Shown here piece after piece: positions 1 through 64,000 of a stretch of 64,000 nucleotides of DNA. The position numbers and the translations under genes were made by a program. The stretch spans positions 1 through 64,000 of the forward strand of contig JAGGTH010000077.1 of NCBI GenBank assembly GCA_021163845.1. Direction: 5' to 3'. Below the pieces are notes generated by a model. That model worked only from the letters and a program-made list of their open reading frames with translations, had not been told where the DNA came from and did no database searches. Each line of letters starts with the position of its first letter. Position 1 is the first letter of the stretch. This DNA is from Helicobacteraceae bacterium (GTDB taxonomy: Bacteria > Campylobacterota > Campylobacteria > Campylobacterales > Sulfurimonadaceae).

Positions 1-278
1 GATTAAAAGAGAGTTGCTTTTGCAGGCAAAAAGAACCAATTGTTTGTATTTTAAGCTTGTTTGTACACTTTACTATGACTTTATACAGTTAGCTTTGATT
101 ATTGACAGCATTGCTATTTTGCAAGAATTTTTATTATTCAGTAATAATACTTTTTCTAGGCAATTGGAATATATAAAGTGTCTTCATTAATGTTACTTTT
201 ACAAAAATGCAGTATGATACTTTATAGATTATACATAACTTCTAACTTACTCCAAAATTAGGGGGTACTTTACCTAAT

Positions 279-1502
279 GTGACTTATGCTGTCATACTTA
301 AACTGGGGCTTGATGGCGTTATCAAAGAGAATATGCAACTTTATCCTCTTTTGCTCTCTCTTGCCAATCAGCGAGCAATCAAAAAAGCGATTGTACCTTT
401 TTGTGCTCTAGACAAACTCTCTAAGATTCCCCACGTAGAGTTTTATGGAGTCAAAACACTCGATGAAGCGATCACACTTTTAAAAAATCCCCAAGTCGCA
501 GAAGCTACAACACTTCAAAGTGAAATAGAGTATCCATTTTATGAAATAGATGGAGAGAAGTATTATTACATTAAAGAGTATGATGAGGACTTTTTGGATG
601 TAAAAGGGCAGGAGGTAGCAAAGCGCGCGGCACTTATAGCAGCGGCAGGATTTCATAATATTTTATTAGAGGGGAGCCCTGGATGTGGGAAGAGTATGAT
701 CGCAAAAAGGATGCGTTATATCTTGCCACCTATGCGAAGTGATGAGATCTTGGAGCTTGCCAAACTTGAAGCCTTTGAGATGAAAGAGCCACAATTTAAA
801 CCCCATAGAACCATGCGCTCCCCTCACCACTCTTCAACCCTTGCAAGCGTGTTTGGCGGAGGCTCACAAAAAGCGATCATCGGAGAGGTTGGTTTATCCA
901 CGGGAGGTGTCTTGTTCTTTGATGAGCTTCCTCACTTTTCTAAAGGTGTCTTAGAAGCACTTCGTGAACCGATGCAAGATAATAAAATACGCATTTCAAG
1001 GGTCAACTCGAAGGTGGAATATCCAAGCGATTTTTTATTTATTGGTGCGATGAACCCTTGCCCGTGTGGGAATCTTCTCAACGATCACCTTGAGTGTCGC
1101 TGTAGTGATCTTGAAATTCAGCGCTATAAAAACAGACTCTCGGACCCTTTTTTAGATAGAATTGATATTTGTGTGGTGATGCAAAATGTAAGCAAAGCGG
1201 ATAGTTCAAGCTATAGTTCTAAAGAGCTTCACAAACAGGTGGTACAAGCGCATATCTTTTCAAAAGAGCGAGGGCAAAAAAACTTTAACGCAAAACTCAG
1301 TGATGCGGAGATTGAGATCTATTGTGTAATGAGTGATAGTGCAAGAGAGGTTTTAGATACAGCAACACAACGCTTTACACTCTCATTTAGAAGTATTAAA
1401 AAGGTACAAAAGGTAGCACGTACCATTGCTGATTTGGCACAAAGTCAAATGATTGAAAAAGAGCATATTTTAGAAGCTTTGAGTTATAGAAGAAGGGTCT
1501 AA
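279..1502 (+). pseudogene. comM: YifB/ComM-family Mg-chelatase-like AAA+ ATPase, N-terminally truncated
   Basis: Walker A GSPGCGKSMIAKRM, FFDELPHFSKGVLEALREP, GAMNPCPCG and the C-terminal RSIKKVQKVARTIADL motif are present. The ORF opens at the segment LGLDGVIKENMQLYPLLLSLA, which is normally about 85-100 aa into ComM. Upstream 1-278 is AT-rich and non-coding. Confidence 0.8.
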
Positions 1503-1503
1503 G

Positions 1504-1527
1504 CTCTAAAGCAAAAGTGCTTTAGAG
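1504..1527. terminator. Hairpin between convergent comM and yceI
   Basis: Perfect 10-bp stem CTCTAAAGCA-AAAG-TGCTTTAGAG. Confidence 0.7.
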
Positions 1528-1534
1528 ATAGGGA

Positions 1535-2104
1535 TTATTTTTGTAATATACCAGCTAAAGAGATCTCAAGTTTTACCTCTTCACTCACTGCGACACCGCC
1601 AGCTTCTAGTATTTTATTCCAGTTGACACCAAACTCTTTTCTATCAATTTTTCCACTGAGAGTGATACCAGTACGGGTATTGCCCCATGGATCTTGGATA
1701 ATTCCTCCAAACTCATAATCAAGTGCTACATCTTTTGTAACCCCTTTGATTGTGAGTTTACCATGTGCTTTATCCCCTTTAATAGAGTCAAGAACGAACG
1801 TGATATTTGGAAATTCTGCCGCATTAAAAATCTCTTCAGATTTTAAATGAGCATCTCTTTTATCAATATTTGTGTTAATAGAAGCGACCTCTATTGTACC
1901 TGTGAGGGCTTTGAGTTTGTTTGTTTTATCCTCAAGTTCAAATGAGCCTGAGAACTTTTGAAACTCTCCATTTACTGTACTTACCATCATGTGTTTGACT
2001 TTAAAACCAACATTAGAATGGGCTGTATCAACGCTATAAGTCCCTGCAAAAAGTGCGCTAGCACTGAGTAAAATACCTACTGTGAGTTTTGGCAATGTTT
2101 TCAT
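1535..2104 (-). CDS. YceI-family periplasmic protein
   Basis: Signal peptide plus YSVDTAHSNVGFKVKHMMVSTVNGEFQKFSG; typical YceI size. Confidence 0.92.
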   Translation of the reverse strand: MKTLPKLTVGILLSASALFAGTYSVDTAHSNVGFKVKHMMVSTVNGEFQKFSGSFELEDKTNKLKALTGTIEVASINTNIDKRDAHLKSEEIFNAAEFPNITFVLDSIKGDKAHGKLTIKGVTKDVALDYEFGGIIQDPWGNTRTGITLSGKIDRKEFGVNWNKILEAGGVAVSEEVKLEISLAGILQK

Positions 2105-2207
2105 ATCTAGTCCTTTAAATTGAGCTTGAAAATCATTATACAGCCAAAATGGTTTATTTGAGGAAGAAATTATATAATCTAACGTAATCTAATATCTAGA
2201 ATAAATT

Positions 2208-5200
2208 CTAGATATTATAGTAGCTTGCATGAGGGTGGTAGACTACAAGTGCGGATGTAGATTGTTCTGGGTGAATTTGAAAGGTTTCACTTAGCTCTAT
2301 CCCAAACTCTTCGGGTTTGAGAAGGTTAAAGAGTGGACGATTGAGCTCAAGATCAGGACAAGCTGCGTAGCCAAAAGAGTAGCGACTCCCTTGGTATTTG
2401 TTCATCTGTACATCTGCGAGTGTTGGACCCTCTCCCTCAGAGATCCCAAGATCAAGGCGGATCTGCTTGTGTGCGATCTCTGCGAGTGCTTCGGCAAGTT
2501 CAACTCCAAGCCCGTGAAATTGGTAGTACTCAGTGTAGTTTCCCGCATCATAGATCTCTTTTTCTGCTTCGCTGAGTTTGGAACCTGCACTCACACAAGT
2601 CAGAGCAATCACATCATGGCGATCGCGGTGAAAGAAGTCACTCAGAGCGCGGTGAGGCTGTTTTCTTTGGCGTGGAAATGTAAAGATCTCTTTAGCGCGA
2701 CCCATCACATGATCGAGTGGTTCTGTATTGATCTGTAATTCTGAGTGATATCCCTCACTCTCATCAAAGATAAGCAGAGAATTATCATCACTGCGACATG
2801 GCCAATATCCATAAAGGATAGTTGGTTCAAAGAGGTTTTCATCTAAAAAGCGACGTTTGAGTTTCTCGTATGCTGGCCATACGACTTCGCTGAGTTGTTT
2901 TTCATAGGCCTCTGTAGTCATCCCTTTAGAACTATATCCCCAACGCGATTTAAAAAGGATCTTATGGTTGATCCACTCAAATGCCATCTCTATTTGTTGC
3001 TGTGTGAGTTTGAGTTCACGTCTTCCCCAAAATGGAGGTGTCGGCACTACTACATCCCGACTTGGCATCTTGAGCTCTTCAAAAGGGGGAATGATGATCT
3101 CTTTGTGCTCTTTATGCTCTTTTGGCTCACCAGCGCTTCCATGAAGATTGGTATCAAAGTTACCTTTTTCGATACGACTCATCGCCGTGACCCCATCAAA
3201 AGCATCTTTACAATAAAAGATAGGACCCTTATAGATCGGACGACAAAAATCATCGATAAAGTTACGCGTGAGTGCAGCTCCACCGAGTAAAATAGGGATC
3301 TCGATATCAGCGTCAGCGAGCGCTTGGAGATTTTCCATCATCACTTGGGTAGATTTTACCAAAAGTCCACTCATGCCTATCGCTTGGGCATTGGATTCTT
3401 TGAGCGCGGCGATAAATTTATCGAGTTCCACTTTGATCCCAAGGTTTATCACTTTAAAGCCATTGTTGGAGAGGATAATATCCACGAGGTTTTTGCCCAC
3501 ATCGTGTACATCCCCTTTAACCGTTCCCAGGATAAGAGTGGTATCGACTTTTTTATCTACCTTTGGCAGATAAGGGTTGAGATGATCGACTGTTTTTTTC
3601 ATCGTCTCGGCACTTTGAAGTACAAATGGTAGTTGCATCTGTCCACTTCCAAAGAGCTCGCCGACCACTTTCATCGCATCGATCAGAATCTCGTTGACGA
3701 TTTTCTCAGGTGCGATGTTTTGACGCGCTTGTTCTACGAGTGGGATCATTCGCTCTTTATCCCCATCCATAAGCAGTTTTGCAATTTTTTCTTCATCACT
3801 CATCGCTAGGTAGGCTTCATCTACAGCATCATTATCCACTGCTTCTTTGGTGCTAAAATGATCTATAAATGTAAAGAGCGCTTCACCGTTTGGCTTGCGG
3901 TTAAAGATGAGGTCATCACAGATCTCTTGTTCTTCTTGAGAGATCTTGCTTAGGGGAATAATATGCTGCACATTGATGATAACGGATGTAAGCCCCGCTT
4001 GGATACAGTGGTGCAAAAACATAGAGTTCAGATAAGGGCGTGCATCTTTATCCAGACCAAAAGAGATATTTGAGAGTCCTAAAATCGCTCCTACCTCTGG
4101 GTGGCGTTTGCGTAGCTCGCGTATCGCTTCTATGGTGTTAATTCCCGCTTCAAAATACTCCTCATCCCCACTTCCAAGGGTAAAGGTGAGCACGTCAAAG
4201 ACAAGATCCTCTTTTTTGATCCCATGGCGTGAGGTCGCAAGATCGATGATACGCTCAGCAACTTCGAGTTTTTTGTCGACTGTTTTTGCCATCCCCTCTT
4301 CATCGATGGTCAAACACACTAAAGCAGCACCAAATTTTTTAGCCAAAGCACACACTTCATCAAACTTTTCTATCCCATCTTCAAGATTGACTGAATTGAT
4401 GATCGCTTTGCCACCTATGAGTTTAAGGGCAGTCTCAAGCCCTTTGGTTTGGGTAGAATCTGGCATAAGCGGCAGGGAGATCTTTTGTGCATAAAGACTC
4501 ATCACCTCTTGCATATCTTTTGTCTCATCACGCCCTGCAAAGCCGACACTTACATCCAAAACATGGGCACCCACTCGCACTTGTTGTTGCCCGACACTGA
4601 GAGTCCCCTCGTAATCTTCTGCAAGTAAAAGTTCACGAAAGGCTTTAGAACCAGTCGCATTACTACGCTCTCCCACAAGCAAAGGTGCTGGCTCTTGCAT
4701 GAGTGGAACGGTTCCAAATAAAGAAGCAAGGGAGTTGATCTGTTTGCCACTTGGTGCTTTTGGTGCGATTGCACTTACGCGATCTACTAGGGCTCGGATG
4801 TGCTGAGGTGTTGTTCCGCAACATCCACCCAAAAAGCTGACCCCATCATATTTTAAAAAATTCTCTTGTTTATCGGCAAACTCATCGGGTCCCATTGGAT
4901 AGTAGGTGTAGCCTCCACGGTTTTGTGGTAAACCTGCATTGGCGTGGACTGAAATAGGTTTGTGCCAAAGTTCTGAGAGAGTTTTGACATGCTTTTCAAC
5001 TTGCTCTGGTCCTGTTCCACAGTTAAATCCAAGTGAGAGGATATCAAAAGGCTCTAAGATCGTTGTGATGGTGGAAGCATCGGTTCCAATAAGCATCGTT
5101 CCGCTGAGCTCTATGGTGACTGAGACCATAATAGGGATCTGTGTTTGTCGCTGGCGATTTGCTTCTTGGCAGGCGTGGAGTGCCGCTTTGATCTGGAGTG

Positions 5201-5699
5201 GATCTTGGCAGGTCTCGAGCAAAAAGATATCGACCCCACCATCAATGAGCGCGAGACAAAACTCAGTATAGCCCTCATACATCGCATCGTAGTGGATATG
5301 CCCAAGTGATGGGAGTTTTGTGCCTGGTCCGATAGAGCCTAAACAAAAACGTGGATGCTCAGGTGTAGAGAACTTTTCACATTCGCGCTTGACAAGCTCG
5401 GCTCCCGCTTTTGTGAGTTCATACGCACGACTCCCAAGTCCATACTCATCAAGTACCCAGCTAAAAGAGCCAAAGGTGTTGGTGGTGATGAGGTCTGCTC
5501 CGGCTGTGAGGTAGGCATGAAAGATCTCGCTGAGAACCTCAGGGCAAGTAACATTAAGCAGTTCATTACATCCCTCGTTGCCCTCCCATGCTTCTTTTGG
5601 AATCTTCTCGTCACGCTGTTGAAGCTGTGTACCCATCGCTCCGTCAATAATAAGGGGGCGCTTTTTAATAGTGTTTAAAATGTAATCTTTTGTCGTCAT
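2208..5699 (-). CDS. metH: Cobalamin-dependent methionine synthase
   Basis: 1163 aa; homocysteine-binding, pterin-binding (VGERSNATGSKAFRELL), B12-binding (GDVHDVGKN) and activation domains. Confidence 0.97.
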   Translation of the reverse strand: MTTKDYILNTIKKRPLIIDGAMGTQLQQRDEKIPKEAWEGNEGCNELLNVTCPEVLSEIFHAYLTAGADLITTNTFGSFSWVLDEYGLGSRAYELTKAGAELVKRECEKFSTPEHPRFCLGSIGPGTKLPSLGHIHYDAMYEGYTEFCLALIDGGVDIFLLETCQDPLQIKAALHACQEANRQRQTQIPIMVSVTIELSGTMLIGTDASTITTILEPFDILSLGFNCGTGPEQVEKHVKTLSELWHKPISVHANAGLPQNRGGYTYYPMGPDEFADKQENFLKYDGVSFLGGCCGTTPQHIRALVDRVSAIAPKAPSGKQINSLASLFGTVPLMQEPAPLLVGERSNATGSKAFRELLLAEDYEGTLSVGQQQVRVGAHVLDVSVGFAGRDETKDMQEVMSLYAQKISLPLMPDSTQTKGLETALKLIGGKAIINSVNLEDGIEKFDEVCALAKKFGAALVCLTIDEEGMAKTVDKKLEVAERIIDLATSRHGIKKEDLVFDVLTFTLGSGDEEYFEAGINTIEAIRELRKRHPEVGAILGLSNISFGLDKDARPYLNSMFLHHCIQAGLTSVIINVQHIIPLSKISQEEQEICDDLIFNRKPNGEALFTFIDHFSTKEAVDNDAVDEAYLAMSDEEKIAKLLMDGDKERMIPLVEQARQNIAPEKIVNEILIDAMKVVGELFGSGQMQLPFVLQSAETMKKTVDHLNPYLPKVDKKVDTTLILGTVKGDVHDVGKNLVDIILSNNGFKVINLGIKVELDKFIAALKESNAQAIGMSGLLVKSTQVMMENLQALADADIEIPILLGGAALTRNFIDDFCRPIYKGPIFYCKDAFDGVTAMSRIEKGNFDTNLHGSAGEPKEHKEHKEIIIPPFEELKMPSRDVVVPTPPFWGRRELKLTQQQIEMAFEWINHKILFKSRWGYSSKGMTTEAYEKQLSEVVWPAYEKLKRRFLDENLFEPTILYGYWPCRSDDNSLLIFDESEGYHSELQINTEPLDHVMGRAKEIFTFPRQRKQPHRALSDFFHRDRHDVIALTCVSAGSKLSEAEKEIYDAGNYTEYYQFHGLGVELAEALAEIAHKQIRLDLGISEGEGPTLADVQMNKYQGSRYSFGYAACPDLELNRPLFNLLKPEEFGIELSETFQIHPEQSTSALVVYHPHASYYNI

Positions 5700-5855
5700 A
5701 ATAGGAAAGTCTTTTTACTAAGATAATAGAGGGCTATTTTACCCGATAGGAGCATAAAAAAGACTTTTGCGAGAAGAACAAAAAGATGTTTAAGTTTATA
5801 TAGAAATGAAGTGCAATATAATCATGTATTAATTGTGCATATAAGGAGAGATCAA

Positions 5856-6893
5856 ATGTTAAAGAAAATCGTAACAAGCGCGTTACTATGTAGTGCATTG
5901 CTTTTAAGTGGATGTGGGGATAATGAGGCTGAAGATGTTTTGCAGACAGAGCAAGATATAGATAAAGGAAACTACGAAGCGATCATTTCAAAATATGAGG
6001 GTGTGGCTTCGACAAATGAAGAGTATATGGCACTTGCAGCCGCTTATATGCAAAAAGCTGGACTGGGCTTAGCTGATTTGATGGTAGTGATTTCAGATAG
6101 TACAGAAGATGAAAATTCAGATGCTTTTGCAGCCTTTGTGAAAAGTGTGAAGGCGAGTAGTTCTAGAACAGCTTTGCGTGATTTAGAGAAGTCCTCTCTT
6201 AATTATAAAGAGGTTGTTGAAAACTGTAATGATGCAAATTTGAGCTCTTCTCAACAAGATGCTTGTCTTTATAGAGGACTAGCGCAGACACTCAAAGCTG
6301 CAAGTACGATAGGGTATATCACTGGTAGTATTGAAAACTTTGGTTCAGGTTTAGAAAGTGATAATAGACTTACGTCTACGGCGTGTGCTATGGAATATGC
6401 ACTGACAGATTCTTATGACACTTCAAAGTGTGCTTTAACAACTGGACTAACACCTATAACTTTTGATAGTAATGTAACATACAATAGTATAGTTATGACT
6501 GTAAATGCAGAGGAGTTTGAACACCTTATTCGTGATATAAATGGAACGAAACGTACCGCTATTACAGATGGTTATTGTACAACTGATGATTTTTCTACAA
6601 GAGTAGAAGATAAAAATGCCAGTACATATAATCCGTCTACATTTCACGTTTGCCCTGTTACAGAGAGTGCTGAGGATGATGAGATCACAACAGAAGGCTT
6701 GATCGTAGATGCACTTAATGATGGAGTGGAAGCTATCAGCGGTGTTGCAACAGATGATATGCAAGGTGATATTGATGAGTTTAAGTGTGAAGTGCTTGGT
6801 GGAAACTATAATGAATATAGTGGATGTTCTGTGTCTTTATCATCGGATGTATCAACGCAGCAAGTCATTAACTATCTAGAAACGAATAACTAA
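5856..6893 (+). CDS. Predicted lipoprotein, function unknown
   Basis: Lipobox LLLSGC after MLKKIVTSALLCSAL; AGGAGA ribosome-binding site before ATG 5856 (the ORF track start at 5811 is probably too early). Confidence 0.75.
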   Translation: MLKKIVTSALLCSALLLSGCGDNEAEDVLQTEQDIDKGNYEAIISKYEGVASTNEEYMALAAAYMQKAGLGLADLMVVISDSTEDENSDAFAAFVKSVKASSSRTALRDLEKSSLNYKEVVENCNDANLSSSQQDACLYRGLAQTLKAASTIGYITGSIENFGSGLESDNRLTSTACAMEYALTDSYDTSKCALTTGLTPITFDSNVTYNSIVMTVNAEEFEHLIRDINGTKRTAITDGYCTTDDFSTRVEDKNASTYNPSTFHVCPVTESAEDDEITTEGLIVDALNDGVEAISGVATDDMQGDIDEFKCEVLGGNYNEYSGCSVSLSSDVSTQQVINYLETNN

Positions 6894-6903
6894 GGAGTAA
6901 AGA

Positions 6904-8085
6904 ATGAAAAAAATAGTAACACTATCACTTATAACGGCAAGCTCATTGATGGCTATGTATGGAGAACATTCTTATCTTTACAAAGATCCTCGTATTATGG
7001 GAATGGGGGGAGCAAACGTAGCGGTAGGTTCTTACTCTACCTCTGTTTTTTCTAATCCTGCGGGGCTTACAAATATAAAAAAAGATCATGGCTTTGTGGT
7101 TGATCTTTTAGGAATTGGTATCTCTGCAAGTAAGAATGGACAGGACTTTTTAGAAGACCTACAAGATGCCATTGATACAGAGCAAGATGCTGAAGTCGCA
7201 AATGTTCTTAAGCAATATTCCGGAGAGCACTTTCATCTAGGGATAGATAACTACACCTCAATCTCAAAAAATTCTGATGCTTTTGCATGGAGTATTGGAA
7301 TTCTAGCAGCTGTGGATGTAAACTTTATGCCTCATGCTCAAGGAAGTACGAGTGGCGGATTGCTACAAACATCTTCAAGAGCCTATGGTGGAGTAGTCTT
7401 AGGTGTTGCTAAACCTTACGATACAGAGCTTGGGCGTATTGATGTGGGTGTGGGTGTAAAATATATTACGCAACAATCGTATGAGGGTGTTTTAGGAGTA
7501 AGTGAGCTTTTAGAAGATGGCGACAAGGATATTGCAGATACTTTACAAGATAAGTATGAGAAAAAATCATCAGGACTCGGAGTAGATATAGGTTTGAATT
7601 ACTATCCTTTTACAGATAGTTTTTGGAATCCAACTTTTGGTCTGAGTATTTTAAATATTGGTTCTATGAGTATGGATGATAATTATGGTGGACAGCCAAC
7701 AACTGTCAATATTGGTGCATCCCTAACTCCAGATGTAGGCTTTATCGATAAACTTGTACTTGCTGTTGATTATGTAGATCTTTTTGAAGCAAATGAGGTT
7801 CGTGCATACAACTTTAGTGAGACAGACGAGGTGAAATTTACAGACTATAAAGAGTCAGACATGATGAAGCGCTTACGCTTTGGTGCGAGTGCTACACTCA
7901 TTGATACGAGTATTTTCTCAACTACACTGAGTGCTGGGATGTACCAGGGTGCATATACAGCAGGACTCAATATGGAGCTTACATTCTTAAAACTCAACTT
8001 TGCAACCTATGAAGAGCAAGTTGGTACTGGGAGTGTGGATATAGCAGATAGAAGATATACAGCACTTCTAGCTATTGGTTGGTAA
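6904..8085 (+). CDS. Outer-membrane beta-barrel protein, TraF-like/FadL-like
   Basis: Signal peptide; YKDPRIMGMGGANVAVGSYSTSVFSNPAGL motif; barrel-like C-terminus ending in GW. Confidence 0.7.
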   Translation: MKKIVTLSLITASSLMAMYGEHSYLYKDPRIMGMGGANVAVGSYSTSVFSNPAGLTNIKKDHGFVVDLLGIGISASKNGQDFLEDLQDAIDTEQDAEVANVLKQYSGEHFHLGIDNYTSISKNSDAFAWSIGILAAVDVNFMPHAQGSTSGGLLQTSSRAYGGVVLGVAKPYDTELGRIDVGVGVKYITQQSYEGVLGVSELLEDGDKDIADTLQDKYEKKSSGLGVDIGLNYYPFTDSFWNPTFGLSILNIGSMSMDDNYGGQPTTVNIGASLTPDVGFIDKLVLAVDYVDLFEANEVRAYNFSETDEVKFTDYKESDMMKRLRFGASATLIDTSIFSTTLSAGMYQGAYTAGLNMELTFLKLNFATYEEQVGTGSVDIADRRYTALLAIGW

Positions 8086-8091
8086 ACCATT

Positions 8092-8114
8092 TTCGCATGC
8101 TTAGAGCATGCGAA
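8092..8114 (+). terminator. Hairpin downstream of the barrel gene
   Basis: Perfect 9-bp stem TTCGCATGC-TTAGA-GCATGCGAA. Confidence 0.55.
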
Positions 8115-8141
8115 TCTCTTCCACTTCACTTTTCACTCTCC

Positions 8142-8219
8142 ATAATGACGATGAAATTATAAAATATCTTGACTTATTACGTCAAAAAGATGTATAATGA
8201 CGATGAAACTAAAAAATAT
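8142..8219 (+). repeat. Two 26-bp direct repeats (24/26 identical, 52-bp period) around a TTGAC-N7-GTCAA inverted repeat
   Basis: ATAATGACGATGAAATTATAAAATAT at 8142-8167; ATAATGACGATGAAACTAAAAAATAT at 8194-8219; inverted repeat at 8169-8185. Confidence 0.85.
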
Positions 8220-8237
8220 GAAAGGTTTAATCGTTAA

Positions 8238-8894
8238 ATGGTCATAGCATATATCCGTCCAGACAAACTTTTTGATGCTGTTCATGAACAACTTCAAGCG
8301 ATCAATGCGTATGCGCTTGCAAACAATATTGCCATCGATGATGAGCTTATTGATCAAAAGTCTCAAAACAAAAGACTAGAGGCAAGAAGGGATGTAACAA
8401 GCTATTTTCAGAGTAAATCCAATAGTATCCTTTTAGTTTATGATGTGTGGGTCCTTAGCACGAATATGGAAGATCTGATTCAGATGTTTTCGTGTTTACT
8501 AAAGAATAATTTTAGCGTACACTTTATCAAGCAATCTATAGTGATGACACAGCAAAGTAGTAGCATGTTAGTACTTGGATTGATGGATCAACTGCGCCAA
8601 AAAATTCAGAGTGAATCGAAAAAAGTGATAGGAAGACCAAAGGGAAGCAAGTCCACTTCAAAGTTTGATAAGTATATTAATGAAATAATAGGATTTATTA
8701 AAGAGAAAAAAAGTGTAAGTGAGATGGCGAGGCTACTGGGAGTGAGTAGAAGTTCTCTCAAAGATTATATAGAATCGCGCGAACTCAAAGAACTTGCATT
8801 GAGTTCTTTAGTACTACAAACTCCTCATAATGCTGAGGAGCAAGTGATAAATAGGATTCTTTGTCCTAATGAAAAAGAAGAGGTTGAAAAATGA
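8238..8894 (+). CDS. Resolvase-like protein without a recognisable catalytic Ser; HTH at C-terminus
   Basis: Resolvase-type N-terminus (VIAYIRPDKLFDAVHEQLQAINAYA), GRPKGSK linker, HTH SVSEMARLLGVSRSSLKDYI; ATGA overlap with the downstream ccoG start. Confidence 0.75.
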   Translation: MVIAYIRPDKLFDAVHEQLQAINAYALANNIAIDDELIDQKSQNKRLEARRDVTSYFQSKSNSILLVYDVWVLSTNMEDLIQMFSCLLKNNFSVHFIKQSIVMTQQSSSMLVLGLMDQLRQKIQSESKKVIGRPKGSKSTSKFDKYINEIIGFIKEKKSVSEMARLLGVSRSSLKDYIESRELKELALSSLVLQTPHNAEEQVINRILCPNEKEEVEK

Positions 8895-10324
8895 GTACAG
8901 AAAAAAAAGGTATTAAAATACCAACTCCATGGAGAATAAAAAGATACTACGTATATGCTATTATGACAGCATTTGTTTTAAGTATACCGTGGATTACAGT
9001 AGATGGAAACCATCTTTTTTTACTAAGCTTTGACAAAATGAAGCTCCATCTTGCATTTATTCAGTTTGATATGCAAGAGCTTTATCTTATGCCATTTTTA
9101 CTTATGATTATGTTCTTGGGTATTTTTGGTATGACTGTAATGGGTGGACGTGTATTCTGTGGATGGGTCTGTCCTCAAACAGTGTTTCGTGTTATCTATC
9201 GTGACTTGATCGAGACAAAACTTCTAGGCTTGCGCAAACGTATCAAAAACAAACAGCAAGAACCAGATATGTCTAAAGCTGAGAACAAGGTAAAAAAAGT
9301 AGTAGCTATCTTGTTATGGTCAGTATTGGCATTTGTAGCAGCAGCAAACTTTATGTGGTTCTTTGTTCCACCAGAAGATTTTTTTGCTTATCTTGCAAGC
9401 CCAATGGATCATTTGACACTTATTGGTTTTGTTATTGGTATTGCGGCGTTTTTAATCTATGATGTGATCTTTTTACAAGAGAACTTTTGTATCTATGTAT
9501 GTCCTTATTCAAGAATCCAGTCGGTACTTTATGATGATCATACTGTCATGGCACTGTACAATCCACACCGTGGAGGGGATATCTATGATGAAAATAAAGA
9601 GAAAGTCTTTACAAAACAAAAAGATCTCCAAGCAGTACAACCAAATGCTGAGTGTACGGCATGTGAGAGCTGCGTAACGGTATGTCCGACACACATTGAT
9701 ATTCGTAAAGGGCTTCAACTTGAGTGTATCAACTGTTTAGAATGTGTCGATGCATGTACAGCGGTCATGGGAAAACTTGGAAAAGAGTCTTTGGTTACTT
9801 GGTCGAGTGACTATGAGATCATTGATCAAAAAGGGAAAACGAAGTTCTTCCGTACGAAGATCCTTGCATACATGGGACTCATCGTTGGTATTGCGATCAT
9901 TCTTGGAATGATGGGAAGCACAAAAGAGCATATGCTTTTAAATATCAACAAGGAAAATCGTCTTTATTCCGTGACAAAACTTCCTGATGGAAAAGTGGCA
10001 GTAGAGAATGCTTATGAATTCTTACTCCAAAATACTGAGAATGAAAAACATAAGTACTTCTTTGAAGTAAGCTTGCCAAAGGGGATGAAAGGAGAATTAC
10101 TTATTGATAAACCGAGTGCTCCTTTTACAGCAGTTCCTGGCATAAAAAAGAAAAAAATCGTTGTGCTTAGAACAACAGATATGCTAGTAGATAATGATAG
10201 AAAAGATACTGTGATCCCTATTACGATCCGTGCGTATGCCCTTGGACATGAGGATAGAATTGTAGTTTTTAGAAACTCTACATTTACATTTCCAAGATCA
10301 GATATCATCAGAGATGCTAAATAA
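8891..10324 (+). CDS. ccoG: Cytochrome c oxidase accessory protein CcoG/FixG/RdxA
   Basis: WVCPQTVFR, two ferredoxin motifs (CTACESCVTVCP, CINCLECVDAC), multiple TM helices, C-terminal FixG Ig-like domain. Confidence 0.95.
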   Translation: MSTEKKGIKIPTPWRIKRYYVYAIMTAFVLSIPWITVDGNHLFLLSFDKMKLHLAFIQFDMQELYLMPFLLMIMFLGIFGMTVMGGRVFCGWVCPQTVFRVIYRDLIETKLLGLRKRIKNKQQEPDMSKAENKVKKVVAILLWSVLAFVAAANFMWFFVPPEDFFAYLASPMDHLTLIGFVIGIAAFLIYDVIFLQENFCIYVCPYSRIQSVLYDDHTVMALYNPHRGGDIYDENKEKVFTKQKDLQAVQPNAECTACESCVTVCPTHIDIRKGLQLECINCLECVDACTAVMGKLGKESLVTWSSDYEIIDQKGKTKFFRTKILAYMGLIVGIAIILGMMGSTKEHMLLNINKENRLYSVTKLPDGKVAVENAYEFLLQNTENEKHKYFFEVSLPKGMKGELLIDKPSAPFTAVPGIKKKKIVVLRTTDMLVDNDRKDTVIPITIRAYALGHEDRIVVFRNSTFTFPRSDIIRDAK

Positions 10325-10344
10325 GATTTCACTGATTGAAGTTC

Positions 10345-10368
10345 ACTCTATAAATTAATTTTATAGAG
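10345..10368 (+). terminator. Rho-independent terminator after ccoG
   Basis: ACTCTATAAA-TTAA-TTTATAGAGT followed by TGAATTTTTTTT. Confidence 0.85.
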
Positions 10369-10513
10369 TTGAATTTTTTTTGGTGATTTTTGTAAAATTT
10401 TCTTTCCAATAGTTGTTTTTCCACTTCTTCTTGCGAGAAACTTCACCCCTAAACAATATATAGGTCTTGCTCTTGTGCTATAATTGCGACTTTAATAGAG
10501 AAAAGGAGTAATT

Positions 10514-11560
10514 TTGCCATTTTCAAAAGAGAAAAGAAAAGATACGATAAGTGGAATCGTTTTTGTAGCCCTTTTTGCTGCTGCTGCGACAATGATAGCA
10601 GAGTTAAAAGTTGTCAGTTCTATGGGAATATCACCGCTTGTTGTGGGTATAGTAATAGGTATCTTTTATGCAAACACCTTGCATAATAAAATTCCATCAG
10701 CATGGGAAGGTGGAATCACTTTTTCAGCAAAGAAGATATTGCGTTTTGCGATCGTTTTTTACGGATTTCGTATCACGTTTCAGCAGATCGCTGAGGTTGG
10801 AATAGACGGATTTATGGTATCTCTTATTATGCTCTCGACAACCTTTGTTCTAGGGACCTATGTAGGGATCAAGTTATTTAAGATGGATCGCGATACTTCG
10901 ATGCTAAGTGCATCTGGAGCTTCTGTTTGTGGAGCTGCTGCTGTTTTAGCAACAGAACCAGTCTTAAAATCACAAGAGCACAAGGCAGCTATAGCGGTTT
11001 CTATGGTCGTACTCTTTGGAACGATCGCTATGTTCTTGTACCCTGTCCTTTATACGACAGGCGTGCTTGATATGACTGCTAGAGAGTTTGGGATCTATGT
11101 GGGTGGAACGATTCACGAGGTCGCTCAGGTTGTAGCGGTTCCGGCTTCTGTGCCAGGGCTTGATCAAGAGGCGGCAAATGCTGCGGTGATCGTAAAGATG
11201 ACGCGGGTAATTATGATCGCGCCGATGCTTATTGTTTTGGGGCTTTATCTCTCCTATGCATCAAGAAATACAGAAGATCAAGCAGGCGGAGTGACACTTG
11301 TAATTCCTTGGTTTGCGGTTTATTTTGTGGCAATGGCTGGATTTAACTCTCTTGGAGTTGTGCCTGCAAATATTGTTGATCTTATCAATACGGTAGATAC
11401 ATTTTTACTCACCATGGCGATGACAGCACTTGGAATGGGGACACGTTTTGCGAAGTTTAAAGGTTTAGGGCTTGCACCTCTTTATACATCCGGAATTATG
11501 TTTCTTTGGCTTGTTGTGGGCGGTTATTTTATTACAAAATGGGTCGTTGCAACTTTTTAA
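10514..11560 (+). CDS. YeiH/UPF0324 family putative sulfate exporter
   Basis: GIVIGIFYANT, FYGFRITFQQI, SGASVCGAAAVLATEPV, GGTIHEVAQVVA. Confidence 0.9.
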   Translation: MPFSKEKRKDTISGIVFVALFAAAATMIAELKVVSSMGISPLVVGIVIGIFYANTLHNKIPSAWEGGITFSAKKILRFAIVFYGFRITFQQIAEVGIDGFMVSLIMLSTTFVLGTYVGIKLFKMDRDTSMLSASGASVCGAAAVLATEPVLKSQEHKAAIAVSMVVLFGTIAMFLYPVLYTTGVLDMTAREFGIYVGGTIHEVAQVVAVPASVPGLDQEAANAAVIVKMTRVIMIAPMLIVLGLYLSYASRNTEDQAGGVTLVIPWFAVYFVAMAGFNSLGVVPANIVDLINTVDTFLLTMAMTALGMGTRFAKFKGLGLAPLYTSGIMFLWLVVGGYFITKWVVATF

Positions 11561-11623
11561 AGAATCTCTTTACAAAATAACACTATAATTTAGTTAAATT
11601 TCTCGGAAAGGGGTCAAGAAAGA

Positions 11624-12091
11624 ATGTCGCATTTACCAAATACGCTCAACTCTTTTTGGCTCTATCGAGAGGTATATAGAAAACTTGGAATCTCTAATCC
11701 TGCGTACAAGTATTGGAAAAATACACCTACACTCAAGCTCAATAATAAATATCTCTTTGTCAAAAAAGAGACACTTCCTTCTCAACATGCCCATGTTGAA
11801 GAGATACTTACAGATCTTTCTGGATATTTACCTATCAAATACGCTTCAGATCAACTTCATATCAATGAACATGTGTTCACTTATGATAAGATGCGCCTTC
11901 ACAGGGAGTTTGAGTACAAGTATGTAGAGGATATAAAGTTTGTGAACATTCGAAAGTTTTTTAAAGAGCATGGGATCAAAGTGAATAAAAACTCGCTTGT
12001 GCATCTGGCAAAAATGAAGGATATTGAACTGACACCTGAATCTACTTTTTATAATCTCAAAGATGATTATGCCTTGGTTGTTTATAACTAA
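11624..12091 (+). CDS. Conserved hypothetical protein
   Basis: Good ORF with RBS AAAGGGG; overlaps the next start by 1 nt. Confidence 0.6.
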   Translation: MSHLPNTLNSFWLYREVYRKLGISNPAYKYWKNTPTLKLNNKYLFVKKETLPSQHAHVEEILTDLSGYLPIKYASDQLHINEHVFTYDKMRLHREFEYKYVEDIKFVNIRKFFKEHGIKVNKNSLVHLAKMKDIELTPESTFYNLKDDYALVVYN

Positions 12092-13137
12092 TGAATACTT
12101 TTTTTATTGAGTTTAGAGATCCACTCTTTGGTGTGATCGTCTTTTTTGTTCTTATTTTTATCATCACTTTTTTTTCTTATTGGTGGGGCAGATACAAAAC
12201 AAAAGAGGACTACAGACACCTTGATAAATTTCTCAAACAATTTCGCTCTGCCCCTACGCAAAGTGAACTCAGTGAAATGATGAGCAAAGGGGAACTTTCT
12301 GAAAAATCATGGATTCTTCTTGCAAACGCTTATTATAAAACAGGGGATTATGAAAAGAGCATTGAGATTTATAATGAGCTGCTAAAGCATGGCAACACAG
12401 CAAACACAAGAGAGACGATGTATCTGCTTGGCAAGACCTATTATAGAGCTGGATTCTTAGAGCGATCCAAACAAGTCTTTTTGGAGATATTAAAGCGTAA
12501 TCCGCGTACTCCTCAGGCACTTCGTTATCTGTTCTTGATCTATGAATACACACGGGAGTACGATAGGGCATTTGAGGTGTTAGAGCCACTCGATGAGCTT
12601 GAAAAAGATGTCAGTATGGATAGTTCTTATCTCAAAGTACTTTCAATATTGAATGATATGAAAAAATCACCTAAAGAAAAATCTGCTGAGCTTTTAGATA
12701 TCTATAAGCAAACGCATCAACTTACTTATATGATCTTCGAATACCTCTTTAAGGTAGATCCAAAACTTGCGTGGAGACATTTTGATCATTCAAAAAGTGA
12801 CAAGCTTATCGATATCCTTTGGGGAATACAAGCCAAAGATCTTGATTTGGATATAATTACGAAAAATGGCTTTTTACGGGAGCTTTATAGTGCTCGAGGT
12901 GATTTGAATCTTGCGCAAAGAAGCTCTATTTTTGAGCTGGATGTACTGATACATCTGCATGGAAAAGCCAATGCAAGTTTGAGTTTTGAGTATGTATGTG
13001 AAAATTGTAAACAGGCGTATCCGTTTGCTTTTCATAGATGTAGTGCATGCCATGGCATTGACACGCAGACAGTCGATTTTATATTAAGTAAAAATTATCG
13101 TAGGGATTTTAGTGAAGAAAATAACTCTTTTCAGTGA
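12091..13137 (+). CDS. TPR-repeat membrane-anchored protein (LapB-like architecture)
   Basis: N-terminal TM helix, TPR repeats (WILLANAYYKTGDYEKSIEIYNELL), C-terminal zinc ribbon CENCKQAYPFAFHRCSAC. Confidence 0.75.
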   Translation: MNTFFIEFRDPLFGVIVFFVLIFIITFFSYWWGRYKTKEDYRHLDKFLKQFRSAPTQSELSEMMSKGELSEKSWILLANAYYKTGDYEKSIEIYNELLKHGNTANTRETMYLLGKTYYRAGFLERSKQVFLEILKRNPRTPQALRYLFLIYEYTREYDRAFEVLEPLDELEKDVSMDSSYLKVLSILNDMKKSPKEKSAELLDIYKQTHQLTYMIFEYLFKVDPKLAWRHFDHSKSDKLIDILWGIQAKDLDLDIITKNGFLRELYSARGDLNLAQRSSIFELDVLIHLHGKANASLSFEYVCENCKQAYPFAFHRCSACHGIDTQTVDFILSKNYRRDFSEENNSFQ

Positions 13138-13543
13138 CGGAAGTGCTCTTGGAAACCCTGGACCTGGGGGCTATGGAACTATTTTGCGTTTTGGTGACCA
13201 TGAGAAGATCATCTCAGGAAGTGATGAACATACAACAAATAATCGTATGGAACTTTTGGGTGTTATCGAGGGACTCTCAGCACTCAAAGAGCCATGTGAG
13301 GTAGAGGTGATCTCTGATTCCTCTTATGTAGTCAAAGGGATCAATGAGTGGCTTAGTGCGTGGATCGCTAGAGATTTTAAAAAAGTAAAAAATCCTGAAT
13401 TGTGGCAAAGATATATCGAAGTATCAAAACCTCACAAAGTAAATGCTATCTGGGTTCGTGGGCACAATGGGCATGAGGAAAATGAAAGATGTGATAAAAT
13501 TGCACGTGATGAAGCACAAAAAGCAAAAGATTCACTTGCATAG
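13112..13543 (+). CDS. rnhA: Ribonuclease HI
   Basis: [49 protein letters not shown]. Confidence 0.97.
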
Positions 13544-13563
13544 TTGTGCATAATGAGGAAATT

Positions 13564-14247
13564 ATGATTAAAGATTTAGAATCCCTGCAGAAAACTTTGG
13601 GATATGAGTTTCAAGACAAAAAGCTCCTTATCGAAGCGCTGACGCATAAAAGCTATAAACAGCCCTACGATAATGAGCGATTAGAGTTCTTGGGAGATGC
13701 CGTTCTTGACCTTGTAGTGGGGGAGTACTTATTTCGAAAGTTTCGCAAATCTGATGAGGGGAAACTCTCTAAGATTCGCGCTTCACTCGTGAATGAAGAT
13801 GGCTTTGATAAGCTTGCACGATCTATTCATTTGGGAGATTATATCTATCTTTCTAACGCAGAAGAGAATAATGGAGGGCGTGAAAAACCCTCCCTCTTAT
13901 CGAATGCTTTTGAAGCAGTGATGGGAGCGATCTACCTTGAAGCAGGACTCAAAAAAGTAGAAGAGATCGCAATCGATTTGATAGAGAAAAACCATGCGGA
14001 TATCTCTCTTGATTCTCTTTTTAGAGATTTTAAGACAACACTCCAAGAGCTCACACAAGCACGTTTTGGGATCACACCAGAGTATAAGGTAATATCGAGT
14101 CGTGGACCTGATCACAAAAAAGAGTTTGAGCTCGCTGTAGTGATCGAAGATAAAGAGTACGCAAGAGCTATTGGAAAAAGTAAAAAAATTGCCCAACAAG
14201 AAGCAGCAAAACTTGCAGTAGAGATGCTAAAAAATATGAAAAAATAG
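13564..14247 (+). CDS. rnc: Ribonuclease III
   Basis: [21 protein letters not shown] signature plus C-terminal dsRBD; ATG 13564 preceded by GAGG. Confidence 0.97.
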
Positions 14248-14257
14248 AGGATGCACC

Positions 14258-15337
14258 GTGAATAGTTTTGGAGAAAAATTACGACTAAGTACTTTTGGTG
14301 AGTCTCATGGAACAGCCTTGGGATGTATACTCGATGGGGTTCCTGCGGGTCTTGTAATAGATGAAGACTATATCCAAAGCGAGCTTGATAGAAGAAAGCC
14401 TGGAAAAAGTGAGTTTGAGACAGCGCGCAAAGAAGCGGACAAAGTAGAGATCCTTAGCGGTGTTTTTGAGGGAAGGGCAACAGGAACACCAATTGCGATG
14501 GTGATCTACAACACCAACCAAAAATCAAAGGATTATACAAATATCAAGGATGTCTTTCGCCCAGGACATGCGGATTTTACCTATTTTCATAAATATGGTT
14601 TGCGTGATTATCGTGGTGGAGGGAGAAGCTCTGCGCGTGAAACTGCAGCAAGAGTTGCAGCTGGAGCGATCGCTAAACTGATGCTGGGTGAGCTTGCTAT
14701 CTCTATTGAGAGTGGGATCTCAGCGGTTCATGATATACAAGGGCAAAATTTTGATTATGAGTATGCAAAACAAAGCCTTATCTACGCGCTTGATCAAGAC
14801 AAAGAAGAGGTGCAAAAAGAGGCAATATTACAAGCAAAAAATGATCATGATTCTGTAGGTGGTGTGGCGCGTGTTCGTATTGTAGGTGCGCCTGTAGGAC
14901 TTGGTCAGCCCCTTTATTACAAACTTGATGGTGTTTTAGCAGATGCGATGATGGGGATTAATGCCGTCAAAGCAGTAGAGATCGGAGATGGGTGTTTGAG
15001 TGCACAAACTCTAGGTTCTCAAAATAACGACGCAATCCGTGCAGATGGTTTTAAAACAAACCATGCAGGGGGAATTCTTGGTGGTATTAGTAACGGAGAA
15101 GATATTATTCTCAATGTCTATTTCAAACCAACGCCCTCAATCTTTAAAGAGCTTGAGACAGTAAATACTCACAATGAGGAGCTCAATTTCTCACTCAAAG
15201 GGCGCCATGATCCGTGTGTGGCAGTTCGTGGGACAATCGTATGTGAAGCGATGGCGGCGCTTGTGATAGCGGATATGTTACTTTTAAATATGGGTACTAG
15301 AATGGATGGGGTAAAAAGCTATTACCAAGCAAAATAA
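14258..15337 (+). CDS. aroC: Chorismate synthase
   Basis: GESHGTALGCILDGVPAG, RPGHADFTYFHKYG, GGGRSSARETAARVAAGA. Confidence 0.98.
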   Translation: MNSFGEKLRLSTFGESHGTALGCILDGVPAGLVIDEDYIQSELDRRKPGKSEFETARKEADKVEILSGVFEGRATGTPIAMVIYNTNQKSKDYTNIKDVFRPGHADFTYFHKYGLRDYRGGGRSSARETAARVAAGAIAKLMLGELAISIESGISAVHDIQGQNFDYEYAKQSLIYALDQDKEEVQKEAILQAKNDHDSVGGVARVRIVGAPVGLGQPLYYKLDGVLADAMMGINAVKAVEIGDGCLSAQTLGSQNNDAIRADGFKTNHAGGILGGISNGEDIILNVYFKPTPSIFKELETVNTHNEELNFSLKGRHDPCVAVRGTIVCEAMAALVIADMLLLNMGTRMDGVKSYYQAK

Positions 15338-15358
15338 CTAGAGGAGATCTCTAGTTAT
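15334..15358. terminator. Bidirectional terminator between aroC and mrp with stop codons inside the stem
   Basis: Perfect 10-bp stem ATAACTAGAG-GAGAT-CTCTAGTTAT overlapping both stop codons. Confidence 0.75.
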
Positions 15359-16400
15359 CAAGGGTGAAATCGGAGTTTTTGAGGATATTATCGACGACGT
15401 CTTGGTAATATTTTTTTTGCTCACTGCTTCCAAGAGCTACAGGTGGCTCCCCTTTGTCTGAAGCTTCGCGTACTGCCATATCCAGAGGAATTCCCCCAAG
15501 AAATGGGATGTTATATTTTTGAGCGATCTTATCACCTCCACCTGTTCCAAAGATATCGTAACGATTTTTCGTATCAGGCGCGATAAAAAAGCTCATATTC
15601 TCAACGATTCCAGCCATCTTTACACCGATATCTTTAAACATCATAACAGCACGTGAAACATCATCTGTTGCAACTACCTGAGGTGTTGTTACAAGTACCG
15701 CGGCACTAATTGGAAGCTCTTGGGCGATGGTGAGCTGCACATCCCCAGTACCTGGGGGCATATCGATTACCATAAAATCAAGCTCCCCCCACGCAACATC
15801 CTCTAAAAATTGAATAAGTGCATTGACCGCCACAGAACTTCTCCATACAAGAGGTGTGTCCATTGTTGGAGTGGTAAGAGCCACACTCATTATTTTGATC
15901 CCATAGTTCTCAGCTGGGACTATTTTGTTGTCATCATTCCATGCTATTCTTTGAAGATCAGTATTTGTCAGTCTTGGGATGTTAGGTCCATATACATCCG
16001 CATCTAAGATCCCTACTTTATATCCTTTTTGAGCGAGGGCAATAGCGATATTAACACTGACCGTACTCTTACCAACACCTCCCTTTCCACTTGTAACGGC
16101 GATGATATTTTTTGCATAGGGTGCACGGTTATTTGGGGAGGCACTATGTCCGTAGTTCATATCTTTTTTTGCTTCAAGATTTTTCTTTGTGATGTTGAGT
16201 GCATCAAACTGAGTGGCATAGTTCTCTTCGATCAGTTTTTTTACATTGAGATAAGAATCATCACTAATTGTTAAAAGTTCGATGTTTGCAATATTATTGA
16301 CAACCTTGATCTCTCCTAAGAGCTTTAGATCTCCGATACTCCTGTCAATTCCAGGGTACTTGAGCTCTTTGAGACCTTGTTGCAACTCTTTACTATTCAT
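15351..16400 (-). CDS. Mrp/NBP35 family Fe-S cluster carrier ATPase
   Basis: VTSGKGGVGKSTVSVNIA, DADVYGPNIPR, DMPPGTGDVQLT. Confidence 0.96.
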   Translation of the reverse strand: MNSKELQQGLKELKYPGIDRSIGDLKLLGEIKVVNNIANIELLTISDDSYLNVKKLIEENYATQFDALNITKKNLEAKKDMNYGHSASPNNRAPYAKNIIAVTSGKGGVGKSTVSVNIAIALAQKGYKVGILDADVYGPNIPRLTNTDLQRIAWNDDNKIVPAENYGIKIMSVALTTPTMDTPLVWRSSVAVNALIQFLEDVAWGELDFMVIDMPPGTGDVQLTIAQELPISAAVLVTTPQVVATDDVSRAVMMFKDIGVKMAGIVENMSFFIAPDTKNRYDIFGTGGGDKIAQKYNIPFLGGIPLDMAVREASDKGEPPVALGSSEQKKYYQDVVDNILKNSDFTLDN

Positions 16401-16764
16401 AAGGGTTCCTTTGCGTTTGGCTTGCTAAGAGTGACTTGGTCGCATTGGCTTTGTGTGCAAGTCCTGAGAGCATTTCAGCGCAAGAGGGGTAGTCCATACT
16501 CAAAGAGTGATACTGATTTACACGTTCACTAATAAGAGTGTTAAGTAGGGTAACAACTTGCTCGAGTTTGCCCGCTTCATCACTTTTATTGAGAAGCTCT
16601 TTGATAAGGAGTTCTCTGGAATTCATCCCCATAGAAAGTCCCACCTTTTTCCCTATAGTGATAAACTCATTGGCGCTGATATAAAGACCTGAAAAAAATG
16701 TGTTAAGAAAATTATTTTCTAAGGCAGTAAACTTGCTTTTCATTGAGTTACCTCTTTTTTTCAT
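16393..16764 (-). CDS. Hypothetical protein in the mrp operon
   Basis: Overlaps mrp by 8 nt and the upstream LRV gene by 4 nt. Confidence 0.6.
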   Translation of the reverse strand: MKKRGNSMKSKFTALENNFLNTFFSGLYISANEFITIGKKVGLSMGMNSRELLIKELLNKSDEAGKLEQVVTLLNTLISERVNQYHSLSMDYPSCAEMLSGLAHKANATKSLLASQTQRNPYE

Positions 16765-17366
16765 GCTCTTGCCTCCTTATTCACTTGGGCTGCTTTTGCA
16801 ACATTTGGGTCAGAATCTTGAAGAAGATTTTCTAAAATATCAAGAGGTGCATTTTGATTCTCTGCAAGACGCATACGCACCATTTTATCTGCATCATCTG
16901 CAAGTATTTTAAGTATTTTTACTGGAGTGCTAGGATTGCCTGAGAGTCCGTCACGCACGATCTTTTCATCACTAAAAAACTTCTCCAAAATGGAAGCAGG
17001 TGTATTGGGATTGGTCGCAACGAGTGCGCGTACGAGATTTACTTCATCTGAAGCGAGTGTTATGAGTACATCCTGCGGTGTATGAGGGTTTTTTGCAACG
17101 GCCCATCTCGCCCCCATATCTGCTTCGTTAACGGCAAGATCACGCAGGAGTTCTACCATCGTTTCACTATACTCTTTTTCTCTATCATAGACGGATGTTC
17201 TTAAACTTAAATTCATAGCAACCTGACCTACGATCTCTTTATGATCTTTAAATGGATAATATATTTTTTTGACCAACTCGATATCAAGTTCTCTTTCATC
17301 AAGTGCTTCTAATAATCTATTTTCATCTCTCTTCTCAATAGCATCTAAAATCTCTTTTTCTGACAT
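16761..17366 (-). CDS. Leucine-rich-repeat-variant (LRV)/HEAT-like repeat protein
   Basis: Repeats VAKNPHTPQDVLITLASDE, VATNPNTPASILEKFFSDE, LSGNPSTPVKILKILADD, LAENQNAPLDILENLLQDS. Confidence 0.75.
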   Translation of the reverse strand: MSEKEILDAIEKRDENRLLEALDERELDIELVKKIYYPFKDHKEIVGQVAMNLSLRTSVYDREKEYSETMVELLRDLAVNEADMGARWAVAKNPHTPQDVLITLASDEVNLVRALVATNPNTPASILEKFFSDEKIVRDGLSGNPSTPVKILKILADDADKMVRMRLAENQNAPLDILENLLQDSDPNVAKAAQVNKEARA

Positions 17367-17723
17367 GTTTCACTCTCTTTTCTAAATTGTGATAGTTTTT
17401 TGAGAATATAGCAAACTCTTGCTTTTTCTTCTTTAAAAGCAAGGGGTAATTTATTAATTTAAGCCTAAAGTACCGTTATTATGTTACAAATTTATTGTGG
17501 ATGAGTACCAGATTATTTGCTGACATTATAATAATTATTACTAATGTTTTTGTGTTTCGTTTGGTAATATAGTTATGTGATATTATTGTGATTTAATGCT
17601 TTCATAAGAGTCATAAACATATAATAAGCACGTTATTCCGTTGAATGCATTTAACTTATATAAAGTATTGCTTTACTTATTGTAAGATGTTGCAACATAA
17701 AACAAAGAAAAGAAGGAGCACGG

Positions 17724-18866
17724 ATGAAGAAATTGCTAAAAACATTAGCTTTTGCAGCAACATTGACTTTCACCCCTCTTATGGCGGCTGATGGATATGT
17801 AGAAGATGATATTCTTATATCTGCACAAGAGGCTATTGGATTAGTTGGTAAAGAAGGTGTAATGTTTGTTTCAGGAGATAGTGAAGATGTATACAAACTA
17901 GGACACATTAAAGGTTCTGTAGAGATGTATGCACACCACTTGCATCATTCAGATATTACAGGAGAGATGCACTGTGCACCACTATACCGTTGTATTGATG
18001 ATGCGGAGCAATATATTGGATCAAAAGGGATCGATAACGATACACTTGTAATCGCTTATGATGACTTTAAAGGACCGAATGCGACTGGTGTGTATTCATT
18101 TTTCCAAAGTTTTGGTCACAAAAACTTAAAAGTGCTAAACGGTGGACGTAATGCAATTATGGAAATTGACCCTGCGCAAATTAAGTATAATAAGATTCAA
18201 GATGAATTAAAAGCTGAAAGAGAAAGAATTAAGCCTTACAGATTTAAAGTAAGAGATCATAAAAGAGGTGACAAGGTTATCTCTGAGGCTGAACTAGCAG
18301 AAGCTGAGAAGATTTTGGAAGAGAGCAAGTCAATTCAAAAATCTATTCAAGATGAATTGAAAAAAGCTGAAAAGGATCTGATTGTTGTCAAAGGTCCTGA
18401 GAAAGTTGAACCAAAAACATACAAAATCAATAAAGATGATATTGACCTTTCTTTGATCGCTGGAAAAGAGGAAGTAAAAGTTGCAATGGAAGATATCCTT
18501 AAGAATGGGAAAGACTCTAAGTATGTAATTATTGATTCTCGCGCTATGTCAGAAATCATTGGTGAGAGAAAGATGGATAATGTGGCTCGTGGAGGACATG
18601 TTCCAGGTGCTACTTTCATTGAGTGGAATAAGATTTCAGATTTGAAAAATAAAAAATCTTTTAGATCTGCTAAAGAGCTAAAAGATGTATACGCAAAATA
18701 TGGTATCACTCCAGATAAAACAATATATGCATATTGTATGGTTGGTGCAGGTCGTGGTTCTGAGCACATTACAGCGCTTAAACTTCTAGGTTACGAGAAT
18801 GTTAAAGTATTTACTGGTAGCTGGGATGTTTGGGGTAATGATATGAACTTACCACTAAAAAGATAA
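17724..18866 (+). CDS. Periplasmic tandem-rhodanese sulfurtransferase with charged helical insertion
   Basis: Signal peptide; N-terminal non-catalytic rhodanese domain (VIAYDDFKGPNA...VLNGGR); C-terminal catalytic loop YCMVGAGR followed by VFTGSWDVWGN. Confidence 0.85.
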   Translation: MKKLLKTLAFAATLTFTPLMAADGYVEDDILISAQEAIGLVGKEGVMFVSGDSEDVYKLGHIKGSVEMYAHHLHHSDITGEMHCAPLYRCIDDAEQYIGSKGIDNDTLVIAYDDFKGPNATGVYSFFQSFGHKNLKVLNGGRNAIMEIDPAQIKYNKIQDELKAERERIKPYRFKVRDHKRGDKVISEAELAEAEKILEESKSIQKSIQDELKKAEKDLIVVKGPEKVEPKTYKINKDDIDLSLIAGKEEVKVAMEDILKNGKDSKYVIIDSRAMSEIIGERKMDNVARGGHVPGATFIEWNKISDLKNKKSFRSAKELKDVYAKYGITPDKTIYAYCMVGAGRGSEHITALKLLGYENVKVFTGSWDVWGNDMNLPLKR

Positions 18867-18882
18867 GGGAGAGGTTTAAAAT

Positions 18883-21783
18883 ATGACAAAAGTTATGAAT
18901 AATAAGCGTAGAAATTTCCTTAAAGTTTCAGGAATGACAGCTGCGTTGGTTGCTTCTCAAGGTAGCCTTTTTGCAAAAACTGATGCCATGAGCATTGAAA
19001 ATGGAAAAAACGAATATCCAAACACAAACTACACAGAGGATATGTACAGAAATGAGTTCTCTTTTACTTATGGTAAAAAAGAAGAGCATGGTTTTGCATA
19101 CCACTGTGTAAACTGTCAAGGAAACTGTGCATGGGAAGTTTGGTCACACAATGGTGTTATTACACGTGAGAACCAATCAGCTCGCTATCCGATCATCAAT
19201 GCAAAGATCCCTGACTTTAACCCACGTGGTTGTAATAAAGGTGTTCAGCATTCACAAACAATGTACCAAAAAGATAGAATTCTTTATCCAATGGTTCGTA
19301 CAGGTGAACGTGGTGAAGGAAAATGGAAACGTGTAAGCTGGGATGAAGCGGCAGAGAAAATCTGTCAAAATATCTTTGACACATTGACAGATCCAGAGCG
19401 CGGTCCAGATAAGCTTATGGTACACGCTGGTACGGGTCTTTTAACTGAGGGTCGTCGTGGTTCCGTATTACGTTTCTCTACGCAACTTGGTGCAAACCGT
19501 ATCTACCCATCATCTTACCTAGGAGATATGTTCTCAGGTGCTGCTATTGCATACGGTGAGGGGAACCTTGGATGTACTTGGGACTTCATGTACACAGTTG
19601 ATACTGCTGTTATGTGGGGTGGTAACCCTTCAGTTTCACGTATCCCTGATGCTCACTTTGTATGGGAAGGAAAATATAACGGTGCGAAAGTTATCGTAAT
19701 TACTCCAGAATTTAATGCAACTGCAAAATCTGCAGACCTTTGGATCCCAATCAAAGCTGGTTCAGATAATATCTTAGCGATGAGTGTTATTCACCAAATC
19801 TTAGAGCACAAAATGTACAAGCCAGAGTTTGCAAAACTCTATACCGATCTTCCATTCTTAGTAGATGTGAAAACTCAAAAAATGATCCGTAGAAATGACT
19901 TAGAGCATACTGAGGATAAAGAGCTTCACCATAAATGGGATGAACAATTCTATTGTATGAACGAAACAGATGGAAAACCTTTCTTGATGCCAGGTACAGA
20001 AGGTCACGATACACGTACGCTTCGCCTACCAAAAGATGTAAAACCTACACTTGAAGGTTCTTGGACTATAACGGACGTTCATGGACATGAGAGAGAAGTA
20101 ACAACTGTATTTGAAATGCTTAAAAAATCTGCTGCAAAATTTGCACCAGAGGCTACAAAAGATATTACAGGTGTACATCCAGAGACTGTTACACAGCTTG
20201 CAAAAGACATCGCTCTACCAAAAGTGGTTGAGATTACAACAGGGTTTTCACTCAACAAATATTTTAATGGGATGATGACTATTTGGAACGTTGCTTCTAT
20301 TTGTGGACTTACAGGTCGTATGGGGCCATACGGTGGACTCAACACAGAAAATGAGTTTCAACTTTCAGGTCTTGGAGCACTTTCAGGATTCAGTGGAAAA
20401 TATAACCCACGTTTTGGTTCTGGATTCGTTGGTGAGTTCATGAACGGTAACGGGATGAAAACATTTGATGAATACTTCACAGATGAAGATGTCAAACGTG
20501 CACAAAACGGAATGAGTAAAAAAGAGTATATGGCAGTTCTTAGTGAAATGCTAGAAGCTGGTAAAAATGGTGGAGATAACCTTACAAGCGAACACGGAAA
20601 CGTTGTAAAACCTTGGTGGTTACCAACTACAGCTCTTATTGTTGCGGATTCAACTTTTAGACGTAACAAAGGGAACGAATACCGTAAAGCATTCTTAGGT
20701 AGAATGGACTTTTATGCGTATGTTGACTATAGAATGAGTGAAGCTGCACAGTATGCGGATGTATTACTTCCAGCAAAATCTCACTATGAAGTGTATGACC
20801 TTAGAACATCTCCGGGTTACCATAGATTTACAAACCTTGCTCAGCCAGTAGCAAACATCAAAAATGTTGGTGAAGCGATGGATGAGTGGAGTATGTTCAC
20901 ACTTCTTGCAAAAAAACTAGAAGAGATTGCAAATCGTCCTGAAAATGTTGGTCAAGCAAAAGTAAAAGATGATGTACGTTATGCAAGACCAGGGTACCAT
21001 GACCTTACAATATTCCATAAAGAATATACAAATACAGATGAAGAGTCTGAGGGTGAAGGTGAAGTTTACCTTGGTACGGACAAAATGGCTGTTCAAGCTG
21101 CTCTTGAAAAATGTGAGCAATATGAGCCATGGACTATGGAAAAAATGTATAAAATGGGTGGTTTCTTGCTTATCAATGAAAAAGCAGCGCAAACATCACC
21201 ACTTTATTCAGATAAGCCATACAATTCGAATGAGAACCATTTATACAAATTTCAGCCACTTCATACAATGTCTGGTCGTCAAACATTCTATGTTGACCAT
21301 GAGATGTATATCAGAATGGGTGCTGCGACAAATACTGGTATGGAAGGGATCCGTCCACAACGTAAAGAGTATCCGTATGTACTAATGACGCCACACGCGA
21401 GATGGTCTATCCACTCGAACTATAAAACGTCACGTACACTTCTTCGCCTGCAACGTGGTGTACCGGCTATCCAGATCAACCGTGTAGTAGCAGAGACAAA
21501 AGGTATTGAAGATGGTGATACTATCCGTGTATTCAATAATCTTGGTGAGTTCTATGCAATGGCAAAACTTAGTTCTTCTGCTCCAGCTGATGGTTTAGTA
21601 CTTGAGCATGGATGGGAACCGTACATGTATAAGTTTAACAAAGGTCACAATGAAGTTGTACCTACATCTCTTAACCTCTTAGAGATGGCAGATGGATGGG
21701 GTCACCTCAAATTTGGTGGTCTTTGGGATGGTAACCAGTACGCATACGATGGTGCTGTTAACTATGAAAAAGCAAAAGTTTAA
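18883..21783 (+). CDS. Type II DMSO-reductase-family molybdopterin oxidoreductase, alpha subunit (Tat-exported)
   Basis: Tat-like NKRRNFLKVSG; FS0 motif H-x3-C-x3-C (HCVNCQGNC) with PRGCNKG; NQSARYP; candidate Asp Mo-ligand region SSYLGDMFSG. Confidence 0.88.
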   Translation: MTKVMNNKRRNFLKVSGMTAALVASQGSLFAKTDAMSIENGKNEYPNTNYTEDMYRNEFSFTYGKKEEHGFAYHCVNCQGNCAWEVWSHNGVITRENQSARYPIINAKIPDFNPRGCNKGVQHSQTMYQKDRILYPMVRTGERGEGKWKRVSWDEAAEKICQNIFDTLTDPERGPDKLMVHAGTGLLTEGRRGSVLRFSTQLGANRIYPSSYLGDMFSGAAIAYGEGNLGCTWDFMYTVDTAVMWGGNPSVSRIPDAHFVWEGKYNGAKVIVITPEFNATAKSADLWIPIKAGSDNILAMSVIHQILEHKMYKPEFAKLYTDLPFLVDVKTQKMIRRNDLEHTEDKELHHKWDEQFYCMNETDGKPFLMPGTEGHDTRTLRLPKDVKPTLEGSWTITDVHGHEREVTTVFEMLKKSAAKFAPEATKDITGVHPETVTQLAKDIALPKVVEITTGFSLNKYFNGMMTIWNVASICGLTGRMGPYGGLNTENEFQLSGLGALSGFSGKYNPRFGSGFVGEFMNGNGMKTFDEYFTDEDVKRAQNGMSKKEYMAVLSEMLEAGKNGGDNLTSEHGNVVKPWWLPTTALIVADSTFRRNKGNEYRKAFLGRMDFYAYVDYRMSEAAQYADVLLPAKSHYEVYDLRTSPGYHRFTNLAQPVANIKNVGEAMDEWSMFTLLAKKLEEIANRPENVGQAKVKDDVRYARPGYHDLTIFHKEYTNTDEESEGEGEVYLGTDKMAVQAALEKCEQYEPWTMEKMYKMGGFLLINEKAAQTSPLYSDKPYNSNENHLYKFQPLHTMSGRQTFYVDHEMYIRMGAATNTGMEGIRPQRKEYPYVLMTPHARWSIHSNYKTSRTLLRLQRGVPAIQINRVVAETKGIEDGDTIRVFNNLGEFYAMAKLSSSAPADGLVLEHGWEPYMYKFNKGHNEVVPTSLNLLEMADGWGHLKFGGLWDGNQYAYDGAVNYEKAKV

Positions 21784-21792
21784 GGAGCATAG

Positions 21793-22923
21793 ATGTCAAA
21801 AAGACAATTAGCAATGGTTATGGACCTGAACAAATGTATCGGGTGCCAAACATGTACTGTAGCATGTAAAACTCAGTGGACTAATAGAAATGGTCGTGAG
21901 TATATGTACTGGAATAACGTTGAGACGTATCCTGGTACTGGTTATCCTAAAAACTGGATGGAGTTAGGTGGTGGTTTTGATGCTGCTGGTGACTTACAAC
22001 CAGGTGTTATTCCAAACCTTGAGGCAGATTATGGTGTGCCTTGGGATTATAACTACGATGCACTTCAAGGTGGAGCAAGCTTTGAGCCAAACGTAGAGCC
22101 AACATGGGGACCAAACTGGGATGAAGATGAGGGTGCTGGTGCATTCCCACAAGATAACTACTTCTTCTACCTTCCACGTATTTGTAACCACTGTACAAAT
22201 CCTGGATGTTTAAGTGCGTGTCCTCGTGATGCAATCTTTAAACGTGAACAAGATGGTGTTGTTTTAGTTGACTTAGACAGATGTCAAGGGTACCGCTATT
22301 GTATCGCGGGTTGCCCTTACAAAAAAATCTATTTCAACCCAAAAATCTCTAAATCTGAAAAATGTATCCTTTGTTTCCCACGTGTGGAGCAAGGTCTTCC
22401 ACCAGCGTGTGCACAACAATGTGTTGGACGTATCCGTTTTGTTGGTTTCTTAGATGATGAAGAGTCTCAAGTATATAAACTTGTACATAAGTACAAAGTT
22501 GCACTAGGACTTAGAAGTGATTATGGTACACAACCAAATGTTTATTATGTTCCACCAACCGAATCTCCAGTGAAATTCGATGCTGATGGGAAGATCATTC
22601 CTGATTCAGGACGTCTTCCAATTGAAGAGCTTGAAAAATTATTTGGACCAGAAGTTCATGGTGCGATCAAAACATTAAAAGATGAGATGAAAAAACGTAA
22701 AGAGACTGGTGAGAGTGAATTAATGGATATCTTAATTGCATACCAACACTCAGATATGTTCCGTCTTGATAACAACTACTATCAACAAGTAGCACGTGAA
22801 AATGGTCAAAATCCATTGGCACCTGTAGATACTCGTTATGCAGCTGGTAAATATACAAAAGCTGGACATGAAATGAATTTCTTTCATGGTGGGCATGGTC
22901 ATACAGCAGGAGGACATCATTAA
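21793..22923 (+). CDS. Type II DMSO-reductase-family iron-sulfur beta subunit (NarH/DdhB/EbdB-like)
   Basis: CIGCQTCTVACKTQW, CNHCTNPGCLSACP, CQGYRYCIAGCPYKKIYFNP (3-Cys cluster), CILCFPRVEQGLPPACAQQC. Confidence 0.92.
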   Translation: MSKRQLAMVMDLNKCIGCQTCTVACKTQWTNRNGREYMYWNNVETYPGTGYPKNWMELGGGFDAAGDLQPGVIPNLEADYGVPWDYNYDALQGGASFEPNVEPTWGPNWDEDEGAGAFPQDNYFFYLPRICNHCTNPGCLSACPRDAIFKREQDGVVLVDLDRCQGYRYCIAGCPYKKIYFNPKISKSEKCILCFPRVEQGLPPACAQQCVGRIRFVGFLDDEESQVYKLVHKYKVALGLRSDYGTQPNVYYVPPTESPVKFDADGKIIPDSGRLPIEELEKLFGPEVHGAIKTLKDEMKKRKETGESELMDILIAYQHSDMFRLDNNYYQQVARENGQNPLAPVDTRYAAGKYTKAGHEMNFFHGGHGHTAGGHH

Positions 22924-24125
22924 TGAAAAAATTAGTAAATACTCTAGTAACAGCTAGTGTTATCGCAACTGCGGTAGCTGCTAGCTCCGTGATTACAGCG
23001 GTAAAAGTGAATGCTAATCTTGATAAGGTTAGCTATAACTACGATGTGTGGGAAAATGCTAAGATGACTGAAGTGACTCTTTATCCACAAACTACTATTA
23101 AGTTTAACGATAAAGAAGCAAACAACATCAATCAGGATGCAAAAGCGATTACAGCAGAGATCGGAGCGCTTTATAATGGCTCTAAGATCGCATTCATAGT
23201 GAAATGGGCTGATGGAACAAAAAATATCACTACAGGGAACTGTATCGATAGATATGCAGATGGTTTTGCAATGCAGTTTGCATCTGATGCATCGAATCCA
23301 AAACAATTACCATATATCGGTATGGGTTCAGATGGACGTCCTGTTGTAGTGCATCTTCAAAAAGAAGCATTTGGAACATATGAACCAAATGGTTATGGGA
23401 ATGTTGCACATCAAGTAAATCCAAATCAAACAGATTTATTTGGAAAAGATCTTGCGAACTTTAACAAAAAAGTAAAAGCATTAGCTACCAATGACTATGA
23501 GAGAAGCTTTGTTGCGGAAGGTTTTCGTTCAACAACTGAGATTAAAGATGGAAGTAACACTTCCTATGCTCGTATCGGTTATGTAGGTAAAGGCTGGGAA
23601 GGTACACTCTCTCGCCCATTAAAAGATGCATACGTAGATTTAAATGCGGCTGTTATCCCTGTAGCACTCGCAATTTGGGATGGTGGAAAACTTGGTCGTA
23701 ACGGACTTAAGTATCTTACTGGTTGGACAGCTGTAAAACTAGAAGGTAAAACAGGTTCAGAGGAACTTTTAGCTTCTCTTACTGAGAAATCTAAAGGGGA
23801 TGCTGCAAAAGGGAAAGAAGCAGCAATGAACAATGGATGTACAGGTTGTCACCAAATGGAAGCACAAGACGCTGAAAACCTTATGGGACCAGGTTTAAAG
23901 AATATTGGTGGATATGCAACTGCTGATTATTTAAGAGAGTCTCTTGTAGCTCCATCGGCTGTAGTTGTTCCAGGGTATAATAGAAATGCGCATTCATCAT
24001 TCCCGTGGTATAATCTAGAAGATGGCAAAAGAGTTTCAACTATGCCAGGATTTGATTACTTAGAGCAATCGGATATTGAAGATATAGTTGCTTACTTACA
24101 AACTTTAAAAGCGGAGGTTAAGTAA
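22923..24125 (+). CDS. Gamma subunit: EbdC/DdhC-like heme b domain fused to a C-terminal cytochrome c domain
   Basis: Signal peptide; IAFIVKWADGTKN and FAMQF-type heme b gamma-subunit segment; C-terminal CTGCHQ plus TMPGF, a class I cytochrome c pattern. Confidence 0.8.
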   Translation: MKKLVNTLVTASVIATAVAASSVITAVKVNANLDKVSYNYDVWENAKMTEVTLYPQTTIKFNDKEANNINQDAKAITAEIGALYNGSKIAFIVKWADGTKNITTGNCIDRYADGFAMQFASDASNPKQLPYIGMGSDGRPVVVHLQKEAFGTYEPNGYGNVAHQVNPNQTDLFGKDLANFNKKVKALATNDYERSFVAEGFRSTTEIKDGSNTSYARIGYVGKGWEGTLSRPLKDAYVDLNAAVIPVALAIWDGGKLGRNGLKYLTGWTAVKLEGKTGSEELLASLTEKSKGDAAKGKEAAMNNGCTGCHQMEAQDAENLMGPGLKNIGGYATADYLRESLVAPSAVVVPGYNRNAHSSFPWYNLEDGKRVSTMPGFDYLEQSDIEDIVAYLQTLKAEVK

Positions 24126-24577
24126 TGAAAACTTTAAGTTTAATAACTTCGGCACTTACTTTAGCTGCTGTGCTTGTTTTAAGTGGATGTGGTGAAGAAC
24201 CTAAGCCAGCTGGAAAAGCGAGTACTGAACTAGTACCGATGGAAAAAATGGGTTTTTTAACAATCGACACATGTGCTGAAGCTGGTGCATTTAAAGACTG
24301 TTATTTAGAAAACTATGTTTGTGGAACAGATGGGTGTTACCAAGAGTTCGAACCAGGTGTGTTTGGAAAAGTAGGACTTGTTCTTTATTCACATGTTGAT
24401 GGGATCTCTTACAAGTTAGATGTTACTGATCTTGATATGAGTCTTATCGATACAGGTATCAACCGTAATGATGTAAGTATCGTAGGTGAATATGATGCTT
24501 CTACAAATACTCTTTATGCTAAAGAGTTTAAAGCTCCACCACCACCGAAGAAGTCTTTCTTTAAAGGTTGTCTCTAA
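24125..24577 (+). CDS. Cys-rich lipoprotein of the molybdoenzyme cluster
   Basis: Lipobox VLSGCGEE; further Cys in DTCAEAGAFKDCYLENYVCGTDGCY; C-terminal FFKGCL; start/stop overlap with the gamma-subunit gene. Confidence 0.75.
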   Translation: MKTLSLITSALTLAAVLVLSGCGEEPKPAGKASTELVPMEKMGFLTIDTCAEAGAFKDCYLENYVCGTDGCYQEFEPGVFGKVGLVLYSHVDGISYKLDVTDLDMSLIDTGINRNDVSIVGEYDASTNTLYAKEFKAPPPPKKSFFKGCL

Positions 24578-24578
24578 T

Positions 24579-24601
24579 CTTAAAGCCCTCCGGGCTTTAA
24601 G
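24579..24601 (+). terminator. Rho-independent terminator of the molybdoenzyme operon
   Basis: CTTAAAGCCC-TCC-GGGCTTTAAG then TGGTGTTTTTCTT. Confidence 0.85.
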
Positions 24602-24699
24602 TGGTGTTTTTCTTATAACTTCAACATACTTCATAACGCCCTATCGTCTTCAAGCGAAGTTATGATAAAAATCCCAAATACTTTAACAATAGGACACTT

Positions 24700-25275
24700 A
24701 TGAATAAAGAGTACAGACTCTATATATATGCTTTTTTATCTCGTACAATGGCAGATGTCGCAGATAAGAACTATATCAAAGACTTACGTAAAAACAAAGA
24801 CCTCTTAGAGCTTCTTGGAGAAGAGACAAAAGAGTGGTTTGAGACGCATTCTGATGAGATGATCCTAGATGCACTCAATGAAGACTTCTCTTCAATGTTT
24901 GTTATCAATACTCAGGCGGTAGAATCATTTGTTTTAGATGCAAAAAATGAAACGCTAGTAGGGCTTCAAAACCCTGTGATGAATTTTTATTATAAGCATG
25001 GATTTGAGCTCAATATGGATCAGAGTGATCTTATGGCACCCGATCATCTCTCAATTGAATTTGCTTTTATGCAGACCCTTATCTACAGAGATGAGCAAAA
25101 ACCTCAGTACGATTTTTTAAAAGAACATCTTTTTATCTGGGTTGTCCCATATATGATAGGGATGAAATCTATGGCAAATACACCTTTTTATAGAGATATT
25201 TGTGATTTTATCGTAGAGTTTGTTGTTGCCGATTTTGAGTATTGTAGCCAAGAGATGGAGCAACTCAGTGAATGA
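24700..25275 (+). CDS. TorD/DmsD-family molybdoenzyme chaperone
   Basis: About 190 aa all-helical; YAFLSRTMADV and SIEFAFMQTLI; located next to the molybdoenzyme. Confidence 0.75.
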   Translation: MNKEYRLYIYAFLSRTMADVADKNYIKDLRKNKDLLELLGEETKEWFETHSDEMILDALNEDFSSMFVINTQAVESFVLDAKNETLVGLQNPVMNFYYKHGFELNMDQSDLMAPDHLSIEFAFMQTLIYRDEQKPQYDFLKEHLFIWVVPYMIGMKSMANTPFYRDICDFIVEFVVADFEYCSQEMEQLSE

Positions 25276-26368
25276 TTTAAGCTTTGTTCAAAGATCTGAA
25301 CTCTTCTCTTATAGTGGCACCAATTGTATTCGTAATGACTACCACTTTAATACATGCCAAAAATGTGTTGATATTTGTCCTGTAGGTGCTTTTGATATAG
25401 TAAGAAATGCACTTAAACTTTACTCTAATGAATGTATAGAGTGTTCGGCGTGTATTGGAAGTTGTCCTACAGAGGCACTGAGCATCAAACACTTTGATCC
25501 TAACCTTTATACCCAAGAGTTTGCTTCATTAGAAGATAAAACACTTTCTTGTAAAAAAACGACCAATTGCCTTGGTGCCTTTGATGCGCATCATTATATT
25601 ACTATGGTACTCAATGCAGAAGAATCTCCTGTATGTGATATGACACATTGTGAATCGTGCGCTCTCAATAAAGACAAAAAAGTTGAAAACTTTATACGCG
25701 AAGAGATTACCAAAGCAAATGAGTTTCTTCTCGCTTGTGGGATAGAAAACAGCGTAGAAACACTTGAGGAAAAAATTGAAGAAGAGAATCCTAAACGCGC
25801 TCTTTTTAAGGCTGCATTTTCTAAAGTAAAAGATGCAAGTACTAAAGAGGATGTTAATCCAAACACCTTATCTATAACGACACTGCATCAAAGAGACCCC
25901 AATTCTCACGGCGTTCCACTCAAGTTTCTCAATCTCAAACGTGCCATTAAAAACAATCTTACAAAATTTGCTACAACTTCACATGAAACAAATTTTGGAC
26001 TCTTTGCGAAAAAAGAGATCATCTTTTCTTCATGTACTAACTGTGGTGATTGTGTGCAGTTTTGCCCAACAGAAGCATTATTAAAAACCTCAGATAAACA
26101 GGGAATTAACTTTAATGTAGGGGATTGTATCGCTTGTGGAATATGTGATCACATCTGTAAAACAGATGCGATCCATACGACTGAGGGGATCGATCTTGTA
26201 AATTTTGCCTATGATAGAGGCGAAGAGCTTGTTCATTATGAAATGGTGATGTGTCACGAGTGTCGTTGCCCTTACCCTTATCGTGGGGGAGATCCTATCT
26301 GTGATCGATGTGCAGATTATCAAAGTGATTTTGCTCACGTATTCACTATGGCGAAGGATATGAAGTAA
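25268..26368 (+). CDS. Polyferredoxin (four [4Fe-4S]-type motifs) with C-terminal Cys-rich knuckle
   Basis: CQKCVDICP, CIECSACIGSCP, CTNCGDCVQFCP, CIACGICDHIC; CHECRCPYPYRGGDPICDRC; likely GTG start at 25268 overlapping torD. Confidence 0.82.
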   Translation: MNDLSFVQRSELFSYSGTNCIRNDYHFNTCQKCVDICPVGAFDIVRNALKLYSNECIECSACIGSCPTEALSIKHFDPNLYTQEFASLEDKTLSCKKTTNCLGAFDAHHYITMVLNAEESPVCDMTHCESCALNKDKKVENFIREEITKANEFLLACGIENSVETLEEKIEEENPKRALFKAAFSKVKDASTKEDVNPNTLSITTLHQRDPNSHGVPLKFLNLKRAIKNNLTKFATTSHETNFGLFAKKEIIFSSCTNCGDCVQFCPTEALLKTSDKQGINFNVGDCIACGICDHICKTDAIHTTEGIDLVNFAYDRGEELVHYEMVMCHECRCPYPYRGGDPICDRCADYQSDFAHVFTMAKDMK

Positions 26369-26395
26369 AAAGTTCTTGGCACTCATGCCAAGAGT

Positions 26396-27451
26396 TTATT
26401 TGTCCATTTTCCCTTTGGCTGTTTTTATCGCACTTCCTAGCGCCTCTTTGGCTGCTATCCATGCTTGGATACCCATTCGTTTAGCTTCTTGTGCTTTTGG
26501 TGACTGGAGCGCTTCTCCGCCACGCTTCATCGCACTTTTTGCAAATGCAGAGAACTTCTCACGCATCACATCCGCTGCTTCTTTAGAGATATGCACAAGT
26601 TCTTCAAGATCATAGTGCATCGTTTCATTGATCTCTAAAAGAAGTTTTCTCACACTCGTAGAGTTCTCTTGCGCTTTTGTTTGTACTACTTGAGAGAAGA
26701 GAATATCTGTTTGATTGAGGTCTTCGATGATAGTATCATAATCCTCTATCAAGATATTTTTTGCCTCAGGCGGGATAAATGCCAAACGCTTTTTAAATCT
26801 ATCAATAGAATACACAAGTCCACCGCGCATTCCTTTGAGTGTCGCTGTGAGTATTTCACGTGCTTTGGTTGGGCTTGCTTCTGCTACATCCACAGCTGAT
26901 TGTAAAATAGTCGAGAGTATCTTACGGATACGAATAGTATTAAGAGAACCCTCTTTGATCGCCTCATACGTGATCTCTTTGATGAGCTCTTCTGTAATAT
27001 CTGTAATATCTCTATCTTGATCTTTTTCAAGTGTAGTGATGATCGCTGATTCTACGATCTCCCCTAAAATATCATACAAATCGATTGACTGAAGTTTGAT
27101 CTGATGGAGCTTTGCGAGGATCTGTGTTTGTTCTGGGTCAACCTGTGCTTCCATAGCATTAAAAACAGTATATTTGAGTTCTTGTAGTGCTATAGATTTT
27201 CTCTCCAAGCTTCGTTCTATCTGCTCTTTTTGGGCAAGAAGGGCTTCCACTTCATCATGCAGGGTTTTTGTCTCAATATCAAGGATGCTCGTCGCTAAAG
27301 CGCGAAGTTCTCCGATGCTTAGGTTGTTTGCATCTACATCCCACTCCCTAGTGAGATGATTGACGATATCCTCCACGCGTTCATTGACATTTGCTAGCTT
27401 CATATTGTAAGACTGTTTCAAATCTCTTTGTAGTTTTTCAAGTTCCATCAT
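26396..27451 (-). CDS. Coiled-coil/helical hypothetical protein
   Basis: 351 aa ORF on the correct strand within the moaC-linked block. Confidence 0.6.
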   Translation of the reverse strand: MMELEKLQRDLKQSYNMKLANVNERVEDIVNHLTREWDVDANNLSIGELRALATSILDIETKTLHDEVEALLAQKEQIERSLERKSIALQELKYTVFNAMEAQVDPEQTQILAKLHQIKLQSIDLYDILGEIVESAIITTLEKDQDRDITDITEELIKEITYEAIKEGSLNTIRIRKILSTILQSAVDVAEASPTKAREILTATLKGMRGGLVYSIDRFKKRLAFIPPEAKNILIEDYDTIIEDLNQTDILFSQVVQTKAQENSTSVRKLLLEINETMHYDLEELVHISKEAADVMREKFSAFAKSAMKRGGEALQSPKAQEAKRMGIQAWIAAKEALGSAIKTAKGKMDK

Positions 27452-27459
27452 CTCTCCTT

Positions 27460-27729
27460 TTAGAGTACCATTTTGATATTTTGGTGTGCTTTGAGAGCCT
27501 CATAGATAAAGTTTCTCTCATCTTCATTGAGTATAACCAAATCGAGATTCATACTCACATATTTTCCTGTTTTACTTGAATTAGAATGGGTCAAACTATG
27601 CTCACGCTCCAAAATCACTTCATGGATCGCTCGCTCTATCGCCTCTTTTTCATAGCCTATAAGCTTGTAGCACCACGAACAAGGGTACTCAAGCTCTAAC
27701 TTTTCTTTACTATCGTTGATAATCTCCAC
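27460..27729 (-). CDS. Hypothetical small protein
   Basis: 89 aa; CSWC motif; overlaps moaC by 20 nt. Confidence 0.6.
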
Positions 27730-28180
27730 TTTTGCCTCCCGATTTTTGTTCTAACTGTACGTGACGGACCACCATTGATTTATCAATCGCTTTGACCATA
27801 TCATAGATGGTAAGAAGACCGATGCTCACACCCGTAAGCGCTTCCATCTCTACACCTGTTTGTCCTGTAAGTTTGGCTGTAAGGATGAGTTTGAATCCTG
27901 GAAGTTCTGGAAGTTCTTCTACGTCGCAGTTGATCCCGCTAAGGTTGAGCGGATGACACATCGGAATAAGCTCAGATGTTTTTTTCGTACCCATAATTGC
28001 AGCGATCACAGCTGTTTGAAGCACGGGACCTTTTTTAGTTTTTTCACTTACTATCGCATTGTAAGCCTCTTGGCTCATCTCGATAATACCGCTTGCGACA
28101 GCAACGCGTGTTGTAGAGCTTTTCTCACTCACATCGACCATTTTAGGTCTGTCTTTTTCGTCCAAATGGGTTAGGTTCAT
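27710..28180 (-). CDS. moaC: Cyclic pyranopterin monophosphate synthase
   Basis: [52 protein letters not shown]. Confidence 0.97.
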
Positions 28181-28246
28181 TATTTCTCGTTTATTGTAAT
28201 GTTTAGGTTTTGATTATAGCAAAGTGTAGGTAAATTTGTAATTTTG

Positions 28247-28323
<77 letters not shown>

Positions 28324-28389
28324 GTCTTTTTGTAGATTGTGATTATATAAAAAATAGATTGAAATTGCAAGAAAAAAGTAAAAAAAAGA

Positions 28390-28413
28390 TTTACTACCCA
28401 AAAGGGTAGTAAA
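28390..28413 (-). terminator. Terminator of the multiheme cytochrome gene
   Basis: TTTACTACCC-AAAA-GGGTAGTAAA with a T-rich tract on the minus strand. Confidence 0.85.
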
Positions 28414-28420
28414 AAGTGTG

Positions 28421-31216
28421 TTAAAGTGCTACAGTTTTACTAAATACCTCTGTAACAAGATGTTTTGCTGCATCACTCGTCTGTTGATCTAAGAAACCAT
28501 CATCGCCTGTCAAAAATTGACCATTGGCACCTTTTTGCATATAGTAGACTTTATAAGTTACATTGAGTCCTGTTTTTCCAGTTACATCATAGGTAAGTGT
28601 ATATGTCTCTGTCTCATTAGGACTGAGTCGTGTGTCTTTATCGACCATATTTGAATCAAATCCCGGGCGTACTACAAATACACTTGGTGTAGATGCATTG
28701 CTATCAAGGTCATATTTTTTCCCTGTTTCATGTCCATAGATACGAGTAAAGTTCGTTGTATCTTCTGCAGCTACGATAGCAGAGTTAAATACTTCACCAC
28801 TTGTCGTACTTCCAGAAACCGTTTGATTTTTAACCGTTGCATCAGCTCCAGGAATAATTACTTTTCCAGTCTCTGCACTTGCAAAGTTTTGTGAATCAAC
28901 TGCACTACCATCAAGGTCAGCCACTTTACCTGGGAAGTCTAATGCATCACTTCCATTGAGGTTCACCGATACCATTGCATCTGCACTACTATGAAGTGTT
29001 TTTCCTGTTAGGGTTGCAATAGTGTTTGTAACATTGCCAAACGTTGAGTTACCAGTAGCACTGCTGCCTGCAACAAAATTACCCTCACTGTCAGTTACGA
29101 TCACACGAGTAAGTACACGACGCATTGGATGTGCCCCAGGGAACATATGAGCTGTTTTATTTGTTAGGCTTGTAGTCACTGTAAGTGTCGTACCATCGCT
29201 TGTCGCACTTAAATCAGCATCAAAACCACTTTTGATCTTCGCAACCGCTGCGGCTTTATCACCACCTGTTTTACTCGCCCCTAAGAATGCGTGAGAGTTA
29301 AGCCAACCACTTGCAACTGGATTCTCATCCCCATGACCAGCACTATCATCATGATAGAAATGTTCTGTTAAGATAGACTTGTCTTCAAAGAGTTTATCAG
29401 GGCTTGCCCATTGGTGGAGAACTGTACCCTCAATTTTTTCCATATGACATTTCTGACATCTTGGTGAAGAGAGTTCATCTCTGATATTATCATCATCCCC
29501 TGTTGTAACTGCATTCCATGTAGAACAAAGCTCCATAAACTGTCCAGCTCCCTCTTCACCGCTTGGTACACCTGCACCTGCACTTCTTTGGTGGCAGCTC
29601 AAACAAAGTGTTTTTCCTTTACTTCCAAAATGATTGTTGCTATCGTAAGCGAAATCTGGATGCACTTGCGCACTTCTATTGGTATCATCTGTAGCATTTT
29701 CGTTTCTAATACCTGTTACACCAAATGGTCCATAGAAAGGTCCACCCGTAAAGTGTGTTTTTCCACCTGTACCATTCACGTCTTTACTTGCCATGGTGTA
29801 GCGCCCATCAGCAAGCTTATTTACATCATATTCATTGATTGATTTTGGAGTATGTGCATAATCACTGTATTTTTCAGGTCCCCAAAGGCGGAAGAACTTA
29901 TTCATATCAGTAGTCGTTGCGTCTTTACTGTATGCTAACATATCCCCAGCATTCGCCTTCACTGGTCCATGTGGTCCTACGCGCATCTCTTTTGCGAGCG
30001 TATAGCTATCAGGGTCTTGTTCAAGTCCCATAAGTCTTGGTGTTTCCATGCTATGACAAAACGCACAGTTGATCCCCTCACGGTTTGCCTCATGTCCAAT
30101 ATGGTAGCTTGCTTGATAGAGTTTACCATTAGCACCTAGCGCAACAACTTCAGCTGTTTGTGTTGGATCGTACGTTGATGTTGTAGAAGCTAGATTGCTC
30201 TGGCTGTTTTGTTGAGCAGATGTTAGATCTGCTGTAAGTACACCACTCTCTTTCAGGGCTGAGATCTCTACTTTAAAATCCCCTGCATAGTACGCTCCCG
30301 GTGCGTGACATTTGATACATGTTTGAGCAGCTCCTTTAAAAACCGTCTCTGTATACTCTTTCGTACCCGTAGGATTCGTACCTATTTTTGCTATATGTGT
30401 TCGCAAGAAATCTTGAAACTTACTTTGAAAGACAGGATCTGACCATGATTTACCATGCATAGAACCTTTCCATGTGTCATAGAGCTCATTATGGCAGTTC
30501 TGACATTTATTATCAGCACTGTCAAAAAGTGTATGTCCATAACCTTTGCCTGTGTGATACTCCGCAGCTGCTGCACTTGCAGGTGCGTTTCTGATAGCAC
30601 CTTTATAGTCGATGTAGTTGATACTACCATCAGCTAAAGTGATGTGATCGCCAAGTGCAAGGTCTTGAGCATGTTCTTGCATAGTTGTTGCAAGGTGCTC
30701 ACGTGCTTGCGTGAGTGTTTTTATCTGTGGTCCACTTATGCCCTCATTTTGAAATCTTGTTTGGAGTTCATTTGCATAACGTAAATGTGTTCCATTCGTA
30801 TCAAGTGTACTAATGTTGTTATCACTTGCCCATGTTTGAACTGCTGCACGGATCTGTGTTGTCACAGAAATACCATTTGTTGGATCACCGTCAGCATCAA
30901 TTGATTGTAAAAGTGCAATAACTGCATCATTATTTTCGATCACCTTTTTGCCATCGGAAAGATTCGATGCAGTAATATTGCGAAGCGTGATATCTCCTAT
31001 ATGTAAGCTAACACTATCCCCCGCATTAAACTTAAATGATCCATCACTTCCTGTAAGGGCTGTATACCCTCCTGAAGTGGTGTAATCTACCCCCTCAACG
31101 GCTGAATCTAGATAGTATCCTGTTGCACTTGGTGTGCTAGAATCACTATCAGAACTACAACCCTGCATCAATAATGCAGCAGCTGTTAATGCAAAAGCAT
31201 ATGTTTTAAGCCTCAT
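28421..31216 (-). CDS. Large pentaheme c-type cytochrome lipoprotein
   Basis: Lipobox LMQGCSSDSD; five CXXCH motifs (CQNCH, CIKCH, CAFCH, CLSCH, CQKCH). Confidence 0.85.
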   Translation of the reverse strand: MRLKTYAFALTAAALLMQGCSSDSDSSTPSATGYYLDSAVEGVDYTTSGGYTALTGSDGSFKFNAGDSVSLHIGDITLRNITASNLSDGKKVIENNDAVIALLQSIDADGDPTNGISVTTQIRAAVQTWASDNNISTLDTNGTHLRYANELQTRFQNEGISGPQIKTLTQAREHLATTMQEHAQDLALGDHITLADGSINYIDYKGAIRNAPASAAAAEYHTGKGYGHTLFDSADNKCQNCHNELYDTWKGSMHGKSWSDPVFQSKFQDFLRTHIAKIGTNPTGTKEYTETVFKGAAQTCIKCHAPGAYYAGDFKVEISALKESGVLTADLTSAQQNSQSNLASTTSTYDPTQTAEVVALGANGKLYQASYHIGHEANREGINCAFCHSMETPRLMGLEQDPDSYTLAKEMRVGPHGPVKANAGDMLAYSKDATTTDMNKFFRLWGPEKYSDYAHTPKSINEYDVNKLADGRYTMASKDVNGTGGKTHFTGGPFYGPFGVTGIRNENATDDTNRSAQVHPDFAYDSNNHFGSKGKTLCLSCHQRSAGAGVPSGEEGAGQFMELCSTWNAVTTGDDDNIRDELSSPRCQKCHMEKIEGTVLHQWASPDKLFEDKSILTEHFYHDDSAGHGDENPVASGWLNSHAFLGASKTGGDKAAAVAKIKSGFDADLSATSDGTTLTVTTSLTNKTAHMFPGAHPMRRVLTRVIVTDSEGNFVAGSSATGNSTFGNVTNTIATLTGKTLHSSADAMVSVNLNGSDALDFPGKVADLDGSAVDSQNFASAETGKVIIPGADATVKNQTVSGSTTSGEVFNSAIVAAEDTTNFTRIYGHETGKKYDLDSNASTPSVFVVRPGFDSNMVDKDTRLSPNETETYTLTYDVTGKTGLNVTYKVYYMQKGANGQFLTGDDGFLDQQTSDAAKHLVTEVFSKTVAL

Positions 31217-31398
31217 GTTTTCCCCTTGTATATTAAGTTTAACTCATATTAAGTGTACATGTAATTCAATACTTAAAAAATAAAAACAAAGAAAACTTAA
31301 TAAGTTTTTTTTATGTGTGTTACGTGAAGTAACTTGTTTTAGTATTAATTTTTATAATGTTTTAAGATGTTTAAAATGTGATATCACATTAAAAATTC

Positions 31399-31977
31399 TT
31401 ATGTTAGAGTGAGAGCTTCTTGGTACTCGTGGGGATGGTTAAGGTTGGTAAAAGGCTTACTTTCTTTAAAGGAGACAAAGTTTGTCTTTGCATTTTTAAG
31501 CAAGAACCCAAGCTTGTGATTATCTTCTTGGAGCATCTTTTCAAATTCCCCTTGGAGGGAACGATGATAGATACCACACATTGGTTCCATTCCATGACTT
31601 GAACGTGCTATGGTAGCATCTACATCCGAAGCCTTAGTATCGTTTTGTATCAGTGTATCAATGATCTCTTCATTGATAAAAGGAGCATCGACACTGATAG
31701 CAAAAAAAGCTTCGGATGTAAGAGTGTGAAAGCTCGCTACAAAACCTGCTGTTGGAGCAAAAGTTTGGGATGTGGGAGTATCTTCTATAAAAGGGGCGTC
31801 AAATGAGAACTTCTCATGTGATTTGCATGAGATATAAACACTTTTGAAAAGTTTTTTTAACCTGTGGTATTGAAACTCTGTCAGTGTGTCATAGCCACCA
31901 AAAGGGAGAAGTGCTTTGTCCTCTCCCATACGGCTTGATCTTCCACCTGCAAAGATGACGCAAGGAAGAGTAAACAT
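31399..31977 (-). CDS. mobA: Molybdenum cofactor guanylyltransferase
   Basis: [29 protein letters not shown]. Confidence 0.95.
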
Positions 31978-33236
31978 TAGCGAGGGTCTGTGATATAGCC
32001 TGTAATTGCAGAAGCTGCAGCAACGGCTGAGTTTGCAAGATAGACTTTGGAGCTTCTACTTCCCATACGTCCTACAAAGTTTCTGTTTGTTGTTGCAATG
32101 GCTACTTCGTTGTCTCCTAAAATACCCATGTACCCACCAAGACAAGCACCACAAGTAGGATTGGACACAACACCACCTGCATCAACGATGATATCGATAT
32201 AGCCAAGCTTGTTCGCTTCACGTAGTATCATCTGTGTACCAGGTGTCACGATAAGACGTACATCAGGGTGTACGCGCTTGCCTTTGAGGATCTCTGCAGC
32301 CACTTTAAGGTCACTGAGTCTTCCATTCGTACAGCTTCCAATAAAGGCTTGGTCTACTTTGATCTTATCTGCTACCGCTTGTGTTACGCTGTGTCCATTT
32401 GATGGTAAAAATGGATAGGCGATCACAGGATCTAAAGCAGCTACGTCGATCTCAAGTATTTGAGAGTACACAGCATCTTCATCTGAGTAATGCACTTTTG
32501 GTTCACGTGCTAGAGTTTTATCAGCTAAGAACTCCTCTGTGATACTATCCACAGCGACGATACCATTTTTTGCACCCGCTTCGATCGCCATGTTACACAT
32601 AGAAAATCTATCATCCATGCTTAAGTGCGCAATAGTACTTCCTGTAAACTCTAAAGTCTTATAAAGTGCTCCATCTACACCGATCATACGGATGATCTCG
32701 AGGATGATATCTTTTCCTGTTGTGAACTTTCCAGGTTTACCACTGAGTACCACTTTGATAGACTCAGGCACTTTAAACCAGTTGCCACCTGTGACCATTG
32801 CAAAAGCAAGATCTGTTGATCCCATACCAGTTGAAAATGCTCCGAGTGCTCCGTGTGTACATGTATGGCTATCAGCTCCGATGATCACGTCGCCAGGAAC
32901 CACAAGCCCTTTTTCAGGTAAAAGTGCGTGTTCGATCCCCATATCTTTTTCATCAAAAAAGTTTTTGAGTTGGTGTTTTTTTGCAAAATCACGGCTGATG
33001 CGCGCTTGGTTTGCTGATGCAATATCTTTGGCCGGGATAAAGTGGTCAAGTACTATAGAGAACCCGTTTGGATTTGCAAGTTTTTGTGCACCACTCTCTT
33101 CAAATGCCTTGATAGAGATAGGTGTTGTGATATCGTTTCCTATCACCATATCGATAGGTGAACGTACGATCTCACCCGCATAAACTGCTTTGCCGACATG
33201 TTCTGAGAAGATTTTTTCAGTTATCGTTTGTCCCAT
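31977..33236 (-). CDS. leuC: 3-isopropylmalate dehydratase large subunit (aconitase family)
   Basis: [51 protein letters not shown]. Confidence 0.93.
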
Positions 33237-33390
33237 GGATAAGCCTTGCTAGTTAAAATAATTTCGCGATTATACCATTTAGGAGTTGAGAGGAAACTAA
33301 TGTTTGAGTTATAAGTCTTTTAAAAATAATATAGGAACTAAAGTCTGCGTTAGACCTTTGCTTTTGTAGCACACTTTAGTCATTAGGATT

Positions 33391-33900
33391 TTATACTTCG
33401 TGTTTTAAAGCTTTTTTCGTAAACTCTACAGAGCAAAAGCATAGAGCGATAAACGCAGGGTTGAGTTTGGCGTAGTTATTTTCAAAGTCGACCTTCTCAA
33501 AGATCTCAAACTCAAACCCTTCTCCCTCTTTTGTATCTTTTGGTGTTGCGTTAAACTTGATTGGAGAGAGGGTTTTTATCATATTGAGCACTCTCTTTTT
33601 TTTCTTTGGACTTTGTTGATCGAGGATATTGAAGCTTACTCTCTCTTGAGTTTTGTGTGCGAGCAAGATCTCCTCTATCACCATAAGTTTGTCATTGAAG
33701 ATGATCTTGTTCCATGAGAGCGTTGCGTTTGGAGATTTTACTTCACATTTTGAAGATGTAAGCGCATGAGGTTTTGTTGCTCGCAGAGCTTCGATGAGAG
33801 CGAGTAGAAAGTTTGCGCCGCCGAGTGCTTGCGCTGCCTTTGTGAGAAAAGTATGAAGAAAAGCTTTCGTTTCTTCATCGAGTTTGTTAAAATTACACAT
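33391..33900 (-). CDS. Hypothetical protein
   Basis: 169 aa ORF, no strong motif. Confidence 0.55.
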   Translation of the reverse strand: MCNFNKLDEETKAFLHTFLTKAAQALGGANFLLALIEALRATKPHALTSSKCEVKSPNATLSWNKIIFNDKLMVIEEILLAHKTQERVSFNILDQQSPKKKKRVLNMIKTLSPIKFNATPKDTKEGEGFEFEIFEKVDFENNYAKLNPAFIALCFCSVEFTKKALKHEV

Positions 33901-34078
33901 AGTTTATAGCCTTATAGATTGTATAAGCAGTATTATACCCAGTAATAATACTTCCTTGATTCTTAAACCACAAAAGCAGTCAGGAATGTTTAAGCATATC
34001 GTAATAACAAAGCTATTATGATGTCAAAAGTAAAGAAGACAAAAATTGTCTCATTTAAAATAACCCTAAAAAAGGTAA

Positions 34079-35296
<1,218 letters not shown>

Positions 35297-35312
35297 GAAA
35301 TAGATTCTAAGA

Positions 35313-35409
35313 GCAACAAGTTGCGAGGGCTCTCTGCCGAAGAGAACCTAGTGTTAACGTAGCTAGCGGAATTACTTCCGATAGCATTAAAAAAGGGAAT
35401 GGTTCCCTT
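35313..35409 (+). ncRNA. Putative structured leader/cis-regulatory RNA between nifS and nifU
   Basis: Four consecutive hairpins: 35313-35324, 35328-35348, 35362-35385, 35393-35409. Confidence 0.5.
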
Positions 35410-35439
35410 AAATTTATGAAATAAATTAAAGGATAAAAT

Positions 35440-36414
35440 ATGGCTAAGAATGATCTTTTAGGCGCGTCACTTTGGGATGCGTACTCAAATAAAGTAACGA
35501 CACTTATGAATAATCCACAACACCAAGGGGAGATATCTGAAGCAGAAGCTGAGGCACGTGGAAATCAACTCATCGTTGCTGACTTTGGTGCAGAGAGCTG
35601 TGGAGATGCCGTGCGTCTGTATTGGGAGATAGATCCAAAAACAGACAAGATCGTAAACTCAAAATTTAAAAGCTTCGGATGTGGTACGGCTATCGCATCG
35701 AGTGATGTTATGACAGATCTTTGTATCGGTAAAACAGTAGATGAAGCGGTAAAGATTACCAATATCGACGTGGAATTTGCGCTTCGTGATGACCCAGATA
35801 CCCCTGCTGTGCCACCGCAAAAAATGCACTGTTCGGTTATGGCGTACGATGTTATCAAAAAAGCGGCTGGACTTTATAAGGGTGTTGACCCTGAGAGTTT
35901 TGAAGAAGAGATCATCGTGTGTGAATGTGCACGTGTGAGCCTTGGAACACTCAAAGAGGTGATCAAACTCAATGATCTCAAAACAGTTGAGCAGATCACA
36001 GACTACACCAAAGCGGGTGGTTTTTGTAAAAGCTGTATCAAGCCTGGTGGACACGAAGCACGTGAGTATTATCTCGTAGATATCTTAGCAGATACTCGCC
36101 GTGAGATGGACGAAGAGAAGATGAAAGCTGCAGCAGATGCTGGTACATCAGGGAAATTTGAAGAGATGACTCTTGTACAGCAGATCAAAGCAGTGGACGC
36201 AATCGTCGATGAGAATGTACGTCAATTCCTTGTAATGGATGGCGGTGATATGGAAGTGATCGATATCAAAACAGGTGATGAGTATATCGATATCTACATC
36301 CGTTACCTCGGTGCGTGTAATGGCTGTGCGAGTTCTTCTACTGGTACACTCTATGCGATCGAATCTACTCTTAAAGAAAAACTCTCACAAAAAATCAGAG
36401 TTCTTCCTATCTAA
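35440..36414 (+). CDS. nifU: Fe-S scaffold protein NifU (full length)
   Basis: N-terminal IscU-like domain, central BFD-like [2Fe-2S] cysteines (VCECARVS, GGFCKSCIKPGG), C-terminal GACNGCASSSTGTL. Confidence 0.95.
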   Translation: MAKNDLLGASLWDAYSNKVTTLMNNPQHQGEISEAEAEARGNQLIVADFGAESCGDAVRLYWEIDPKTDKIVNSKFKSFGCGTAIASSDVMTDLCIGKTVDEAVKITNIDVEFALRDDPDTPAVPPQKMHCSVMAYDVIKKAAGLYKGVDPESFEEEIIVCECARVSLGTLKEVIKLNDLKTVEQITDYTKAGGFCKSCIKPGGHEAREYYLVDILADTRREMDEEKMKAAADAGTSGKFEEMTLVQQIKAVDAIVDENVRQFLVMDGGDMEVIDIKTGDEYIDIYIRYLGACNGCASSSTGTLYAIESTLKEKLSQKIRVLPI

Positions 36415-36423
36415 TCTTTCTTT

Positions 36424-36449
36424 GGATGTAGCACTTCAATGCTACATCC
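36424..36449. terminator. Hairpin after nifU built from inverted GGATGTAGCA
   Basis: GGATGTAGCA-CTTCAA-TGCTACATCC, perfect 10-bp stem. Confidence 0.65.
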
Positions 36450-36480
36450 CATATATATTTCCAGCGCATGTAACAAAGAT

Positions 36481-36666
36481 TTAAGACAGTTTGGACTGCA
36501 TAGTAATGACGTAGAATTGATCTTTTATTCTATTGAGCTCTTTGATAATCAAGTCATGATTTGCATCACTTAAAATAAAGCGTTGATGCAGGGAATCGTA
36601 TAACTTGTCAATCTCTGTATTGATCTCTTGAAGAATCTCCTCTTTGATCTTCTCTTGTACACCCAT
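36481..36666 (-). CDS. Small helical hypothetical protein
   Basis: 61 aa, convergent with nifU. Confidence 0.5.
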   Translation of the reverse strand: MGVQEKIKEEILQEINTEIDKLYDSLHQRFILSDANHDLIIKELNRIKDQFYVITMQSKLS

Positions 36667-36712
36667 ATTTTGCCTTTTTTATTCTCAATGCATAATATGT
36701 TCTTCTTGGTCT

Positions 36713-37204
36713 TTAAGTGCGGTAAGGACTCTCATGTTTTGATGCACTTAGCCCGTGATTTATAAAAGCGTGTAGAGTTTCATCGTGGAGTTGTATGAGC
36801 TCACAAACCTCTGCATCTTGGGATGTAAGCGTGACTTTCATCCCATCTTCTACCATCTCCCACTCCATTTCTATCTGATCTCTATGGTCAAAAAGCTTGA
36901 CAAAGAGTGAATCCCACGAGCGTATGGCACGACCACCGTCAAATCTTCTTTTCATCCCTAATGCATGCTCTTGGAGCACTTTTACAAGCTCTTTATCTTG
37001 GGATGTAATGCGTGTATAGGACTCTATCCCTGTTTTGATCTGCTTGGTTGTACGCTCTATCTCTTTATGGCGTACTAAAAGCTCATGAAAGAGTCTCTCA
37101 TCCTCTTTATGCTGTGCATCACTTCCACCTCTGCCTCTTTGGTACACTTTCTCGTTTTTTATCTCATTCAAACTCATGATACTTTCCAATATTTTTACAT
37201 TCAA
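36713..37204 (-). CDS. Hypothetical protein
   Basis: ORF with likely start at MSLNEIKNEKVYQ. Confidence 0.6.
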   Translation of the reverse strand: MNVKILESIMSLNEIKNEKVYQRGRGGSDAQHKEDERLFHELLVRHKEIERTTKQIKTGIESYTRITSQDKELVKVLQEHALGMKRRFDGGRAIRSWDSLFVKLFDHRDQIEMEWEMVEDGMKVTLTSQDAEVCELIQLHDETLHAFINHGLSASKHESPYRT

Positions 37205-37284
37205 TTATGAATATTATAGCACTCGAGGGCTTACTCTTTTTGCAAAATCTGCTAAAATAGCAAACTTTATATGAGGCAGGCACA

Positions 37285-37905
37285 ATGTCGCAACAACTTT
37301 ATGAAAAGGTCACAGATGCTCTCGTAAATGAGGGCTATGTTGTGATCAACAATGCTCTAGGACAGAGATTTTCATCTTCACTTTTAGATAAAGCTCAAAA
37401 ACTCAAAAACTTCAAACGTGCTGGGATCTCCGCACGCAAAAAAATTAGTACCACAAGACGTAGAGATAAGATCCGATGGCTTGATGAAGATGGTGCGACT
37501 CAAAGTGAATTTTTGGCATTTACTCAAGGCTTGCAAGAGTATCTCAATCGCGAGCTTTTTCTTGGGCTTAGCTATTTTGAGGCACATTTCGCACTTTATG
37601 AACATGGAGATTTTTACGAGAAGCATTATGACGCATTTAAGGACTCAAAAAATAGAGTTGTTACCGTTGTGTATTACTTGAATGAAGATTGGGACACAAA
37701 GAGTGGAGGGGAGCTTAATCTTTATGATGAGAGTGATACCTATCTGCACACGATACTTCCCGAGGCAGATACACTGGTGGTCTTTTTGAGTGAAAAATTT
37801 CCACACGAGGTACTCAAAGCTAAGCGTAAACGCTATTCCATAGCGGGCTGGTTTCGTGTTGATATCAAAGAGGGGGTACCACTGCCTTTAGAGAGTCTAG
37901 CCTAG
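37285..37905 (+). CDS. 2OG-Fe(II) dioxygenase, prolyl-4-hydroxylase/SM-20-like
   Basis: HYDAFKDSKNRVVTVVYYLNEDWDTKSGGELNLYDE...FPHEVLKAKRKRYSIAGWFR (HxD...H...R). Confidence 0.88.
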   Translation: MSQQLYEKVTDALVNEGYVVINNALGQRFSSSLLDKAQKLKNFKRAGISARKKISTTRRRDKIRWLDEDGATQSEFLAFTQGLQEYLNRELFLGLSYFEAHFALYEHGDFYEKHYDAFKDSKNRVVTVVYYLNEDWDTKSGGELNLYDESDTYLHTILPEADTLVVFLSEKFPHEVLKAKRKRYSIAGWFRVDIKEGVPLPLESLA

Positions 37906-37969
37906 CTAGTTCTTTTTAGAATTCCCTTCATAAAAAAAAGTTTACTCAGTAGAGGCTATAATAAAATCT

Positions 37970-38845
37970 ATGAAAACAATTCACTATACAGAGCTTGGTG
38001 CTAGCTTATTTGTGCCTGCTACACACAAAGATCTTCTTTCTATTGTGAGTGGCGAAAAGTACCCAAAGTTACGAAGCGTTGTCTTAGATACAGAAGATGG
38101 CATAGCTGAGGAGTCTTTAGAAGATGCTCTAGGGGCTCTTGAATTACTTTTAAAAAAGCTTCAAAAGAGAAAGCTTTATATCTTTTTACGCCCCCGTAAT
38201 ACCAAGGTACTCAAGAGATTCTTGAACCTTGAATCTATAGAGAAGATAGATGGTTTTGTCTTGCCCAAATTTTCTTTAGAAAATGCACAACAATATCTTT
38301 CTCTATTGGAGAGAGAAAATTTTGTATGGATGCCAAGCATAGAGGGAGAGGAGCTTTTTGATGAGAAAAGACTCATCAAGCTCAAAGAGCTTTTATTGCC
38401 CCACAAAGAGTCTATAATCCTTGTGCGTTTTGGGCTTGAAGATATGCTTAGACAGCTTGCTTTACGGCGCAAGTGTGATGAATCGATCTTTGATAGAGCG
38501 GTGACACGCTTTGTTCTAGGAAGGTTTATAGGGATCTTTAAGAGTGCAGGCTTTTGTGTGAGTGGCGGAGTGTATCCATGCTATAAAGATGAGAATGGCT
38601 TTGTATCTGATGTAGAGCGTGATCTTTTAGAAGGGCTCTTTACAAAAACTGTGATACATCCCAAGCAAGTTGGCTTGTATCATGAGCTAGTAAAGGTCAC
38701 AAGGAATGATTTTGAGGAAGCTGTAGAGATCCTTTTGGATGATAAAGCTGTGTATGCACAAAACAACAAAATGGCAGAATCCTCTACAATGTCGCCCTGG
38801 GCAAAAGAGATCGTTTTGCGCGCACAGATATATGGCTTACAATAA
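37970..38845 (+). CDS. HpcH/HpaI aldolase / citrate lyase family protein
   Basis: SLFVPATHKDL, VVLDTEDGIAEE, FVLPKF, IHPKQV. Confidence 0.8.
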   Translation: MKTIHYTELGASLFVPATHKDLLSIVSGEKYPKLRSVVLDTEDGIAEESLEDALGALELLLKKLQKRKLYIFLRPRNTKVLKRFLNLESIEKIDGFVLPKFSLENAQQYLSLLERENFVWMPSIEGEELFDEKRLIKLKELLLPHKESIILVRFGLEDMLRQLALRRKCDESIFDRAVTRFVLGRFIGIFKSAGFCVSGGVYPCYKDENGFVSDVERDLLEGLFTKTVIHPKQVGLYHELVKVTRNDFEEAVEILLDDKAVYAQNNKMAESSTMSPWAKEIVLRAQIYGLQ

Positions 38846-38866
38846 AAGCTAAATTATAAAAGGGCT

Positions 38867-39118
38867 CTAATTCTCTTTTGGGATGTGAGTAAAGAGCACA
38901 AAACAGTTCCAACGTCTGTCATCACTTTTTTCACAGGTACAGCCTGCATTTATATGTACGATATTGTATTTCTCTTTTGCTTGTGCTCTAGCTTGGATGC
39001 ATGCGTCTCTTTTTTGTGGCATCAAAACGCGTTCTATTCCTTGGATGGCTTCTTGATCTGCAAATAAAGAGGTGATTAGAGTTAAAAATAATAATGTTTT
39101 CATGGTATGATTGTACAA
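38867..39118 (-). CDS. Small exported Cys-containing protein
   Basis: Signal peptide MKTLLFLTLITSLFA; CTCEKSDDRRWNCFV. Confidence 0.5.
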   Translation of the reverse strand: MYNHTMKTLLFLTLITSLFADQEAIQGIERVLMPQKRDACIQARAQAKEKYNIVHINAGCTCEKSDDRRWNCFVLFTHIPKEN

Positions 39119-39226
39119 AAGAGTAGCTATAGACTAACTTATGCTCAAGAACTTGAGATTAAGTTAAAGTTATAAGTTTATACTATACAATCCATTTCTG
39201 TTAAATTTATCACACGAGGATGATTT

Positions 39227-41767
39227 GTGCCAAAAACGCTTAAAAATTTTATTTTTTCGATCAACATCATACTACTCTCTTCTCTTTTTGTTCTGGTCTT
39301 TATTTTTACGACCTATCTGCATACATCCCTTGCACAAAAAAATGCGATGAAGCATGCAAAGGCTGTATCAGATCAAGTGTTCACCTCAATGTATCAGGTG
39401 ATGAAACGCGGCTGGAATAAAGAGGAACTTAATGACTTTATGTTCTCACTCAAAGAGAATTTTGAAGAGAGTAACTATAAGATCAATATTTATAGAGGGG
39501 ATGTGGTCAAAGAACTTTTTGGTGAGGTCGATGAAGAGGTCAAAGATGAGCTTGTGATGCGCGTTTTTCGTGAGGGAAAAACTTTGGATCAAAGCTCAGG
39601 ACAAATACTGAGAAACCTCAAACCACTCAATGCAAAACAAGAGTGTCTTAGTTGCCATGTCAATGCAAAAGTGGGGGATACTCTAGGTGTGATCGACGTA
39701 GAGCAAAATCTTGTGAATATTATCAAAGAAACCTTTTTAGATTATGTTTATTTCTTTTTAATTGTTATCCCTATCTTTATCTTCGCAGCCTTTTTGGCAT
39801 CACGCTATACATCTTCTCGTATCACTGAAGCGCTCAAGCGTTTTGAATCAAAAGTACAAAGTATCAACTCTGTTAAAGATTTTAAACACTTTGACTCTAA
39901 AGATATCGATCTAAGATTTAAAGAACTCAATACTATTATTCACCATGTCAATGAACTCGCAAGCAGACTTAAAGATGTTGCTGTTGATAAAGATTTACTT
40001 GAATTCGAGGTGCAATTGCTTGATAAGTTTTTGATCACTTCGGATGTAGTGCGTGATTGGCGTGATTATATCGGAGAACTTTTAGTAGATATTAACCGTG
40101 TAATGCCAACATACACGCTCATGACCATCTTCCGAGTGGATGACGATCAGTTTGAGGTGGACATCTTTTGGCATGGAATTCCCGATACAAAAGTCAAAGA
40201 ACACTTTGAAGCTTATGTGCAAGAGGCTATCTCCAAAAATGAGCATTTCTTAGAGTTTAGCGATTATGTGATCCGCCACAATACGGCAAACCATAATTGC
40301 TGTATCAATGTCAATGATTATGATGATTTTGCACACCGTACCAAATCACTTTTCTTAGATACACCAAAGATCGGTGGTATCGTAGGCTTAAGTGTTCAGT
40401 CAGACGTAGTGACGGATCCTGTGCGCCATATCGTGATCGATAGTATCCTTACCACGATGGCAAACCTTGTAGGTTCGGTCAAAGCGATCAACAAATACAC
40501 CCACGACCTTGAGTATTATGCAGCGCACGATCCACTCACAGGGCTTTTTAATCAGCGAATATTTAATGATCTCTTAGAGTATGAGATCAAGCGCTCAGAG
40601 CACCATAAAGACCCATTCTCACTTCTCGTGATCGATTGTGATAATTTCAAGCCGATCAACGATCGATATGGACACGCTTTTGGGGATATTTTTCTCCAAG
40701 AGTTTGCTCGCTTGCTTGGTACGGTGAAACGCCCTGAAGATATCTTGTCTCGTTATGGAGGGGATGAATTTACTATTATCTTGCCTGAAGCTGATGTCAA
40801 AGGGGCTCTAGCGATAGCTCACAAGATCGCCCAAGGAGCAGAGGACTTTAGACTTTTAGCAACTGATGGAAGTTATGTCGGAGTGACAGTTTCTGTAGGT
40901 ATAGCGACCTATCCAGAACACGCAAAAACCCATAAAGAGCTCTTTTTGATCGCTGATGATATGATGTATAAGGCAAAAGAGGAGGGCAAAAATGGTGTAC
41001 GTATCCCATCGAGTGATGATATACTCAGTGTCATCAAAGAGCAAAAAGCAAAATCAGCACTCTTGGTGGATGCGGTCTCCAACAATAGAATTGTTCCTTA
41101 TTTTCAGCCTATTCAGACCATGAGTACAGGCAAAAATGAGATCCATGAGCTTCTGATGCGTATCGAAATAGATGGGCGTGTGATCTCGGCATATGAGTTT
41201 ATCGATATCGCTGAGAGTATGAGTATCATCAACCGCATGGATCTCATCGTGATCGAAAATGCCTTCAAGAAGATCAAAGAGGAAAACTATAAGGGTGTAC
41301 TCTTTATCAATCTCTCACCAAAATCTCTTGTGGTGGGCAATTATACAGAATCGATCACAAAACTGATCCATCAGTATGGAATCCCAAAAGAACAGTTGGT
41401 CTTTGAGATCACAGAGCGTGAGACGGTAAAAAATTTCGCTATCTTAGAGAAGTTTGTTCTTAATTTGAAGATGGCAGGATATAAATTTGCTATTGATGAT
41501 TTTGGCTCGGGCTTCTCCTCTTTTCACTATATCAAAAAATTTCCTATCGACTATGTCAAGATCGATGGCGAATTTATTATCAATATTAATAAAGACAAAA
41601 AAGACAGAGCTTTTGTCCATAGCATCGTTACCTTAGCCAAAGAGTTGGGGATTCAGACGATAGCCGAGTATGTTGAAGATGAAGAGATAGTGATAACCTT
41701 AAGAGAGATGGGGGTCGATTATCTTCAAGGATTTCATATAGGGAGGCCACAAAACAATTTTTCTTAA
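39227..41767 (+). CDS. Membrane GGDEF-EAL protein with CXXCH-containing periplasmic sensor domain
   Basis: Two TM segments bracketing CLSCHVNAKVGDTLGVIDV; SRYGGDEFTIILPEAD; EAL domain with DDFGSGFSSFHYIKKFPIDYVKIDG and QGFHIGRP. Confidence 0.9.
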   Translation: MPKTLKNFIFSINIILLSSLFVLVFIFTTYLHTSLAQKNAMKHAKAVSDQVFTSMYQVMKRGWNKEELNDFMFSLKENFEESNYKINIYRGDVVKELFGEVDEEVKDELVMRVFREGKTLDQSSGQILRNLKPLNAKQECLSCHVNAKVGDTLGVIDVEQNLVNIIKETFLDYVYFFLIVIPIFIFAAFLASRYTSSRITEALKRFESKVQSINSVKDFKHFDSKDIDLRFKELNTIIHHVNELASRLKDVAVDKDLLEFEVQLLDKFLITSDVVRDWRDYIGELLVDINRVMPTYTLMTIFRVDDDQFEVDIFWHGIPDTKVKEHFEAYVQEAISKNEHFLEFSDYVIRHNTANHNCCINVNDYDDFAHRTKSLFLDTPKIGGIVGLSVQSDVVTDPVRHIVIDSILTTMANLVGSVKAINKYTHDLEYYAAHDPLTGLFNQRIFNDLLEYEIKRSEHHKDPFSLLVIDCDNFKPINDRYGHAFGDIFLQEFARLLGTVKRPEDILSRYGGDEFTIILPEADVKGALAIAHKIAQGAEDFRLLATDGSYVGVTVSVGIATYPEHAKTHKELFLIADDMMYKAKEEGKNGVRIPSSDDILSVIKEQKAKSALLVDAVSNNRIVPYFQPIQTMSTGKNEIHELLMRIEIDGRVISAYEFIDIAESMSIINRMDLIVIENAFKKIKEENYKGVLFINLSPKSLVVGNYTESITKLIHQYGIPKEQLVFEITERETVKNFAILEKFVLNLKMAGYKFAIDDFGSGFSSFHYIKKFPIDYVKIDGEFIININKDKKDRAFVHSIVTLAKELGIQTIAEYVEDEEIVITLREMGVDYLQGFHIGRPQNNFS

Positions 41768-41819
41768 TCAAAAGTGCTCTAATAATGTGATATTATAATA
41801 AAAATGTAATTGAGGCAGG

Positions 41820-43319
41820 ATGATGTCGGCGCCCAAAGAGCTCCAAGAGGAAGCAAAAGATTTTACTGTTTTGTATGCTGAGGACAATGATGCCCTACGC
41901 AATAATGCTGCAAAACTTTTAAAAAAGTTTTTCCATCATGTCTATGTAGCAGCAGATGGCAAGGAGGGGTACGAGCTTTTTAAAAAGCATCGCCCTCAGA
42001 TCGTAATTACAGATGTTAAAATGCCTCATATTTCAGGTCTAAAACTTAGCACTCTCATCCACCAATCAAATCCAAAAACAAAAATTATTATCATGACAGC
42101 GTTTGATGATAAAGACTATCTTTATAAAGCCATAGAGCTTGAAATATTTCGTTATCTTAAAAAACCTGTGACACTCAGCGCTTTGACCGAAGCACTCCAT
42201 GATGCTATTGTAAAAATAGGTAAAGAAAAAGAGCTCGAACTTTTTCATGATTATATGCGTAATATCTTTGATTATCAAAGCTCCTTGATCGTGATGTTTA
42301 AAAATGGGGAGATGCTTCTCTCCAACCAACCTTTTAAAGAATTTTTTGAGGTGGAAAATATAGATGAGTTTAAGGATCGTTATGGGGATATAGGGCATCT
42401 TTTGCTTGAACATGACGGCTTTTTGTATAATCAACAAGATCGAAATTGGTATGAAGAGATAAGTGCCAATGATCAGAAACTCTACCATGCAAAGATCAAA
42501 AATAGTAACGCAGAGATACGTCACTTTTTTTTAAAATATCAAAGAGTTCCAGAGGATGATTCTTTAGCAATTCTCTCTTTTGATGATGTTACAGAGTTGA
42601 ATCTTCTCAAACTTTTTGATAATAAAAAGACGAAAAGTGATGAGATTGAGCAAGATACAAAAGCGATTTTTAATCTCCTTGAAGCGGTGCATCGAAATGG
42701 CGCGAAGGTACAACTTCACAACTATTATAAAGGTCTCAGTATCACTAATAATGCCTTCGTTGTAGATGTAGGTGAGGATACGGTCTCTTTAAAGACCAAC
42801 TTTACCCAGCAAAAAGCGATACGTTTTGAGCAGCAGACGATTATCCTCTCAGATGCTTTTCCTTATGCTTTGCTCTGTAAGCAGATATATAACATGAACC
42901 TTGAAAAACAGAGTGTTTCACTTAGAAACTTGAGGTTTATTCCAAGCTCTCCCATAGACCGAGAAACAATACGCTTGGTGCCTGAGGATAAGCATACGGT
43001 CTCTTTATTTTTAGAAGACTCCAAATACCAAGGGATGACACGTATTGAAGATATCTCTCTTGATGCCGTACGTCTTCGAGTCGATGCCTTGCCTCCTGGA
43101 TTGGAGATTGACTCTGAACTTTATGTGGATATGGTACTCGAGATGGATAAGGCACCTCTGATCTTGAACGCCAAAGCAAGGCTCTTTAAAAAATTTGAGA
43201 ATAAACATAGTTTTACACTCATCTTACTCTTTGATTTTAAAGAGAGTCAAAGAACAGACCTGATCCGTTATATGACAAAGAGACAGATGGCAATTATTAG
43301 AGAATTCAAAGGATTATAG
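41820..43319 (+). CDS. Response regulator receiver protein with C-terminal PilZ-like domain
   Basis: VLYAEDNDALRNNAAKLL, VITDVKMPHISG, MTAFDDKDYLYKAIE; C-terminal DISLDAVRLRV PilZ-like. Confidence 0.78.
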   Translation: MMSAPKELQEEAKDFTVLYAEDNDALRNNAAKLLKKFFHHVYVAADGKEGYELFKKHRPQIVITDVKMPHISGLKLSTLIHQSNPKTKIIIMTAFDDKDYLYKAIELEIFRYLKKPVTLSALTEALHDAIVKIGKEKELELFHDYMRNIFDYQSSLIVMFKNGEMLLSNQPFKEFFEVENIDEFKDRYGDIGHLLLEHDGFLYNQQDRNWYEEISANDQKLYHAKIKNSNAEIRHFFLKYQRVPEDDSLAILSFDDVTELNLLKLFDNKKTKSDEIEQDTKAIFNLLEAVHRNGAKVQLHNYYKGLSITNNAFVVDVGEDTVSLKTNFTQQKAIRFEQQTIILSDAFPYALLCKQIYNMNLEKQSVSLRNLRFIPSSPIDRETIRLVPEDKHTVSLFLEDSKYQGMTRIEDISLDAVRLRVDALPPGLEIDSELYVDMVLEMDKAPLILNAKARLFKKFENKHSFTLILLFDFKESQRTDLIRYMTKRQMAIIREFKGL

Positions 43320-44078
43320 ATGAATGAAAACGAAACGATTCTCTATGAGGATGCAAAACATAAATGTGTGATGTTTAGCTTTGATGATGAGAGTCATGAG
43401 GATTCCTTTTTGTCTGTCAATCAGTTTTTGATCGTCCAAAATGGTGTGGGTGTGCTTATTGACCCAGGAAGTGAGAGTATCTTTGAGGAACTCTATGATG
43501 CGGTCTCTGCACACGTTGATCCTCAAAATATCAAGTATATATTTCTCTCTCATCAAGATCCTGATGTGTCCGGTTCGATCACACAATGGAGTATCAGCAC
43601 TAAAGCTAAGTTTGTGATGTCAGCGTTGTGGGTACGTTTTATGAGTCATTATGGATTTATGGATATGGCGCGAATTATGGCTTTGCCAGATCATGGAGCC
43701 AAACTCAATTTTGGCAAAGAGTATCTCAAGTTTGTCCCTGCACACTTTTTACACTCCCCTGGAAATTTTACCCTTTATGATTCGAAGTCAAAAATAGCTT
43801 TTTCTGGGGATATCGGTGCGGCGATCGTGACAAGTATAGACTCTCAAAAGGTCGTAGAAAATTTTGAAGAGCATAAGGGTGAAATGCTAGGGTTTCATAA
43901 ACGCTATATGGCATCAAATAAAGTGTGCCGCGCTTGGGCGAAAAAGATGCGAGCTTTGGATGTAGAGACGATCGCACCGCAGCATGGGTTTATCCTCAAA
44001 GATCAAAATGTTGGCTTCTTTTTGGATTGGTTTGAAGAACTTGAGTGTGGAAGCGATCTTTTAGATGAATTGTATTAA
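43320..44078 (+). CDS. Metallo-beta-lactamase-fold, ODP-type (oxygen-binding di-iron) protein
   Basis: LIDPGSESIF, FLSHQDPDVSGS in place of HxHxDH, PAHFLHSPGNFTLYD, FSGDIGAA. Confidence 0.72.
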   Translation: MNENETILYEDAKHKCVMFSFDDESHEDSFLSVNQFLIVQNGVGVLIDPGSESIFEELYDAVSAHVDPQNIKYIFLSHQDPDVSGSITQWSISTKAKFVMSALWVRFMSHYGFMDMARIMALPDHGAKLNFGKEYLKFVPAHFLHSPGNFTLYDSKSKIAFSGDIGAAIVTSIDSQKVVENFEEHKGEMLGFHKRYMASNKVCRAWAKKMRALDVETIAPQHGFILKDQNVGFFLDWFEELECGSDLLDELY

Positions 44079-44086
44079 GGAAGAGT

Positions 44087-45235
44087 ATGCAAATGCTGAG
44101 GGGTGATAGTGCTGAATATCAAAGGGTAAAAGATAGGCTTGAATACGCCATCAATGGTACGAGTGATGGTCTGTGGGATTGGGATCTTATCACAAATGAG
44201 GTGTACTTTTCTCCACGTTGGAAATCTATGTTGGGCTACAAAGAGGATGAGCTTGAGAACAAGCTAGAGACATGGAGTGCTCTTGTTCATCCCGAAGACT
44301 ATAAGCAGGCTATTATCGATATTGAAAAAAGCCATGAAGATCCTACATTCGAATATAACACTATCCATAGACTCCGTCATAAAAATGGCTCTTGGGTTTG
44401 GGTTTTGGATCGTGGACAGACCTATTTTGATGAGACTGGTCAAGCAGTACGGATGGTTGGTTTTCACACAGATATTACAAAAATAAAACAGTACGAACAA
44501 GAACTCAAAGAGAAAGATGAGGTGATGATCGCCCAGTCGCGTCACGCGGCAATGGGGGAGATGATGAGTATGATAGCCCATCAATGGCGACAACCTATCA
44601 GTGTGATCTCGATGGAGGCAAATAATATTTTAATGGATGTTGAGCTAGATAGCATAGACCCCCAAACACTCAAAGAGTCTATGGAGGGGATTTTACATCA
44701 AGTAGCAGAACTCTCTAAGACGATCGATGATTTTAGAGATTTTTTTAAGCCAGATCAAGAGATATCTAAAGCGACTTTACAGGGCATTTTGCAAGATGCC
44801 CTTACGATTGTAGGAAAGTCACTTGAGAACAATGGGATCAAACTTATTTTTGATATCGATGAAGACACGGCGATCACAACGCATATACGAGAATTGATGC
44901 ATGTATTTATCAATATTATTAAAAATGCCAAAGAGATGCTTATAGAAAAAGCTGTACCTCATAAGAAGATAGTAGTGATTATCAAAAAACAAGCACAGTG
45001 CTACAGTATTGCAATATGCGATAATGCAGGGGGAGTATGTCCTACTATTATTGATAAGATATTTGATCCTTATTTCACAACCAAAGAGCAAACAAATGGA
45101 ACGGGTCTTGGGCTCTATATGAGCAAGGTGATTATAGAAAAACACTTACTAGGCTCTATTATCGCGTACAATATGCACGATGGAGCATGTTTTGAGATAC
45201 ATCTTCCACGGAAGTACCCCGAGGAAGAATTATGA
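44087..45235 (+). CDS. PAS-domain sensor histidine kinase
   Basis: PAS (SDGLWDWDLITNEVYFSPRWKSMLGY), AMGEMMSMIAHQWRQPISVISM H-box, NGTGLGLYMSKVIIEKHLLG. Confidence 0.93.
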   Translation: MQMLRGDSAEYQRVKDRLEYAINGTSDGLWDWDLITNEVYFSPRWKSMLGYKEDELENKLETWSALVHPEDYKQAIIDIEKSHEDPTFEYNTIHRLRHKNGSWVWVLDRGQTYFDETGQAVRMVGFHTDITKIKQYEQELKEKDEVMIAQSRHAAMGEMMSMIAHQWRQPISVISMEANNILMDVELDSIDPQTLKESMEGILHQVAELSKTIDDFRDFFKPDQEISKATLQGILQDALTIVGKSLENNGIKLIFDIDEDTAITTHIRELMHVFINIIKNAKEMLIEKAVPHKKIVVIIKKQAQCYSIAICDNAGGVCPTIIDKIFDPYFTTKEQTNGTGLGLYMSKVIIEKHLLGSIIAYNMHDGACFEIHLPRKYPEEEL

Positions 45236-46479
45236 AAAATGTCTATATAGCGCGTCAGCCCATCATGGATAGTTCGGAACAGATATTTGCTTATGAGCTT
45301 TTGTATCGAGATGTGGAACAAAAAAGCTTGGTAGAAGATGGTCGCTATGCCACCGCAGCAGTGATTAACAATGTGCTCAACAAGTTTGGGACCCAAGCTA
45401 TTCTAGGAGGGAGAAAAGCGTTTGTTAAGATCGATAAAAAGTTTTTGATGAATGATCTTATCTTCTCTGTGCCAAAAGAGTTCTTTATCTTTTCTCTTTT
45501 AGAAAGCATCGAGATGGACGAGCGAGTGTATGAGAGGATCGAGCAACTCTACTATAAAGGGTACGAGCTTTGCCTCAACGATACGACCTGTTCACTTGAA
45601 TATCTTAAGAACTCTCAAGCCAGCTTGAATTTCTTTAAATATGTCAAGATCAATATACCTGCACATCTTCCCCAAAGAGATATGAGGGAGTGTATTGCAG
45701 GGCTCAAGAAAGAGGGTCTAGCAGTGATCGGGACACGTATCGAAGAAAAAAGCCATCAGCAGCTTGCCAAAGAGTTGGGATGTGAGTATTTTCAAGGTTT
45801 TTTCTTTGCACGACCAAATATTATAGAAAATAAAAAGCTTGATGCTTCGCAGCTCTCGATCATTCGACTCTACAACCTCTTGATGCAAGATACAAATATT
45901 GATGAGATCGCAAGCGAGTTTGAAAAAAACTATGCGATCTCTGTGCAACTTCTACAGTTTATCAATTCAGGGGCGTTTGCTTTTAGAAAAAGAATATCTT
46001 CTATCCACCATGTCCTTGTTCTAGTCGGGCGTATCCCACTTGCGCAATGGTTGATGCTGATGATCTACTCGAAGTCTATCACGAGAACAGAAGAGAGTTC
46101 TCCACTGATACTTCTCATCAAAGAGCGCACAGAGCTGATGCAAAATCTCTTAAAGAGAATCGAGCCAAATGTACGCAGTAATAAGCTTGGTGAGGCTTAT
46201 TTTGTAGGGGTGCTTTCCCTCTTAAATGTGGTCTTTGGTGTCTCTTTGGAGCAACTCTTGGAGCATCTTTATATCTCTGATGAGGTCAAAGATGCACTGC
46301 TTCATGATGCAGGTGATCTGGGTGAGATCTACGCACTTGTACGCGAGATAGAGCAGTTTAACACGGACGCAATCGAGCTTTTTGCCAAAAAACATGGGCT
46401 CGATGCCAATGATATTAATATGGTGCTTGCTCAATGTATCGAGGATGTGAATCGTTTTGAGCAGAGAGAGACCAAATAG
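45232..46479 (+). CDS. EAL-HDOD (YuxH-type) signalling protein
   Basis: IARQPIMDSSEQIFAYELLYRD; YCEYFQGFFFARP-type EAL end followed by an HDOD domain. Confidence 0.88.
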   Translation: MKNVYIARQPIMDSSEQIFAYELLYRDVEQKSLVEDGRYATAAVINNVLNKFGTQAILGGRKAFVKIDKKFLMNDLIFSVPKEFFIFSLLESIEMDERVYERIEQLYYKGYELCLNDTTCSLEYLKNSQASLNFFKYVKINIPAHLPQRDMRECIAGLKKEGLAVIGTRIEEKSHQQLAKELGCEYFQGFFFARPNIIENKKLDASQLSIIRLYNLLMQDTNIDEIASEFEKNYAISVQLLQFINSGAFAFRKRISSIHHVLVLVGRIPLAQWLMLMIYSKSITRTEESSPLILLIKERTELMQNLLKRIEPNVRSNKLGEAYFVGVLSLLNVVFGVSLEQLLEHLYISDEVKDALLHDAGDLGEIYALVREIEQFNTDAIELFAKKHGLDANDINMVLAQCIEDVNRFEQRETK

Positions 46480-46508
46480 ATGTTATAATTTCATAAAAAA
46501 AGAGCCCT

Positions 46509-47873
46509 ATGAACTCCCAAAAATTCTCCCTTCTCCCACTTCCCCAAGCGATGCTTGAAAACCTTGATGCTATCGGCTATACACAGATGACAGCTATCCA
46601 AGAAGCTGCACTCCCTTTGATCTTAGAGGGGAGGGATGTGATCGCCCAAGCCAAAACGGGGAGCGGAAAAACAGCCGCTTTTGGAATAGGGCTTTTAAAT
46701 AGACTCGATGTGAAGAAGTTTAAAGTTCAATCACTTATACTCTGCCCTACGCGTGAACTCGCCGATCAGGTCGCAAAAGAGCTACGTATGCTCGCAAAAT
46801 TTCAACATAATATAAAAATTCTCACCCTCTGTGGTGGTGCTGCTTTTGGTCCACAGCTGGGCTCGCTTCGTCATGGTGCACATATCGTGGTGGGAACTCC
46901 AGGACGCATACTCAAGCATCTCAAAAAAGAAACGCTCTCTTTAGACGCTCTAGAGACCTTGGTACTTGATGAAGCGGATAGAATGCTCGACATGGGCTTT
47001 ATCGAAGAGATCGAAGAGCTTCTCTCCTATGCATCATCACAGCGCCAAACCCTCTTATTTTCTGCGACATACACCGATGAGGTGATCGCGATCTCTGAGA
47101 AGTTTCAAAAAGATGCGGTCTCTGTAAAAGTGAGTCATACCGAGCAGATCAATAAGATCACAGAGTATTTTTACGCGACACAAAACAAGCTCGATACCCT
47201 TATCAATCTCCTCTCAACTTACAAGCCTGAAAATGTGATTGTCTTTACCAATACAAAGATCCAAGCGGCAAATCTCGCTGAGGACTTGCAAAGAAGGGAT
47301 GTAGATGCAGTAGCGATCCACGGAGACCTTGAGCAGTATGATAGAAATGATGTACTCGTGCAGTTTGCGAACAAAAGTGCGCGTATCTTAGTAGCTACGG
47401 ATGTAGCTGCACGTGGGCTTGATATCAAAGAGCTCAGCATGGTGGTCAACTATGAGCTTCCACATCAGTATGAGACCTACACCCACCGCATCGGTAGAAC
47501 GGGACGTGCAGGGGAAGAGGGGATCGCTGTGAGTCTCTATAACGAGTATGAAGAGAGTCTTGCCGAGGAGTACCGTGATGGTGTACGCCTTTTTGAAGAT
47601 GCCCAAAGCTTAGAAAAAGAGCGAGGCTTTATGATGCATGCCGAGTTTGCAACACTCGTGATAGAGGGGGGCAAAAAAGAGAAGCTCAGAGCGGGCGATA
47701 TTTTAGGAGCCCTCACGCGTGATGTAGGCTTAGAGGGCTCTGATATTGGTAAGATAGATATTTATGAGAGACAAAGCTATGTGGCGATCAAAAGTGATGC
47801 AATAGAACGCGCCCATGAGGGTCTGCGCAACACAAAAATCAAAGCGAAGAAGTTCTCTGTCTGGATCTTGTAG
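46509..47873 (+). CDS. dbpA: DEAD-box RNA helicase DbpA
   Basis: AKTGSGKTAAFG, PTRELADQ, LDEADRML, SATYTDE, HRIGRTGRAG plus C-terminal DbpA RNA-binding domain. Confidence 0.92.
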   Translation: MNSQKFSLLPLPQAMLENLDAIGYTQMTAIQEAALPLILEGRDVIAQAKTGSGKTAAFGIGLLNRLDVKKFKVQSLILCPTRELADQVAKELRMLAKFQHNIKILTLCGGAAFGPQLGSLRHGAHIVVGTPGRILKHLKKETLSLDALETLVLDEADRMLDMGFIEEIEELLSYASSQRQTLLFSATYTDEVIAISEKFQKDAVSVKVSHTEQINKITEYFYATQNKLDTLINLLSTYKPENVIVFTNTKIQAANLAEDLQRRDVDAVAIHGDLEQYDRNDVLVQFANKSARILVATDVAARGLDIKELSMVVNYELPHQYETYTHRIGRTGRAGEEGIAVSLYNEYEESLAEEYRDGVRLFEDAQSLEKERGFMMHAEFATLVIEGGKKEKLRAGDILGALTRDVGLEGSDIGKIDIYERQSYVAIKSDAIERAHEGLRNTKIKAKKFSVWIL

Positions 47874-48379
47874 TGCAACAAAAGCTCAAATATCTAAGCC
47901 ACTACCCACAAACAACACAAGAACAAGTACGCAAACTTCTCGAACAAAACAAACTAGAAGAGTATTTGCAGTCGAAATATGATTTTACACACGAAATCCA
48001 AAGCGACAAAGCACTTTTTGAGTATGTGATGGGGATGAAAAATGAATATATGAAAAAAACAGCCCCTCTAAGCAAAGCCTTTTATGATGGCAAGATCAAT
48101 GTGATCCACAACGCTTTGGGCACACACCACTATATCTCACGTGTTCAAGGTGCCAAGCTCAAAGCCAAAAACGAGATACGCATCGCTTCAATGTTCAAAA
48201 AAACACCCCAAGATTTTTTACGCATGATAGTAATACACGAACTCGCCCATTTTAAAGAAAAAGAGCACAATAAAGCCTTCTACAAACTCTGCACATACAT
48301 GGAACCGAACTACCATCAACTAGAGTTTGATCTACGCATCTACTTAACAATAAAGGAGCCGATGGCTTGCCTTCGGTAA
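47873..48379 (+). CDS. YgjP-like/M48-type metallopeptidase domain protein
   Basis: VIHELAHFKEKEHNKAFYKLC (HExxH). Confidence 0.8.
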   Translation: MQQKLKYLSHYPQTTQEQVRKLLEQNKLEEYLQSKYDFTHEIQSDKALFEYVMGMKNEYMKKTAPLSKAFYDGKINVIHNALGTHHYISRVQGAKLKAKNEIRIASMFKKTPQDFLRMIVIHELAHFKEKEHNKAFYKLCTYMEPNYHQLEFDLRIYLTIKEPMACLR

Positions 48380-48403
48380 GAGTAGGCTTGGATGTAAGGG
48401 TCT

Positions 48404-48853
48404 TTATCTATTCTCTAAAATCTCTTTTGTTCTTTTCTGGCGATACTCAAACATCTGCTTGACATCACGCTCAAATAAGGGTGCGATAAGTTTGCCTAGT
48501 ATTCCAAATGGGAGCTCATATTCTATAATATCACGGAGTTCACATGCTCCACCTATTTGGGTAAAGATATGTTGGTGGCGCCAGTATTTGAGTGGAGAGC
48601 GTAGGGCGAGATCTATTAAGATATGGGGACGTTCTAGCTTTTGTATTTCTACATCCCAATACGTTGGGATGGTGAGCCTTGTTGTTTTGAGACGTACGAT
48701 CTTGCCCTCATACGTCGTGGTGTCTTCATTTAAGAGCTCCACTTTTGTGTTGGGTGGAGTGATCTTTTTGATGTTGGCAGAATCGGTGTGAAAATCAAAA
48801 AGCTCCTCGAGACTACACTTGATGAGTGAGATTTGGGTGAGTGTTCTTCTCAT
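48404..48853 (-). CDS. SRPBCC/START-like ligand-binding protein
   Basis: SLEELFDFHTDSANIKKITPPN; DIIEYELPFGILGKL. Confidence 0.82.
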   Translation of the reverse strand: MRRTLTQISLIKCSLEELFDFHTDSANIKKITPPNTKVELLNEDTTTYEGKIVRLKTTRLTIPTYWDVEIQKLERPHILIDLALRSPLKYWRHQHIFTQIGGACELRDIIEYELPFGILGKLIAPLFERDVKQMFEYRQKRTKEILENR

Positions 48854-49362
48854 TCTTGTATCGTCCAGATCAGTTTTGAGCTATCAAAGCCATGTGAAGT
48901 GATTGTGCCAAGCAGCCTCGCTTTGGTTGCCACGTCTATGCTTTTGGTTCTGCTGAGTATCCAAAGGTATTCTCTATTAGGAGCGCCCACAAGCGCATGG
49001 CTATAATCATCTGCGAGATCAATCACCCAATAATCCCCATAAATAGGGCGAAAAAAGCTTACTTTGAGCTTACTATTGCTCGCATCTGTGGCGTACGCTA
49101 CACCCTCGGCTTCTTTTTTCTCATCATCTTCTATCATCTCACATCTGTTGATCACTTTGATATCGCCATCGGCTTTGAGAGAGTAGGTTGCAGAGACATT
49201 TTTGCACCCCTTTTCAAAAAAATGCTCAAAGCGTGCTATCTCATACCATGTGCCCGTGTATCGCTTGAGATCAACATGTTTTACTGTTGGCAAAGGGGGA
49301 TGTTTCGGGCTACATCCCAAGAGAAAAAAGAGGGCGAAAAAAGAGAAAAGTATTTTAAACAT
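48850..49362 (-). CDS. Lipocalin-family lipoprotein (Blc-like)
   Basis: Lipobox LLGCSPKHPP; DLKRYTGTWYEIARFEHFFEKGCKNVSATY. Confidence 0.92.
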   Translation of the reverse strand: MFKILFSFFALFFLLGCSPKHPPLPTVKHVDLKRYTGTWYEIARFEHFFEKGCKNVSATYSLKADGDIKVINRCEMIEDDEKKEAEGVAYATDASNSKLKVSFFRPIYGDYWVIDLADDYSHALVGAPNREYLWILSRTKSIDVATKARLLGTITSHGFDSSKLIWTIQE

Positions 49363-49494
49363 TGTTGCACCTTTGTAATAATCTAATAAAGAGTATAGTG
49401 CAGATTTTCTTTTTTTGGTAGCTTGTTTGTGTTGGTTGGTGGTGTTGCAAAAAAGAGGTTATACTATTGTCTAAAATACAAAGGGGATGATTTT

Positions 49495-49701
49495 ATGACT
49501 TTACATCTAAATGCTTCTGAGAGTGTGACTCAAAAAATTTTATCTTATTTAGAGTCTTTGAGAAAACAGGGAGAGTCTGTAGAGATCATTGATGATTCAC
49601 TCTATAAGTTTGAAAAAAGTGGAATCTTAAAAGGTTTAGAACAAGTCCAAAATGATCAGATTTGCTCATCTGAAGAACTCCTAGAAGAGCTTGATAGATA
49701 A
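49495..49701 (+). CDS. Antitoxin-like protein of a ParDE/RelBE-type pair
   Basis: 68 aa with GGGGATGA RBS; start at ATG 49495; directly upstream of the toxin-like remnant. Confidence 0.65.
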   Translation: MTLHLNASESVTQKILSYLESLRKQGESVEIIDDSLYKFEKSGILKGLEQVQNDQICSSEELLEELDR

Positions 49702-49705
49702 GTTT

Positions 49706-50002
49706 ATGAAAGTCAACTTCTCTGATGATGCAAAAGAGTTTGTACTTCAACTAAAAAACTACATCTCAGATGATAACCCACAAAGAGCAAAGTAATACAC
49801 TTCAAAATTAGTATTAAGAATAAGAGATATGCTTGAGTACCCTTATATAGGAAAAGTGAATGCTACTTTTGACGATGAAACTATTCGTGAGATCGTCTTG
49901 GATGGTATGAAGATAATTTATAAGATCTATCCAAACAGTGTAGCTGTTTTGATGATTTATAGATATATTGATTTTGATGAATCAGATATATTACTCGATT
50001 AA
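49706..50002 (+). pseudogene. ParE/RelE-type toxin interrupted by an in-frame TAA
   Basis: Reading frame from ATG 49706: MKVNFSDDAKEFVLQLKNYISDDNPQRAK*YTSKLVLRIRDMLEYPYIGKVNATFDDETIREIVLDGMKIIYKIYPNSVAVLMIYRYIDFDESDILLD*; TAA at 49793-49795. Confidence 0.82.
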
Positions 50003-50010
50003 AAGCTAAT

Positions 50011-50037
50011 CCATCCACTTTCGAGGATCATAATGAT
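50011..50037 (-). repeat. Copy 1 of a DPR[RK]WMD-stop coding tail
   Basis: CCATCCACTTTCGAGGATCATAATGAT; minus strand reads LPDHYDPRKWMD*. Confidence 0.75.
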
Positions 50038-50058
50038 CTGGCAACAAAAAATCTCTCG

Positions 50059-50080
50059 TTCCACCTCTCCCGAGGTGGAA
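50059..50080. repeat. REP-like palindrome, left copy
   Basis: TTCCACCTC-TCCC-GAGGTGGAA; larger context GTTCCACCTCTCCCGAGGTGGAATGCAT. Confidence 0.85.
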
Positions 50081-50098
50081 TGCATACAATAACCAAAG

Positions 50099-50604
50099 TC
50101 ACCAAACTCTCTCAATCTCAATCAAGCCAGAGATACCGCTATAATCTCTAGCACTGCTATATCGCCAGTGGATCGCCTCATCTACATAACCTCTTTTAAC
50201 AGGATTTTGATGAATGTAGTCTATTTTTACTTGCATCATTGCTTCACCTTGAATAAGTTTTGGCTCTTTTTTTAGAAGTTCAAGTAGTTGTTTGGCGGTG
50301 TACTGTTTAAAAGATTGCATACATTTATGCAAGTCATCACTAGAAAGCACCATGTGTAAATGGTTTTCTAGTATTACATAGGCATAGAGTTTAGATTGTC
50401 TTTATTTTGCAGGAACTTTATAGAATCTATTATAATTGCTACGCTCTCTTTTCTTGTAAATAGTGGTAACCAATGAAGTATTGTGCATGTTACGAAGTGT
50501 GGATGTGTTGGTTCATATATTTTATAGCGACTTCTGCCCATGTATCTTCTTTGCTGCTTATATATGCATTCCACCTCGGGAGAGGTGGAACGAGGGAAGT
50601 CCAT
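50099..50604 (-). pseudogene. REP-associated tyrosine transposase (RAYT, IS200-like HUH), frameshifted and probably internally deleted
   Basis: RYKIYEPTHPHFVTCTILHWLPLFTRKES (frame 1); YAYVILENHLHMVLSSDDLHKCMQSFK ... DYIHQNPVKRGYVDEAIHWRYSSARDY (frame 2). Confidence 0.88.
50569..50590. repeat. REP-like palindrome, right copy (inverted relative to left)
   Basis: TTCCACCTC-GGGA-GAGGTGGAA; reverse complement of the left copy including the flanking TGCAT and CG. Confidence 0.85.
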
Positions 50605-50622
50605 CCACCTTCTAGGATCATA
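50598..50622 (-). repeat. Copy 2 of the DPRRWMD coding tail
   Basis: AGTCCATCCACCTTCTAGGATCATA, identical over 25 nt to 51932-51956. Confidence 0.85.
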
Positions 50623-50680
50623 TATAATGGACTATGCCTGTAAGAAACTGGCCGATTTTAGAGCTTATAAGACAAAAAAG

Positions 50681-51817
50681 CTAAACTATATGATTGATAG
50701 TATATCTAGTTCCTCTACCTGTCGTACCCTCTACTTTTTTAATACACCCTTTTGCCAATAAATCTGAAATATCTCTTGAAGCATTAGTTTCAGCAGTATT
50801 GGCAATTTTTACATATTTTGCTTTTGTAAGATCGCCTTTAAAGTTTTCACTTCCAATATCAAGAAGTCGATTGAGTACTTTTATTTGTCTTGCGTTTAGT
50901 TCATCTTCTCTATGTGCATCCCAAAACTTTGTTTTTTCTACGATATAGTTTAACTGTTTCCCAGCATCTAACAGTGCATGGTGCAAAGTTCTAAAAAACC
51001 ACTCCATCCAGTAAGTAATATCTAGCGGATCATCTTTTTGAAATCTTCCTGTTGTTTTATCCAAAGCTTCGTAGTAACCTTTTCTATCTTCATAGATACT
51101 CTTTGACATAGTATAGATTTTTGAAAAAGAGGAAAGTTCCAGTTTTGATAATACTCTATCAGTTAAAGCCCTTGTGATACGACCATTTCCATCATCAAAA
51201 GGGTGTATTATTACAAACCAAAGATGAGTTATAGCTGCTTTTTCTAGTGTAGTAGGAGTATTGTTAAACCATTTTATAAAACTATTCATTTGCTGTTGAA
51301 GAGTATCAAAGGGTGGTGCTTCATAGTGAATTTTCTCTTTACCATAATCACCTGATACTACTTGCATAGCACCTTCACCCCTAAACTGAGCTACTTTAAT
51401 TTTTGAAAATCCACTATACCCTTTTTCAAACATAGCATGGTGCCAACCAAAGAGTTTATCGAGTGTCAAATCTTCATCATAATTTGTGTTGGCATCTATA
51501 AGAATATCTACATAGTTATCCTCTTTTTTTAGAGCCTTATAATGTTGCTGTAGCTCTAGTCCAAGTTTTTGTTTAATAGATGATCGAACACTTTGGCGGT
51601 TTAATATCTCACCCTCTATTTCACAACTTGATATGATTTCATTTTCTAAAGTTTGTGCTAGTGAATATTTTGTACTCTGCTCATCCATTAAAAGCATAAA
51701 AGATTTTAGTTTGCCTTGTTCATAAGCAATATCTCTTAACATTGGTTCTAGTTTTTCTTTATCGTATTTAAAGTTGGGATACTCATTATATTCCCATATC
51801 CATTTTTGTTTTTTCAT
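50681..51817 (-). CDS. Fic-family protein with DUF4172-like N-terminus and wHTH C-terminus
   Basis: HPFDDGNGRITRAL; N-terminal inhibitory-type motif SCEIEG; C-terminal wHTH-like region (SRDISDLLAKGCIKKVEGTTGRGTRY). Confidence 0.95.
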   Translation of the reverse strand: MKKQKWIWEYNEYPNFKYDKEKLEPMLRDIAYEQGKLKSFMLLMDEQSTKYSLAQTLENEIISSCEIEGEILNRQSVRSSIKQKLGLELQQHYKALKKEDNYVDILIDANTNYDEDLTLDKLFGWHHAMFEKGYSGFSKIKVAQFRGEGAMQVVSGDYGKEKIHYEAPPFDTLQQQMNSFIKWFNNTPTTLEKAAITHLWFVIIHPFDDGNGRITRALTDRVLSKLELSSFSKIYTMSKSIYEDRKGYYEALDKTTGRFQKDDPLDITYWMEWFFRTLHHALLDAGKQLNYIVEKTKFWDAHREDELNARQIKVLNRLLDIGSENFKGDLTKAKYVKIANTAETNASRDISDLLAKGCIKKVEGTTGRGTRYTINHIV

Positions 51818-51929
51818 AGGGTGAGTATAGCTAAAGTGGAATGAAAAATCAAGATTTTCGTACCATTAAACGGTATGTAAAATATTTATTTTCGTATCAA
51901 ATAAAATATATTGGTAGCTTTTTAGGGTT

Positions 51930-52457
51930 TTAGTCCATCCACCTTCTAGGATCATAATTATCACTCGGGCGTACAGGCTCGGCGCGCTCTAGCTTGCGTA
52001 CGAGTTTGATCGTTTTTTTTCCATCGACGAGGCTTACTCCCTCATACTCTATCATCTCAAAATCAAACTTTTTATACAGCGCATCCAGTGTGCTCTCCTC
52101 TATTAGCTCCACTTGTATCTCGTCGTACAAAGCGCCCGCTTCTGAGATAAATTGTTCGAGCATTGCACGTGCAATCCCTTGTTTGCGATATTTTGGCATC
52201 ACCGCTAGAGAGATGCTTGGGCTCTCTTGGTGATTGAGTCTGCGTGACCAGATGGCACCGGCTACTTCATTATTGAGCATCGCATAGAGTCCGAGATCTT
52301 TGTTGGTAAAGCCGTAAAAATCCCCAAAGATACTGAGTGCCTCTACATCCGAAGCCTCTTTGCCCAGAGTGTCGAGACGATAGGCGTATGGGAGCATCTT
52401 ATCTAAGATATATTGCTCACTTGAGCGGAGAAAATAGAGAGTTGGTGTGTTTGTCAT
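51930..52457 (-). CDS. GNAT-family N-acetyltransferase
   Basis: ISLAVMPKYRKQGIARAMLEQFISEA acetyl-CoA binding motif. Confidence 0.88.
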   Translation of the reverse strand: MTNTPTLYFLRSSEQYILDKMLPYAYRLDTLGKEASDVEALSIFGDFYGFTNKDLGLYAMLNNEVAGAIWSRRLNHQESPSISLAVMPKYRKQGIARAMLEQFISEAGALYDEIQVELIEESTLDALYKKFDFEMIEYEGVSLVDGKKTIKLVRKLERAEPVRPSDNYDPRRWMD

Positions 52458-54520
52458 GAGGGGAGTCCTAAGCTTACTTTGTTTTTTTCTTTGTCGATAC
52501 TGAGCACTTCTATTTGAGGAAGAAATTGATTGAGCGAAAGCACTTCGAGTGGGTGTGTGATGCGCTGTTTTCCCATTTTTGAGATATGGATCATCCCATC
52601 ATTCTTGATTCCGATATCCACAAACGCGCCAAAGTCGGTGATATTGCGCACCACACCCGAGACAAAAGATCCCTCGCTGAGCATCGAGATCTCAGTAAGC
52701 CCCTCTTTAAACGGCACAGCAGGAAGCTCCTCACGTGGGTCAAATCCTGGCTTTTTGAGCTCTTTGATAATATCTTGGAGTGTTTGTGTCCCTACATCCA
52801 AAGCTTTTGCACTCTCAGCTAGATCGAGTGTATCGAGATCTTTGCCTTGAAGTTTGCGCGCGATAGCGTAGCTCTCAGGGTGGATCCCCGTATTATCAAG
52901 CATATCGCGTGGCTCTTTGATACGGATAAATCCCGCGGCTTGTTCAAAGGTCTTTGCCCCGAGTCCTTTGACCTTGAGAAGCTCCTCTTTGGAGCTAAAA
53001 TTCCCTTGCTTTTTTTTGTGATCCAAGATATTGTTCGCGATCTTTGGACTCAGCCCTGCGACATACGAGAGCAGAGCCGCCGACGCAGAGTTGATATCCA
53101 CACCCACTTTATTGACCACATCCACAGTGGTATCAGAGAGCTTTTTCTCTAAGAGCTTTTGATCGACATCGTGTTGGTATTGCCCGATTCCAAGCGATTT
53201 TGGATCGATTTTGACTAGGGTCGCCATCGGATCTCGAAGTCTTTGTGCGATAGAGATCGCCCCGCGTATGGTCACATCCAGATCAGGATACTCTTGTGAA
53301 GCAAGTTTTGACGCACTATACACAGATGCCCCCGCTTCGCTCACTACGGTAAAATCAAGCTTAACTCCATCCTCGGCGAGCTTGGCAAAAAACTCTGTCG
53401 TCTCGCGCGAAGCGGTACCATTTCCAATAGCCACACCGTTTATTTTGTATTTTGTCACAAGCTTTTCGATCGTTTTTTTCGCACCCGCGTAATCTTTGCG
53501 TGGCTCGGTCGGATAGATCACCCCACCCTCTAAAAACACCCCATTTTCATCGATCACTGCGAGCTTACACCCCGTGCGAAAAGCGGGATCTACTCCAAGG
53601 ATCACACGATGGCTCACAGGTGGGGTGAGAAGCAATTGGGTGAGATTTTTTCCAAAGACATGGATCGCTGCGAGATCTGCACGCTCTTTAAGCTCACTCA
53701 TGATCTCGCGCTCTAAAGAGGGGAGAAGCAAGCGTTTGAGCCCATCTTTATACGCCTCAAAGAGCACTTCGCGGATATCGCCTGCATAGCTAGGGATCTT
53801 GTACTTTTTGATATTAGACTCAATGCGCTCTACATCGGTGGTGATCTTCGCACTCAGCTCTTTTTCTTTGACCCCACGCATGATGGCAAGGTAGCGGTGA
53901 GATGGGATGTGGGCTATTTTTTCAGATTTGTCCGCGAGGTTTTTGTACACACCATTGGGATCAAAAGTTTTTGTCCCCTTTGTCTCTAGCGATCCAAAAC
54001 GCCAAAGAGTGTCATGCAACACTTCGCGCTCACGTGCATCTTCGGCGTAGCGCTGGGCGAGGATATCTTGGGCTCCCTCTATCTCTTCTTGGCTCGCACG
54101 CGCTTTGAGATCACGCACAGAGATCTTCGCTTTGGCGATGAGATCTGCTAGTGGAGTAAGTCCTTTGGCGATAGCCACGGCAGCGCGGGAGTTTTTTTGC
54201 TCTTTGAAAGGGCGGTAGATATTTTCAAGGACGCGTAGTGTTTGCGCAGCCTCTATCGCTTCACCAAGCTCAGGGGTGAAAAACTCTCTTTCGCTCAGGA
54301 GTCGGATGATCTCCTCTTTTCTCTCAAGCAGGTTTTTGGCACTGTTGTAGTGCATCTCAAACTCACGCAAGAGGATATCATCAGCACCCCCTGTGAGTTC
54401 TTTGCGATAGCGCGCGATAAAAGGGATGGTCGCACCCTCATCGAGGAGAGAGAGGATATTGGCGATATGCTCTTTTTTAAGGGGTGTTTTTTGGCTGAGA
54501 AGGTGGATGAGTTTTTGCAT
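52454..54520 (-). CDS. tex: Tex-family S1 RNA-binding transcription accessory protein
   Basis: LGVDPAFRTGCKLAVID, VDINSASAALLSYVAGLSPKIA, C-terminal S1 domain SGVVRNITDFGAFVDIG; likely start at the internal Met (54520). Confidence 0.96.
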   Translation of the reverse strand: MQKLIHLLSQKTPLKKEHIANILSLLDEGATIPFIARYRKELTGGADDILLREFEMHYNSAKNLLERKEEIIRLLSEREFFTPELGEAIEAAQTLRVLENIYRPFKEQKNSRAAVAIAKGLTPLADLIAKAKISVRDLKARASQEEIEGAQDILAQRYAEDAREREVLHDTLWRFGSLETKGTKTFDPNGVYKNLADKSEKIAHIPSHRYLAIMRGVKEKELSAKITTDVERIESNIKKYKIPSYAGDIREVLFEAYKDGLKRLLLPSLEREIMSELKERADLAAIHVFGKNLTQLLLTPPVSHRVILGVDPAFRTGCKLAVIDENGVFLEGGVIYPTEPRKDYAGAKKTIEKLVTKYKINGVAIGNGTASRETTEFFAKLAEDGVKLDFTVVSEAGASVYSASKLASQEYPDLDVTIRGAISIAQRLRDPMATLVKIDPKSLGIGQYQHDVDQKLLEKKLSDTTVDVVNKVGVDINSASAALLSYVAGLSPKIANNILDHKKKQGNFSSKEELLKVKGLGAKTFEQAAGFIRIKEPRDMLDNTGIHPESYAIARKLQGKDLDTLDLAESAKALDVGTQTLQDIIKELKKPGFDPREELPAVPFKEGLTEISMLSEGSFVSGVVRNITDFGAFVDIGIKNDGMIHISKMGKQRITHPLEVLSLNQFLPQIEVLSIDKEKNKVSLGLPS

Positions 54521-54541
54521 TGTATAGATTCTTTTTGTCAA

Positions 54542-54606
54542 ATTATACACTAGAAATCTAATATGTTATAATTTATAAAATGCGAACATAAGGAGTATGC
54601 GATGGA
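54542..54606 (+). promoter_or_regulatory. Promoter/leader copy A upstream of the alkene reductase
   Basis: TATAAT, AAGGAG and ATG in one block; about 55/65 identical, ungapped, to 56953-57017. Confidence 0.75.
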
Positions 54607-55678
54607 TCTGTTTTCACCTATCAAAATTGGAAATTACACCTTAAAAAATAGAATTTTCATGGCACCGATGACAAGAAATAGAAGTGTTGAAGATAATGTG
54701 GCTAATGACTTGATGGCTACTTATTATGGACAAAGAGCTTCGGCGGGCTTGATCATAACAGAGGGATCACAGATATCGACGCAGGGTATCGGATACCCAT
54801 ATACGCCTGGGATCCACACAGATGCACAGGTGCAAGGTTGGAAAAAAACAACTCGATCCGTACATGAGAAGGGTGGTAAGATCTTTTTACAGCTTTGGCA
54901 TGTAGGGAGAATATCCCACTCCTCTTTTCACGATGGAGAACTCCCCGTCGCTCCCTCAGCCATTAAACCATCGGGTGAAGTTTATACTTTGGAGGGGATG
55001 AAAGAGTTTGAGAGACCTCGAGCACTTCATCTCAATGAGATAAAAGATATAGTTAAAGAGTATGCAAAAGGAGCAAGAAATGCTATAGAAGCAGGTTTTG
55101 ACGGAGTTGAGATACATGGTGCTAATGGCTATCTTTTGGATCAATTCCTGCGCGATGGTACAAACAAAAGAGAAGATGAATATGGTTCAAGTGTAGAAAA
55201 TAGGAGTCGCTTTTTGTTTGATGTCATAAAAGCTGTGAGCGCTGAAATAGGTTCAGACAAAGTAGGCGTGCGACTCTCCCCAAGTGGTACTTTTAACGAT
55301 ATGAGTGATTCTGATCCACAAAAACATTTTGCATATATTTGTGAAAAGTTAAACGATTTTAATCTTGCATATCTTCATATTATAGATGCGCTTGAAGGTG
55401 ATAGAAGACATGGAGCAAATGTTGTAGAGCTTGGTGTTTTGAGAGATGCGTATAAGGGGGTGCTTATCGCCAATGGTGGCTATACAAAAGAGCGAGCATC
55501 CAAAGTTATTGAAGATAATAGGGCTGATGCGGTCTCCTTTGCTAGTTTGTTTCTTGCGAACCCTGATTTACCTGAGCGTTTTGAAATGAACGCAAGTTTG
55601 AATGAAGCGGACCCAGATACATTTTATACGCAAGGTGAGAAAGGTTATACTGACTATCCTACTATGAAAAATAAATAG
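54602..55678 (+). CDS. Old yellow enzyme-family alkene reductase (NemA-like)
   Basis: NRIFMAPMTRNRS, LQLWHVGRISHSSF, GFDGVEIHGANGYLLDQFLRDGTNKR, LIANGGYT. Confidence 0.95.
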   Translation: MDLFSPIKIGNYTLKNRIFMAPMTRNRSVEDNVANDLMATYYGQRASAGLIITEGSQISTQGIGYPYTPGIHTDAQVQGWKKTTRSVHEKGGKIFLQLWHVGRISHSSFHDGELPVAPSAIKPSGEVYTLEGMKEFERPRALHLNEIKDIVKEYAKGARNAIEAGFDGVEIHGANGYLLDQFLRDGTNKREDEYGSSVENRSRFLFDVIKAVSAEIGSDKVGVRLSPSGTFNDMSDSDPQKHFAYICEKLNDFNLAYLHIIDALEGDRRHGANVVELGVLRDAYKGVLIANGGYTKERASKVIEDNRADAVSFASLFLANPDLPERFEMNASLNEADPDTFYTQGEKGYTDYPTMKNK

Positions 55679-55694
55679 TTGCAGTACTTCAATT

Positions 55695-56915
55695 TTATTC
55701 GCAGAGTTTCACAAAAGCATCTATCTCTTTTTTTATGTTTTCATACTCTGCGAGACCCTTCCTTAATGTCTCTGGTACGGTTGATGTGGCACCTGAGAGC
55801 ATTCCAAGTATCATCCCTCTGTGGACATTATCTCCGCCTGCATTGGCATTATCAAAAAGAGAAGTCGTAAAATCAAAGTTATTTTTATGCAAAAAATAAA
55901 AGATGAGGGGCACTCCGTGTTCAGGATAACATGCTGTAGCAAAGCGTTTGGCTATCATACTCTCATCCGTGGCTGAGGGAAGTATCTCATCTAGATATTG
56001 TTTTGAAAACTCAGTATGTATCTTCCACGTCAGGGCTTTTGGAATATTCTCTGGTCCTTCGTAGTCTTGATACATTTTTGTAAGTTCCTCGCCGTGTATC
56101 TTGATAAGTGGAAGTTTTTTTGCAAATTTTTGCAGTGTTATTTCAGGTGAATTGCCCTCTATAAGTTCAGCTAAAAACGGTACCAAAACACCAAGTGAAG
56201 AAGAGATGTTTTCTGATCTGTGGGTCAATTGCTGATGTGTGATCGCTGTGCCAAGCCCCTCATAAGAGTTTTGTTTGAGCAAAGAGAGGAGAAGCGGGCG
56301 GATAATCCCACCGTGAGAGGATATAGACCAATTATCTCTTTGACTAGGGGCACATAAGTTGGCAGGAAGACCTTTTGTGTAGTTCTCAAACCATTCACGA
56401 ATATAAATTTCCAGATATGGGTCACGATTATTGCCCGCAAGACTCATAAAGTCTACAAAATCATCCAAAAAATTCTCAGGTTCATAAGCTCCCTTTTTGA
56501 TGATACTGCGCATAAGCACTCTCACAAGATTCGCACCGAGTGTATTTTCTCCCGCTTTGAGACCATGGTGATAATGGTAGCGCTCATCAAGTGTTGGCAT
56601 AAGGTTAGCGTGTTCTCCTGAGTGTGTCTTCATCTCAAAATCTACGCTTTTGTAAGAGGTCTTATAAAAACGGATATGTTCATGTAAAATATCGTAAGGA
56701 CGGTCGAGTTTTCTAGCATTTTCTACATCTGGAAGATAAGGATTTCCTACCATAAAAGATTCTGGATGTGGATGGGGTACATCATTGTAGCCTGTAATGG
56801 TTCCAAAATCTTTCTTCAGAGCATCCCGATTATAGTACCAATGTGCAGGCATACAGATACTATCTGAGACAAACAGACCCCAAAGAACATTTTCTAATCG
56901 GAGTGTATCTTTCAT
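55695..56915 (-). CDS. ADP-ribosylglycohydrolase-family protein
   Basis: Large acidic protein with GLFVSDSICMPAHWYYN and late NANAGGDNVHRGMILGMLSGA (ARH-like). Confidence 0.78.
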   Translation of the reverse strand: MKDTLRLENVLWGLFVSDSICMPAHWYYNRDALKKDFGTITGYNDVPHPHPESFMVGNPYLPDVENARKLDRPYDILHEHIRFYKTSYKSVDFEMKTHSGEHANLMPTLDERYHYHHGLKAGENTLGANLVRVLMRSIIKKGAYEPENFLDDFVDFMSLAGNNRDPYLEIYIREWFENYTKGLPANLCAPSQRDNWSISSHGGIIRPLLLSLLKQNSYEGLGTAITHQQLTHRSENISSSLGVLVPFLAELIEGNSPEITLQKFAKKLPLIKIHGEELTKMYQDYEGPENIPKALTWKIHTEFSKQYLDEILPSATDESMIAKRFATACYPEHGVPLIFYFLHKNNFDFTTSLFDNANAGGDNVHRGMILGMLSGATSTVPETLRKGLAEYENIKKEIDAFVKLCE

Positions 56916-56952
56916 CTTAGATCCTTTTGTATGTAAGAGATTCTTACTTTAG

Positions 56953-57017
56953 ATTATACACGAGAAATCAAATATGCTATAATTTATGTAATGAGAAGAA
57001 AAGGAGTACGTGATGGA
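56953..57017 (+). promoter_or_regulatory. Promoter/leader copy B upstream of a small ORF
   Basis: CTATAATTTATG...AAGGAGTACGTGATGGA, parallel to 54542-54606. Confidence 0.75.
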
Positions 57018-57237
57018 AGTCAAACAGTATCTATTTCAATCCCCTTATTCGAGTCAAGTGCAAATCGGTCGACCTGATCCAAGTGTAGAGCAAAACCAAA
57101 AGGTGCGGGAGCAGACGCAGTCTTTGGTGAGCAACACGAATCAAACTGCCAAAGAAGCACAGCAGTTTAACAGCACGCAGACCAAAGAGGTAACACCGAG
57201 TGTAGCTTCAAAAGACTCACTTGATCTTTACGCTTAG
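57013..57237 (+). CDS. Small Gln/Asn/Thr-rich hypothetical protein
   Basis: 74 aa, AAGGAG RBS. Confidence 0.6.
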   Translation: MEVKQYLFQSPYSSQVQIGRPDPSVEQNQKVREQTQSLVSNTNQTAKEAQQFNSTQTKEVTPSVASKDSLDLYA

Positions 57238-57803
57238 CTTGTGCCCTGTATAGGGTTTTTGCATTCGTGGAGTATCCACTCCCATGCACCAAACCCGCTA
57301 TCTGCATTGATATGCCCGCCATTTAATATTACTTTCATCTCTACATCCAAAGCCTCTTGCATCTTATTCGCCTCATCTGTACTTAGATAAGGGTCATTGG
57401 TGGAGGTGATAAGCAGAGTTTCTTTTGCACAGAGATCTTTTGGAAGTGTGATGGGGAAAAAACTAGAGAGCTCTTCTATCTTTGAATCGATCCGCGGAGG
57501 GGCGACAAGAAAAAGTTTTTGGATCTCTTTGGGTGGATTGGTGTTACAGAGGTGAAACCAAAGTGTATTGGCAAGAGAGTGGCAGATGATAACATCAGGC
57601 TTGAACTCAGCGAGATGCTCTTGAAGCTCTTCACTCCATTGATCGAGTCGTGGCATATCTGGGTCAGAAAACCTCAAAAAGCTCACACATCCATAATCTT
57701 TTGCGAGTTCACTTGCAAGCCAACTTTGCCAATGGGGAAAGTCGCTTCCACCCCAGCCATGAAGTAGTAAATATTTTGTCATAAAAAGCCTTGAGTCCAA
57801 CAT
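57234..57803 (-). CDS. RBBP9/YdeN-family serine hydrolase
   Basis: LHGWGGSDFPHWQSWLASEL, ICHSLANTLWFHL, GGHINADSGFGAW. Confidence 0.9.
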   Translation of the reverse strand: MLDSRLFMTKYLLLHGWGGSDFPHWQSWLASELAKDYGCVSFLRFSDPDMPRLDQWSEELQEHLAEFKPDVIICHSLANTLWFHLCNTNPPKEIQKLFLVAPPRIDSKIEELSSFFPITLPKDLCAKETLLITSTNDPYLSTDEANKMQEALDVEMKVILNGGHINADSGFGAWEWILHECKNPIQGTS

Positions 57804-57842
57804 ATCTTGCAGATATACTAACCCAAGCTTACTTAAATTCTC

Positions 57843-58283
57843 TTATTTGATCTCGATCGATTTGACCTCTTTTTCCTTCTCTTTGATCTTTGGTAAAACG
57901 ATCTCTAGCACCCCATCGCTCGAAGAAGCTGAGATGTTTTCTGCATCGACATTATCAGGAAGAGTGAAGTGTCTTTGAAACTTCCCAAAGCTTGTTTCTA
58001 CCTTGTAATAGTCTTCCTCTTTTATTTCATTTTTGAAGTTTCTCTCTCCTGATATCTTGAGTATACCTTCTTCGACATCTACTTTGATATTTTCCTTAGA
58101 AACACCTGGAAGATCAACATCAATATGGTAAGCAAATTCACCCTCACGTGTGTTCATCGCTGGGGTAAAGCCAGAGATAGAAGAGTCTTCCGTTCCTGCG
58201 ATCTGAGGAAAACGGTTGAGGTTATAAAACCTTCTGTTGAGTTCTCTAAGGTCCGCAAAAGGATCAAATTTTGTAATAAACAT
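57843..58283 (-). CDS. Hsp20/alpha-crystallin small heat shock protein
   Basis: VDLPGVSKENIKVDVEEGILKISGERN; DGVLEIVLPK; likely start MFITKFDPF. Confidence 0.93.
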   Translation of the reverse strand: MFITKFDPFADLRELNRRFYNLNRFPQIAGTEDSSISGFTPAMNTREGEFAYHIDVDLPGVSKENIKVDVEEGILKISGERNFKNEIKEEDYYKVETSFGKFQRHFTLPDNVDAENISASSSDGVLEIVLPKIKEKEKEVKSIEIK

Positions 58284-58456
58284 AACATATCTCCTACAAA
58301 TAAAATTCATAAAACCTGATATGTTTCATAGAAGTGATCTTTATACTATCCGTATCAAGTTCTATGAGTAAAATTGTAAATCATAAAAAATAAAAAATTG
58401 TTTAAAATTTAAGTGCTATAATTGTTCATAATTATTATTTATGATAAAAGGCTTTT

Positions 58457-61060
58457 GTGATGGTTCTACGGCTCCTCTTGTTATGTACTCTTTTTTTCTC
58501 CCCCTCTCTTATTGCAGATGAGCTTGTAAAAGTCGGTGTTTTAGCACACAGAGGCATACCCATTACACTTTCTAGATATAAGGCAACAGCTGAATATCTT
58601 ACAAATAAAATAGAGGACTATCATTTTGAGATTGTACCTCTTGGCTTTGATGCACTCAAAAAGAGTGTAAAAAATAAAGAGATCGATTTTGTTTTGACCA
58701 ATACGATGTACTATGTTGAGCTTGAGTATCTCTACGGTGTGAGCCGTATCGCAACACTGAAAAATCTTAGCAGTACAGGGGATGAACTTACAAGTTTTGG
58801 GGGTGTGATCCTTGCAAAAAAGCAAAGTGAACTCGATGATCTTCAAGACCTCAAGGGCAAGCGCTTTGGAGCGGTGGATAAAAACTCTTTTGGTGGCTGG
58901 GTAATGGCACAAAAAGAGCTCAAAGATGAAGGGATAGAGGTAGAGGATTTTAGAAGTTTTCACTTTTTTGGAAGCCATGACCGTGTCGTTGTAGCGATTC
59001 GTGATGGAGAGATCGATGCGGGAACAGTGCGTACAGATACACTTGAGAGGATGGAGAGTGAAGGGCTGATCGCTCCAGAAGGCTTTAAGGTCGTAGGGCA
59101 AAAACAGTATAGTGGATTTCCATTTGTAGTGAGTACACGTTTGTATCCTGAGTGGCCTTTTGCAAAACTTGCCTCTACATCCCAAGAACTTTCAGATAAA
59201 GTTCTCATAGCACTCTTGCAGATGCCCTCTGATGCAAAAGCAGCAAGAGATGCAAATGTGGCAGGGTGGACGATCGCTCTTGATTATTCAAGCGTACATA
59301 AAATGCTCGAAGAGTTACATCTAGGACCATACAAAGATTTTGGGCATTTGACACTTGAACGTTTTTATGAGCAACATACGAGACTTTTTTACGGAGTACT
59401 TAGTGTTTTTTTACTCATTTTAGCAGTGCTTTTGTACATCTCTAGACTCAATCGCAGGCTCAAAGAAAGTCAAGAGGAGATAGAATCTCTCAATCAAAAC
59501 CTCGAAAATAAGGTGCACGCACGTACGAATGAGCTCAAAGAGTTGTATCTGCATGAGAGATATCTCAAGAATATTCTCAAAACAACGGCGGATATCAACG
59601 AACTTCTTATCACTTCCATCTCGACGCAAAATGTCCTTAAAAACAGTATGGAGAAGTTGATCGGGAATGAACATTATCAGCTGATTTGTATCAGTCTCAA
59701 AAAAGAGAACCTTTTTGAAGTGGTCGCAAAATCTTTTGAAGACAAAGCACTTGTGGGGCATCGAAGTTATCCTTATGAACTTGTGCAAGATCAAGATGAA
59801 CAACTCTTTGAGACACGAGTAGAACAACTTCCTGATGGTGAGAGCTTTCAACTTAAAAATGATAGCTACCAGTGCCCCGCTTGTTGGATAGTGAAAGTAC
59901 CTATTCGAAGTAATGAGGATGAAGAAAATTACGGAGTATTGAGTGTTTTTTCTACAAGAGAAAATGGCTTTGAAGCTCAAGAGATCAATATTCTTGAAAA
60001 CCTTGCAACCGATATAGGTCTTACGCTAGGTTCTATTTATCAAAAGAGTAAATTGGAGTATATGGAACTTGAAAGAATAGCAAATTATGAAGAGACGATC
60101 TTGGCATTTGTCAATATTATTGAACAGCGTGATAGCTACACCGCAGGGCATACGCTTCGGGTCGCTCAGTATTGTACATTGCTCGCAGAGCATCTTGGAC
60201 TAAGTGAACAGGAAAGACACAAGCTTGAAAAAGCTGCGATCTTGCATGATATTGGCAAGGTCGTGACCCCTGATTCTATTTTGCTCAAACCTGGGAATCT
60301 CTCTGCTTTGGAGTATGAACTGATTAAAGAACATGCAGATGCAGGTTATAAGATGCTCTCAAAGATCAATATGTATCAAGATTTAGCCGACATCATTAAG
60401 TACCACCATTCGCGCTACGATGGAGATGGATATCCTCAAACATCAGCTAGCGATCCTGATGCGGTACCATTTTTGTCTCATATCATGGCGGTCGCAGATG
60501 CTTTTGATGCAATGACCACAACACGTATCTACAAGCCAAGAAAAACACTTCAAGAGGCGATAGAAGAGATAGAGATGCTCAGTGGTGCGCAGTTTCATCC
60601 AGATGTTGCAAAAGCAGCTGTAGAGGTATTTGCAAAGATCGAGCTTGTTGATACGACACAGATGCCAAAAAATGAGCTCGAACAGCGCCGTTTTTCCTAT
60701 TTTTTTATGGACTCTTTGACGGAAGTATACAATGAAAACTATCTGCAGATCGTGCTTCTTGAGGCTAAGAAGACTCATCAAACTTTAGTTCGTATTGAGC
60801 TCAATCAGTTTACAGCTTATAATAAAGAGTTTAGTTGGGAAGAGGGAAATACTTTGCTTGTAAACTTTGCAAAATGGCTTAAAGAGAACTATAGTGAAGC
60901 GATGCTCTTTCGCTACCATGGAGATAATTTTGTACTTCTTTTCAAGGAAGCATATACAATTTCAGAAGAAGAGATTGAGGTCCTTGATATTTTTAGCTCA
61001 AGCAGTATCACAACGACGATCACCCATTATAATCTCAAAAAAAAGGTTCCTCAGCTTTAG
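58457..61060 (+). CDS. PhnD-like periplasmic sensor - TM - GAF - HD-GYP - degenerate GGDEF protein
   Basis: PhnD-like start (VKVGVLAHRGIPITLSRYKATAEYL); HD-GYP residues HDIGKV and HHSRYDGDGYP; C-terminal RYHGDNFVLLF in place of RxGGDEF. Confidence 0.88.
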   Translation: MMVLRLLLLCTLFFSPSLIADELVKVGVLAHRGIPITLSRYKATAEYLTNKIEDYHFEIVPLGFDALKKSVKNKEIDFVLTNTMYYVELEYLYGVSRIATLKNLSSTGDELTSFGGVILAKKQSELDDLQDLKGKRFGAVDKNSFGGWVMAQKELKDEGIEVEDFRSFHFFGSHDRVVVAIRDGEIDAGTVRTDTLERMESEGLIAPEGFKVVGQKQYSGFPFVVSTRLYPEWPFAKLASTSQELSDKVLIALLQMPSDAKAARDANVAGWTIALDYSSVHKMLEELHLGPYKDFGHLTLERFYEQHTRLFYGVLSVFLLILAVLLYISRLNRRLKESQEEIESLNQNLENKVHARTNELKELYLHERYLKNILKTTADINELLITSISTQNVLKNSMEKLIGNEHYQLICISLKKENLFEVVAKSFEDKALVGHRSYPYELVQDQDEQLFETRVEQLPDGESFQLKNDSYQCPACWIVKVPIRSNEDEENYGVLSVFSTRENGFEAQEINILENLATDIGLTLGSIYQKSKLEYMELERIANYEETILAFVNIIEQRDSYTAGHTLRVAQYCTLLAEHLGLSEQERHKLEKAAILHDIGKVVTPDSILLKPGNLSALEYELIKEHADAGYKMLSKINMYQDLADIIKYHHSRYDGDGYPQTSASDPDAVPFLSHIMAVADAFDAMTTTRIYKPRKTLQEAIEEIEMLSGAQFHPDVAKAAVEVFAKIELVDTTQMPKNELEQRRFSYFFMDSLTEVYNENYLQIVLLEAKKTHQTLVRIELNQFTAYNKEFSWEEGNTLLVNFAKWLKENYSEAMLFRYHGDNFVLLFKEAYTISEEEIEVLDIFSSSSITTTITHYNLKKKVPQL

Positions 61061-62157
61061 ATTCCAAACTCTTGTTTGACCTTTGTCACAAAGAGCTGAG
61101 GGTCAGATTTTACATCTCCGAGTACTTTTATATTGTTGAGAATTCCACGTTTATATACGAGTCCTTTGTTCTCATGTCGATCCATCGCTTTTGAATACAG
61201 AGGGGGCTTTTTTGTCACGAGCAAAATTTTCCCATCATCATCTAATATATTCGAGAGTGCGGTATATTTGTAGATAAGCTCTTCTAGTTTGACACGGTTG
61301 AGATACTTGCACTCGATCATATGGAGATGATTATTTTTCATAATGAGGATATCAAACTCATTGGAGATACGCGAATTTTTGTACTTCTCATACACTTTAA
61401 ACCCTACCTCTATATCATCGTAATCAAGGTCTTTGATGAGGTTGTAGATATAAGATTCAAAGATATTTCCTGTGAGATGGGGATCTTTAACATTGTAGGC
61501 ACCAAAGCCGTAATGCTTGAATATATTTCGAATAAGATGGTGCTGTTTTGGTAATTCTGCGATACTTTTTGCACTCTTAGGGTCAACTCCCAAGAACTGA
61601 TTGTAGGGTCTATGGTATTTCTCTATGAGTAGGGTGATAAGCTTTTCATGTTGCTGCGCAAATTTTTTGATATCACTCGTCTCCACACCAAAGCCTTTGA
61701 GTAAAAAGTGATCTTGAATATTCATCTTTTTTTGGAGTGGTTTTTTTTCAAAAGTGTTTTGGTTGATAAGAGTGTAGGTATTGTTAAACATATCATAAGA
61801 GATAAAATTCACCTTTTCTTTGAAAAGAAGATGGTTTAAAACGGTAGTAACAGTAGCGAAGCCATCTGTGATATTGATGTAGAGATCTTGTGGACTATCA
61901 ACATAGGAGAGAAGCGTTTTGGAGCACTGAGCCAAAGACTCTAGTGTGTCGTCGTGCAGGATATACTCTCTTGTTTGAAACCTGCATTTGTGTTTCTGGC
62001 AAAACTCTTCAATGCCACTTGCAACTTGCTGTGCCAAGCGTACATCCCGAGAAAAGTTATCATACAAGAGGATATGCTGTGTCATCTCATCCTTGTACTC
62101 ATAAAATAGGGGCAAAATAGATGAGTGAAAATCACCCACGATCGAGACAAGCGTCAT
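61057..62157 (-). CDS. Card1/Can2-like protein: N-terminal CARF-like domain and DUF1887 PD-(D/E)xK nuclease
   Basis: CARF-like strand YINITDGFATVTTVLNHLLF; nuclease motif GNIFESYIYNLI ... ISNEFDILIMKNNHLHMIECKYLN. Confidence 0.78.
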   Translation of the reverse strand: MTLVSIVGDFHSSILPLFYEYKDEMTQHILLYDNFSRDVRLAQQVASGIEEFCQKHKCRFQTREYILHDDTLESLAQCSKTLLSYVDSPQDLYINITDGFATVTTVLNHLLFKEKVNFISYDMFNNTYTLINQNTFEKKPLQKKMNIQDHFLLKGFGVETSDIKKFAQQHEKLITLLIEKYHRPYNQFLGVDPKSAKSIAELPKQHHLIRNIFKHYGFGAYNVKDPHLTGNIFESYIYNLIKDLDYDDIEVGFKVYEKYKNSRISNEFDILIMKNNHLHMIECKYLNRVKLEELIYKYTALSNILDDDGKILLVTKKPPLYSKAMDRHENKGLVYKRGILNNIKVLGDVKSDPQLFVTKVKQEFGI

Positions 62158-63188
62158 TTATTCTCCTGATCTGAAAGCTCTTGGAGCCTTTGGCGTACAC
62201 TTTGTTGGAGTTTTTGTGTGTACTCCTCTTTTGTTTGTGAAAGTGTAGAGAAAAAACTATTTTTTATTGCTGAGAGTGTGTGATTTTTCTCCTCTTCTAT
62301 AAGTATATGGAGTTCTCGCTCAAAAGCTTCGCGGTGGAGATACTCATCTCCCTCTAAGATGATCTTGTCGGTGGCAAACCATCCAGCCACACCCGTGGCG
62401 ACGCCACAAGCGATCGCTCCTGGTCCACTCGGTGCACACAGGGCAAAACCACCTGCACCCGCACTCAGAGCGCCACCCATTTTTGCCCCCGCTTTGATTG
62501 CGAGTTTGGCTCCCATTTTTTTGGCTACAAGTGCTCCTATCACTCCTGCTCCCACTACACCACTGGCTCGCAAAGAGGTGTGAAAGTTGTTCTCAAAGCG
62601 ATTGAGTGTACTTTGGATCTGAAGCGCGAGGATCTTCTCTAGAGCACCTCGCTCCTCCTCTGAGAGCTTTGTCTGTGTGTAGAGTGAGGTGGAGACATCT
62701 TCGAGTGAGAGGTGCAAAGTACGGTAGACCTTATCGATGATTCTTTGTTGGGATGTAAGCATCTTTGTATCAAAGTCGGTAGCATCAAAGAGATACTTTT
62801 TGAGATATTTTCCCCCATCATTTTGCGAATAAGCCCACAGCTCGATATATTCCCCTTTGAGACTGTAATGAAAGTCTGCATAGACAGGAATCTGTTTCTT
62901 CACTTGTTCAAAAAGTGTCGTTATCTCTGTTTCGATGATCTTTGTGATATTCTCTTGAAGCTTGGGAGAATTTAGGATACGTTCTATCTCTTGGGGTGCG
63001 AGTTTGAGAATGTTTTGGAGTTGTGATTCTAACTGAATGGTATCGGCGTTTGTTTGGAGCACTTGTATCTTTTTTTCTTGGAGGAGTTCTGCTTTTACAA
63101 ACAAAAAAAGCCAAAGGGCGAAGATACTTAAGATAGTGATCCAAAAAGAGCGCCAAAGGAGTTGGTTCTTAGGCATTTTCACTCTCAT
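62154..63188 (-). CDS. Membrane protein with N-terminal TM and glycine-rich hydrophobic segments
   Basis: FWITILSIFALWLFLFV; GVVGAGVIGALVAKKMGAKLAIKAGAKMGGALSAGAGGFALCAPSGPGAIACGVATGVAGWFATD; ATGA overlap with the CARF gene. Confidence 0.8.
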   Translation of the reverse strand: MRVKMPKNQLLWRSFWITILSIFALWLFLFVKAELLQEKKIQVLQTNADTIQLESQLQNILKLAPQEIERILNSPKLQENITKIIETEITTLFEQVKKQIPVYADFHYSLKGEYIELWAYSQNDGGKYLKKYLFDATDFDTKMLTSQQRIIDKVYRTLHLSLEDVSTSLYTQTKLSEEERGALEKILALQIQSTLNRFENNFHTSLRASGVVGAGVIGALVAKKMGAKLAIKAGAKMGGALSAGAGGFALCAPSGPGAIACGVATGVAGWFATDKIILEGDEYLHREAFERELHILIEEEKNHTLSAIKNSFFSTLSQTKEEYTQKLQQSVRQRLQELSDQENK

Positions 63189-63972
63189 AAGCGTGTATAA
63201 AGCGCACTACCTCTAGGATATAGCGGCTAAGTGCGAAAAAGAGCAGTCCCCCTTGGAGTAAAAAGAGCAAGGTTGTTGCAAGGCGAAGCGCACTTTGTTC
63301 AAGGGTGTCGATGAGGTAACTCCAGGTGTGCCACTGCAACACTTGTGCTTCGGCATTGAGCTTGAGCAGGGTATTTAAAAAACCACACTCAGAAGCGACG
63401 CTGTTAGAAAAAAGCATCATATTTTGCTCTAAGCCATTTTGCAGATCGATCGGGGGTGAGGCGTAGTATTGCATCGCAGCATAAAAAAGTGCCATCACGG
63501 CGACATTGATCCATGTGATAAAAGCGATCACGACACGCTCTCTCATCCGCTCTTTGAGAGTAGAGCGAAACTTTGAGAGTAGATAGATATAGGAAAATCC
63601 GAGGATAAAACTATCCACAAGTAAAACAAGCACACCCCAAAGATCCATCAGAGGAAGGGATGTAAAGAGAAAGAGCGCGACAAAGAGTGCTAGAAAAAAG
63701 CTGATAAGTGTTAAAAAAATAGGGCTTTTAACCACCTTGCTCAAGAAGCTATCTTCTCTAAAATAGCACGCTGCCAAACAGCGTCTTTGTTCAAGTTTCA
63801 TACGCGCGAGGCTATAGGTGATGATAAGGGTGACGAGCATTGGGATCGCTAAAGAAAAAGCACATCCCAGCATATAGATCTGTTGGTAAATCAGGAGCAA
63901 AACAAAAGCGGCGAAGAGAGCAAGAAGTGTCTTGAAATGCATACAAACCCCCTTTGTGCGTTGGAGCATCAT
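63169..63972 (-). CDS. Polytopic inner-membrane protein
   Basis: Several hydrophobic helices; overlaps the downstream gene by up to 20 nt (8 nt if that gene starts at MPKN). Confidence 0.75.
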   Translation of the reverse strand: MMLQRTKGVCMHFKTLLALFAAFVLLLIYQQIYMLGCAFSLAIPMLVTLIITYSLARMKLEQRRCLAACYFREDSFLSKVVKSPIFLTLISFFLALFVALFLFTSLPLMDLWGVLVLLVDSFILGFSYIYLLSKFRSTLKERMRERVVIAFITWINVAVMALFYAAMQYYASPPIDLQNGLEQNMMLFSNSVASECGFLNTLLKLNAEAQVLQWHTWSYLIDTLEQSALRLATTLLFLLQGGLLFFALSRYILEVVRFIHAYESENA

Positions 63973-64000
63973 CTTACATCATTCTAAGTAAAAAGATGGT

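What the first reader, a model, noticed from the sequence alone, without database searches (positions are those of the whole stretch)
61057..63972. Possible undescribed system: CARF/Card1-like nuclease translationally coupled to two membrane proteins, no CRISPR in view
Seen: three minus-strand genes with overlapping ends (63169/63188, and ATGA at 62154-62157). The last encodes a Rossmann/CARF-like N-terminus and a DUF1887-type PD-(D/E)xK nuclease (GNIFE, NEFD, ECK). The two upstream genes encode a polytopic membrane protein and a membrane protein with glycine-rich hydrophobic segments. Known: Card1/Can2 nucleases are ancillary effectors of type III CRISPR, activated by cyclic oligoadenylate. 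Inference: a nuclease co-translated with two membrane proteins and lacking a local CRISPR-Cas may be a membrane-coupled defence or stress system using another ligand or trigger.
Basis: partly seen in the sequence, partly recalled or inferred. Interest (0 to 1): 0.8.

Follow-up and report, generated by a model that had tools for sequence, protein, structure and literature searches.

The report
Stray CARF nuclease beside membrane genes
A Sulfurimonas-type bacterium with no CRISPR system carries a stray copy of a CRISPR-alarm-activated DNA/RNA-cutting enzyme; the two membrane genes next to it are bystanders, but its relatives repeatedly sit with, or are fused to, the parts of an unusual alarm pathway (SAM-AMP), so the enzyme may answer to a different signal from the textbook one.

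Summary
Gene 61057-62157 (-) encodes a CARF plus PD-(D/E)xK nuclease of the Can2/Card1/VC1899 (DUF1887) family with intact catalytic residues, overlapping a two-gene membrane operon. The three-gene 'system' does not hold. The membrane pair occurs elsewhere in the family without the nuclease, often fused into one ~600-aa protein, and nuclease homologues in 21 other genomes sit beside other genes. The genome (99.9% complete) has no Cas10, RAMP, Cas1 or SMODS cyclase, so the nuclease is an orphan. A closed genome with a 50%-identical copy also lacks Cas10, RAMP and Cas1.

The relatives show what it derives from. All six family genomes (of 228) with a CorA-associated DHH phosphodiesterase (NrN type, whose characterised member is specific for SAM-AMP) also have this nuclease, within about 2.5 kb or fused to it. 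An Arcobacter plasmid and a genome of another family repeat the linkage. The Can2 lysine that grips cA4 is alanine here and no relative examined has a lysine there. Best reading: an orphan derived from a second effector of SAM-AMP type III-B CRISPR modules. The SAM-AMP link is inferred from genetics only; the orphan's ligand is unknown.

The parts
61057..62157 (-). CARF - PD-(D/E)xK nuclease, 366 aa, DUF1887/Can2/Card1 family (PADLOC CARF4--CARF_PDDEXK); orphan
61708..62157 (-). CARF (Rossmann) domain, about aa 1-150; beta1 loop V7-G-D-F-x-S-S, D33 (invariant), N95-I-T-D-G99, Y121-D122, N126 (invariant); Can2 Lys99 position is Ala101
61861..61875 (-). CARF motif N-I-T-D-G (aa 95-99); TGGTK in Can2 and Card1
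61210..61482 (-). PD-(D/E)xK endonuclease core (aa 226-316): G230/E234, N266-E267-F-D269, E282-C-K284, Y296-K297
62163..62167 (-). AGGAG Shine-Dalgarno of the nuclease gene, inside the end of MEM2
62154..62157 (-). ATGA overlap: MEM2 stop with nuclease start
62154..63188 (-). MEM2: N-terminal TM, helical protein with Gly/Ala-rich hydrophobic segment, 344 aa; neighbour, not judged part of a system with the nuclease; homologous to the C-terminal half of ~600-aa fused proteins in relatives
63169..63972 (-). MEM1: polytopic membrane protein, 267 aa; partner of MEM2 (fused in many relatives); neighbour, not judged part of a system with the nuclease

Best explanation
The 61057-62157 gene is a CRISPR-detached (orphan) member of the Can2/Card1 (DUF1887) CARF nuclease family. 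It belongs to a Campylobacterota branch whose CRISPR-linked members are effectors lying with CorA-NrN (SAM-AMP) type III-B modules. By homology it should be a dimer in which ligand binding between two CARF domains opens the PD-(D/E)xK domains to cut nucleic acid non-specifically, causing dormancy or death of an infected cell. Shown here by sequence: domain identity, intact catalytic residues, loss of the cA4-binding lysine, absence of detectable Cas10/RAMP/Cas1/SMODS genes in the genome, and repeated linkage or fusion of relatives to the CorA-associated phosphodiesterase. Inferred: the CRISPR-linked relatives sense SAM-AMP or a similar weakly charged nucleotide rather than cA4; the window copy came from such a module and is kept either for another nucleotide signal or for Cas10s arriving on mobile elements. 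The two upstream membrane genes are an independent, often fused unit that only shares a transcript.
For: Family. Orphan status: no Csm1_B; Cas10-palm matches only at 8.5e-6, the level of the E. coli control and of most genomes, which I read as GGDEF background; no RAMP, NrN, Cas1, CRISPR-type CorA (best 1.3e-7 against 2e-126 for true ones) or SMODS. The closed genome G217 (50% identical copy) lacks Cas10, RAMP and Cas1 as well. CRISPR link of relatives: the CorA-associated DHH protein is in 6 of 228 genomes, all 6 nuclease-positive (22 of 228; raw p 4e-7), adjacent or fused in all; CRISPR-type CorA in 5 genomes, all nuclease-positive; Arcobacter plasmid CP134857 with Cmr + NrN-CorA + WYL + nuclease; a further nuclease-NrN fusion beside NrN-CorA in another family. 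Nearest relative in the tree, G128, has the nrn gene directly downstream and Cmr genes elsewhere. The label falls in several separate branches (7 changes needed, at least 6 forced by well-supported branches). B. fragilis NrN cleaves only SAM-AMP, not cA2-6 (PMC10600005). Retention: the window end branch (0.68) is similar to that of the CRISPR-linked sister (0.59) and all invariant residues are kept.
Against: Not every NrN-CorA locus has the nuclease nearby: G551 and a Haliscomenobacter plasmid do not. One nuclease (G227) lies next to a III-D locus with a Csx20-type ring nuclease, which suggests a cyclic-oligoadenylate context there, and G032/G145 have III-D Cas10 elsewhere, so cA-type ligands are not excluded for part of the family. 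Twelve of 22 nuclease-positive genomes show no Cas10, RAMP or NrN, though many are incomplete. Counts are not corrected for kinship. The CARF pocket comparison rests on sequence alignment; the structure model is poor. No biochemistry.
Confidence: 0.72

Rival explanations
1. One reading: MEM1, MEM2 and the nuclease form one membrane-coupled defence or stress system; the membrane proteins sense or execute, the nuclease is the effector, translation is coupled.
For: Overlapping ORFs on one strand. Several other relatives also have membrane-protein genes just upstream (stomatin-NfeD in G217, G105, G192; small TM proteins in G182, G033). CorA, a membrane effector, accompanies many.
Against: The arrangement is found in only 1 of 228 family genomes; MEM2 occurs in 19 other genomes, none of which carries the nuclease. 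MEM1 and MEM2 are fused to each other in about ten genomes without the nuclease. Closest nuclease relatives have four different neighbours.
Confidence: 0.06
2. Ordinary cA4-responsive Can2/Card1 effector left behind after loss of a type III locus, or used in trans by Cas10 of incoming plasmids or phages.
For: Family membership; among good-quality genomes Cas10 is in 5 of 11 nuclease-positive against 8 of 128 negative ones (p 0.001); III-D/Csx20 neighbourhood in G227; Tyr118 of Can2 is kept (Y121).
Against: Can2 Lys99, the phosphate-gripping residue, is Ala101 here and no homologue aligned has Lys at that place; by position, invariant D33 appears to stand where VC1899 has an Asp that was judged unfavourable for cA4.
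Confidence: 0.2
3. A VC1899-like orphan with a CRISPR-independent housekeeping or stress role that was never an immune effector in this lineage.
For: VC1899 is a known orphan of this family not regulated by cA4 (PMC7969007). Several relatives sit at housekeeping loci (bioA, dapF, dCMP deaminase, mutY). No conserved defence neighbours in the window copy.
Against: Patchy presence (22 of 228) and varied location fit mobile defence genes better than housekeeping; the sister branch carries NrN and Cmr genes.
Confidence: 0.14
4. Decaying relic without function.
For: No ligand source found in the genome.
Against: Full-length ORF, strong ribosome site, all invariant residues kept, branch length like the CRISPR-linked sister; a second orphan (G217) is also intact.
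Confidence: 0.1

Closest known systems
Can2 / Card1 (type III CRISPR ancillary CARF nucleases, cA4-activated)
   Same: CARF + PD-(D/E)xK architecture, catalytic residues, similar length
   Different: No Cas10 in the genome; Can2 Lys99 (TGGTK) replaced by Ala (TDGFA); about 16% identity to Can2 in the structure-based alignment
VC1899 (Vibrio cholerae orphan DUF1887 CARF protein, PDB 1XMX)
   Same: Orphan, conserved nuclease domain, apparently acidic CARF pocket (PMC7969007)
   Different: Different bacterial class; Tyr118 of Can2 is kept here (Y121) but is Val in VC1899; VC1899 has Arg where Can2 has Lys99
CorA-NrN SAM-AMP module of type III-B CRISPR (PMC10600005)
   Same: Relatives of this nuclease are adjacent or fused to NrN and next to CorA, WYL and Cmr genes
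   Different: The window genome has neither NrN nor CRISPR-type CorA; no CARF nuclease has been reported in the papers read as responding to SAM-AMP

Membership tests
Can2/Card1 (DUF1887) CARF nuclease family | C-terminal Card1-like PD-(D/E)xK domain with catalytic E/D...ExK residues | tested here: met
   PF09002 42.3 bits over cut-off 26.4; invariant E267, D269, E282, K284
Can2/Card1 (DUF1887) CARF nuclease family | N-terminal CARF domain | tested here: met
   PADLOC CARF4--CARF_PDDEXK aa 1-316 at 3.5e-78; family profile reaches into the CARF half of Can2 and Card1; Foldseek top hits Can2, Card1
Can2/Card1 as cA4-activated type III effector | cA4-contact residues, especially Lys99 of Can2 | tested here: not met
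   Ala101 at the Lys99 place; no Lys in any homologue aligned
Can2/Card1 as cA4-activated type III effector | Cas10 in locus or genome | tested here: not met
   No Cas10, RAMP or Cas1 in a 99.89% complete genome; draft assembly of 113 contigs
Can2/Card1 as cA4-activated type III effector | Activation of nuclease by cA4 | not testable with these tools
   needs protein
SAM-AMP (CorA-NrN) type III-B module | NrN/DEDD/lyase and CorA beside Cmr genes | tested here: not met
   window genome has no NrN and no CRISPR-type CorA; DEDD and lyase not searched. Met in relatives G105, G186 and Arcobacter CP134857
Leo (dynamin-like) defence components for MEM1-MEM2 | Dynamin GTPase partner and full-length match | tested here: not met
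   only weak matches over the C-terminal part (7.9e-7, 1.5e-4, 8.9e-8); no adjacent protein with a dynamin-like P-loop GTPase signature recognised in the neighbourhoods listed (pattern scan only)
CBASS effector | SMODS/CD-NTase in the genome | tested here: not met
   no SMODS match in G000; other cyclase families not searched

The most novel reading that the evidence does not exclude
A branch of CARF - PD-(D/E)xK nucleases in Campylobacterota is a second, non-membrane effector class of the SAM-AMP signalling branch of type III-B CRISPR: the CARF pocket has been re-tuned from cA4 to SAM-AMP, and in some members the SAM-AMP phosphodiesterase is fused to the nuclease as a built-in off switch. The window gene is an orphaned descendant that may respond to a SAM-AMP-like signal from another source.
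Probability: 0.33. Interest if true: 0.75.

Novelty: new variant of a known kind. Interest (0 to 1): 0.5.

Why it matters
In the papers read here, CorA is the only effector described for SAM-AMP and every characterised CARF effector is tied to cyclic oligoadenylates. A CARF nuclease that is consistently linked, and at least three times fused, to the CorA-associated phosphodiesterase gives a direct, cheap test of whether CARF domains can read SAM-AMP. It also bears on what orphan CARF nucleases such as VC1899 do in cells without Cas10, which the Can2 paper leaves uncharacterised. For the window itself the lesson is modest: operon overlap is not evidence of a shared system.

Tried and rejected
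(1) Three-gene membrane-coupled system: rejected from neighbourhood comparison. (2) MEM1-MEM2 as LeoB/LeoC dynamin partners: only weak C-terminal similarity and no dynamin-like neighbour recognised by P-loop pattern. (3) A type III locus elsewhere in the genome: not found. (4) CBASS-type SMODS cyclase as ligand source: none in the window genome. (5) Phage or virus origin: no match in viral contigs or phage records. (8) Empty-site test for insertion of the nuclease: not made, since relatives with MEM1-MEM2 do not share the flanking genes. (9) The CARF superfamily classification paper (PMC7498327) is not held, so whether it already lists the NrN fusions could not be checked.
Full report
WHAT IS THERE. 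Three minus-strand ORFs end the window: 63169-63972 (MEM1, 267 aa), 62154-63188 (MEM2, 344 aa), 61057-62157 (nuclease, 366 aa), with 20-bp and 4-bp overlaps and an AGGAG ribosome site five bases before the nuclease start. The nuclease hits Pfam Card1_endonuc (6.7e-11, above the curated cut-off), PADLOC CARF4--CARF_PDDEXK (3.5e-78 over aa 1-316), and Can2 and VC1899 in the PDB. A profile of 16 homologues hits Can2 (9e-18) and Card1 (1.7e-8) into the CARF half, and VC1899 (1.6e-11). A low-confidence AlphaFold model (pLDDT 46.9) still finds Can2, Card1, Cdn1 and VC1899 as its best folds.

THE GENOME. The window is contig C1:1-64000 of a 2.24-Mb draft, 99.89% complete. Two of its 'same genus' genomes appear to be the same records as L031 and L032, titled Sulfurimonas, judged by matching contig lengths, so the host is a Sulfurimonas in GTDB terms. 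It has no Csm1_B. Its Cas10-palm matches reach only 8.5e-6; E. coli and most of the family also match at such levels, so I treat them as GGDEF background. It has no RAMP, Cas1, NrN, CRISPR-type CorA or SMODS cyclase. The closed genome G217, with a 50%-identical nuclease, also lacks Cas10, RAMP and Cas1. CRISPR arrays were not searched.

THE MEMBRANE PAIR. MEM2 relatives occur in 20 of 228 family genomes and MEM1 relatives in 12. They are neighbours in several genomes and fused into one ~600-aa protein in about ten. None of the 19 other MEM2 genomes has the nuclease. The only annotation is a weak match to the C-terminal part of Leo dynamin-like proteins, and no dynamin-like P-loop neighbour was recognised (pattern scan). 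MEM1 and MEM2 are therefore one unit and the nuclease is a late neighbour.

THE NUCLEASE FAMILY. It is patchy: 22 of 228 genomes. The window copy groups with G128, G217 and G145 (100/100), and these four have four different neighbours: MEM1-MEM2, NrN, stomatin-NfeD, and bioA. Other relatives adjoin dapF, an integrase with a STAND-like TPR protein, a PP2C-like/NERD/kinase protein, dCMP deaminase or mutY.

LINK TO SAM-AMP MODULES. The small protein after the G128 nuclease is the PADLOC 'DHH_CorA' family (2.9e-69), the NrN type, whose B. fragilis member degrades SAM-AMP and not cA2-6 (PMC10600005). It occurs in 6 of 228 genomes, all nuclease-positive (raw p 4e-7), always close. G128: directly downstream. 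G187: divergent, with WYL-NrN-CorA. G087: nuclease end followed by an NrN-CorA fusion. G105: 2.5 kb away, with NrN-CorA and Cmr. G186 and G053: fused to the nuclease. CRISPR-type CorA is in five genomes, all in this set. Outside the family, three near-identical Arcobacter 83-kb plasmid records carry Cmr, NrN-CorA, WYL and the nuclease (neighbours read in one of the three), and G349 has a third nuclease-NrN fusion beside NrN-CorA. G551 and a Haliscomenobacter plasmid have NrN-CorA without the nuclease within the stretch read. On the tree the NrN label needs 7 changes, at least 6 forced by well-supported branches, so it is not one inherited block. In G227 the nuclease faces a III-D locus with a Csx20-type ring nuclease, so part of the family may serve cyclic-oligoadenylate systems.

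LIGAND POCKET. In Can2 and Can1, four residues conserved for cA4 are Ser19, Thr42, Lys99 and Tyr118; VC1899, an orphan not regulated by cA4, has Asp9, Asp34, Arg96 and Val115 (PMC7969007). Direct alignment puts Can2 TGGTK(99) on TDGFA(101) here; no homologue examined has lysine there. Tyr118 is kept (Y121). D33, invariant in 18 sequences, falls by position where VC1899 has Asp34; this last equivalence is my inference because the N-terminal strands were not aligned to Can2 by any tool. The pocket thus seems poor for a polyanion and could suit a less charged ligand such as SAM-AMP, which is a hypothesis only.

MECHANISM. By homology: ligand binding across a CARF dimer exposes the nuclease cleft, and non-specific DNA/RNA cutting stops the infected cell. 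Shown: domains, catalytic residues, orphan state, loss of the lysine, linkage of relatives. Inferred: dimerisation, activity, ligand, and immune role of the window copy. Its branch length is like that of the CRISPR-linked sister (0.68 vs 0.59) and nothing catalytic is lost, which speaks against a dead relic.

VERDICT. The nuclease is real and orphan; the three-gene system is not supported. The finding worth pursuing is in the relatives: a CARF nuclease tied to, and fused with, the SAM-AMP phosphodiesterase. In the open-access papers searched I found no report of this, but the main CARF classification paper was not available, so prior listing cannot be excluded.

Noticed in passing
L101:3036-4883, L106:79-1953, L145:2533-4371: CARF - PD-(D/E)xK nuclease fused to an NrN-type (DHH_CorA) phosphodiesterase in three genomes, next to CorA or NrN-CorA.
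   Followed up: yes
L034:8384-10815, L035:7379-9820, L119:88-1625, L114:1-1960: In four genomes from two branches of the nuclease tree the gene adjoins a stomatin (SPFH)/NfeD gene or pair, three times downstream and once upstream; reason unknown.
   Followed up: partly
L143:1-13517 (Arcobacter plasmid CP134857): An 83-kb plasmid carries a type III-B CRISPR locus with an NrN-CorA fusion, a NERD-helicase, WYL regulator and a relative of this nuclease.
   Followed up: yes
L102:1-9940: A nuclease relative lies divergent to a type III-D-like locus with a Csx20-family ring nuclease, so some members may serve cyclic oligoadenylate systems.
   Followed up: partly
L108:1086-6953 and L037:1634-4770: Two relatives sit by defence-like genes: an integrase with a 1588-aa STAND-like TPR protein, and a PP2C-like/NERD/protein-kinase protein.
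   Followed up: no
62154-63972; L076-L087: MEM1 and MEM2 are one functional unit: split in some Sulfurimonas relatives and fused into a single ~600-aa membrane protein in others; function unknown, with weak Leo/dynamin C-terminal similarity.
   Followed up: partly
58457-61060 (+): GTG-started 867-aa protein with a phosphonate-binding domain, HD-GYP-like and degenerate GGDEF domains, converging on the nuclease with a 4-bp overlap of the ends.
   Followed up: no
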